Below are positions 1 to 40,135 of a DNA stretch of 40,135 nucleotides, piece by piece (positions within the stretch are counted from its first letter, which is position 1; every line of letters begins with the position of its first letter). A program made the position numbers and the translations under genes. This DNA is from Candidatus Omnitrophota bacterium. Lineage in GTDB: Bacteria; Omnitrophota; Gorgyraeia; 2-01-FULL-45-10. Under the pieces are notes generated by a model. That model worked only from the letters and a program-made list of their open reading frames with translations. It was not told the origin of the DNA and made no database searches. Where the stretch lies: NCBI GenBank assembly GCA_028715345.1, contig JAQUSB010000018.1, forward strand, positions 1 to 40,135. Direction: 5' to 3'.

Positions 1-707
1 CGGATGTCGAAGGCATATTTACCGCAGACCCCAGGATCGTGAAGAACGCCAGGAACGTCGATAGGATAAGTTACGAAGAGATGTTCGAACTGGCATCGCT
101 GGGCGCTCAGGTGCTCCAGCCGCGTTCGATAGAAGTTGCCATGAAGTTCGAAGTGCCTATACACGTGAGGTCGAGTTTCTCCGACAAGCCGGGCACTATA
201 ATTTCCAAGGAGGTAAAAGCGATGGAAGATATTATCGTTTCGGGCGTTGCCCTGAATAAAGAAGAAGCGAAGGTCACCATATGCGATGTGCCGGATAAGC
301 CGGGCATAGCGGCCAGGATATTTAAAGATATTGCCGCACAAGACATAAATGTGGACATGATAGTCCAGAACGTATCCAGGACGGGCGCTACGGATATTTC
401 TTTTACGGTCCCGGGAGCGTCGCTTCACAAAACCATAAAAGTAGCCAAAGATATTGCCGTGAGGATCGGCGCGGGAGAGGTGACATACGACAATGAAATG
501 GCGAAAGTCTCGATCGTCGGCATAGGCATGAAGAGCCACTCGGGCGTCGCGGCCGATATGTTCGAGGCGCTGGCCGAGAAGGGCATCAATATAGAGATGA
601 TATCGACGAGCGAAATAAAAATATCGTGCGTCGTTAAGAAGAAGAACGGCGAAGAGGCCGTCAGGGCTATCCACGATAAATTCGGTCTGGGAAAGAAGAA
701 GGGCTAA
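1..707 (+). CDS. lysC: Aspartate kinase, C-terminal part (5' end outside the window)
   Basis: Aspartate kinase phosphorylates L-aspartate, the first step towards lysine, threonine, methionine and isoleucine. The reading frame is open from base 3 with no start, so the gene begins upstream. The visible part covers the end of the kinase domain (DVEGIFTADPR, then SYEEMFELASLGAQVLQPRS, which binds substrate in this family) and two ACT-type regulatory domains; the phrases VPIHVRSSF and DVPDKPGIAARIF are typical. ACT domains usually bind lysine or threonine for feedback control; the effector cannot be read here. It sits 14 nt upstream of citramalate synthase, so the two are probably co-transcribed and tie the aspartate family to branched-chain amino acid supply. 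Confidence 0.95.
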   Translation, partial: DVEGIFTADPRIVKNARNVDRISYEEMFELASLGAQVLQPRSIEVAMKFEVPIHVRSSFSDKPGTIISKEVKAMEDIIVSGVALNKEEAKVTICDVPDKPGIAARIFKDIAAQDINVDMIVQNVSRTGATDISFTVPGASLHKTIKVAKDIAVRIGAGEVTYDNEMAKVSIVGIGMKSHSGVAADMFEALAEKGINIEMISTSEIKISCVVKKKNGEEAVRAIHDKFGLGKKKG

Positions 708-721
708 AGAGGGGTGTTGAA

Positions 722-2305
722 ATGAGCAAAGTCGAATTATACGACACGACGCTGCGGGACGGCGCGCAATCCGAGGGCATCTCTTTTTCGGTAGCCGATA
801 AACTGAAAATATCCGGCAAGCTGGACGAGCTCGGTATCCATTTCATCGAAGGCGGATGGCCCGGCGCGAACCCCAAAGACATGGAATTCTTCAAAAAGGT
901 AAAGAAGCTGCGGCTGAAAAATTCTAAAATAGTGGCGTTCGGCAGCACACGCCATGCGAATTCCAGGGTGTCGTCCGATAAGGTCCTGAAGGGGCTTCTG
1001 TCGGCCGAGACGAAATATATCACGATATTCGGGAAGAGCTGGGATCTCCACGTCCGTGACGTGTTCAAAGCGGATCTGGCCGAGAACCTGCGGATGATCG
1101 AAGATTCTATCAGGTTCCTCAAGTCCAAAGGCAAGATCGTATTTTACGACGCGGAACATTTCTTCGACGGCTACAGGGCGAACAGAGATTACGCGCTGAA
1201 GACCCTCGCAGCCGCCGAGAATGCCGGCGCCGACAGGATAATTTTATGCGATACGAACGGCGGGACCATAACCTCGCAGGTATTCGAGACGGTTGAGGAT
1301 GTGCGCAGCGCTATAAAGACGCCGCTCGGTATCCACACGCACAATGACTGCGATATGGCCGTCGCCAATTCGGTTGCTGCAGTACAGGCCGGCTGTGTCC
1401 AGGTACACGGCACCGTTAACGGCTACGGCGAGAGGTGCGGAAATGCCAACCTCATTTCGGTTATCGGCAGTCTGAAACTCAAGCTCGGGATCGACTGCAT
1501 ATCGGACCTTGAGTTAAGAGAGCTGACCGAGGTAGCGAGGTTCGTGGCGGAAGTCTGCAACGTGAAGATGAACGACAACGAGCCTTTTGTGGGGAACAGC
1601 GCTTTCGCGCATAAAGCCGGAGTACACGTCAATGCGATTCTGAAAAACCCCAGGACCTATGAACACGCGGATCCTCATTCGGTCGGGAATCACAGGCGGC
1701 TGCTCATTTCGGAACTTTCGGGCCGATCGACCATCTTAAAGAAGGCCGAGGATATGGATCTGGGCCTGGAAAAAGGCGGCGCCAAGACCAAAAAGATACT
1801 GAAAGCGCTGCAGGACCTCGAAGGCAAAGGTTATCATTTTGAATCGGCTGAGGCTTCCCTCGAGCTTCTTATAAAACGCGTAATGAAAAAATTCAAGGAT
1901 TTCTTCGATCTCGAGGATTTCAGAGTGATAATCGAGACGAAAAAAGGCGGTAAGATGGCGACCGAAGCCACGATAAAGCTGAAGGTGGGCAAAGAGCTCG
2001 AACATACTGCATCGCTCGGAGACGGCCCGGTCAATGCGCTCGACAGCGCGCTCCGCAAAGCGCTCAAAAAATTCTACCCAAGCCTTAATGAGATGCACCT
2101 CACGGACTATAAAGTGAGGGTCCTGGACGAGAAAGAGGGCACCGCGGCGAAAGTCAGGGTCCTTATACAATCGCAGGACGCGGACGACTCATGGTGGACG
2201 ATCGGCGTGTCCGAAAATATCATCGAGGCTTCATGGCAGGCGCTTGTAGATTCGGTCGAATATAAATTATTGAAAGATTCCGAGCGTAAAAAGGCCTCGG
2301 TCTAG
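722..2305 (+). CDS. cimA: Citramalate synthase
   Basis: This enzyme condenses acetyl-CoA and pyruvate to (R)-citramalate, the entry to threonine-independent isoleucine synthesis. The 527-residue length fits the CimA family. The catalytic start YDTTLRDGAQ lies at residues 7-16 (R12, D13) and the metal-binding HTHND at 205-209 (H205, H207). The motif GTVNGYGERCGNANL follows, and a LeuA-type regulatory domain fills roughly residues 400-520. The ATG has a GAGG-containing ribosome site just upstream. The TAG stop lies in the loop of a hairpin belonging to the leader element of the next gene, so the last codons double as RNA structure. 2-isopropylmalate or homocitrate synthase are alternatives, but the N-terminal wording favours CimA. 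Confidence 0.9.
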   Translation: MSKVELYDTTLRDGAQSEGISFSVADKLKISGKLDELGIHFIEGGWPGANPKDMEFFKKVKKLRLKNSKIVAFGSTRHANSRVSSDKVLKGLLSAETKYITIFGKSWDLHVRDVFKADLAENLRMIEDSIRFLKSKGKIVFYDAEHFFDGYRANRDYALKTLAAAENAGADRIILCDTNGGTITSQVFETVEDVRSAIKTPLGIHTHNDCDMAVANSVAAVQAGCVQVHGTVNGYGERCGNANLISVIGSLKLKLGIDCISDLELRELTEVARFVAEVCNVKMNDNEPFVGNSAFAHKAGVHVNAILKNPRTYEHADPHSVGNHRRLLISELSGRSTILKKAEDMDLGLEKGGAKTKKILKALQDLEGKGYHFESAEASLELLIKRVMKKFKDFFDLEDFRVIIETKKGGKMATEATIKLKVGKELEHTASLGDGPVNALDSALRKALKKFYPSLNEMHLTDYKVRVLDEKEGTAAKVRVLIQSQDADDSWWTIGVSENIIEASWQALVDSVEYKLLKDSERKKASV

Positions 2306-2347
2306 AGACCTCGGCACTTAGCCAGCACCATGGCTGAATAAACTTGG
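2293..2347 (+). promoter_or_regulatory. Two-hairpin leader element, copy 1 (first of a tandem pair)
   Basis: Hairpin 1 is GCC-TC-GGTC, loop TAGA, GACC-TC-GGC, with a TC/TC internal loop; its loop holds the cimA stop codon (2303-2305). The block GGCACTTAGC follows, then hairpin 2 (AGCC, 8-nt loop AGCACCAT, GGCT) and the block GAATAAACTTGG. Bases 2311-2347 recur identically at 2363-2399. The same layout occurs at 15110 and 23695. The structural reading comes from the sequence; a regulatory role is inferred from position. Confidence 0.7.
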
Positions 2348-2402
2348 CCGATATCAGAGATATCGGCACTTAGCCAGCACCATGGCTGAATAAACTTGGA
2401 GG
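2346..2402 (+). promoter_or_regulatory. Two-hairpin leader element, copy 2 (carries the ribosome site of the next gene)
   Basis: Hairpin 1 is CCGATATC, loop AGA, GATATCGG (2348-2366), fully paired where copy 1 has a TC/TC mismatch. Hairpin 2 and the constant blocks equal copy 1. The final GG of AACTTGG is the start of the Shine-Dalgarno GGAGG (2398-2402), five bases before the ATG at 2407-2409 (GGAGG-TTCT-ATG). The unit follows copy 1 with no spacer, sharing the GG of the junction, at a period of 52 bases. Confidence 0.7.
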
Positions 2403-2406
2403 TTCT

Positions 2407-2808
2407 ATGAAAAAAGCGCATAAAATATTTTTAGCTGCCGTATCGATCTTTGTTTTTGCGTTCATCTTTTCCGCGGCGGCGGACGCCGCTCTCTTTACCG
2501 GGAACGACTGGATGAAATTGTCGAATGCCAAAAAGGTCGCGGAGGTCAAGGCCTTCATAAGCGATGTCCGCTCGCAGGGCATCGTGGTAAAGGGTGATCC
2601 CGTCGAATACGCAAAGAGGCTTGACAGGGTCTATAAAAAACATCCCGACTTATTGGCTAAAGAAGTTGCCAAGACGCTCAAGACGGTAATGATCATGGAT
2701 TACGATTGGGAAATAAAAGGTATGAATAAAGATACCATAGCCAAACAATGGCTGGGCGAAGAGCTTTATAACAAGAACAAGCTGCGCAGGGAGAAAAAAG
2801 GGAAATAA
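2407..2808 (+). CDS. Small exported protein of unknown function
   Basis: I do not recognise a family. The 133-residue product begins with a clear signal peptide: basic MKKAHK, a hydrophobic stretch and an AADA-type cleavage site near residue 28. The mature part is charged and looks helical, with Lys/Arg concentrated at the C-terminus (RREKKGK), and has no cysteine. Expected location is the periplasm or outside. The start is fixed by GGAGG five bases upstream. It is preceded by two tandem copies of the structured leader element and followed three bases later by a response-regulator receiver, so an operon with 2812-3948 is likely. Confidence 0.75.
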   Translation: MKKAHKIFLAAVSIFVFAFIFSAAADAALFTGNDWMKLSNAKKVAEVKAFISDVRSQGIVVKGDPVEYAKRLDRVYKKHPDLLAKEVAKTLKTVMIMDYDWEIKGMNKDTIAKQWLGEELYNKNKLRREKKGK

Positions 2809-2811
2809 CCG

Positions 2812-3177
2812 TTGGCCCATAAAATATTGATAGTCGAGGACGAGAGCGACCTCCGGGAGTTTGTAAAGATGCGGTTGGAGGCGAATGACTACGAAGTTAT
2901 CGTCGCCAGCGACGGCAAGGAAGGATTCGAGAAGGCGTCCCACGAGAATCCCGATCTTATACTTCTCGACCTGATGCTCCCGAAAGTGGACGGTTATTGG
3001 ATATGCAACCTTCTCAAAAACGACAAAAGGCACGCCGCGATCCCGATCATAATAGTTACCGCAAAATCCGGAGCTGACAGTATGAAGCTCGCCAAGGATT
3101 GCGGGGCCGACGCGTATGTGGTTAAACCTTTTGAGATCGGCGATCTGTTATCGAAGATAGCCAGCCTTCTTAAATAA
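2812..3177 (+). CDS. Single-domain response regulator (CheY-like receiver)
   Basis: A stand-alone phosphoacceptor receiver of 121 residues with no output domain. The acidic pocket is E9-D10, the phosphorylated aspartate is D53 in LLDLMLPKVDG, and the switch residues are T83 and K105 (VVKPF). The start is TTG, since no ATG precedes the conserved KILIVED strand. Receivers like this relay phosphate from a histidine kinase to a partner protein; no kinase is encoded in the window. It lies between a small exported protein and a membrane-linked protease, so it may act in an envelope response, which is inference only. Confidence 0.92.
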   Translation: MAHKILIVEDESDLREFVKMRLEANDYEVIVASDGKEGFEKASHENPDLILLDLMLPKVDGYWICNLLKNDKRHAAIPIIIVTAKSGADSMKLAKDCGADAYVVKPFEIGDLLSKIASLLK

Positions 3178-3186
3178 TCATAATGT

Positions 3187-3948
3187 ATGAAGAGAATTAC
3201 CGCTATAATCGTTTTTCTGGTATTTTTGGCGCCCTCTTTTTTAAGCGCGGACACCGTATATTTCGATAACGGCGGGTCGATCGAAGGCATAATAAAAAGT
3301 GAAGACGCCGATAACGTGCAAATGGACATAGGGTTTGGCACGATAACTTGCCCGAAACGCGAGATAAAAAAGATAGAGCGTTCTAGCCCCGAGGAGGCCG
3401 TTGCCCTTACCGAAAAGTGGGAGGCAAAACGGCAGGAATTGAAGAAGAGCGAGGAAGAGTTCAATCTCGAGCGCCAGAGGAGATTTGCCGAATACGACGA
3501 ATGGATGAGGCAGGAGCGCGAGCGAAGCGAAAGGGAGGCCCGGGCGCAGGGCACGATCGATCTTGCCAGGGACTACGCGTCGAGTAGTATATTGGTCGGT
3601 GCCGTGCTGAACGATAAGGTCAATGCGACGCTCGTCCTGGATACGGGGGCGTCCATAGTGGTGCTCACTAAGCAGAAGGGCGAGGAACTGGGGATAGACC
3701 TGACACCTACGGGAAATAATCTCGCTACTTTGCAATTGGCGGGTAATCACCGGGCGCTTGCAAAGATGGTCATATTGAAGTCGGTCCGTATCAATGATAT
3801 AGAGGTCAAGGACGTGCTGACTGGTATTCTTCTGGATGATGCGGGGGCGGGTTTCAGGGACGGGCTGTTGGGTATGACATTCTTAAGCAGATTTAATCTG
3901 AAGATAGACCTGAAGAATATGAAATTGTCGCTGGAGAAGGCAGGATAA
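3187..3948 (+). CDS. Exported retropepsin-like aspartic protease
   Basis: A 253-residue protein with three parts. Residues 1-21 are a signal peptide or membrane anchor. Residues 22-65 form a small beta-rich module (DTVYFDNGGSIEGII...). Residues 70-122 are a highly charged, probably coiled-coil linker. The C-terminal domain carries the aspartic protease active site LDTGAS (D152) and the later GLLGMTFLSRF, which fits single-domain, retropepsin-like bacterial proteases that work as dimers. The linker could mediate dimerisation. Expected location is the periplasm. Its substrate is unknown. It is spaced nine bases after the receiver gene and just before valS. Confidence 0.82.
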   Translation: MKRITAIIVFLVFLAPSFLSADTVYFDNGGSIEGIIKSEDADNVQMDIGFGTITCPKREIKKIERSSPEEAVALTEKWEAKRQELKKSEEEFNLERQRRFAEYDEWMRQERERSEREARAQGTIDLARDYASSSILVGAVLNDKVNATLVLDTGASIVVLTKQKGEELGIDLTPTGNNLATLQLAGNHRALAKMVILKSVRINDIEVKDVLTGILLDDAGAGFRDGLLGMTFLSRFNLKIDLKNMKLSLEKAG

Positions 3949-3962
3949 ATTTGAGGAGTGAG

Positions 3963-6608
3963 ATGGAAGAATTACCGAAGGCATATGATCCGCAGGGCAT
4001 CGAGGACAGGCTATATAAGGAATGGGAGGCTAAGGGCCATTTTCACGCCAAGCCCGATCCCAAAAAGAAGCCCTATTCGATAGTCATCCCGCCGCCTAAT
4101 ATAACGGGCATATTACACATGGGCCACGCCCTGAACGACACCCTGCAGGATATACTCATACGGTTCAAAAGGATGCAGGGCTTCGAAGCGGAGTGGATGC
4201 CGGGCACGGACCATGCCGGCATAGCGACGCAGAACGTGGTCGAGCGCAAGCTTGCCAAAGAAGGTAAGAAGCGCCAGGATCTGGGGCGTGAGAAGTTCAT
4301 AGAAGAAGTCTGGAAGTGGCGCGAGGAGTACGGCTCCACCATAATACGCCAGCTTAAGAAATTGGGCTGCTCGTGCGATTGGGAGAGGACGCGCTTTACT
4401 ATGGACGAGGGCCTCTCGGATGCGGTGCTCGACGTCTTCATAAAATTGTATGAAAAGGGTCTTATATACAGAGGGAATTATATCATCAATTGGTGCCCCA
4501 GGTGCCAGACGGCTCTATCCGATGAGGAGTCTCAGCATCGCGATGTGGATGGGATGCTCTACCATATAAAATATCCGATCAAGGCCGCCAAAGATTCTTT
4601 TGTGATAGTCGCTACGACCCGCCCGGAGACGATGTTAGGCGATGTTGCCATAGCGGTAAATCCCAAGGATAAACGTTATAAGGACCTGAAGGGCAAGGCC
4701 GTTATGCTGCCGCTCGTCGGCCGGGAACTTAAGATAATATTCGATCCGATCGTCGATCTGAAATTCGGGACGGGCGCTTTGAAGGTTACGCCCGCCCACG
4801 ATCCCGTCGACTTTGAGCTGGGCCGCAAACATAACCTCGAGCAGATAAATGTAATGAATGACGACGCCAGCATAAATTCGCTGGGCGGGGATTATGAAGG
4901 GCTCGACCGGTTCGAGGCTCGGGAAGCGATACTCGAAGACCTGAAAGCGCGGGGGCTCTTCATAAAGAGCGAGCCGCACCGCCACGCGGTCGGACACTGT
5001 TACCGCTGCCATACTATGGTCGAACCGAGGCTCTCTCCGCAATGGTTCGTGAAGATGAAGCCTTTGGCCAAACCTGCCATCGACGCCGTCAAAAAAGGCA
5101 AAATAAAATTTTATCCCGAGCGCTGGACGAAAGTCTATCTCGATTGGATGACGAATATCCGCGACTGGTGTATTTCCCGGCAGATATGGTGGGGCCACCG
5201 TATACCTGTTTATTATTGCAAAGGATGTAAGGACGGCGAAGGCATTATCGTTTCGAAGGCGAAACCGGAAAAATGCCCGAAGTGCGGTTCTGCCGATATA
5301 GCGCAGGATCCCGACGTCCTCGATACATGGTTCTCGTCATGGCTCTGGCCGTTCTCGACATTCGGCTGGCCCAAAGAGACGCCGGAGTTGAAATACTTTT
5401 ACCCGACCAATGCGCTCGTTACGGCGCAGGAGATAATCTTCTTCTGGGTCGCGAGAATGATAATGGCCGGGATAGAATTCAGGGGCGCCATACCGTTCAA
5501 AGACGTCTATATACACGGCACCGTCAGGGACATAACCGGCACGAAGATGTCGAAATCGCTCGGCAATGTCATCGACCCGCTCGACATGATAGCCAAATAC
5601 GGCACCGACGCGCTGCGTTTCAGCATAATATCGATAACGGCGCAGGGGCAGGACGTATTCTTATCCGAAGGTAAATTCGAGCTTGGCAGGAATTTTGCCA
5701 ATAAGCTTTGGAACGCCTCGCGATTTATCCTGATGAACCTTAAAGAGGATGAGGTCAAGGCCGACCTATGCGTATTTTTTAAAGGGGCAAAACTTTCCCT
5801 GCCGGATAAATGGATATTGTCGAGGTTCTATTCCACGTTAAGTTACGTGACGGAATGCCTCGACGAATATAAATTTAACGAGGCCGCCAATTCGATATAC
5901 GAATTCATATGGCACGAATTTTGCGACTGGTATATCGAGATAGCGAAAGTCACGATCAGCGAAAAAAGCTCACAGGTGATATTATACAAGGTGCTGGAGA
6001 AGAGTCTCAGGATGCTCCATCCCATAATGCCTTTCGTCACCGACGAGATATGGCGCAAGCTCCCGCGCGAAAAGACGGGCGCCGATTCGATAATGATAGA
6101 GTCATGGCCGCACGTCCAGAAAGAGATGATTTCGAAAGACGCCGAAAGCAAAATGAAAGAGCTGATCGAGATCATCGTTGCCATACGCAATATCCGCTCG
6201 GTGTGGAACATCGATCCCCAGACGAGCGTGGAAGCGATAATGAATGTCCACGAAGGCGGCATCGAGAAACTCCTGCGCGAAAACGAGGGATTTATCAAGC
6301 GGACGGCTAGGGTGTCAAGCCTCAAGATAGGCAAAATATCCAAACCTGCCGGTGCGGCCGCGAGCGTAGTGGGGCGCGTGGAAATATATATTCCGCTCGA
6401 AGGCCTGATAGATCTCGCGAAAGAGAGAACAAGGCTTAAAAAAGAAGAGGACAGGATAAATCACGAGATAAGATCCATAAGCGCCAGGCTTAAGGACAAG
6501 AATTTTACGCTTAAGGCGCCGAAAGAAGTGGTCGAGAAACAGGCTGCGCGCAAAGACGAGCTTGTGAGCCAGCTGGAAAAATTGAAAAGTAATCTGGAAC
6601 AAATATAA
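3963..6608 (+). CDS. valS: Valyl-tRNA synthetase
   Basis: Charges tRNA-Val with valine in the cytoplasm. The 881-residue class I enzyme has the HIGH signature as HMGH (residues 52-55, within PPPNITGILHMGHAL) and the KMSKS loop at 528-532. An editing domain lies between them, zinc-ribbon-like cysteine pairs (CPRC; CKGC and CPKC) are present, and the C-terminal arm is the coiled coil usual for ValRS. An in-frame TTG lies 12 bases upstream, but GAGGAG at 3953-3958 is well placed for the ATG at 3963, so I chose that start. The gene follows the protease by 14 bases. Confidence 0.97.
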   Translation: MEELPKAYDPQGIEDRLYKEWEAKGHFHAKPDPKKKPYSIVIPPPNITGILHMGHALNDTLQDILIRFKRMQGFEAEWMPGTDHAGIATQNVVERKLAKEGKKRQDLGREKFIEEVWKWREEYGSTIIRQLKKLGCSCDWERTRFTMDEGLSDAVLDVFIKLYEKGLIYRGNYIINWCPRCQTALSDEESQHRDVDGMLYHIKYPIKAAKDSFVIVATTRPETMLGDVAIAVNPKDKRYKDLKGKAVMLPLVGRELKIIFDPIVDLKFGTGALKVTPAHDPVDFELGRKHNLEQINVMNDDASINSLGGDYEGLDRFEAREAILEDLKARGLFIKSEPHRHAVGHCYRCHTMVEPRLSPQWFVKMKPLAKPAIDAVKKGKIKFYPERWTKVYLDWMTNIRDWCISRQIWWGHRIPVYYCKGCKDGEGIIVSKAKPEKCPKCGSADIAQDPDVLDTWFSSWLWPFSTFGWPKETPELKYFYPTNALVTAQEIIFFWVARMIMAGIEFRGAIPFKDVYIHGTVRDITGTKMSKSLGNVIDPLDMIAKYGTDALRFSIISITAQGQDVFLSEGKFELGRNFANKLWNASRFILMNLKEDEVKADLCVFFKGAKLSLPDKWILSRFYSTLSYVTECLDEYKFNEAANSIYEFIWHEFCDWYIEIAKVTISEKSSQVILYKVLEKSLRMLHPIMPFVTDEIWRKLPREKTGADSIMIESWPHVQKEMISKDAESKMKELIEIIVAIRNIRSVWNIDPQTSVEAIMNVHEGGIEKLLRENEGFIKRTARVSSLKIGKISKPAGAAASVVGRVEIYIPLEGLIDLAKERTRLKKEEDRINHEIRSISARLKDKNFTLKAPKEVVEKQAARKDELVSQLEKLKSNLEQI

Positions 6609-6624
6609 AAAAAGGGGGGCGGGT

Positions 6625-6891
6625 ATGAAATATTTATGTGCATTATTGGTTTTTGCGCTGGTTTTAAGCCCGGCCGCTTTAATAGCCGATTGCGGCGTAT
6701 GCGATAGCAGCAAGAGCGCGAAAGGCGCTTTAGCGCAGGGGAAAACCATAGACGTAGAGCACCCGACGTCACTGGCTGACGAGGCGGAATCCGGCGTAAA
6801 TAACGCGCGCCTGATGCCGCAAAGCCAGAATTACGACCCGAATACCGGGCTTCCGAACGTAGTGGAAAGCGATAAAGCCGGAGAATTGTAA
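6625..6891 (+). CDS. Small exported protein of unknown function
   Basis: An 88-residue product with a signal peptide (MKYLCALLVFALVLSPAALI) and probable cleavage after ALIA. The short mature part contains CGVC, a CxxC pair that could be a disulfide or metal site, and is otherwise polar and Pro/Asn-rich, probably unstructured. No family is recognised. A strong purine-rich ribosome site (AAAGGGGGGCGGGT) precedes the ATG, which suggests appreciable translation. It is placed between valS and nadC with gaps under 20 bases. Confidence 0.65.
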   Translation: MKYLCALLVFALVLSPAALIADCGVCDSSKSAKGALAQGKTIDVEHPTSLADEAESGVNNARLMPQSQNYDPNTGLPNVVESDKAGEL

Positions 6892-6898
6892 TAGACAT

Positions 6899-7753
6899 AT
6901 GCAGCTGGATAAAGAGAGGGTGCTGCCCATAATAAAGGCGGCGCTTAAAGAGGATATTGGCAACGGGGATATCACTACCACGCCCCTTGTCGAAAAGACG
7001 GCCAGTTCCAAGGCAAGTATAATTGCCAAAGAAGACTGCGTCGTCTGCGGCCTGAAGATCGCGGAATGGATAATGGCGCAGGTCGATTTCAGTGTGCGGT
7101 TCAAACCGAACTGCGACGACGGCCACTTTGTCGGGAGCGGTAAGGAGCTCGCCTATCTCGAAGGGCATACCGCTTCTATTCTCAGGGCAGAGAGGACGAT
7201 GCTCAATTTCTTAAGTTTATTGAGCGGCGTTGCAACCGCTGCGAAATTATTTGCCGATAAGGCCAGGCCTTACGGTGTGAAGATCATGGATACGCGCAAG
7301 ACCCTGCCGCTTTTAAGATACCTGGAGAAATACGCCGTCTTTACGGGCGGCGGACTGAATCACAGGATGGGTCTTTACGACCAGGTGTTGATAAAGGATA
7401 ATCATATAAAAGCGCAGGGCGGCAGGCGTACTTTAAAAGAGATAGTCGAGGCCGCGCGCAAAAAGAATATCAGGGGTACCAAGGTAGAGATAGAGGTGAC
7501 GACCGTGGAGGAATTTAACGACGCCCTGGCCGGCAAACCGGATATAATAATGCTCGACAATATGACCCCTCAGCTTGTAAGCTCATGCGTCGAGATACGC
7601 AGGCTTTCCAAAATAAAACCCGTCATAGAAGTGTCGGGCGGAATAAATAAAGATACGATAGAAGAATTCGCGAAAGCAAAGCCCGACGTGATATCCATCG
7701 GCTCCATCACGGCTTCGGTTAAATCCATCGACCTTTCGTTGGAAATAGTATAA
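6899..7753 (+). CDS. nadC: Nicotinate-nucleotide pyrophosphorylase (quinolinate phosphoribosyltransferase)
   Basis: Converts quinolinate and PRPP to nicotinate mononucleotide, CO2 and pyrophosphate in de novo NAD synthesis. The 284-residue length is normal. The signature DTRKT lies at 131-135, and the segment from GGGLNHRM through LIKDNHI at about 150-170 holds substrate-binding residues. The C-terminal barrel phrases EIEVTT and EVSGGI are typical. The TAA stop shares one base with the ATG of uvrB, so translation is coupled. No nadA or nadB is seen in the window. Confidence 0.95.
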
Positions 7754-9741
7754 TGGCGAAATTCAAGCTCGTAAGCAGCTTTAAGCCGGAAGGCGACCAG
7801 CCCGAAGCGATAAAAAGGCTGACCGGCGCCATTGCGGCCGGTGCAGGCTACCAGACCCTCCTCGGTGTCACGGGATCGGGCAAGACGTTCACGATGGCGA
7901 ACGTCATTGCAAATATCGGAAGACCAGCGCTCATAATTTCCCACAATAAAACGCTTGCCGCACAGCTATACGGAGAATTCAAAGAATTTTTCCCCGAGAA
8001 CGCTGTCGAATATTTTGTCAGTTATTACGATTATTACCAGCCCGAAGCGTATATACCCCACACGGATATTTATATAGAAAAAGATTCTTCGATAAACGAG
8101 GACATCGACCGCCTGCGCCTTTCGGCGACGAGCTCGCTCATGTCGCGCGAGGACTGCATCGTCGTCGCGAGCGTCTCCTGTATCTACGGCTTGGGATCGC
8201 CCGGGGAGTACGGCCAGATGCTGGCCATCCTGGAAGAGGGCGAGGCCGTTTCGAGGGATGAGCTGTTAAAAAAGCTCATAACGATACATTACGAGCGGAA
8301 CGATTACGATTTCAAGCGCTCGACCTTCAGGGTCAGGGGCGATACCGTCGAAGTTTTCCCCGCGTATACAAAGACCGCTTACAGGATAGAGCAGTTCGGC
8401 GATAAGATCGAGCATATCTATGAGATCGACCCTCTCACCGGCAAAATAATAACGCAGGTCCGCAAGGTCGGCATATATCCGGCCAAGCATTTCGTTACGA
8501 CGCCCGACAGGATCGAGGAAGCGATAAAATCCATAGAGGACGAGTTGCGCGCTCGCCTTGCGGAACTGCGCTCGCAGAATAAGCTCGTCGAGGCCCAGAG
8601 GCTCGAGTCGAGGACGCACTACGACATAGAGATGATGCGCGAGATCGGGTACTGTAACGGCGTAGAGAATTATTCGCGCCACCTGGCCGGCAGGCCGGCC
8701 GGTTCGAGGCCGTGGTGCCTCATAGATTATTTTCCCAAGGATTTCATAACGTTCATAGACGAGTCGCATGTAACAGTGCCGCAAATAAGAGGTATGTATA
8801 ACGGCGACAGAGCAAGGAAAGAGACTTTGATCGAATACGGTTTCAGGCTGCCGTCGGCTCTCGACAACAGGCCGCTGAAATTCGAAGAATTCGAGAAACT
8901 CGTGTATCCCATAACGTTCGTTTCGGCTACCCCCGACGAGTATGAACTTGAAAAGTCCAAGGGCAATGTGATAGAGCAATTGATCCGTCCCACTGGCCTC
9001 ATCGATCCTCCGATAGAAGTGCGCCGGACCGAAGGCCAGATAGACGACCTGATAAAAGAGGTGCGGGATCGGGCTGCGCGCAGGGAGCGCGTACTTGTGA
9101 CCACTCTTACCAAGCGCCTCGCCGAGGACCTTGCCAGGTACTTAAGCGATCTCGGGCTTAGGGTGAAATACCTGCACTCCGAAATGGACGCGATAGAGCG
9201 CGTCGAGGTCTTAAGGGACCTGAGGCTTAATAAATTCGACTGCCTCGTCGGTATAAATCTTTTAAGGGAGGGGCTCGACCTGCCCGAGGTGTCGCTCGTC
9301 GCTATACTCGATGCCGACAAGGAAGGGTTCTTGAGGAGCCAGACGAGCCTGATACAGGTGGCCGGCCGCGCCGCCCGCCATCTGAACGGCAAGGTCATAA
9401 TGTACGCCGATACGCTTACAAGGTCAATGAAGCATGCCATAGATGAATCCGCGCGCCGCCGCAAGGTCCAGACGGCGTTCAACGAGAAAAATAAGATCAC
9501 GCCGCGCTCTATAGAGAAAGCGGTGAAAGAAGGCATCGAGTCTTACAAGAAGGCCAGGGAAGTTATCACGAGCGTTGTCGAGGAGACGGACGACCAGTAT
9601 GATCTTACCGCGCTGATAGGCGAACTCCAGCACGATATGGAATCGGCAGCGCGCAACCTGCAATTCGAGAAGGCCGCTATATTGCGCGATCAGATAAAAG
9701 AGCTAAAAGACAAGCTTGCGCAGAGCGCGGGAAAAAAATGA
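7753..9741 (+). CDS. uvrB: Excinuclease ABC subunit B
   Basis: UvrB is the damage-verification helicase-like subunit of nucleotide excision repair. It works with UvrA and UvrC, neither of which is in the window. The 662-residue protein has Walker A GVTGSGKT (38-45), the beta-hairpin region ([12 protein letters not shown]), Walker B FIDESH, helicase motifs V/VI ([25 protein letters not shown]) and a C-terminal UVR domain that contacts UvrC. It overlaps nadC by one base and birA by four, inside a coupled run. Confidence 0.98.
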
Positions 9742-10733
9742 CGCACATAGCGTTAGACGAAAAGATACTTTCGATGCTGAGGCACCATACGTCGTCCTAT
9801 GTGTCGGGCGAAGACCTGTGCAAGGCTTTCGATGTATCGAGGGCCGCCATATGGAAGCATATGGAAAAAATGCGGGAAGAGGGATACTCTATAGAAGCGT
9901 CCCCGCACTTAGGCTACAGGCTCCTCGGTGTTCCCGACAGGCTCGTCCCGTCCGAGATCAGGTGGAAGCTTAAGACTAAGGTCCTGGGTAAAGAGGTAAT
10001 ATCGTATAAAAAGGTAGGGTCCACCAACGACGTCGCTTACGCTCTTGCCGAGAAGGGTTTGAAAGAGGGCGTAATAATATTGGCGGAAGAGCAGGATAAA
10101 GGGAAGGGGCGGCACGGCCGCAGCTGGACCTCGCCGTCCAGAGGCGGGATATATCTATCGGCGATACTCAGGCCGCGGATCACGCCGAACGAGATCCCGA
10201 AGATAACTCTTCTGGCAGCCGTCGCTGCGGCGAAAGCCATCAGGGAAGTCACGGGGCTTCAGGCAATGATAAAATGGCCCAATGACATACTGGTGAGCGG
10301 TAAAAAGGTTTGCGGCATATTGACGGAAATGAAGGCGGAACAGGATAGCGTTTCTTTTATCGTTATCGGCATCGGCATAAATTGCAACACTCCGGTCAGG
10401 CAATTGCCCAAGAGCGCCTCATCTTTAAGGGAAGAGCTCGGTTTGCACGCGAGGGACGAACATGTCCCGCGCCTGGAACTTGTGAAAAAATTAATAGAAA
10501 AACTGGAAGAAGATTATTTTCTGTTGAAAAAGGACGGCTTCAGGCCGATAATGGAAGAGTGGAAGCATCTTACGGATATGCTCGGTGCCAGAGTGCGGGT
10601 AGTATTGCAGAACAGGGCTTTCGAGGGGCTGGCGCATAATATAGACCCCGACGGCGCGCTCATAGTGCGTAAAGACGCCGGGACTTTGGAGCGGATATCT
10701 TCGGGTGATATAATTATGATAAGGCAGGGGTAG
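9738..10733 (+). CDS. birA: Bifunctional biotin ligase / biotin operon repressor
   Basis: Activates biotin to biotinyl-AMP and attaches it to carboxylase carrier proteins. At 331 residues it has the long form: an N-terminal winged helix (about residues 1-65, with [19 protein letters not shown]) and the ligase domain with GKGRHGRSW and KWPNDIL, followed by a small C-terminal SH3-like domain. The helix-turn-helix suggests it also represses biotin genes when biotin is plentiful; no biotin genes are in the window. ATGA overlap with uvrB and a one-base overlap with coaX indicate coupling. Confidence 0.95.
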
Positions 10734-11494
10734 TGCATAATTTAATTGCAATAGACATAGGCAATACCAATATAACTGTAGGTGTTTTTAAAGCGGGACG
10801 CCTGGCCGCAAAGGCCATGATACCGACCCACGCATATTCGTTATACGAGCCGGGATTTAAAAAATTATTCAAAAGAGCAGGGTTAGATTTAAAGAACGGC
10901 AACGAGGTGATAATATCGAGCGTGGTGCCGATAGCGCTGAGACGTCTGGTAATCCACCTTAATAAGATCGCCCGCTGCCATATTACCATACTGGGCAGGG
11001 ACAAAAAAGTACCGATCAGAAATCTATACCGGATAAAGCGCGAAGTCGGCCAGGACAGGCTCGTCAACGCTTACGCGGCAAAAGTCCTCTACGATGCCCC
11101 GGCTGTTATCATAGACTTCGGAACGGCGATCACTTTCGATCTTATTTCCAAAAGAGGTGATTATCTGGGCGGGCTAATATTGCCGGGTATAGGCATATCG
11201 CTATCAAGCCTCTACGAGAAGACGGCGCTCCTGCCAAAGGTCGAATTAAAAGACGCGCCCCACATAATAGGTAAGTCCACCGCCAACAGTATGCGCGGCG
11301 GTATCCTGTTCGGGTTCGGGGCGATGTGCGACGGGCTCGTTTCGCGTTACAGGAAGGTCCTGGGTAGATCGCTAAAAGTCATTGCGACGGGCGGCAACGC
11401 ATCGCTTATCAAAAAATATTCTTCTTCCATTCAGTTCCTCGACGAGGACATCACCTTAAAAGGCCTCTATCTTATAAGCCGCAGTAACCGGTAA
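10733..11494 (+). CDS. coaX: Type III pantothenate kinase
   Basis: Phosphorylates pantothenate, the first step of coenzyme A synthesis. The 253-residue protein shows the ASKHA-fold signatures of CoaX: the phosphate loop DIGNTN (8-13), GQDRLVNAYAAK, the catalytic region VIDFGTAITFD, GGLILPGIG and a C-terminal TGGNA. The start is GTG, overlapping the birA TAG by one base. The birA-coaX pair is common in bacteria and joins two cofactor functions. It ends just before the groESL promoter. Confidence 0.95.
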   Translation: MHNLIAIDIGNTNITVGVFKAGRLAAKAMIPTHAYSLYEPGFKKLFKRAGLDLKNGNEVIISSVVPIALRRLVIHLNKIARCHITILGRDKKVPIRNLYRIKREVGQDRLVNAYAAKVLYDAPAVIIDFGTAITFDLISKRGDYLGGLILPGIGISLSSLYEKTALLPKVELKDAPHIIGKSTANSMRGGILFGFGAMCDGLVSRYRKVLGRSLKVIATGGNASLIKKYSSSIQFLDEDITLKGLYLISRSNR

Positions 11495-11513
11495 AATTTT
11501 TTCTGAAAAACTC

Positions 11514-11541
11514 TTGACAAAATTTAAGAGATAAGTATAAT
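11514..11541 (+). promoter_or_regulatory. Sigma-70-type promoter of groESL
   Basis: A consensus -35 TTGACA (11514-11519) and -10 TATAAT (11536-11541) are separated by 16 bases. The predicted transcript starts near 11548, right at the CIRCE operator, so HrcA binding would block initiation. Confidence 0.88.
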
Positions 11542-11549
11542 GACTTTTG

Positions 11550-11576
11550 TTAGCACTCGTTAATCTTGAGTGCTAA
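11550..11576 (+). promoter_or_regulatory. CIRCE operator (HrcA binding site)
   Basis: A perfect inverted repeat TTAGCACTC, nine-base spacer, GAGTGCTAA. This is the canonical CIRCE element bound by the heat-shock repressor HrcA. Every arm base matches the consensus. It lies between the promoter and groES, so groESL is expected to be derepressed by heat or unfolded protein. No hrcA gene lies in the window. Confidence 0.97.
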
Positions 11577-11610
11577 TTTAAAAAACAAAATAAAAAGGGA
11601 GGGATGTAGC

Positions 11611-11895
11611 ATGAAGATCCAACCATTGGCGGACAGGATAGTCGTGAAGGTCCTAGAGGCCAAAGAGGTAACGAAAGGCGGGATAGTCCTGCCTGACACG
11701 GCCAAAGAGAAACCGCAGGAGGCCGAGGTAATAGCGGTAGGTAAGGGCAAAGTCTGCGACGGGAAACCGGTTATGCCCGAGGTTAAGGTGGGAGACAAGG
11801 TCCTCTTCGGAAAATATTCCGGCACCGAGATAACTATGGACGGGAAAGAGTACCTTATACTTAAAGAAGAAGACATTCTAGCGATCGTAAAATAA
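11611..11895 (+). CDS. groES: Co-chaperonin GroES
   Basis: GroES caps the GroEL chamber during ATP-driven protein folding. The 94-residue length is standard; the protein opens [13 protein letters not shown], contains the mobile loop ([19 protein letters not shown]) and ends ILAIVK. The reading frame is open further upstream through the CIRCE element, but an AAAGGGAGGG site before the ATG at 11611 sets the start. It is co-transcribed with groEL, 18 bases downstream. Confidence 0.97.
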
Positions 11896-13566
<1,671 letters not shown>

Positions 13567-13595
13567 AAACCGTAGGGTTTAAAGCGTAATATGTT

Positions 13596-13630
13596 AAAGC
13601 GGCTCGGAAGAAATTCCGGGCCGCTTTTTT
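13596..13630 (+). terminator. Rho-independent terminator of groESL
   Basis: The stem AAGCGGC...GCCGCTT, extended by CGG/CCG, closes a short A-rich loop and is followed by six T (13625-13630). It lies about 30 bases after the groEL stop. Confidence 0.88.
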
Positions 13631-13637
13631 ACTGCCC

Positions 13638-13665
13638 TTGCATTTGAGAAAAGCCGTGTTATACT
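13638..13665 (+). promoter_or_regulatory. Putative promoter of the small exported-protein cluster
   Basis: -35 TTGCAT (13638-13643) and -10 TATACT (13660-13665) with a 16-base spacer, directly after the groESL terminator. The expected start near 13672 is only about three bases before the ATG at 13675, so the first message would be nearly leaderless. Confidence 0.6.
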
Positions 13666-13674
13666 TTATGTATT

Positions 13675-13914
13675 ATGAAAATCATCGTAACCGTGTTTTT
13701 TATGACGATGAGCAGCATTTGCGCCTTTTGCGCTCACGCCGAAGATACCGGCAAAAGCCCTGATACGGCGCAGGTTGAGCAGAAGCCGGAAGACAGGGAA
13801 AAGAACGCGAAAGACCGCGCCCAGCTTAAAGAGATGCAGGAAGAGCTCGACAGGCTTCGTTACGATTCTTTGAGCGGAGAAGATAATAGACAGAACATCC
13901 CGGCTCATAGGTAG
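13675..13914 (+). CDS. Small exported protein of unknown function
   Basis: A 79-residue protein with a signal peptide (MKIIVTVFFMTMSSICAFCAHA) and probable cleavage at AHA-ED. The mature part is very charged, with a short coiled-coil-like helix (RAQLKEMQEELDRLR). No family is recognised. No ribosome site is visible before the ATG; the putative promoter ends ten bases upstream, so translation from a leaderless message is possible. It heads a cluster with the genes at 13951, 14253 and 14366. Confidence 0.55.
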   Translation: MKIIVTVFFMTMSSICAFCAHAEDTGKSPDTAQVEQKPEDREKNAKDRAQLKEMQEELDRLRYDSLSGEDNRQNIPAHR

Positions 13915-13950
13915 GGCAGCCCGTAACCGCATATGGGGCGTAAATAGAAC

Positions 13951-14253
13951 ATGAAAAGAATAATAATCGCTTTTTTACTCATAGCTTTATTCGCAGGGCC
14001 TGCTTATGCCGTGAACAACGTCGAGCGGCTTTTGTATAAAGAATTCGTGATAAAGGCATATAACCAGAAGGTGCTGGTCAATAGGTTCACGGGGCGCGTT
14101 ACATACATATGGCAGCCTCCGACCAGTATAATGATCTACGGGAGGACCATAGGGCCCGACGGGGAGTGGATACCCATTTACGAAGCCGAAATGCAGAAGA
14201 TGTGGCAGTCGCTTTACGAAAAGGAATACACTTCTAAAGGGGCCGCCCAATAA
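13951..14253 (+). CDS. Small exported protein of unknown function
   Basis: A 100-residue product with a signal peptide (MKRIIIAFLLIALFAGPAYA) cleaved before VNNVE. The mature part of about 80 residues is aromatic-rich (YIWQPPTS, MWQSLYEKEY) and has no cysteine, which suggests a small folded periplasmic domain. I do not recognise it. Its TAA stop shares one base with the ATG of a 38-residue basic ORF, pointing to translational coupling. Confidence 0.65.
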   Translation: MKRIIIAFLLIALFAGPAYAVNNVERLLYKEFVIKAYNQKVLVNRFTGRVTYIWQPPTSIMIYGRTIGPDGEWIPIYEAEMQKMWQSLYEKEYTSKGAAQ

Positions 14254-14369
14254 TGAGGTTGATACCGAATACATTATGCAGGCGCAGGTTCAAGGCGCAA
14301 TTCAGGCTTAAACGGTGGATCAACGGTAAAATAAAATGGTTCAAAAATTTAAAAAGGGGGAAAAGATGA
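14253..14369 (+). CDS. Candidate 38-residue very basic small protein
   Basis: A short frame, ATG at 14253 to TGA at 14367-14369, of 38 residues beginning MRLIPNTLCRRRFK and ending KRGKR. Fifteen of 38 residues are Lys or Arg, with three Trp/Phe pairs spread along it. It overlaps its upstream neighbour's stop by one base (TAATG) and the next gene's ATG by four (ATGA), and an AAAGGGG site lies ten bases upstream. That double overlap is what coupled operon genes look like. It could bind nucleic acid or membranes, but nothing shows which. It may also be chance, because the length is small. Confidence 0.45.
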   Translation: MRLIPNTLCRRRFKAQFRLKRWINGKIKWFKNLKRGKR

Positions 14370-14590
14370 GGAACAAAATGATCTTGTTAGCCGCCATCAT
14401 ATTCATAGCGGGCACGTCGTACGCTTCCGATTATAAGGGGGTCGAAAAACAGGGCACGATATTCCAGAAACTCGGCGACCTGATAACGGGCAATTATGAG
14501 GTCGAGAAGGGTAAGACGCTTAAAGAGAAAGGCGTAGCGAATGTGGCGGTCGAGCAGATAAAAGAAATAAAGAGCGGCCCGGTAAGATAA
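14366..14590 (+). CDS. Small exported protein of unknown function
   Basis: The frame is open from an ATG at 14336, but AAAGGGGG at 14353-14360 points to the ATG at 14366, which also starts the signal peptide MRNKMILLAAIIFIAGTSYA. The product is 74 residues, cleaved before SDYKG. The mature 54 residues are charged and contain repeated Lys/Glu/Gly phrases (VEKGKTLKEKGVANV). No family is recognised. It is the last of the cluster before the ACT-domain gene. Confidence 0.6.
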   Translation: MRNKMILLAAIIFIAGTSYASDYKGVEKQGTIFQKLGDLITGNYEVEKGKTLKEKGVANVAVEQIKEIKSGPVR

Positions 14591-14614
14591 AAAAATAACA
14601 ATGCGGGGTAAAGA

Positions 14615-15028
14615 ATGATAAAAAGCGTAACTATAGGCGAAGAGATCGTCGTAACGACAAAAAACAAGATAGGCATATTGGCAGATACATCTGTGATAAT
14701 GGCCAACGAGGGAGTGAATATCGATGCCCTCCTGGGGTACGAAGTCGGCAAAACGGCCAAGCTATTGTTCATCACTAACGGTAATTTACGGATATTGAAT
14801 CAGCTGAAAAAGAAGTATAAGAAGATAGAAGAGACCGAAGTGGTCGTAGCCGAGATAAGCAATAATCCCGGGGCGTTAAAAGTGGCCGCGACCGAGTTGA
14901 AGAATAACAAGATAGATATAAAATATGTGTACATAACCTCGCCTTATCGCGGGGAATCTTCCAGGATGATCCTCCAGACGAGCGATAACGAAAAAGCCAT
15001 GGTTTTATTGTCGCGTTTCGTTTCCTGA
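14615..15028 (+). CDS. Tandem ACT-domain protein
   Basis: A 137-residue protein made of two ACT-like units, about residues 8-70 and 73-136. The first opens with VTTKNKIGILADTSVIMANEGVNI and the second with VAEISNNPGALKVAATELKNN; both are the strand-loop-helix that binds small effectors, usually amino acids. No catalytic domain is attached, so it is probably a small-molecule sensor or a regulatory subunit. Similar free ACT pairs occur near amino acid genes, but the neighbours here do not identify the ligand. Confidence 0.8.
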   Translation: MIKSVTIGEEIVVTTKNKIGILADTSVIMANEGVNIDALLGYEVGKTAKLLFITNGNLRILNQLKKKYKKIEETEVVVAEISNNPGALKVAATELKNNKIDIKYVYITSPYRGESSRMILQTSDNEKAMVLLSRFVS

Positions 15029-15043
15029 TGTATTAGGATTCTA

Positions 15044-15072
15044 TTGACAAACCTTCCGTATTTCTATATTAT
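15044..15072 (+). promoter_or_regulatory. Promoter of guaB3
   Basis: -35 TTGACA (15044-15049) and -10 TATTAT (15067-15072) with 17 bases between. The predicted start near 15079 gives a leader of about 94 nt that contains the whole two-hairpin element. Confidence 0.75.
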
Positions 15073-15109
15073 ATCTACATAATAGTAACTTTTTATTAAT
15101 AGGATTATC

Positions 15110-15165
15110 GGCCGCTCGTAGAACTCGCGGCACTTAGCTAACCCTGTGGCTGAATGAACTTGGAG
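15110..15165 (+). promoter_or_regulatory. Two-hairpin leader element, copy 3 (before guaB3)
   Basis: Hairpin 1 is GCCGC-TC-GT, loop AGA, AC-TC-GCGGC (15111-15131), sharing no stem sequence with copy 2 but the same form, including the TC/TC internal loop of copy 1. Then come GGCACTTAGC, hairpin 2 (AGC...GCT with a 10-nt loop) and GAATGAACTTGGAG, whose GGAG is the guaB3 ribosome site. Only here does the element have a clear promoter of its own and no upstream stop codon in use. Confidence 0.7.
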
Positions 15166-15172
15166 AGAAAAA

Positions 15173-16336
15173 ATGGCACAATTCTTTATAGGTGTTGAAA
15201 GAAAAGCAAGAAGGTGTTACGGTTTTGACGAAATAGCGCTTGTCCCCGGGAGGATCACGATAAATCCCGAAGAGGTCGATACCTCCTGGAAATTAGGAAA
15301 GAAGACTTATAATGTCCCTATACTCGCGGCGGCCATGGACGGCGTCGTTGACGTGAAGTTCGCCATAGCGATGGGCAAGATGGGCGGCATTGCCGTTTTG
15401 AACCTGGAAGGCGTCCAGACCCGCTACGAAAATCCCGAAGAAGTCCTCGATAAAATCTCTCACGCGAGCCCCGAAGAGGCGACACGGCTCGTCCAGGCGA
15501 TCTATGAAGAGCCTATAAAAGAAAAACTTATATCGAAGAGGATAGAGGAGATAAAACGCGCGAAGGTCACCGCCGTAGTAAGCGCCATTCCCCAGAGAGC
15601 CGAGAGGTTCGGCGCCCTTGCGCAGGAAGCCGGCGCAGACGCCTTTATAGTCCAGTCTACGGTCACTACGGTCAAGCACGTCGCGAAAAGCTACAAAGTC
15701 CTCGATTTCTACAAATTTTGCAAAGCCATGAAAGTGCCGGTCATAATAGGCAATTGCGTCACATACGAGGTCGCCTACGAGCTCATGGATACGGGCTGCG
15801 GCGGCCTTCTTATCGGTATCGGCCCGGGCGCCGCGTGCACGACGCGCGGGGTCCTCGGCATAGGCGTCCCGCAGGTGACGGCGACGATCGATTGCGCTGC
15901 CGCGAGAAACGCGTATTTCAAAAAGAAAAAACGATATGTCCCTATAATTACCGACGGCGGGATGTCCACGGGCGGCGATATATGTAAAGCGTTCGCCTGC
16001 GGCGCAGATGCGGTAATGGTCGGTTCGGCTTTCGCAAGGTCAAAAGAGGCGCCCGGCAGAGGTTTCCACTGGGGCATGGCGACGCCGCACTCGAATCTGC
16101 CCAGAGGCACGCGTATCAGGGTCGGCGTGACGGGAAGCTTAGAGGAGATCCTCTACGGCCCGGCCAAAGTCGACGACGGTTCTCAAAACCTTATGGGCGC
16201 GCTTCAGACTTCCATGGGTAATGTCGGCGCCAAGTCGATCAAAGAGATGCATAAGACCGATATCATAATAGCGCCGTCGATACAGACGGAAGGAAAAGTC
16301 TTCCAGGTAGCTCAGCGCGTCGGGATGGGAAAGTAA
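15173..16336 (+). CDS. guaB3: GuaB3-family IMP dehydrogenase-related enzyme
   Basis: A 387-residue TIM-barrel enzyme of the IMP dehydrogenase/GMP reductase superfamily without CBS domains. The catalytic cysteine loop is GIGPGAACTTR, followed by the phosphate-binding ITDGGMSTGGDICKAFACGADAVMVGS. The opening FIGVERKARRCYGFDEIALVPG is the GuaB3 type. A cyanobacterial GuaB3 has been shown to act as a GMP reductase, so the reaction here may be GMP to IMP rather than IMP to XMP. A true IMP dehydrogenase is not in the window. The gene has its own promoter and a structured leader. Confidence 0.85.
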   Translation: MAQFFIGVERKARRCYGFDEIALVPGRITINPEEVDTSWKLGKKTYNVPILAAAMDGVVDVKFAIAMGKMGGIAVLNLEGVQTRYENPEEVLDKISHASPEEATRLVQAIYEEPIKEKLISKRIEEIKRAKVTAVVSAIPQRAERFGALAQEAGADAFIVQSTVTTVKHVAKSYKVLDFYKFCKAMKVPVIIGNCVTYEVAYELMDTGCGGLLIGIGPGAACTTRGVLGIGVPQVTATIDCAAARNAYFKKKKRYVPIITDGGMSTGGDICKAFACGADAVMVGSAFARSKEAPGRGFHWGMATPHSNLPRGTRIRVGVTGSLEEILYGPAKVDDGSQNLMGALQTSMGNVGAKSIKEMHKTDIIIAPSIQTEGKVFQVAQRVGMGK

Positions 16337-16358
16337 AATAAGTAACCGGTTTCATATT

Positions 16359-16395
16359 CGGCAAACGGGGTAATATATGCTATCCCGGCTTGCCG
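16359..16395 (+). other. Hairpin between guaB3 and dnaE
   Basis: CGGCAA (16359-16364) pairs with TTGCCG (16390-16395) and CGGG (16366-16369) with CCCG (16384-16387), closing an AT-rich loop. There is no T run, so it is not a standard terminator; it may attenuate or protect the guaB3 message. The rest of the 89-base gap shows nothing clear. Confidence 0.35.
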
Positions 16396-16425
16396 TCCAC
16401 TAACATATAGTTTGAGCCTTAGCTA

Positions 16426-19400
16426 ATGACACACTCCGATTTTGTTCATCTTCATCTTCATACCCAGTACAGCCTTCTTGACGGCGCCTGCCTTTTAGAG
16501 TCCCTGATGCAGAAGATACGCGAATGCAAAATGCCGGCCTGTGCTATCACGGATCATGGCAATATGTTCGGCGCCATCGAATTCTACGACATGGCGATGA
16601 AGCACGGGATAAAACCGATCATCGGCAGCGAAGTCTACATCGCGCCCAACTCGCGGTTCGAAAAATCGAGCCACGGGATATCGGATGCGTCTTTCCACCT
16701 GGTACTTCTGGCAAAGAACGAGACCGGGTACAAGAACCTGATGAAGCTCGTCTCCGCGGGTTTTCTCGAAGGTTTCTATTACCGCCCGAGGATCGATAAA
16801 GAGATACTTGCCAAATATAAAGACGGCCTTATTTGCACCACCGCATGTTTAAAAGGCGAGATCCCGCATCTTATTTACACAAATCAAACCGACCAGGCCA
16901 AAAAAGTCATAGACGAATACAGGAATTTATTCGGCAAAGATAATTTTTATCTCGAGATACAGGATAACCTTATCCCCGAACAGGAAAAGGTGAATACGGA
17001 ACTGATAAAGATCGCACGCGACATGAAGATAGGTCTTGTCGCTACGAATGACGTCCATTACATCGAGAAAGAGCACGCCAGGGCCCATGAAACGCTCCTC
17101 TGCATCCAGACCCAGACGACCATGGAAGACCCGAACAGGATGCGTCTCCAGACGGATGAATTCTATTTCAAGACAAAAGACCAGATGAGCCGCTCGTTCG
17201 GCGACATCGCGCCCGATGCCATCAAAAATACTATTGCTATAGCCGAGAAGTGCAACCTGGAACTCGATTTTAAACATCATCACCTTCCCAAATACAAAGT
17301 CCCGGACGGCAAAACACGTGAAGGTTATTTAAGGGAGCTGGTCTACGAAGGCCTGAAGACGCGGTATCCCGGTGCGGATAAAAGCGTTTACGACAGGGTA
17401 GAGCATGAGCTTAAAGTCATAGAGAATTTCGGGTACCCGAGCTATTTCCTTATCGCGTGGGACTTCGTCCATTACGCGAAGAATAACGGCATCCCCGTAG
17501 GGCCGGGCAGGGGAAGCGCGGCGGGAAGCGTTGTCAGTTACGCCCTCGGTATCACGAGTCTTGACCCTCTTAAATATGACCTGCTCTTCGAAAGGTTCCT
17601 GAACCCGGAGCGTATAAGCCTGCCGGATATAGATATCGATTTCTGCTACGTCAGGCGCAATGAAGTCATCGATTACGTCGTGAAAAAATATTCCAAAGAT
17701 AACGTCGCCCAGATAATAACCTTCGGGACGATGATGGCGAAAGCCGTCATCAGGGACACGGGGCGCGCGCTCGGCATGCCTTACGGCGACGTTGACAGGA
17801 TAGCGAAGCTCATCCCGAACGACCTGAACATGACGCTCAGCCATGCCCTCGAGCAGGAAGCGGAGCTGCGCAACCTTTACAAGATGGACTCGAAGATCGC
17901 GCAACTCATCGATACCTCGCTCGTCCTGGAAGGGCTGACGCGCCACGCTTCGACGCACGCCGCCGGCGTCGTCATAAGCGAAGAGCCCCTCGTCAACCAT
18001 GCCCCGCTTTACAAGATCCAGGAAGGGCAGATCACGACCGGATACCCGATGACGTCCTTAGAGAAGATAGGGCTTCTGAAGATGGACCTTTTGGGATTGA
18101 GGACGCTTACGGTCATAAGCGAGGCGCTCAAGATAATCAAACGCACGAATGGCATCGACCTCGATATCGATGCCATTTCTCTGGAGGACAAAAAGACTTA
18201 CAAGCTTCTGGCCAACGCGGAATCGGTCGGAGTGTTCCAGCTCGAATCTTCGGGTATGAGAGACCTCCTGAAAAAACTGAAGCCCGAGAGGTTCGAGGAC
18301 ATTATAGCCCTTTTGGCCCTCTTCAGGCCGGGCCCGATAGGCTCCGGGATGCTTGACGATTTCATGAAACGTAAACACGGCGAGGTAAAAGTCCGTTACG
18401 ACCACCCGATGCTCGAGCCTATATTAAAAGAGACGAACGGCGTCATATTATACCAGGAACAGGTTATGAGGATAGCGTCGTCTTTAGCCGGTTTCTCGCT
18501 CGCCCAAGCCGATAACCTGCGCCGGGCAATGGCAAAGAAAGTCCCCGAAGTAATGGCCCAGATGCGTGAATTGTTCGCCACGGGTTCCGCCAAGAACAGC
18601 ATCGATAAAAAGATCGCCATGAAGATATTCGACCAGATAGAATATTTTGCCGGTTACGGTTTCAATAAATCGCATTCGGCTGCTTACGCGCTCATAAGCT
18701 TCAGGACGGCGTACCTGAAAGCCAATTTCCCGGTCGAGTTCATGACCGCCCTTCTTACGAGTGAAAAAGACAACCTCGACAAGATCGCCGTCTATATCGC
18801 CGAGTCGCAGAAGATGGGCATAAAGATACTGCCGCCCGACGTGAATGAGAGCTACGCGAATTTCACTGTGATAGGGGATTCGATAAGGTTCGGCCTCCTG
18901 GCCATCAAGAACGTGGGCGCCGGCGCGATCGATTCGATAATAACGATGAGGCAGAAGAGCGGGAAGTTCAAATCGTTGTACGATTTTACCGAAAAAGTCG
19001 ACTCGCGCCTGGTGAACCGCAAGGTCCTGGAAAGCCTCATAAAGTGCGGCGCAGCGGATTCTTTCGGCCTCTATCGCTCGCAATTGTCCGCGATGATCGA
19101 TAAGGCGCTTGAAGTCGCGGGCGGGATCCAGAAAGACCGGGCGAACGGGCAGCTCTCTTTCTTCGACAAGTTCGAGGACCAGGAGAACTTCAAGAAGACC
19201 TATCAGGATATACCGAATATCCCCGAGTGGCCGGAGAACCAGCTCCTTGCGTATGAAAAGGAGATGCTGGGCTTTTACATAACGAACCATCCTCTGGCGC
19301 GGTTCGACAAGATATTGAAAACTTTCTCCACCTGCGCTACCACCGAGCTCAGGAATTGTTCTGACGGCGCGGAGGTGCTGATAGGCGGCATTATCACTAA

Positions 19401-19872
19401 AGTGAAATTCACAACGACGCGCAAGACGAACGAGAAGATGGCCATCATTTCGCTCGAAGACCTAAGCGGAACGGTCGAGGTGCTGATATTTCCGAGCGCT
19501 TTCGCTAACGCCGCCAGCCTTGTGAAACAGGAAGCGATCGTTTTCGTAAAAGGGCGCCTGAGCCTGCGTGAAGACGAGCCTAAGATCGTGGCGAATGAGG
19601 TCGCGTCCCTGGATTCGGTCAAGATGAAATATACGAAGGTGGTCACTATAGACCTCCTGACAGCCGGCCTGGAAACAGGCGCTTTGGAAAAGCTCAAGAA
19701 AGTTCTGGGCAGGTACCCGGGCCGCGTCCCCGTGTACCTGACGTTCGTGAAGCCGGACGGTAAACGTATGCGCATGACGGCCAATAACTCGCTTGCGGTG
19801 GAACCGCACGAGGGGCTGGTGCGCGATATCGAGAAGATATTCGGCCGCGATGTCGTCAGTTTTAAGACATAG
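16426..19872 (+). CDS. dnaE: DNA polymerase III subunit alpha
   Basis: The replicative polymerase subunit, 1148 residues, of the DnaE1 type. The N-terminal PHP domain starts with H8, H10 and H12 (HLHLHTQYSLLDG) and includes ITDHGN. The polymerase core has GPGRGSAAGS (359-368), the catalytic PDIDID with D401 and D403, and D554 in KMDLLGL. The FNKSHSAAYA region is present, followed by helix-hairpin-helix and a C-terminal OB fold (VLIGGIITKVKF...). The catalytic numbering matches the E. coli enzyme. No good ribosome site precedes the ATG, so its translation start is the least certain part. Confidence 0.97.
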   Translation: MTHSDFVHLHLHTQYSLLDGACLLESLMQKIRECKMPACAITDHGNMFGAIEFYDMAMKHGIKPIIGSEVYIAPNSRFEKSSHGISDASFHLVLLAKNETGYKNLMKLVSAGFLEGFYYRPRIDKEILAKYKDGLICTTACLKGEIPHLIYTNQTDQAKKVIDEYRNLFGKDNFYLEIQDNLIPEQEKVNTELIKIARDMKIGLVATNDVHYIEKEHARAHETLLCIQTQTTMEDPNRMRLQTDEFYFKTKDQMSRSFGDIAPDAIKNTIAIAEKCNLELDFKHHHLPKYKVPDGKTREGYLRELVYEGLKTRYPGADKSVYDRVEHELKVIENFGYPSYFLIAWDFVHYAKNNGIPVGPGRGSAAGSVVSYALGITSLDPLKYDLLFERFLNPERISLPDIDIDFCYVRRNEVIDYVVKKYSKDNVAQIITFGTMMAKAVIRDTGRALGMPYGDVDRIAKLIPNDLNMTLSHALEQEAELRNLYKMDSKIAQLIDTSLVLEGLTRHASTHAAGVVISEEPLVNHAPLYKIQEGQITTGYPMTSLEKIGLLKMDLLGLRTLTVISEALKIIKRTNGIDLDIDAISLEDKKTYKLLANAESVGVFQLESSGMRDLLKKLKPERFEDIIALLALFRPGPIGSGMLDDFMKRKHGEVKVRYDHPMLEPILKETNGVILYQEQVMRIASSLAGFSLAQADNLRRAMAKKVPEVMAQMRELFATGSAKNSIDKKIAMKIFDQIEYFAGYGFNKSHSAAYALISFRTAYLKANFPVEFMTALLTSEKDNLDKIAVYIAESQKMGIKILPPDVNESYANFTVIGDSIRFGLLAIKNVGAGAIDSIITMRQKSGKFKSLYDFTEKVDSRLVNRKVLESLIKCGAADSFGLYRSQLSAMIDKALEVAGGIQKDRANGQLSFFDKFEDQENFKKTYQDIPNIPEWPENQLLAYEKEMLGFYITNHPLARFDKILKTFSTCATTELRNCSDGAEVLIGGIITKVKFTTTRKTNEKMAIISLEDLSGTVEVLIFPSAFANAASLVKQEAIVFVKGRLSLREDEPKIVANEVASLDSVKMKYTKVVTIDLLTAGLETGALEKLKKVLGRYPGRVPVYLTFVKPDGKRMRMTANNSLAVEPHEGLVRDIEKIFGRDVVSFKT

Positions 19873-19875
19873 CGC

Positions 19876-19904
19876 TTGACTTTTTCGGAGTGCGATGATA
19901 AAGT
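19876..19904 (+). promoter_or_regulatory. Possible promoter after dnaE
   Basis: -35 TTGACT (19876-19881) and a weak -10 TAAAGT (19899-19904), 17-base spacer, right after the dnaE stop. It would drive the unknown gene at 19928 and the HU gene. Confidence 0.4.
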
Positions 19905-19927
19905 AACTCCTTGCGAGATAGGAAGTT

Positions 19928-20353
19928 ATGAAAGACAGGAAGACAGAGACAGATATTAAGATGATGAACAGTTTCCTCGAGTTTTGGGGGAAGTTCCATT
20001 CTATATATTCGGGCACTCTCGGCAAGGGTACGATAACGAAAGACGACGAGGACAAATTTCTCGAGACCAAAGCGATGATGCGTGGCAAGTATGAGGAATT
20101 GAAAGGTACGCTCGACTATAATTATATGCCTCACGGCAGGCTTACGGATCCGGTGAGCGATATACTTCTGCTCCAGACGATCCGTTTTATCTCGGAAGAC
20201 AATCTTAAGAAACTTAACAACAACTGGACAGATTCCTATATTTTTTTGAACAATATCTTCGAGCGGCTCAAGACGAGAAAACGCCGGTTCGAAGAATTCA
20301 ACGCGATGGGCGTATTTTTTAAAAGGGTCAGGGAAAAAATAGGTAAACAATAA
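19928..20353 (+). CDS. Conserved-looking cytoplasmic protein of unknown function
   Basis: A 141-residue soluble, charged protein with no signal peptide or membrane segment. It reads as mainly helical: FLEFWGKFHSIYS near the start, a middle segment DPVSDILLLQTIRFISEDNLKKL, and a basic C-terminus (RLKTRKRRF, RVREKIGKQ). No family is recognised. AGGAAG lies just before the ATG. The HU-like DNA-binding gene follows 18 bases later, so a nucleoid or DNA-related role is possible but unproven. Confidence 0.65.
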   Translation: MKDRKTETDIKMMNSFLEFWGKFHSIYSGTLGKGTITKDDEDKFLETKAMMRGKYEELKGTLDYNYMPHGRLTDPVSDILLLQTIRFISEDNLKKLNNNWTDSYIFLNNIFERLKTRKRRFEEFNAMGVFFKRVREKIGKQ

Positions 20354-20371
20354 CAAATCAAAGGATGAGTT

Positions 20372-20647
20372 ATGACAAAAAAAGACATCGTAATAAGGAT
20401 AGCGGAAGACACGGGTTTGAAACAGATCGACGTTAAGCTGGTGGTCCAGAAGACGCTCGATCATATCACGAACGCGGTCGCGGCGGGCGAGACGGTCGAG
20501 CTCCGTAATTTCGGCGTGTTCAAAGTGAAGACGCGCAAACCCAGGATAGGCAGGAACCCGAAGACCGGTGTTACCGTATCCATACCGGAGAGGAAAGTCG
20601 TTTCCTTTAAATCCGGGATGATAATGAAGAAAAAAGTCGTGAAATAG
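20372..20647 (+). CDS. HU/IHF-family DNA-binding protein
   Basis: A 91-residue histone-like protein that bends DNA as a dimer. It has the N-terminal helices (MTKKDIVIRIAEDTG) and the core VELRNFGVFKVKTRKPRIGRNPKTG, whose arm inserts a Pro into the minor groove. The sequence after the arm (VSIPERKVVSFKSG) is also typical. HU and IHF subunits cannot be told apart with confidence. AAAGGA precedes the ATG. Confidence 0.93.
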   Translation: MTKKDIVIRIAEDTGLKQIDVKLVVQKTLDHITNAVAAGETVELRNFGVFKVKTRKPRIGRNPKTGVTVSIPERKVVSFKSGMIMKKKVVK

Positions 20648-20666
20648 GCATAAGGGCGGAGCTAAG

Positions 20667-21932
20667 GTGAAGTACAAAACGATAAGAGGGACCAGGGACA
20701 TATTGCCGGCGGAGATCTCGCAATGGCAGGACGCGGAGAATGCGGCCAGGGAACTCTTTAAGAGGTACGGCTACAGTGAAATACGCACACCGGTCATGGA
20801 AGAGACGGGCCTATTCATAAAGAGCGTCGGCGAGGATACGGATATCGTAAAGAAGGAGATGTTCTCGTTCCGGGACAGGGGAGAACGCGACATATCCTTG
20901 CGCCCCGAAGGGACGGCGCCTATAGTCAGGGCATACCTGGAAAATAACCTGGTAAATCTAAACCCGTTCCAGAAATTATATTATATCGGCCCGATGTTCA
21001 GGGCGGAACGTCCGCAGGCCGGGCGCTTGAGGCAGTTCCATCAGGTGGGCATCGAAGCCATAGGGTCTAATAGCCCCGCCCTCGACGCGGAAGTCATAAT
21101 AGTGATGGCCGGGCTTCTCGATTCTTTCGGCGTCAAAAATTATACTATGAAGCTCAATAATCTCGGGTGTGCGGACGACAAAAAGAAACTGTCGAAGTCG
21201 CTGAAAGAACTGTTCTCTAAAAAAGAGGTTGCTTCGCTCCTGTGCGATGATTGCAAAAGAAGAGCCGCTACGAACCCTCTAAGGGTACTCGATTGTAAAA
21301 TCGAGAGCTGTAAAGTGGTCGTGAGAAAATATTTCAAAGAGGTCGAATTTTTGTGCGCCGACTGCAAAAAACATTTTGACGATGTCCTGAAGTTCCTCGA
21401 CCTGGTTAAAATAAAATACGCGGTAGACCCATACATAGTCAGGGGGCTAGATTATTATACGAGGACTGTCTTCGAAGCTTCATGCGGATCGCTCGGCGCG
21501 CAGAACGCCGTGGGCGCGGGCGGCCGTTATGATAATCTTATAAGCGATATGGGCGGCCCGGTGACGGGCGCGTGCGGATTCGCAGTGGGTATCGATAGGG
21601 CGCTCATCGCCGCGGGAAAGGTTCCCGGCGAGACGGGCGGCGCGAAAGTCGACGTGTTTGTCGCCCCCCTCGGCGAAGAGGCGTACAAGAAAGCGTTCCT
21701 GGTGCTGGCGGATCTCCGGGCTTCGGGGATCTCCTGCGATATAGATTACGAATCGAGATCGCTGAAATCCCAGATGCGTTCGGCAGATAAGCTGAAAGCG
21801 CGGTTTGTGCTTATAATAGGGGATGATGAAATTAAAAAAGGCGAAGCGGCATTAAGGAACATGCAGACGAAAGAACAGGTATGCGTAAGTTTCGATAAAT
21901 TGGCCGCCGCGATAAACGGAAAGATAGAATAG
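20667..21932 (+). CDS. hisS: Histidyl-tRNA synthetase
   Basis: Charges tRNA-His. The 421-residue class II enzyme has RGTRDILP (7-14), motif 2 region RPEGTAP (79-85) and the histidine-specific GLDYYTRTVFE, with the anticodon-binding domain after about residue 325 (VDVFVAPLGEEA). A cysteine-bearing insertion (LLCDDCKRRAATNPLRVLDCK) is common in this family. It runs into aspS with two bases between, a frequent hisS-aspS pairing. Confidence 0.97.
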   Translation: MKYKTIRGTRDILPAEISQWQDAENAARELFKRYGYSEIRTPVMEETGLFIKSVGEDTDIVKKEMFSFRDRGERDISLRPEGTAPIVRAYLENNLVNLNPFQKLYYIGPMFRAERPQAGRLRQFHQVGIEAIGSNSPALDAEVIIVMAGLLDSFGVKNYTMKLNNLGCADDKKKLSKSLKELFSKKEVASLLCDDCKRRAATNPLRVLDCKIESCKVVVRKYFKEVEFLCADCKKHFDDVLKFLDLVKIKYAVDPYIVRGLDYYTRTVFEASCGSLGAQNAVGAGGRYDNLISDMGGPVTGACGFAVGIDRALIAAGKVPGETGGAKVDVFVAPLGEEAYKKAFLVLADLRASGISCDIDYESRSLKSQMRSADKLKARFVLIIGDDEIKKGEAALRNMQTKEQVCVSFDKLAAAINGKIE

Positions 21933-21934
21933 AG

Positions 21935-23707
21935 ATGTTAAGGACACACACTTGCGGTGAATTGAACGAAAAATTCGTAGGTAAGGACGTCGAGCTTTGC
22001 GGATGGGTGGGAAGCCGCCGTGATCACGGCAACATCATATTCATAGACTTGCGCGACGGTTACGGCCTGACACAGGTTGTTTTCAATCCCCAATTCCAGG
22101 CCGAGATGCATAAGATAGCGGAAGAGTTACGCCCGGAATTCGTTGTCAGGGTCGAAGGCAAAGTAGCCCTGCGCCCGGCGGGCACGGAAAACCGCAAACT
22201 TAAAACAGGCCTTATCGAGATCCACGCGGAAAAAGCAGCCATCCTTAACAAGGCGATAACGCCGCCTTTCGAAATAAATGAGAACGTCTCCGTTACGGAA
22301 GAGACAAGATTGAAATACAGGTATCTCGACTTGAGGCGCACCAGCATGCAGAACAATATCAGGCTGCGTCATAAGGTCTGCAAGCTCACCCGCGACTATT
22401 TCGACGAAAGGAATTTCGTCGAGGTCGAAACGCCGATACTTACGAAATCCACGCCGGAAGGGGCGAGGGACTACCTCGTTCCGTCCAGGGTGAATCACGG
22501 TATGTTCTACGCGCTCCCGCAGTCTCCCCAGTTATTTAAACAGATACTGATGGTCTCATCGTTCGACAGGTATTTCCAGATAGCGAAATGTTTCAGGGAC
22601 GAGGACCTGAGAGCCGACAGACAGCCCGAATTTACGCAGTTCGATATCGAGATGTCTTTCGTAACGGAAGAGGACATATATGAACTTTCCGAAGGGCTGA
22701 TGAAAAAAATATTCAAAGGGGCCATAGGGTACGACCTGAAGACCCCGTTCCCGCGGCTGAAATATGCGGAATCGATGGCCCGTTACGGGTGCGATAAGCC
22801 CGATACGCGATTCGGCCTGGAACTTTCCGAGATCACGGATATTGTCAAAAATTGCCAGTTCAAGATATTTCAGGATGTGATAAAGAAGGGCGGGAAGATC
22901 ATAGCGATAAATGCGAAAGCGTGCGGCGCGTATTCCCGCGGGCAGGTGGATGAATTGGTCGAATTCGTAAAAGAATACGGCGCGAAAGGTCTGGCCAATT
23001 TCAAGGTCGAACGCGGCGCGCTCGCCTCCCAGATCGATAAATTTTTCTCCAAGGAAGAGCTTACCGCGATAAAAGATAAATTGGCCGGCGAAGACGGCGA
23101 CATGATTTTTATAGTGGCCGATAAAGAAAAGGTCGCGTATGAGGCGATGGCGGCTTTAAGGAAATTTCTCGGCAAAAAACTTAACCTGATAGACGAGAAG
23201 CGGTTCGATTTTCTATGGGTGACGGACTTCCCGCTATTTAAATATAACGACGAGGAAAAGCGCTGGGAGTCGGAACATCATCCTTTTACATCGGCCCATC
23301 CCGGCGATCTTAGCTTACTGGAAAGCGGGAAGTCGCTCGAGCGCGTCAGGTCAAGGTCGTACGACCTGGTAATAAACGGCACGGAGATAGGTTCGGGCAG
23401 TATAAGGATACACGAGCGCAAGATGCAGGAACTCATATTCAAGACCATAGGCATAAGCGACGAACAGGCCCGCCTCAGGTTCGGGTTCTTGCTCGACGCT
23501 TTCAAATTCGGCGCTCCGCCTCACGGCGGCGTTGCCTTCGGCCTTGACAGGCTTATGACATTTTTCGTAGGTTGTGAATCGATAAGGGATGTCATCGCGT
23601 TCCCGAAGACACAGAAGGCGTTCTGCCCGATGACGAACGCGCCGAGCGAAGTCGATAAAAAACAATTGGATGAGTTAGGGATAAAAATAAAAAAGGCCGA
23701 TATCTAA
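21935..23707 (+). CDS. aspS: Aspartyl-tRNA synthetase (bacterial type)
   Basis: Charges tRNA-Asp, and possibly tRNA-Asn if no asparaginyl-tRNA synthetase exists. The 590-residue length, OB-fold anticodon domain (LCGWVGSRRDHGNIIFIDLRD), motif 2 (FRDEDLRADRQPEFTQ), inserted GAD domain (about 280-420) and motif 3 (GVAFGLDRL) mark the bacterial type. The last codons and the TAA stop are folded into a hairpin of the leader element of the next gene, as at the end of cimA. Confidence 0.97.
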   Translation: MLRTHTCGELNEKFVGKDVELCGWVGSRRDHGNIIFIDLRDGYGLTQVVFNPQFQAEMHKIAEELRPEFVVRVEGKVALRPAGTENRKLKTGLIEIHAEKAAILNKAITPPFEINENVSVTEETRLKYRYLDLRRTSMQNNIRLRHKVCKLTRDYFDERNFVEVETPILTKSTPEGARDYLVPSRVNHGMFYALPQSPQLFKQILMVSSFDRYFQIAKCFRDEDLRADRQPEFTQFDIEMSFVTEEDIYELSEGLMKKIFKGAIGYDLKTPFPRLKYAESMARYGCDKPDTRFGLELSEITDIVKNCQFKIFQDVIKKGGKIIAINAKACGAYSRGQVDELVEFVKEYGAKGLANFKVERGALASQIDKFFSKEELTAIKDKLAGEDGDMIFIVADKEKVAYEAMAALRKFLGKKLNLIDEKRFDFLWVTDFPLFKYNDEEKRWESEHHPFTSAHPGDLSLLESGKSLERVRSRSYDLVINGTEIGSGSIRIHERKMQELIFKTIGISDEQARLRFGFLLDAFKFGAPPHGGVAFGLDRLMTFFVGCESIRDVIAFPKTQKAFCPMTNAPSEVDKKQLDELGIKIKKADI

Positions 23708-23753
23708 AGATATCGGCACTTAGCCGACAATACGGCTGAATAAACTTGGAGGG
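23695..23753 (+). promoter_or_regulatory. Two-hairpin leader element, copy 4 (aspS stop to lipoprotein gene)
   Basis: Hairpin 1 is CCGATATC, loop TAAA, GATATCGG (23697-23716); the loop holds the aspS stop codon TAA. GGCACTTAGC follows, then hairpin 2 (AGCC, loop GACAATAC, GGCT) and GAATAAACTTGG, merging with the ribosome site GGAGGG (23748-23753) five bases before the ATG. The hairpin 2 loop differs from copies 1-2 while its stem is unchanged. No promoter is apparent between aspS and this copy. Confidence 0.7.
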
Positions 23754-23757
23754 CGGT

Positions 23758-24054
23758 ATGAAAAAATATTGTTTGGTGCTTGTAGTGATTTCCGCGGTAG
23801 CGCTGGCCGGATGCGAATCAGTAAGTAAACCGTACATAATGACCGTAGACAGGGTCGACCAGAAGGTGGAAGGCAATAAAGGCTACCTGAAAGGAACACC
23901 TCCGCCGTCGCAGGAGAGAACGGGCCTTACCAGGCCGCTCATAGCGGTTGACATGGACCTTGTCAGCATACAGGGCAAGGCGACTAAGCCTACCGCTATA
24001 GTGACGAAGGATAAGGCTTCCGCGGCATCGTCCGTAGAAGAGCAGACGAAATAG
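23758..24054 (+). CDS. Small lipoprotein of unknown function
   Basis: A 98-residue product with a lipoprotein signal peptide ending in the lipobox LAGC, so it is probably lipid-anchored in the envelope. The mature part starts CESVSKPYIMTVDRVDQKVEGNKGYLKG and is Thr/Ser/Pro-rich with a low-complexity tail. I do not recognise a named family. The start is fixed by GGAGGG within the leader element; an in-frame TTG 12 bases upstream is part of that element. It is followed one base later by ybeY. Confidence 0.75.
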   Translation: MKKYCLVLVVISAVALAGCESVSKPYIMTVDRVDQKVEGNKGYLKGTPPPSQERTGLTRPLIAVDMDLVSIQGKATKPTAIVTKDKASAASSVEEQTK

Positions 24055-24055
24055 G

Positions 24056-24538
24056 ATGCCGCCGGGCAAGGCCAAACTAAGGGTCCTGAATCTTCATCCC
24101 GCATACCGGGTGAATGAGCGTGTTGTAAAGAAGATCGCGCTGTATGTTTTGCGGCCGTTCTGTGCGCGCGGCAGCGCCGAGGTCGGATTTATTTTCCTGA
24201 CGGACCGGAAGATAAGAGCCCTTAACAAAAGATACAAAGGTGAAAATAGGCCGACAGATGTCCTGAGCTTCGACCTCAGTTCGGGTAGATCGCGAAAAGT
24301 TCATCCGCTTCTGGGAGAGATATTCATATCGATCGACAGGGCGCGGGATAACGCCGCGTCGTTCGATACCGCTTTAGAAGAAGAGTTTGTGCTGTACATA
24401 ATACACGGCATTCTCCACCTGACCGGATACGATGACGAAACCTCGAAAGCGCGCGCAAGAATGGAGAAGGCTCAAGAGAGAATACTACGGGATTTATGCA
24501 AGAGAGAAAATTTGTCGAAAGTTTTAACGCCGCGGTAG
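24056..24538 (+). CDS. ybeY: Endoribonuclease YbeY (16S rRNA maturation)
   Basis: YbeY is a zinc-dependent RNase involved in 16S rRNA 3' processing and ribosome quality control. The 160-residue protein has the family blocks FLTDRKIRALNKRYKGENRPTDVLSF and LGEIFIS. The metal motif reads HGILHLTGYDD: H117 and H121 are present, but the third ligand, normally His, is D127. Asp can bind zinc, so activity may remain. Its 3' end overlaps the DgkA-PAP2 gene by 43 bases. Confidence 0.9.
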   Translation: MPPGKAKLRVLNLHPAYRVNERVVKKIALYVLRPFCARGSAEVGFIFLTDRKIRALNKRYKGENRPTDVLSFDLSSGRSRKVHPLLGEIFISIDRARDNAASFDTALEEEFVLYIIHGILHLTGYDDETSKARARMEKAQERILRDLCKRENLSKVLTPR

Positions 24539-25194
24539 AAGGTTTTATATACGTCCTGAAGACGGAGCGCAATATGCGCATCCACTTTTTGGCGGCCTTC
24601 TTCTTCATCCTCCTCGGAATATACCTGAACTTCACATACCTTGAACTTTTAGTGCTCTGCGCTACCATCACTTTGGTCCTTGCGAGCGAGATGATAAATA
24701 CCGCCGTTGAACTTATGGTGGATATGATAAAGAGCGAATTCCATCCGGTTGCCAGGGTCATCAAAGATGTCTCCGCCGGCGCGGTCTTATTGACATCTAT
24801 AAATGCGGTCGTTGTAGGATATATACTGTTCCTGCGCAAGTTGCCCTTTGATATGGCAAAGGCTATGGACAGCGTGAGAAGCTCACCCTGGCATATCACC
24901 TTTATAGCGCTCATCATCGTCCTCGGCGCCACCATCATAGGAAAGATGCTTTCAAAGAAAGGCACCCCTTTGCGGGGAGGGATGCCTTCCGGCCACGCGG
25001 CAATAGCGTTCGCGATATGGACGGTCATAGTTTTCCTGACGAATAATTCCATAGTACTTGTACTTACGTTTTTGATGGCATTCCTTATAGCAAGGCATCG
25101 CGTCAAAGACTCCATACATACGCTGTGGGAGGTTATAGCCGGCAGTATCCTGGGCGTTTTTATCACTCTTCTAGTATTCCAGGTATTCCGATAA
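24496..25194 (+). CDS. DgkA-PAP2 fusion: lipid kinase joined to lipid phosphatase
   Basis: A 232-residue membrane protein of two joined families. Residues 1-115 are a DgkA-type diacylglycerol/undecaprenol kinase (SFNAAVEGFIYVLKTE; ASEMINTAVE at 63-72; KDVSAGAVLL at 90-99) with three membrane segments. Residues 130-232 are a PAP2 phosphatase with KKGTPLR, PSGH (164-167) and R202-x5-H208, where the last acidic residue is E212 rather than the usual Asp. It may interconvert undecaprenol, undecaprenyl phosphate and its pyrophosphate for wall or LPS synthesis. The ATG lies 43 bases inside ybeY, but the conserved kinase N-terminus needs that start. Confidence 0.88.
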   Translation: MQERKFVESFNAAVEGFIYVLKTERNMRIHFLAAFFFILLGIYLNFTYLELLVLCATITLVLASEMINTAVELMVDMIKSEFHPVARVIKDVSAGAVLLTSINAVVVGYILFLRKLPFDMAKAMDSVRSSPWHITFIALIIVLGATIIGKMLSKKGTPLRGGMPSGHAAIAFAIWTVIVFLTNNSIVLVLTFLMAFLIARHRVKDSIHTLWEVIAGSILGVFITLLVFQVFR

Positions 25195-25211
25195 TTTAAA
25201 GAGATCCTGCA

Positions 25212-25964
25212 ATGGCCATCCAGAAGACCGAAGGAATACTTTTACGGCGTCAGGACCTTCGCGAGACGAGCCTCATCCTTACTTTTTACACCAGGGATTT
25301 CGGTAAAATAAAAGGCATAGTGCGGGGCGTCAGGGGGCCGCGTTCGGCCTGCGGGGGAGCGAATATGGAAATATTCGCGCTCGACGAAATCGTATTTTAC
25401 GAGAGACGCAGGAGCGACATCTTTACCATATCACAGTGCGACCTCATCGATTTCTTCGCGCCCGTCCGAGGATCGCTCGACAAGCTGTCATATGCGTCAT
25501 ATTTTGTCGAGCTGATCGACTCTGTGACGGCGCTGGGCGATAAGAACCCCGAGGCGTTCGATCTTCTTCTTAACAGCCTGAAGCTTCTCTCCGGTGATTG
25601 CAGTACCAAAAGGGTCGCGAGGATATTCGAGATAAAACTGCTGCACCTATTGGGGCTGATGCCGTCACTCGATGAGTGTGCCAGTTGCGGCGGCCCTGTG
25701 GATCCCGCGGCGAAATTCAGCTTGCGCCACGGCGGGCTTATCTGCAGGAAGTGTTTTCAGTCTGACAGGGATGCGCGGCCGATCCTGCAGGGGACGGTCA
25801 ATTTTATCGAACACATACGGCCGCTTCCTTTCGAGCGGGTCGCGAGGGTGAAGGTCGCCTCGGAGGTTGGGCGCGAGCTAGAACGGATGCTCCGGAAATT
25901 TCTCGACTTCCACATCGAGCGCCGGCTTAAGTCGGTCCAGTTCCTCAAAGTCATCGAGAAGTGA
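25212..25964 (+). CDS. recO: DNA repair protein RecO
   Basis: RecO loads RecA onto SSB-coated single strands with RecR and takes part in gap repair. The 250-residue protein has the N-terminal OB fold (KTEGILLRRQDLRETSLILTFYTRDFGKIKGIVRG) and a zinc finger of two CxxC pairs (C156/C159 and C178/C181) in the helical C-terminal part. Length is normal. It lies 17 bases after the DgkA-PAP2 gene and is followed by a long palindrome. Confidence 0.95.
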   Translation: MAIQKTEGILLRRQDLRETSLILTFYTRDFGKIKGIVRGVRGPRSACGGANMEIFALDEIVFYERRRSDIFTISQCDLIDFFAPVRGSLDKLSYASYFVELIDSVTALGDKNPEAFDLLLNSLKLLSGDCSTKRVARIFEIKLLHLLGLMPSLDECASCGGPVDPAAKFSLRHGGLICRKCFQSDRDARPILQGTVNFIEHIRPLPFERVARVKVASEVGRELERMLRKFLDFHIERRLKSVQFLKVIEK

Positions 25965-25965
25965 G

Positions 25966-26157
25966 CGAGGAAAATTTTACGATTACCGCTATAAGGAATT
26001 CCCGCAGGGATTCGTGCTAAGCGGGGCGTAAAATTTCGAGCAGATGCGAGAAATTTTCCCGCAGCGAAATTTTGCATGGTCAAAATTTCGCGTCCCGCGA
26101 AGCACAATCCCGAAAGGGAATTCCTTGTCACGATACGGAAAATTTTTTTCGAGCGAG
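25966..26157. repeat. Long imperfect palindrome between recO and glyS
   Basis: Nearly the whole gap folds into one hairpin about 190 nt long. The best arms are 25993-26018 and 26101-26126, both reading AAGGAATTCCC...GGGATT...GTGCT outward to inward. Inside them GCGGGGCG (26021-26028) faces CGTCCCGC (26091-26098) and ATGC (26044-26047) faces GCAT (26074-26077); outside, AAAATTTT (25971-25978) faces AAAATTTT (26140-26147). AAATTT occurs six times. It has no coding frame of note. It may be a miniature inverted-repeat transposable element or a structured RNA. Confidence 0.65.
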
Positions 26158-26168
26158 CGCATTTTCCC

Positions 26169-26197
26169 TTGATTTGTTCAATGGCTCGTGTTAAGAT
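26169..26197 (+). promoter_or_regulatory. Putative promoter of glyS
   Basis: -35 TTGATT (26169-26174) and -10 TAAGAT (26192-26197), 17 bases apart, just beyond the palindrome. Moderate match to the consensus. Confidence 0.45.
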
Positions 26198-26224
26198 AAC
26201 GGCAATTCGGAGTTATATATATTT

Positions 26225-27547
26225 ATGCAAGAGAAACAGCAGGACACTATGGAAAAGATAGTCTCGCTATGCAAACGGCGAGGCTTCATCTTCCAATCGA
26301 GCGAGATATACGGCGGCCTGGCGAGCACGTGGGACTACGGTTCGCTCGGAGCCGAGCTCAAACGCAACCTCAAGAACGCGTGGTGGACTTCCAACGTCTA
26401 CGAACGCGCCGACATCGAAGGGCTTGACGCCTCTATCCTGATGCGCCCCGAGACGTGGATGGCATCGGGCCACGTTACCAGTTTCGAAGATACGCTGGTC
26501 GACTGCAGATCCTGCAAGAAACGCTTTAAGGTCGAGCACGTTACGGGTAAGAAATGCCCGGAATGCGGCGGTGAATTGACGGACGCTCGCCAGTTCAACC
26601 TCATGCTGAAGACACACCTCGGTCCGGTCGAGGATACCGGCAGCCTCACATATTTGCGCCCCGAGACCGCGCAGGGTATATTCGTGAATTTCCAGAACGT
26701 GCTCACTTCCATGCGCCGCAGGCTTCCTTTCGGCATTGCCCAGATAGGCAAATCCTTCCGCAACGAAGTCACCACGGGCAATCTCACTTTCCGCTCGCGT
26801 GAATTCGAACAGATGGAGATAGAATTTTTCGTTAAACCCGGCACGGATGAAGAATGGTACGAAAAGTGGGTGAACGAAAGATTCGAATGGTACATTAAGC
26901 TGGGTATAAAGAAAGAGAACCTGCGCAAACGCCGGCATGAAAAGTCGGAGCTTGCCCATTACGCAAAAGCCTGCACGGATATCGAGTACAAATTCCCGTT
27001 CGGATGGTCGGAATTAGAAGGCATAGCCAATAGAACGGATTTCGATTTAAAACAGCATATACGTTTAAGCGGTAAAGACCTCCAGTATTTCGACGACGAA
27101 ACAAAAGAAAAATACATACCTTATGTTATCGAGCCTTCGGGCGGCGTCGATCGCTCGATCCTGGCGTTCCTTACGGATTCATATAAAGAGGAAGAGGTGA
27201 AAGGCGAGAAGCGCGTTTCTCTGGCCATACACAAGAAACTCGCCCCTATAAAAGTCGCGATATTGCCGCTTCTGCGCAATAGGCCCGACATAGTGGCGCT
27301 TGCCAAAACGATCCTTAACGATCTTAAGGGATGCCCCGCGCTGGGCGGGAAAGTCATGTACGACGACACGGCCGGTATCGGGAGATTGTACAGGAGGCAG
27401 GACGAAATAGGTACGCCGTTCTGCATAACTGTCGACGTTGACAGCCTGAGCGATAAAAAGGTGACGGTTCGCGACAGGGATTCGATGAAACAGGACCGCG
27501 TCGCGGTGGAAAAAGTTAAAGAATATTTAGAAGAGAAGTTTAACTGA
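26225..27547 (+). CDS. glyS: Glycyl-tRNA synthetase (single-chain alpha2 type)
   Basis: Charges tRNA-Gly. The 440-residue protein is the single-chain class II form, not the GlyQ/GlyS heterotetramer. It opens VSLCKRRGFIFQSSEIYGGL, has a zinc-like CxxC pair set (CRSCKKRF; CPECGG), motif 2 region RPETAQGIFVNF and FRNEVTTGNLTFRSREFEQME, then the anticodon-binding C-terminus. The ATG at 26225 has CGGAG 13 bases upstream; an ATG at 26249 with GCAGGA five bases upstream is an equal candidate and would remove eight residues. Confidence 0.95.
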   Translation: MQEKQQDTMEKIVSLCKRRGFIFQSSEIYGGLASTWDYGSLGAELKRNLKNAWWTSNVYERADIEGLDASILMRPETWMASGHVTSFEDTLVDCRSCKKRFKVEHVTGKKCPECGGELTDARQFNLMLKTHLGPVEDTGSLTYLRPETAQGIFVNFQNVLTSMRRRLPFGIAQIGKSFRNEVTTGNLTFRSREFEQMEIEFFVKPGTDEEWYEKWVNERFEWYIKLGIKKENLRKRRHEKSELAHYAKACTDIEYKFPFGWSELEGIANRTDFDLKQHIRLSGKDLQYFDDETKEKYIPYVIEPSGGVDRSILAFLTDSYKEEEVKGEKRVSLAIHKKLAPIKVAILPLLRNRPDIVALAKTILNDLKGCPALGGKVMYDDTAGIGRLYRRQDEIGTPFCITVDVDSLSDKKVTVRDRDSMKQDRVAVEKVKEYLEEKFN

Positions 27548-27594
27548 AGCGAAGAGTTCTCTTTGTTTCACAATTTGAAAGGAGCGTAGTAGAA

Positions 27595-30342
27595 ATGGGC
27601 AGCAAGAGCAAAAAATACGTCTACTTCTTTGGCGGCGGTAAAGCGGACGGTAATGAGTCTATGAAAAATCTCCTGGGCGGCAAAGGAGCTAATCTGGCCG
27701 AAATGGCGGGCCATCCTAAATTAAGGCTTCCGGTCCCTCCCGGATTCACTATAACGACCGAAGTCTGCAACTACTATTACGAGAACGGGAAAAAATATCC
27801 CAAAGAACTTAAAGACCAGATGAGCGCCGCGATGTCCAAAGTCGAAAAGATAATGGGCAAGAAATTCGGCGATCCTGCGAACCCGCTTTTAGTTTCTGTC
27901 CGCTCCGGCGCGCGCAAATCAATGCCCGGGATGATGGAGACGGTCCTTAACGTAGGGCTTACCGAAAAGACTATCGCCGGCCTCGTGAAGCATACCGGCA
28001 ACGAGCGCTTTGCCTATGACGCTTACCGCAGGCTTATAATGATGTATTCCGACGTAGTTATGGAAAAGGCAGCCGGTATCGAACCTAAAGGCAAAGGTAT
28101 CCGCAAGATACTCGACGAAAAACTCGAAGACGTGAAACATTCCAAGGGCTATAAACTGGACACGGATCTTACCGCGAAGGACCTGAAAGACCTTGTGGTG
28201 GAATTCAAGAAGACCGTAAAAGAAGTCCTCGGCACACCGTTCCCGGACAGCGCCGAAGAGCAGCTGATGGGCGGGGTAGGCGCAGTATTTGCCAGTTGGA
28301 ACGGCAAGAGGGCCGTCGAATACAGGCGTATCGAGAAGATACCGGACGAGTGGGGCACGGCCGTCACTGTCCAGACGATGGTATTCGGCAATATGGGCGA
28401 TGACTGCGCGACAGGCGTTGCCTTCAGCCGTAATCCCGGCAATGGCGAGAACCAGTTCTACGGTGAATATTTAGTGAACGCACAGGGCGAAGACGTAGTC
28501 GCAGGTATCAGGACTCCCGGCCCGATCAATGATTATTCTAAGAACGACCAGAGTAAGAACCTGCCGACGCTCTCGAAGATCATGCCGGCTATTTACAAAG
28601 AGCTCGACAGCATAAAGACCCGCCTCGAGGCCCACTACAGGGATATGCAGGACATAGAATTCACCATCGAGAAGGGCAAGCTCTTCATGCTCCAGTGCCG
28701 CATCGGAAAACGTAACGGCGTAGCGGCTGTCCGCATGGCGGTCGATATGTATAAAGATAAATTCATCACGGCGGAAACCGCGATCATGCGCGTTGCGCCG
28801 AATCAGCTCGTTGAGCTCCTGCTTCCTATGATAGACCCGAAAGCCGAGCTGGCGACGCATCCTATAGCAAAAGGTTTACCGGCAGGCCCGGGCGGCGCTA
28901 TAGGGCGTGTGGTATTTACGTCGAAAGACGCTGTCGAATGGGCGTCGAGAGGCGAGAAGGTAATATTGGTCCGCGAGGAGACCTCGCCCGAAGACGTCGA
29001 CGGTATGCATAAAGCGCAGGCCATATTGACGAGCAAGGGCGGCATGACATCGCACGCCGCGCTCGTTGCCCGCGGATGGGGCAAATGCTGTATAGTCGGC
29101 TGCGCGGATGTGGAAGTCGGCGAAGACGGGAGATCTTTCGAGACGAAAAAAGGCGTTACGGTAAAAGAAGGCGACTGGATAAGCCTGAACGGTACGAAGG
29201 GGCTTGTATTCCAGGGGAAGCTCCCGCTCGTCGATGTAGACGTCGAGCACAATAAGTCATACACGGAACTTATGAAGCTGGTCGACAAAGCCCGTACGCT
29301 TAAAGTGAGGACGAACGCCGATACGCCCAAAGACGCGGCACAGGCGATAAAGTTCGGAGCCGAAGGCATCGGGCTATTCCGTACCGAGCATATGTTCTAC
29401 GGTGAAGGCAGCGATAAGCCGCTCTTCCTTTTGCGCAAAATGATAATGTCGAAGAGCCTCGAAGAAAGGCGTAAAGCGCTCGACGAGCTATTCCCATACG
29501 TGAAGAGTGATATGAAGGCAACCGTCGAAGCGATGAAAGGTTATCCTGTCACGATAAGGCTTCTCGACCCGCCTTTACATGAATTTGTGCCGCAAAGCGA
29601 GGATAAGCTTGAGGCGCTCGCCAAAGAACTGGGCGTAGATATGAACGAGCTTAACAAGCGCGCCGAAAGTTTACGCGAGAACAACCCGATGTTAGGGCAT
29701 AGAGGTGTGCGCTTGGGCGTCACATATCCCGAGATCGCCGAAATGCAAGTCCGCGCTATCCTTGAATCTGCCGCGGAGCTTATTAAGGAAGGTAAGAAAG
29801 CCGTTCCCGAGATAATGATCCCGGTCACGTGCGCGAAGGCCGAGCTTGACCACCAGAAGGCGATAGTAGAGAAGGTGGATAAAGAGGTCCGCGCCAAATT
29901 CGGCTTAAAGAAACTGCCGTATATGTTCGGCACGATGATAGAGATACCGCGCGCCGCGCTCCAGGCCGCCAAGATGGCCGAGACGGCGGAATTCTTCTCG
30001 TTCGGTACGAACGATCTTACCCAGATGAGTTTTGGGTTCAGTCGTGACGATATCGGCAGCTTTTTACCCGATTATATAAGCGCGAAGATATTGCCCGCCG
30101 ATCCGTTCCAGACGATAGACCAGGACGGTGTCGGGGAACTTATGAGATACGGTATCGAACAGGGCCGTTCGACCCGCAAAGACCTGAAGGTCGGCATATG
30201 CGGCGAACACGGCGGCGATCCTGATTCGGTCAAATTCTGCCATCGCGTGGGAATGAATTACGTTAGCTGTTCGCCGTTCCGTGTGCCGATAGCACGTCTC
30301 GCGGCGGCGCAGGCGGCGGTGGAGAGCAAAAAGAAAAAATAG
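27595..30342 (+). CDS. ppdK: Pyruvate, phosphate dikinase
   Basis: Interconverts pyruvate, ATP and phosphate with PEP, AMP and pyrophosphate; depending on direction it serves gluconeogenesis or a pyrophosphate-saving glycolysis. The 915-residue protein has the N-terminal ATP-grasp domain (FGGGKADGNESMKNLLGGKG), the swivelling domain with the phospho-histidine H487 in GGMTSHAA, and the C-terminal PEP barrel with C869 in GICGEHGG. It is slightly longer than the classic 874-residue enzyme. AAAGGAG precedes the ATG. It is followed 17 bases later by a sigma factor gene. Confidence 0.97.
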   Translation: MGSKSKKYVYFFGGGKADGNESMKNLLGGKGANLAEMAGHPKLRLPVPPGFTITTEVCNYYYENGKKYPKELKDQMSAAMSKVEKIMGKKFGDPANPLLVSVRSGARKSMPGMMETVLNVGLTEKTIAGLVKHTGNERFAYDAYRRLIMMYSDVVMEKAAGIEPKGKGIRKILDEKLEDVKHSKGYKLDTDLTAKDLKDLVVEFKKTVKEVLGTPFPDSAEEQLMGGVGAVFASWNGKRAVEYRRIEKIPDEWGTAVTVQTMVFGNMGDDCATGVAFSRNPGNGENQFYGEYLVNAQGEDVVAGIRTPGPINDYSKNDQSKNLPTLSKIMPAIYKELDSIKTRLEAHYRDMQDIEFTIEKGKLFMLQCRIGKRNGVAAVRMAVDMYKDKFITAETAIMRVAPNQLVELLLPMIDPKAELATHPIAKGLPAGPGGAIGRVVFTSKDAVEWASRGEKVILVREETSPEDVDGMHKAQAILTSKGGMTSHAALVARGWGKCCIVGCADVEVGEDGRSFETKKGVTVKEGDWISLNGTKGLVFQGKLPLVDVDVEHNKSYTELMKLVDKARTLKVRTNADTPKDAAQAIKFGAEGIGLFRTEHMFYGEGSDKPLFLLRKMIMSKSLEERRKALDELFPYVKSDMKATVEAMKGYPVTIRLLDPPLHEFVPQSEDKLEALAKELGVDMNELNKRAESLRENNPMLGHRGVRLGVTYPEIAEMQVRAILESAAELIKEGKKAVPEIMIPVTCAKAELDHQKAIVEKVDKEVRAKFGLKKLPYMFGTMIEIPRAALQAAKMAETAEFFSFGTNDLTQMSFGFSRDDIGSFLPDYISAKILPADPFQTIDQDGVGELMRYGIEQGRSTRKDLKVGICGEHGGDPDSVKFCHRVGMNYVSCSPFRVPIARLAAAQAAVESKKKK

Positions 30343-30359
30343 AAAGATAACCGAAAAAT

Positions 30360-31187
30360 ATGGACGCGATCAGGTTATATCTGAAAGATATAAAGAAGCT
30401 TCCTCTTCTGACCCCCGAGGAGGAGATATCTCTCGCCAATAAGATAAAGCGCGGGGACAAGGCCGCACGGGCGAAGATGATCCAATCCAACCTCAGGCTC
30501 GTTATAAATATAGCGAAAAAATATTCACACCTCGGCGTCTCGATGCTCGACCTTATAGAGGAAGGCAATATGGGGCTGATGAAGGCGGTCGAGAAGTTCA
30601 ACCCCAAAAAAGGTTACAGGTTCTCGACGTACGCGGCCTGGTGGATCAGGCAATATATATCCAGAGCTATCGCAAACCAGGGCAAGACGGTGAGGATGCC
30701 CGTTTATATTATCGAGCTACTCATGCGTTTCAAGAAAGTGCAGGAACATCTCACCAATTCCATGAAGCGCAAACCGCGCCTCAATGAAATAGCCAAGAGG
30801 ATGGGCCTTCCTATGAAGAGGGCCAAGGAGCTGCACAAAATGGTATCGGGCACGTCCAGCCTGAACGCACCCGTCGGAGACGAGGGCTCTACGGAATTCC
30901 TCGATCTCATAGAGGACGAGAATATCGTATCGGCCGTAGATGAGTTGTCGAACTTCCTTACGCAGGAAAGGATAAACCTGCTCCTCGGGAAAATGTCGAA
31001 AAGGGAACAGAAGATCTTAAGCCTGCGATTCGGTTTAAAAGACGGGGTTTCGCATACTCTCAGGGACACTGCCAAGCATTTCGGCATTACAAGAGAGAGG
31101 GTCAGGCAGATCGAGTCTGTGGCAATGCGCAAGATGCGCGAAATGATGATACTGCAGGAAAAAGAAACAGGTTTACGATATAGATAA
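30360..31187 (+). CDS. Sigma-70 family RNA polymerase sigma factor (RpoD/RpoS-like, no region 1.1)
   Basis: A 275-residue promoter-recognition factor. Region 1.2 ([28 protein letters not shown]) starts almost at residue 1. Region 2 contains [28 protein letters not shown] and [13 protein letters not shown] for -10 recognition and melting. Region 3 follows, and region 4.2 ends in [20 protein letters not shown] for the -35 box. With no acidic region 1.1 it looks like a group 2 or short primary factor. The many TTGACA/TATAAT-like promoters here fit its type. No strong ribosome site is visible. Confidence 0.92.
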
Positions 31188-31202
31188 AAAAAGAGGGCTA
31201 TA

Positions 31203-31727
31203 ATGGCAGACCTTAAATCGGCTATCCGCAACATACCTGATTTTCCTAAAGAAGGGATAATATTCAAAGACATCACCACTCTGCTCAAAGATAAAGAAAA
31301 ATTCAGACAGGCCGTAGACCTTTTTGCCGAAAAGTTCAAAGGCAAAAAGATAGACGTCATCGTCAGTGTCGAGGCAAGAGGCTTCATATTCGGCGCCGCG
31401 CTCGCTTATAAAATAGGCTCTGCGCTCGCCCCCGTCAGGAAAAAGGGCAAACTTCCTTTTAAAACATATTCGGCTACCTACGAACTGGAATACGGCAAAG
31501 ACACTCTCGAGATACACCAGGACGCGCTTAAAAAAGGCGATAATGTCCTCATAGTCGATGACCTTTTGGCGACAGGGGGGACGTGCAAAGCCGTTACCGA
31601 GCTTATCGAAAAGATGGGCGGGAAAATAGTGGGCCTGGCCTTCCTGATAGAACTTCTTCCTTTAAAAGGAAGGGAAAAGTTCAAAGGCTATGATGTTGTA
31701 TCGCTTATCCAGGACGAATATTGTTAG
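31203..31727 (+). CDS. apt: Adenine phosphoribosyltransferase
   Basis: Salvages adenine with PRPP to AMP. The 174-residue protein begins [25 protein letters not shown], has the base-site segment [18 protein letters not shown] and the PRPP loop [13 protein letters not shown]. Length and all motifs are standard. AGAGGG precedes the ATG. It lies 15 bases after the sigma factor gene and ends before a fresh promoter. Confidence 0.96.
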
Positions 31728-31737
31728 CGCGTTCGAT

Positions 31738-31766
31738 TTGACTTCATTAGAATTTTCGGGTATACT
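31738..31766 (+). promoter_or_regulatory. Promoter of the FadL-like gene
   Basis: -35 TTGACT (31738-31743) and -10 TATACT (31761-31766), 17-base spacer; expected start near 31773, leader of about 48 nt. Confidence 0.72.
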
Positions 31767-31820
31767 TATGCAAAACTAACGTTAAATAGCATCCGCTATT
31801 TAAAGAAAGGATAGCAAGCG

Positions 31821-33068
31821 ATGAACATGTTCAAGATGCAAAAAAGTTTTATCGCCATCATCATATTATTCGCAGCTTGCCTGATACTGAATGAAAATGC
31901 TTACGCCGTGAACGGGACGCGCGAACTCGGCTTCAGCGCGAGAGACTCGGCCATGGCCGGCGCTACCACAGCTTCGCCGGAAGACACTTCCTGCCTTGTT
32001 AAAAACCCTGCCAGCCTTGTATGGATCGGGAACAGGATCGATCTGAATTACCAGAATATTTTGCCGCATGATGTAACTATGCATACCGAAGGCGCTATCT
32101 CCAACGCAGGGTTGCGGCAGAAGAGCAATATAGATTATCTTCCGGGAGGCAATGCCGGCATAAGCTATCGCATACCGGGAACGGATAAATATCCGATATC
32201 TGTAGGTTTCGGGGTTTTCACTATGGCAGGCCTGGCGGACAATTTCCCTTCATCGCGAATATTGTCCGCTCTTACGGGTGATTATGACAAAATGATGGAC
32301 TTGAGGAGTATGCGTTTTGCGCCCGGTATAGCTGTGGCGTTTAACGATAAGCTGTCGTTTGGCGCTACCGGAAACCTGGCGATACAGGCATTGAGGAGCA
32401 ATCTGGCGACATCTACATTAGTCGGAGGGAGGTATCCGGAAACCGCAGGAGGAGGGAAGTGGGACTTTACGCCGGGAGGCGGTTTTACCCTGGGGCTTCT
32501 TTATAAATTCCATGAGATGCTGAACGTGGGATTTACCTATGAAAGCCATCAATGGATGGGATACCACGATAGATATAAGGATGCCCTGCATTATATCGAT
32601 GAACCTCCTGTAATAAGCTTAGGATTAGCGTTTAAGCCCATTAAAGATCTGGAGATCACCTACGATACGCGCTACATTAACTGGACCGACGTGAAGATCG
32701 CAAAGGCCGGCCCGGCTAACGGCGGCTTCGGATGGGGCGACCAGTGGGTATTCGCGGTAGGCGGTGAATATACATATAAAGAGAAGCTCAAGTTCCGGAT
32801 GGGGTATAATTACGGCAAAGCGCCCCTCCAATCACACGTTGCTTTCGCGAACGCGCTTTTGCCCGCCGCTACCATGGAACATCACTTCACCACAGGTATT
32901 TCGTATGCTTTCACAAAAAGATTGTCGGCTGACCTGACATGGGAGCATCATTTTATGGGCGTAAAAGCCGATAACGGCTGCGGAGATGGGTATAGCGTCA
33001 ACGGCGCAGGGACTAAGATCACCGCTGCCGCAGAGATAATAAGTATCGGGCTTGGGTATAAATTTTAA
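31821..33068 (+). CDS. FadL/OmpP1/TodX-family outer membrane channel
   Basis: A 415-residue outer membrane protein. A signal peptide (about residues 1-29, ending NAYA) precedes the FadL-type N-terminal hatch: GTRELGFSARDSAMAGATTASPEDTSCLVKNPASL, whose AMAGA...NPASL wording is characteristic. The rest alternates polar and aromatic residues as in a beta-barrel and ends in Phe (IGLGYKF), the usual signal for barrel insertion. FadL relatives carry long-chain fatty acids or other hydrophobic compounds; the substrate here is unknown. AAGGA lies nine bases before the ATG. It has its own promoter and terminator. Confidence 0.88.
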   Translation: MNMFKMQKSFIAIIILFAACLILNENAYAVNGTRELGFSARDSAMAGATTASPEDTSCLVKNPASLVWIGNRIDLNYQNILPHDVTMHTEGAISNAGLRQKSNIDYLPGGNAGISYRIPGTDKYPISVGFGVFTMAGLADNFPSSRILSALTGDYDKMMDLRSMRFAPGIAVAFNDKLSFGATGNLAIQALRSNLATSTLVGGRYPETAGGGKWDFTPGGGFTLGLLYKFHEMLNVGFTYESHQWMGYHDRYKDALHYIDEPPVISLGLAFKPIKDLEITYDTRYINWTDVKIAKAGPANGGFGWGDQWVFAVGGEYTYKEKLKFRMGYNYGKAPLQSHVAFANALLPAATMEHHFTTGISYAFTKRLSADLTWEHHFMGVKADNGCGDGYSVNGAGTKITAAAEIISIGLGYKF

Positions 33069-33102
33069 ATAGTACATAAATTGGGTATAAAAAACGATGC
33101 GT

Positions 33103-33136
33103 AGTAGGGCAGGTGTAAGCCTGCCCTACTTTTTTT
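33103..33136 (+). terminator. Rho-independent terminator after the FadL-like gene
   Basis: An 11-bp perfect stem AGTAGGGCAGG / CCTGCCCTACT with loop TGTAAG, followed by a T run to 33136. Confidence 0.95.
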
Positions 33137-33141
33137 CTTCC

Positions 33142-33170
33142 TTTACAGCGCTATGAAAAGTTGCTATAAT
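33142..33170 (+). promoter_or_regulatory. Promoter of tRNA-Arg
   Basis: -35 TTTACA (33142-33147) and consensus -10 TATAAT (33165-33170), 17-base spacer. The predicted start near 33177 is about 26 bases before the tRNA. It may also serve the PHP gene downstream. Confidence 0.8.
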
Positions 33171-33202
33171 CACCTTCGTTTTAGCGCGTTATATGTTGAG
33201 CT

Positions 33203-33279
33203 GCCCCTGTAGCTCAGATGGATAGAGCACAGGTTTCCTAAACCTGGTGTCGCCTGTTCGACTCAGGCCAGGGGCGCCA
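33203..33279 (+). tRNA. tRNA-Arg (anticodon CCT)
   Basis: A full cloverleaf. The acceptor GCCCCTG pairs with CAGGGGC, the D stem is GCTC/GAGC, the anticodon stem CAGGT/ACCTG encloses loop TTCCTAA with anticodon CCT (33237-33239), and the T arm GCCTG-TTCGACT-CAGGC is intact. The discriminator is G and CCA is encoded (33277-33279). It reads the AGG codon, which is used often in the genes of this window. Confidence 0.96.
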
Positions 33280-33321
33280 TGAATTTATTCAAGGGAAGCA
33301 TTTTACGAAAAGGCAAATATA

Positions 33322-33975
33322 ATGATCGACCTGCACACACACACTTTATTTTCCGATGGCGAACTTTTGCCCAGCGAGCTTGTAAGGCGCGCCGAGGTCA
33401 AGGGTTATAAAGTCATAGCGCTTACCGACCACGTCGATGCCTCCAATATAGACTTTGTCCTGCCGCGCATAATAAAAGTCTGCAAAGTCCTGAACAAATT
33501 CTGGAATATCCGCGCGATCCCCGGCGTCGAGATCACTCACGTGCCTGTCCAGGAGATAAAAGGCCTCGTGAAATTTGCCAGGAAAAAAGGCGCGAAGATC
33601 GTGGTGGTGCACGGAGAGACCGTAGCGGAGCCTGTGATCCCCGGGACCAATAGGGCTGCCATAGAGGCAGGCTGCGACATATTGGCGCACCCCGGCCTTA
33701 TCACTGAAAAAGATGCCGAACTTGCCAGGAGGCGCGGAGTTTATCTGGAGATAACCACGCGCAAGAATCATTGCCGCACGAATAAGAGATTGTTTAAAAT
33801 AGCTAAAAAGACAGGCGCAAAACTTGTTGTTAACAATGATACTCATAGCGAAATGAGCCTCAAGACCAAAGCTCAGACTATCAGTATTTTACGCGCTATC
33901 GGAATGACGCAACTCGATATATATCAAACATTTAAGAATTCGGAAGAGATCGTTAGGAATAAAAAGCTGAATTAG
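33322..33975 (+). CDS. PHP-domain phosphoesterase-like protein
   Basis: A 217-residue single PHP domain, the metal-dependent phosphoesterase fold seen in histidinol phosphatases and in DnaE. Metal ligands are visible in DLHTHT (H5, H7), LTDHVD, GVEITH, the His of VVHGE, ILAHPG and NNDTHS. The exact substrate cannot be read: nucleotide or sugar phosphates are possible. It follows tRNA-Arg by 42 bases and may share its transcript. A new promoter begins three bases after its stop. Confidence 0.88.
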   Translation: MIDLHTHTLFSDGELLPSELVRRAEVKGYKVIALTDHVDASNIDFVLPRIIKVCKVLNKFWNIRAIPGVEITHVPVQEIKGLVKFARKKGAKIVVVHGETVAEPVIPGTNRAAIEAGCDILAHPGLITEKDAELARRRGVYLEITTRKNHCRTNKRLFKIAKKTGAKLVVNNDTHSEMSLKTKAQTISILRAIGMTQLDIYQTFKNSEEIVRNKKLN

Positions 33976-33977
33976 CC

Positions 33978-34005
33978 TTGACAATTTTTCGCCCTATGAT
34001 ATACT
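33978..34005 (+). promoter_or_regulatory. Promoter of the porin gene
   Basis: -35 TTGACA (33978-33983) and -10 TATACT (34000-34005), 16-base spacer. The expected start near 34012 leaves a 216-nt untranslated leader. Confidence 0.78.
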
Positions 34006-34011
34006 TATGTT

Positions 34012-34227
34012 AATGTAAAAAGTTAGATCGCCTATAACACCATAGATAGCTTGAATCTTGGCGAAGGGGGAGGTGGTGAACTAAATAGCCCAGAGTTATC
34101 AAGACGTGGTGATATAGATATAGTAATGATAATAATATAGATGGGCCGGAAAACTTGACTTCCAACTTTGTTGAAAAGGCCAAACTTTGAAATATATCGA
34201 TTATAAAAAATTCCTTAAGGAGGAATC
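34012..34227 (+). promoter_or_regulatory. Structured 216-nt leader of the porin gene
   Basis: TCGCC (34028-34032) pairs with GGCGA (34060-34064). Inside its loop, CACCA (34038-34042) can pair with TGGTG at 34074-34078 (a pseudoknot) or at 34107-34111. AACT/AGTT (34079-34097) and a three-way shape at 34144-34181 follow: GGCC, GGAA/TTCC, AAC/GTT, GGCC. Finally ATTCC (34210-34214) pairs with GGAAT (34222-34226) across the ribosome site AAGGAGG. This could be a riboswitch or small-RNA target; I recognise no class. Confidence 0.5.
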
Positions 34228-35724
34228 ATGAAGGTATTAAGAATCCTTTGTGTTTTAGCACTGACGCTTTGCGTTACCGCTAGCGTATATGCCGAAACGC
34301 AGAGTGTTAAAGTAAGTGGAGACCTCACGATGAGAGGTATCTACAGGAACCAGTATGATCTCTTAAGCTCAGAGGTCGAGAACCAGTATGGCGACAACTC
34401 CAACCAGAGCAGCACGGAACAGAGTTGGGCCATGACAGTCGCCGCGGTCCAGGTTGACGCGGATCTGACCGATAACGTTACCACGGTTATCAGGGTATTG
34501 AATCAGAGAGACTGGAACGTAACCGACAGGCTTAATGAGAGGACCCAGGCAGCGGCCGGGCTTTCAACTGCACCTGCATATAACAGCGATGAATTCGATG
34601 TTATGATCGACCTTGCATATGTACAGTTGAAGAATTTCATCTATTCGCCTCTCACGTTGACGATCGGACGCCAGAACCTCTGGTTCGGTAAAGGTTTCAT
34701 CGTTGGGGCCAATCAGCAGAATCCCGGAAGCGCTCTTAACTTCCAGGGCAATAACCTGCTCAATAGATTCGGCGGAAATTACGGCAATCTGGCAGCCCCC
34801 GAATACACGGCTATCAATTCGTTCGATTCCGTGAAAGCCGTATTGGATTACGATCCATGGACGATCACCGGCATCTATGCCAACATAACCGATGGCGCGG
34901 TGCAGGCGACCGACGGCACTACCCTCTGGGGCGTGAACGTTGGTTACAAGTTCAATAAGTATAACGGAGAAGCCGAAGGTTATTGGTTCTATAAGAAAGA
35001 CGAGTCCATTGATCACATGAATGACATCAAAGGCGGGAATGACGTCTATACCATAGGCGTAAGAGGCAGCATGGATCCGGTAAGCTGGGTTACGCTGGCT
35101 GCTGAAGGAGCATGGCAGGGCGGTAACTATATCGGTTCACCTCTGTCGACCGCTACCAGGTCGCGTTCGGCTTGGGCCATTGACGCGAGCGGAGAGATCA
35201 GATATTTCACCGATAAGTTCGCGTGGAAGCCGAAATTCGGCGCCGAGTTCATTTACTACTCCGGCGACAAGAACGAAAACGATTCCAACGCAGGCAATGT
35301 CGGCGGTACTTACACCGGATGGGATCCGATGTATAGGGGCAAATTCGATTCAGCGATCCGTGAATTTGTCGGTAAGTTCTATCAGACCGCAAGATATCGC
35401 GCTGATCTTACCAAGACCATACCGTGCGATGACGCATCATACACAAATCAATACCAGATGATATTCATGGGCAGCTTACAGCCTATGGATAGCCTGACAT
35501 TGAAGGCCAACTATAACCTGTTCTGGAACCAGGCTCAGTATTCATCTGATCCTAAGAGCCAGGGCTGGGTCGGTTCGGAAGTTGACCTGTCGGCCAACTG
35601 GGATTATACCGAGGACGTAAGCTTCAACCTCCTCGCAGGCTGGTTCGTACCGGGAGAAGTATATTACGACGGTATGGATGCCATTGCGACAGATGTTGTC
35701 GGATCGGTAAAAGTAAGCTTCTAA
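34228..35724 (+). CDS. Outer membrane porin, alginate-export-like beta-barrel
   Basis: A 498-residue barrel protein with signal peptide MKVLRILCVLALTLCVTASVYA. The segment LAYVQLKNF...LTLTIGRQNLWFGKGF resembles the AlgE-like alginate export family, in which GRQ precedes a tight turn. Alternating strands rich in Tyr, Trp and Asn continue to the C-terminal Phe (GSVKVSF), the barrel-assembly signal. It probably forms a general or sugar-related outer membrane pore. A strong AAGGAGG site, a long leader and a strong terminator suggest a highly expressed, regulated single gene. Confidence 0.82.
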   Translation: MKVLRILCVLALTLCVTASVYAETQSVKVSGDLTMRGIYRNQYDLLSSEVENQYGDNSNQSSTEQSWAMTVAAVQVDADLTDNVTTVIRVLNQRDWNVTDRLNERTQAAAGLSTAPAYNSDEFDVMIDLAYVQLKNFIYSPLTLTIGRQNLWFGKGFIVGANQQNPGSALNFQGNNLLNRFGGNYGNLAAPEYTAINSFDSVKAVLDYDPWTITGIYANITDGAVQATDGTTLWGVNVGYKFNKYNGEAEGYWFYKKDESIDHMNDIKGGNDVYTIGVRGSMDPVSWVTLAAEGAWQGGNYIGSPLSTATRSRSAWAIDASGEIRYFTDKFAWKPKFGAEFIYYSGDKNENDSNAGNVGGTYTGWDPMYRGKFDSAIREFVGKFYQTARYRADLTKTIPCDDASYTNQYQMIFMGSLQPMDSLTLKANYNLFWNQAQYSSDPKSQGWVGSEVDLSANWDYTEDVSFNLLAGWFVPGEVYYDGMDAIATDVVGSVKVSF

Positions 35725-35738
35725 GTATCACGCTTGAT

Positions 35739-35774
35739 AAAAGCCCCGCTCGCTATAACGAGCGGGGCTTTTTT
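35739..35774 (+). terminator. Rho-independent terminator of the porin gene
   Basis: A 14-bp perfect stem AAAAGCCCCGCTCG / CGAGCGGGGCTTTT with loop CTATAA and a T run to 35774. Confidence 0.96.
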
Positions 35775-35775
35775 A

Positions 35776-35804
35776 TTGACTTTCGCCCACGCGCAAAATA
35801 CAAT
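35776..35804 (+). promoter_or_regulatory. Putative promoter of the DUF3047 operon
   Basis: -35 TTGACT (35776-35781) and -10 TACAAT (35799-35804), 17-base spacer; a start near 35811 is four bases before the ATG, so the message would be almost leaderless. Confidence 0.6.
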
Positions 35805-35814
35805 ACTATAATAT

Positions 35815-36573
35815 ATGCGATATCGCTACCATAGGAAGATGGCAGGATGGCTTTTTTTATTAGGCGTATGCCTTCTGGTATTTTTGGCCGTATTCTTCAT
35901 CCGCCAGGCTAAGCTTAAAGGGCCGGCAGGTAGGGCGGTTGGGCTTAAATGTGAAGTACTCAAAAGTTTCGATTTTTCGGCCGAAAATTCCCTTAAGGAA
36001 TGGGAAGAGAAGGTATTCAAGGGGAAAGTTTCGTATAAAATAGAGAAGAAAGACGGCCTGTCGTACGTGAAGGCCGCAAGCGATAAAGCCGCGTCTGCCC
36101 TCTACTATAAGATCAAAGTTGACGCGAAGAACAGTCGTCCTGTGATATTATGGAAGTGGCGGGCCGATAAGTTTCCGTCAAAGACGCGTCCTGAGTCCCT
36201 TGAAATGGAGAACGAGGACGATTTCGCGGCGAGGGTGTATGTCATCTTCCCGGCCATGTTCATAACGAATTCTAAAGTGCTCGAATATGTCTGGTCGGAG
36301 AAACTGCCCGTAGGCACCGTGGGAACGAGCCCGTACTCCAAGAATATAAAACTTATAGTGCTTCGGCAGGGCATAGGTAAGGATGACGGCTGGGCCGGCG
36401 AGGAGAGGGATATTTACGACGATTATGTAAAACTTTTCGGCAGGCCCCCGGAATATAATATAGGGGCCGTTGCTTTTATGACAAATACAGAGCATACCGG
36501 CAGTGTCGCGGAGGCCGCGTATGATGATATATCCATAGGGTATAAAGCAACAGGAACTAACCAAGGAGGCTAA
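35815..36573 (+). CDS. DUF3047 protein, membrane-anchored
   Basis: A 252-residue protein with one N-terminal membrane segment (about residues 9-27) and a periplasmic DUF3047 domain, recognised by WKWRADKFP, DDFAARVYVIFP, LRQGIGKDDGW and the ending RDIYDDYVKLFGRPP...VAFMTNTEHTG. The domain is expected to be beta-rich, and its function is unknown. No ribosome site precedes the first ATG; an ATG at 35839 after AGGAAG is an alternative that keeps the membrane segment. It is followed three bases later by a HAMP protein, so the two may act together at the membrane. Confidence 0.8.
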   Translation: MRYRYHRKMAGWLFLLGVCLLVFLAVFFIRQAKLKGPAGRAVGLKCEVLKSFDFSAENSLKEWEEKVFKGKVSYKIEKKDGLSYVKAASDKAASALYYKIKVDAKNSRPVILWKWRADKFPSKTRPESLEMENEDDFAARVYVIFPAMFITNSKVLEYVWSEKLPVGTVGTSPYSKNIKLIVLRQGIGKDDGWAGEERDIYDDYVKLFGRPPEYNIGAVAFMTNTEHTGSVAEAAYDDISIGYKATGTNQGG

Positions 36574-36576
36574 ATA

Positions 36577-37008
36577 ATGAGAGCGAAGTTTTTAAGGACA
36601 AAGTATCTTACAGGCAGCCGTATCCAGATGCATTATCTCGCCCTTTTAATGATCTCCATTATAGCGCCTTTGGTCTTTTCGGTAGCGTGCCTCTACTACC
36701 TGGTTTTCAAAATAATGGCGGAGCAGCTCGGCATCCCCGAATATATAGCCCTGAACCTTTTCCCGGTCATACATAAGATAAATATGGTGCTTTTGATAGG
36801 CATGCCTCCACTATTCCTTATCCTGATCGTTTGGGGCGTGGTGCTCTCGCACCGTTTTGCCGGCCCCATAGAAAGGCTGGAAAAAGAGCTAAAGAGGATA
36901 GCCCATAGCAAAGATTATAAGATAAGATTACGTGTCAGGAAAGGCGATGATATCAAACCCGTCGCGGATGCCGTCAACGAACTGCTTAACAGCGTAGAAA
37001 GAAAATAA
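36577..37008 (+). CDS. Two-pass membrane protein ending in a HAMP domain
   Basis: A 143-residue protein with membrane segments at about residues 20-45 and 70-90 and a HAMP domain (about 90-140: HRFAGPIERLEKELKRIA...LRVRKGDDIKPVADAVNELL). HAMP domains pass signals from membrane to output domains, but no kinase, cyclase or methyl-accepting domain follows the HAMP. It may signal through a partner or be the sensor half of a split system. AAGGAGG precedes the ATG. It sits between DUF3047 and lpxA. Confidence 0.85.
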   Translation: MRAKFLRTKYLTGSRIQMHYLALLMISIIAPLVFSVACLYYLVFKIMAEQLGIPEYIALNLFPVIHKINMVLLIGMPPLFLILIVWGVVLSHRFAGPIERLEKELKRIAHSKDYKIRLRVRKGDDIKPVADAVNELLNSVERK

Positions 37009-37010
37009 AG

Positions 37011-37808
37011 ATGAAAATAAGTCCTCTGGCTCAAGTAAGCAAGGGCGCGAAAATAGCGGACGATGTCGAGGTAGGGCCGTTCGCCGTAATAGAAGATAAC
37101 GTAGAAATAGCGTCCGGCGTGAAGATATGGCCGAGCGCTTATATATGCAGCGGCGCGAGCATAGGCGAAGGTACCGAAGTGCATATGGGCGCGGTCCTCG
37201 GCCACCTGCCGCAGGACCTGACGTTCGATAAGAACAAAAAGACCCGGCTTAATATAGGTAAAAAATGCGTTATACGCGAACACGCCACCCTCCATAGGAG
37301 CACAAGCGAGGAGCACCCGACCACCGTCGGGGACAATTGCTACCTTATGGCCGTGTCGCACGTAGGGCACGATTGCCGGCTGGGGAATAATGTCATCGTT
37401 GCCAATTGCGCGCTTCTTGCCGGCCATGTCATGGTAGAGGACGGTGCGTTCATTTCGGGCAATGTTGTTGTCCATCAATTCTGCCGTATCGGCACCTTGT
37501 CCATAATAGGCGGGTTTACCGGGGTCAATAAAGACGTTCCCCCTTATATGCTTGTAAGGGGCCCGTCGGCAGTCAGGGCTATAAACCTGATAGGCCTGCG
37601 AAGGGCGAAATTCCCCCGGGAGCTTATAGCCGACATCAGAGAAGCGTTCAAGATACTTTTTATGTCCGGGCTGAATACGACGCAGGCGATTGAAGAGATG
37701 CGGAAATTGAAAAAGTCCGCCCAGATCGACCATTTGATAGAATTCATCAAATCCTCTAAAAGAGGTATATGTACCGCCAAAAATACCGATGAGGAATTCT
37801 TCGGGTAA
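37011..37808 (+). CDS. lpxA: Acyl-ACP--UDP-N-acetylglucosamine O-acyltransferase
   Basis: The first enzyme of lipid A synthesis, moving a 3-hydroxyacyl group from ACP to UDP-GlcNAc. The 265-residue protein has the left-handed beta-helix hexapeptide repeats and the active-site His as H120 in SHVGHDC, followed by ANCALLAGHV, VVHQFCRIG and GVNKDVPPYM. The C-terminal helices are normal. Acyl length cannot be read reliably. Its presence shows an LPS-type outer membrane. Its usual partners lpxD, fabZ and lpxB are not in the window. It starts two bases after the HAMP gene. Confidence 0.95.
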   Translation: MKISPLAQVSKGAKIADDVEVGPFAVIEDNVEIASGVKIWPSAYICSGASIGEGTEVHMGAVLGHLPQDLTFDKNKKTRLNIGKKCVIREHATLHRSTSEEHPTTVGDNCYLMAVSHVGHDCRLGNNVIVANCALLAGHVMVEDGAFISGNVVVHQFCRIGTLSIIGGFTGVNKDVPPYMLVRGPSAVRAINLIGLRRAKFPRELIADIREAFKILFMSGLNTTQAIEEMRKLKKSAQIDHLIEFIKSSKRGICTAKNTDEEFFG

Positions 37809-38475
37809 CTCCCGGCCTGAAAACATAAATAAAATATATAGCAGGCTTTACAAATTTTACGGACCCCAGGGATGGTGGCCCGGCCGCAGCCGTTTTGAGA
37901 TAATAGTAGGCGCGATACTTACTCAGAATACGGCGTGGACCAATGTGGAAAAGGCCATAGCCGCCCTGCGCGGCCGTGGTTACCTGTCCTCTCCGGCGAA
38001 GCTTCATCGCCTCCGCACAGAAGAACTGTCGAGCCTGATACGCCCGGCAGGCTATCACAATGTGAAAGCATCCCGCCTTAAGAATTTCACAGGTTTTTTG
38101 GCGGCAGACTACGGCGGCAGTCTGGATAAGCTTGCCAAAACAGATACCGTTCTCCTGAGAAAAAAATTGCTGGAGGTGAACGGCATAGGCCCCGAGACCT
38201 GCGACTCGATACTTTTATACGCTTTCGCAAAGCCTGTTTTTGTGGTCGACGCGTATACCAAAAGGATCTTTTCGCGTCACGGGCTCTTTGACGAAACAAC
38301 GTCATATGAGGACGTTCAGGATATTTTCACCGCTAATTTACCGTCGGACGCCGCAAAATTCAACGAATATCACGCCCTGATAGTGAAGCTCGCGAAAGAT
38401 CATTGCAGGAAATCTCCCGAATGCAAAAATTGCCCGATCTACGGGGTGAAAATTGTTGCAAAAAAGGTAAGCTGA
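37789..38475 (+). CDS. HhH-GPD DNA glycosylase, endonuclease III / MagIII-like
   Basis: A base-excision repair glycosylase of 228 residues. The phrases YGPQGWWPGRS, ILTQNTAW and RPAGYHNVKASRLKNF are typical of the MagIII (3-methyladenine) branch. The helix-hairpin-helix reads EVNGIGPETCDSI, with E137 at the place of the lyase lysine of Nth, and the catalytic Asp is D154 in VVDAYTKR. The Fe-S region has only three cysteines (C206, C212, C215); the usual fourth is absent. It overlaps lpxA by 20 bases. Confidence 0.88.
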   Translation: MRNSSGNSRPENINKIYSRLYKFYGPQGWWPGRSRFEIIVGAILTQNTAWTNVEKAIAALRGRGYLSSPAKLHRLRTEELSSLIRPAGYHNVKASRLKNFTGFLAADYGGSLDKLAKTDTVLLRKKLLEVNGIGPETCDSILLYAFAKPVFVVDAYTKRIFSRHGLFDETTSYEDVQDIFTANLPSDAAKFNEYHALIVKLAKDHCRKSPECKNCPIYGVKIVAKKVS

Positions 38476-38484
38476 TAATATAAT
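38456..38484 (+). promoter_or_regulatory. Putative promoter of the EF-Tu-domain-like gene
   Basis: -35 TTGCAA (38456-38461) and consensus -10 TATAAT (38479-38484), exactly 17 bases apart, overlapping the end of the glycosylase gene. A start near 38491 gives a short leader carrying GGGGGTGAG. Confidence 0.6.
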
Positions 38485-38505
38485 ATGACAAACCGGGGGT
38501 GAGCT

Positions 38506-38874
38506 ATGCCGAAAAAAAGAAAAGTAGTGAAGAGGGGCAAGGTTTCGAAGAAGTCGGTCAAAAAAATAAAGAAAAGTGCCGCCAAAAAAAAGGTAAAAAG
38601 TAAAAAGATAAAAGCGCCGGTCGAAAGCATGGTGAAGGTGGGCGAAGTTACGCACTATTTTCCGCATGTCAAAGCGGCGGCGCTTCTGGTGTTGAAGGAC
38701 AGCATCAAAGTCGGAGATGAGATATATCTTAAGGGGCATACTACCGATTTCAAGGAAAAGATAGCTTCTATCCAGCTCGACCGCGTTCCTATACAGGAAG
38801 GCAAGAAAGGGCAGGAGATAGGGCTTTTGGTGAAAAAGCGGGTAAGGATAGGAGACAGCGTATATAAGCTGTAA
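38506..38874 (+). CDS. Lys-rich protein with an EF-Tu domain-2-like beta-barrel
   Basis: A 122-residue protein in two parts. Residues 1-37 are a Lys/Arg-rich tail with repeated KK and SKK (about half of the residues are basic). Residues 42-122 form a beta-barrel like domain 2 of translation factors (KVGEVTHYFPHVKAAALLVLKDSIKVGDEIYLKGHTTDF...KVGKRVRIGDSVYKL-type wording). Similar stand-alone barrels are often annotated as translation factor-like. The tail suggests RNA or ribosome contact. No GTPase domain is present. Confidence 0.75.
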   Translation: MPKKRKVVKRGKVSKKSVKKIKKSAAKKKVKSKKIKAPVESMVKVGEVTHYFPHVKAAALLVLKDSIKVGDEIYLKGHTTDFKEKIASIQLDRVPIQEGKKGQEIGLLVKKRVRIGDSVYKL

Positions 38875-38879
38875 TATTG

Positions 38880-39146
38880 ATGAACAGGAATTACAGAAAG
38901 ATATTGTTGGGGCTCGGTTTCGATTCGAAAGACGGCCATCTTCGTATAACGAAAGGCGATAATTTTCGTTTATTCGGCGGTTCGGAAGAGACACACGAAA
39001 TGATGCAGGAGAAGGCCATAAAGTTCAATGAGCAGCTGGATAAAAGGCATAAAAATATCGAGGAAATAAACGAAGAGGAGTTCTTCGAGATATCGCAGGT
39101 CATAGGCCTTAAGCTGCCGGATAAAGGGCGGGAAGGCAAAAAATAA
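38880..39146 (+). CDS. Small soluble protein of unknown function
   Basis: An 88-residue charged protein without signal peptide or membrane segment. It begins MNRNYRKILLGLGFDSKDGHLRITKGDNF, then a Glu/Lys-rich helical region (EEINEEEFFEISQVIGL) and a basic tail. I do not recognise a family. An in-frame TTG lies one codon upstream; the ATG is preferred. It sits five bases after the EF-Tu-domain-like gene and may be co-translated with it. Confidence 0.6.
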   Translation: MNRNYRKILLGLGFDSKDGHLRITKGDNFRLFGGSEETHEMMQEKAIKFNEQLDKRHKNIEEINEEEFFEISQVIGLKLPDKGREGKK

Positions 39147-39166
39147 AGCCGAGGAGCTGCCAAGTC

Positions 39167-39745
39167 ATGGTGAAGATATTAGGAGTAAGCGGCAGCCCCA
39201 GGCGTTACGGCAACACCGAGACGATTTTAGACGCCGCGCTTATGGGCGCGGCCCTTAAGGGCGTAATTACCGAAAAAGTAATAGTCAGCGAACTCTGCAT
39301 CAAGCCCTGCCTGTCGTGCGACAAATGCCTGAATACGGCCGTATGCGTTATCAAAGACGATATGCGAGCCGTTTACCGCAAATTCAAGGAAGCGGACGGC
39401 GTTATCATGGCTTCTCCCGTATATTTCGGCAGCCTTACGGCCCAATTGAAGACAGCTATCGACAGGTTCGAACCGCAATGGATAGCGCGGTATTGCCTTA
39501 AGAAACGCGCCGGCGAAAAGAAACGCCGTGCAGGTATTTTTTTATGCGTATCCTGCCGGAATGAAATAAAATTCTTCCGGAACGCAGGTAGTATCGTGCG
39601 GTCTCTTTTTGCAACTTTGGGCATTAAATATCTGGGCGGTATATTCTGCGGCGGGGTGACCCGGCCCGGCGATATAACGAAAAAACGATCGGTATTAAAG
39701 AGGGCTTTTGCGATGGGCGCAAAACTTGCCGGAAGCTTACGGTGA
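39167..39745 (+). CDS. Iron-sulfur flavoprotein of the NADPH-dependent FMN reductase family
   Basis: A 192-residue flavodoxin-fold protein. VSGSPRRYGNTE (8-17 region) is the FMN phosphate loop and SPVYFGSLTAQLKTAIDR binds the flavin ring. Between them C48-x2-C51-x2-C54-x5-C60 is the compact cysteine motif of archaeal and anaerobic iron-sulfur flavoproteins, which bind a [4Fe-4S] cluster. It probably moves electrons to detoxify oxygen species or reduce small molecules, which suits an anaerobe. Its stop overlaps the next ATG by one base. Confidence 0.9.
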   Translation: MVKILGVSGSPRRYGNTETILDAALMGAALKGVITEKVIVSELCIKPCLSCDKCLNTAVCVIKDDMRAVYRKFKEADGVIMASPVYFGSLTAQLKTAIDRFEPQWIARYCLKKRAGEKKRRAGIFLCVSCRNEIKFFRNAGSIVRSLFATLGIKYLGGIFCGGVTRPGDITKKRSVLKRAFAMGAKLAGSLR

Positions 39746-40135
39746 TGGATAGAAAATATAGGAAACTAGCGATAGAGGCCGCGTTGAAGAGCGGCAATTT
39801 TATTAAAAATTCCGTCGGGAAGATCGGCTCGGTCTCGTACAAGGGCAGGGATGATATAGTCACGGACGTGGATAAGAAGTCCGAGGATATGATAATCGGC
39901 ATGATAGTGGGCAGGTTCCCGGATCATTCTATCCTGTCCGAAGAAAAAGGCTCAGTTGTTAAAAATTCCCCGTATAAATGGATAATCGACCCATTGGACG
40001 GCACCACAAATTTTGCGCATGCATTTCCGTTCTTCTGTGTTTCTATAGCGCTCGAAAGATCCGGACGGATAATACTGGGAGTCGTTTATGATCCTGTCCG
40101 CAACGAACTGTTTTGTGCAGAAGCGGGCAGAACGG
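39745..40135 (+). CDS. suhB: Inositol monophosphatase family protein (3' end outside the window)
   Basis: A Mg-dependent phosphatase of the IMPase family; the first 130 residues are visible. Metal ligands show in EEKG (after DHSILS) and in DPLDGTTNFAH, with AFPFFCVSIAL following, as in SuhB. Family members hydrolyse inositol 1-phosphate or related sugar phosphates, and SuhB in enterobacteria also takes part in rRNA antitermination. The ATG overlaps the stop of the flavoprotein gene (TGATG). The exact substrate is not readable from the fragment. Confidence 0.88.
   Translation, partial: MDRKYRKLAIEAALKSGNFIKNSVGKIGSVSYKGRDDIVTDVDKKSEDMIIGMIVGRFPDHSILSEEKGSVVKNSPYKWIIDPLDGTTNFAHAFPFFCVSIALERSGRIILGVVYDPVRNELFCAEAGRT

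Follow-up and report, generated by a model that had tools for sequence, protein, structure and literature searches.

A forked palindromic repeat at gene ends in one family of uncultured Omnitrophota, probably a REP/MITE-like DNA element

A palindromic element lying between recO and glyS on contig JAQUSB010000018.1 of a Candidatus Omnitrophota bacterium (the window below is the whole 40,135-nt stretch that was analyzed) is a multicopy repeat spread through one family of uncultured Omnitrophota. It is probably a REP/MITE-like, non-autonomous dispersed DNA element of this phylum, which would be recognized as a folded single strand and would turn over at preferred gene ends. A literature search on Omnitrophota palindromic repeats returned nothing on point.

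Structure of the recO-glyS palindrome

DNA folding of positions 25950-26180 of the window gave -52.5 kcal/mol (z -6.1) and RNA folding gave -92.2 (z -6.4), with 0 of 200 shuffles as good in either case. The initial annotation, which had reported a palindrome in this gap with AAATTT repeated six times, was correct on both points, the motif occurring exactly six times (25972, 26031, 26051, 26067, 26083 and 26140). The palindrome 3' of recO is real, although it is forked (Y) rather than the one end-to-end hairpin described there; the 26-base main arms of that description are only 73% complementary, and the stems of the Y, with its two inner hairpins, are perfectly paired, shorter than 26 bases and separated by conserved internal loops. 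Of the annotated extent of 25966-26157, pairing supports 25966-26151 when the outermost pairing bases are included (folding z about -6), but the repeat edges proper, as placed by inverted-repeat search and by the end of the paralogue match elsewhere, are at 25971-26146 (176 nt).

From the outside in, the element (all coordinates on the forward strand) consists of a AAAATTTT terminal stem and a long outer stem, followed past an internal loop by a three-way junction that bears two hairpins. Sequence and inverted-repeat search place the left terminal stem AAAATTTTACG at 25971-25981 (G/TAAAATTTTTCG in other copies) and the right terminal stem CGGAAAATTTT at 26136-26146 (CGAAAAATTTTAC in other copies). 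The long outer stem of the predicted fold is formed by a 5' arm at 25993-26013 (AAGGAATTCCCGCAGGGATTC) and a 3' arm at 26106-26126 (AATCCCGAAAGGGAATTCCTT), which keep their pairing though the copies vary. Within it is the 92-nt Y-shaped head (26014-26105), for which we built a covariance model, R1. The 5' half of the first internal loop is AA in the recO-glyS copy (26019-26020) and GA in most others, and the 3' half is GA (26099-26100). Fold and covariation delimit hairpin A at 26030-26057, with an internal GA/GA loop (26038-26039 with 26048-26049), and hairpin B at 26064-26091, with 11-bp perfect arms and a loop around a conserved CATGG. In copies from several genera (L163, L153, L158, L165, L166) hairpin A contained a long insert whose start (GCGAGCGGGCAYGG) and end (AAAGAGCGAGC) are conserved, and in L259, L263, L264, L265 and L174 (some of the copies in the congener G001) an extra GC-rich hairpin CCCGCTTCGCCGAGCGAAGC was inserted beside the junction.

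The recO reading frame (25212-25964, in a recO-glyS order conserved in relatives) ends in a TGA stop at 25962-25964, 6 nt before the element edge. A promoter-like TTGATT-17-TAAGAT pair can be read ahead of glyS at 26169-26197, outside the element, and similar sequence was found upstream of glyS in relatives. The glyS of the window itself had its nearest match in Candidatus Omnitrophota (82%). The annotated position between the recO stop and a glyS promoter thus stands, but the promoter itself was not listed by a promoter scan with a threshold of 9/12 matches.

Copies, edges and placement at gene ends

A search of the 1.6-Mb genome of origin (G000) with R1 gave 19 matches, four of which were the opposite strand of the same place, leaving at least 15 copies with an intact head. 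At least about 26 copies were matched in the congener G001 and at least about 10 in G002, all these numbers being lower bounds uncorrected for relatedness of the copies, and of 26 family genomes 19 had matches. A 200-base query found more copies in the genome of origin and two congeners, and headless and partial copies were also found; element length was mostly about 165-290 bp. Only four genomes outside the family matched, under stricter filters, in a draw of 193 genomes from the phylum. These outside matches mostly retain the core letters GAGCGGGnCGT...GCGTCCCGCGA and, because of this, the repeat family seems old. No match was obtained in the plasmid, phage and viral collections searched. 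The initial annotation had noted that a single copy conserved in position would argue against a mobile element; the element is instead multicopy, yet many of its positions are common to several genera.

Paralogues at different sites matched edge to edge and had unrelated flanks, as in L283/L284 (87.5% identity over 288 bp), L138/L140 (91% over 213 bp), L174/L264 (92.8% over 250 bp) and L259/L261, which also matched between the edges and not beyond. Counted from the left edge, L143 and L144 shared 99.5% identity across 197 bp; the final stretch before the right edge differed, as would result if a new body had been substituted for an older one and the end of the latter had been left in place. 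Two composite copies (L008, L010) were joined at AAATTT. A terminal inverted repeat was recognizable in 85 of 102 copies, and TA was present at many element edges. Direct repeats of 3-8 nt around the copies were at chance level, in agreement with the earlier remark that no target duplication was obvious. Past the common edge we observed inverted complementarity at positions 2-5 (position 2, 52/58 against 38.8 expected; position 4, 35 against 20.7), and therefore the outermost bases, too, appear to act as a covarying stem. Since the edge variants were inverted copies rather than direct ones (TTTTTATTTTTCG with CGAAAAATAAAAA, for example) and direct repeats were at chance, target duplication of TA, or of the palindromic AAAATTTT itself, was rejected.

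Neighboring genes were called by a simple codon-usage score. Of 57 copies that could be placed, 52 lay between tandem genes, 39 of these on the strand opposite the genes. Where a nearby stop codon could be placed it was on the 3' side of the element in 50 cases and on the 5' side in six, mostly within 10 nt, counts which include orthologous copies; the recO-glyS copy, with its 5' side at the stop, belongs to the minority class. TAA accounted for 36 of the 50 3'-side stops and was often within the element edge, though a TAA-bearing edge closes one reading frame in three by chance. At dnaK, however, it is the protein's natural end that is used, and one copy was placed between dnaK and dnaJ. Ten neighbors were examined and were mostly unrelated housekeeping proteins, so that a functional theme among neighbors was rejected.

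Seven junctions were common to G000 and G001. Whether relatives lack the element at recO-glyS, a point raised in the initial annotation, received a divided answer: several genera were without it there, and other genomes held another subtype in the opposite orientation (G001), a short remnant (G002), a headless piece with another repeat (G003) or other AAATTT-edged repeats (G006, G019). At dnaK the element begins at the stop in G000, as do elements of related type in G005 and G012, and in other genomes the palindromes there were unrelated or the junction was bare. Heads at eight shared gene ends had identities of 0.54-0.79 between genomes, and the best-paralogue identity was 0.86-1.00 for 15 of 16 copies. 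Heads are closer to their paralogues than to their positional counterparts; gene ends are thus preferred sites whose occupants are replaced or homogenized.

Other structured sequences were noted at such places. At 11489-11575 of the window a gene ending TAA AATTTTTTCTG lies just upstream of a CIRCE/groE promoter region; the same junction in G001 (L255) holds a full element, and the window may here contain an empty site or a scar. A second, larger AAATTT-edged structured repeat family (GGCnGAACTTTTGGGTGG...GAAATTTTCGATACCTTATGCCGATGCAGG), which often adjoins the element and is also found at gene ends, was present at L006:1665-1900, L007:1620-1850, L349:1269-1422 and in the recO-glyS gap of L030/L177. 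Quite different palindromes were located directly 3' of dnaK and xer stops in L331, L333, L335, L338, L343, L385, L391 and L393 (an example from other genomes of the family is GGGTCCAGGGTCCAG...CTGGACCCTGGACCC), and the sequences suggest several independent gene-end palindrome families in the host family.

Covariation, the folding strand and rival explanations

The 33 pairs of the head, read in 98 distinct copies, comprised 3043 Watson-Crick, 47 G-U and 25 A-C cells. G-U made up 47 of 3090 pairs (1.5% overall). In hairpins A and B together it was about as frequent as A-C (17 vs 16), which is not the outcome expected of selection on an RNA strand. In a small control of 29 tRNAs from the retrieved loci there were 11 G-U and 3 A-C in 348 cells, with 341 pairs. 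The pair counter, run on 111 rows of which some are opposite-strand readings, found 96.2% of cells paired, two-sided changes at 31 of the 33 pairs and 645 such changes in all; shuffles gave 161 and slid controls 25-83. Having been fitted to R1, the alignment leans towards the model, but even so the slid controls were far lower. The conserved pairing whose absence, according to the initial annotation, would argue against an RNA is thus present. In 75 of 98 copies the first loop had GA on each side. Most copies have GA/GA at both internal loops, on one and the same strand, which was the better folder in 97 of 102 copies as RNA and 96 of 102 as DNA. Because the GA/GA loops are same-stranded and that strand was the more stable in 97 of 102 copies, it is one strand that appears to fold.

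A structured RNA, as the initial annotation had also proposed, would be a small RNA or 3'-UTR element acting post-transcriptionally through its Y fold, as an mRNA stabilizer, processing site or riboregulator. The strong RNA fold and the massive compensatory change are what such an RNA would show, tandem GA/GA loops occur commonly in RNA, and the element occupies transcribed 3' regions, including dnaK-dnaJ. The scarcity of G-U pairs argues against it, as does orientation: with the majority of copies antisense to the abutting gene, the mRNA of that gene contains the strand that folds less stably. Rfam gave no match at E<=1 in the surrounding 701 bases. The wobble deficit suggests, with moderate support, conservation as folded DNA and, taken with the mostly antisense orientation, favors folded DNA over RNA, so that we regard the RNA reading as unlikely. 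An element that is hardly mobile and is kept at gene ends by selection, as a large bidirectional terminator or a REP/BIME-type mRNA-end or supercoiling element, would account for the 3'-end position beside housekeeping genes, for the several gene ends occupied across genera and for the finding that in other genomes these dnaK and xer ends bear palindromes of unrelated sequence. An intrinsic terminator scan found none at the element, however, where the A/T base is palindromic and the T run short, and near-identical heads occur at unrelated sites of one genome. Paralogues are also more alike than the counterparts at shared sites, although this is still compatible with co-option after insertion; on balance such a role as the whole explanation is quite improbable.

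Two mobile alternatives invoke particular enzymes. In a classical MITE moved by a DDE transposase, with duplication of a TA or AAATTT target, one would expect the size, the terminal inverted repeat and the TA seen at many edges, but the edge variants are inverted rather than direct and direct repeats do not exceed chance. No IS630-type DDE transposase (PF13358), the DDE family covered by the search, was detected in eight family genomes, and this type was rejected as the TA-target parent; exact TAAAATTTTTC sites in the genome of origin held no obvious transposon. The MITE of the initial annotation survives in so far as the repeat is short, non-coding, multicopy, dispersed and bounded by inverted ends, but its classical DDE form is hardly credible. 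A site for a tyrosine recombinase, in the form of a folded hairpin like attC or the CTX attP on which Xer-type enzymes act, would fit a forked single-strand fold of the gene-antisense strand at a stop codon, as in the attC bottom strand (PMC2727003). In ten genomes, 11 of 16 XerC/XerD genes had the edge motif at the stop, while the figure for two control genes was 0 of 35. Against this, the motif was present at only 3 of 29 XerC/XerD genes, and a head at one locus, in a second set of 16 further, mostly element-poor genomes, and no integron-style R boxes or cassette arrays were seen. We consider this reading very improbable, and the XerC/XerD association a lead only. In element-rich genomes XerC/XerD genes usually had an AAATTT-edged element at the stop codon (L346-L361).

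Relation to known elements and proposed mechanism

REP sequences of the GTAG/CGTC superfamilies are 20-40 bp units in high copy with a terminal GTAG or CGTC, and go with a REP-type tyrosine transposase that has the repeat on its flanks. The present element resembles the REP/REPIN/BIME group (TnpA-REP, RAYT) in being a dispersed palindrome at gene 3' ends with a stop supplied by the edge, as is described for REP (PMC3733652), in the lack of detected target duplication and in having Y1 transposases in its host genomes. For REP, strand-specific binding of the folded single strand needs conserved stem mismatches (PMC8266576); such mismatches are conserved here, and strand-specific recognition would apply by analogy. 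Unlike REP, the element is about five times longer and fork-shaped, is present in about 15-26 copies (lower bounds) rather than high copy, has G/TAAAATTTTTCG or lineage variants at its edges and no GTAG/CGTC tag, provides TAA, and has stems nearly free of the G-T pairing reported as frequent in REP stems (PMC3733652). Y1/REP-type transposases were found in nine of ten genomes tested, but none of 19 Y1_Tnp loci had an element head within about 1.5 kb, and a Y1/REP enzyme was rejected as linked partner. The transposase with the same ends that the initial annotation had suggested looking for did not come to light in these searches, and no enzyme is tied to the element. The genome of origin also contains a REP-type Y1 transposase gene (L196:1340-2010) with a short inverted repeat of its own on either side (CTTGTACCG/CGGTACAAG), which bears no relation to the element. 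The element is REP-like, yet it fails REP membership on tag, size and linked transposase.

Bacterial MITEs such as ERIC/RU-1, Correia/NEMIS, RUP and YPAL are non-coding, about 100-200 bp, with inverted ends, a long stem loop and AT-rich edges often with TA (PMC2229807), characters which the element shares. It differs from them in lacking target duplication, in gene-end placement in one main orientation, in the three-way-junction head and in that no parent insertion sequence was found. The Caulobacter CIR repeats are likewise intergenic and fold into two arms (PMC2229807), but have a linker and a GANTC motif where the element has two hairpins on a common stem and GA/GA loops. Integron attC sites have R''/R' boxes with a GTT/AAC core and are used by the integron integrase; no such boxes were found at the element edges read. 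As in attC, where the folded bottom strand is active and unpaired bases are conserved (PMC2727003), the element is a large imperfect palindrome at gene ends with conserved unpaired bases, but it stands singly at housekeeping genes.

In the REP/MITE-like reading that we prefer, the strand with the GA/GA mismatches would extrude as a folded single strand from the lagging-strand template, a transcription bubble or a cruciform, and a strand-specific enzyme would recognize it. Copies would then spread to gene ends, or overwrite each other there by recombination, and either selection on the folded DNA or arm-templated repair would preserve the exact complementarity of the arms as DNA. If neighboring mRNA is affected, for instance by a putative 3'-end protection, this would be secondary, and an mRNA-end role could have been added later by selection. 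Against this reading, the gene ends occupied in several genera could mean long-term retention for function. A bolder version, in which the repeat would represent a new gene-end-specific class of mobile DNA with a forked single-stranded fold recognized through GA/GA mismatches, placed at stops with an edge that restores TAA and swapped among established gene-end sites, by cassette-like overwriting, through a single-strand recombinase, is on the unlikely side.

Dispersed bacterial palindromes have been described mainly from cultured groups, and the repeat is a much larger, branched version in a poorly known phylum. The almost wholly Watson-Crick covariation offers a means of telling from sequence alone whether a structure is conserved as DNA or as RNA. 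Together, the stop-codon orientation rule and the turnover at shared sites make REP-like spread and gene-end retention testable across 26 genomes of one family.
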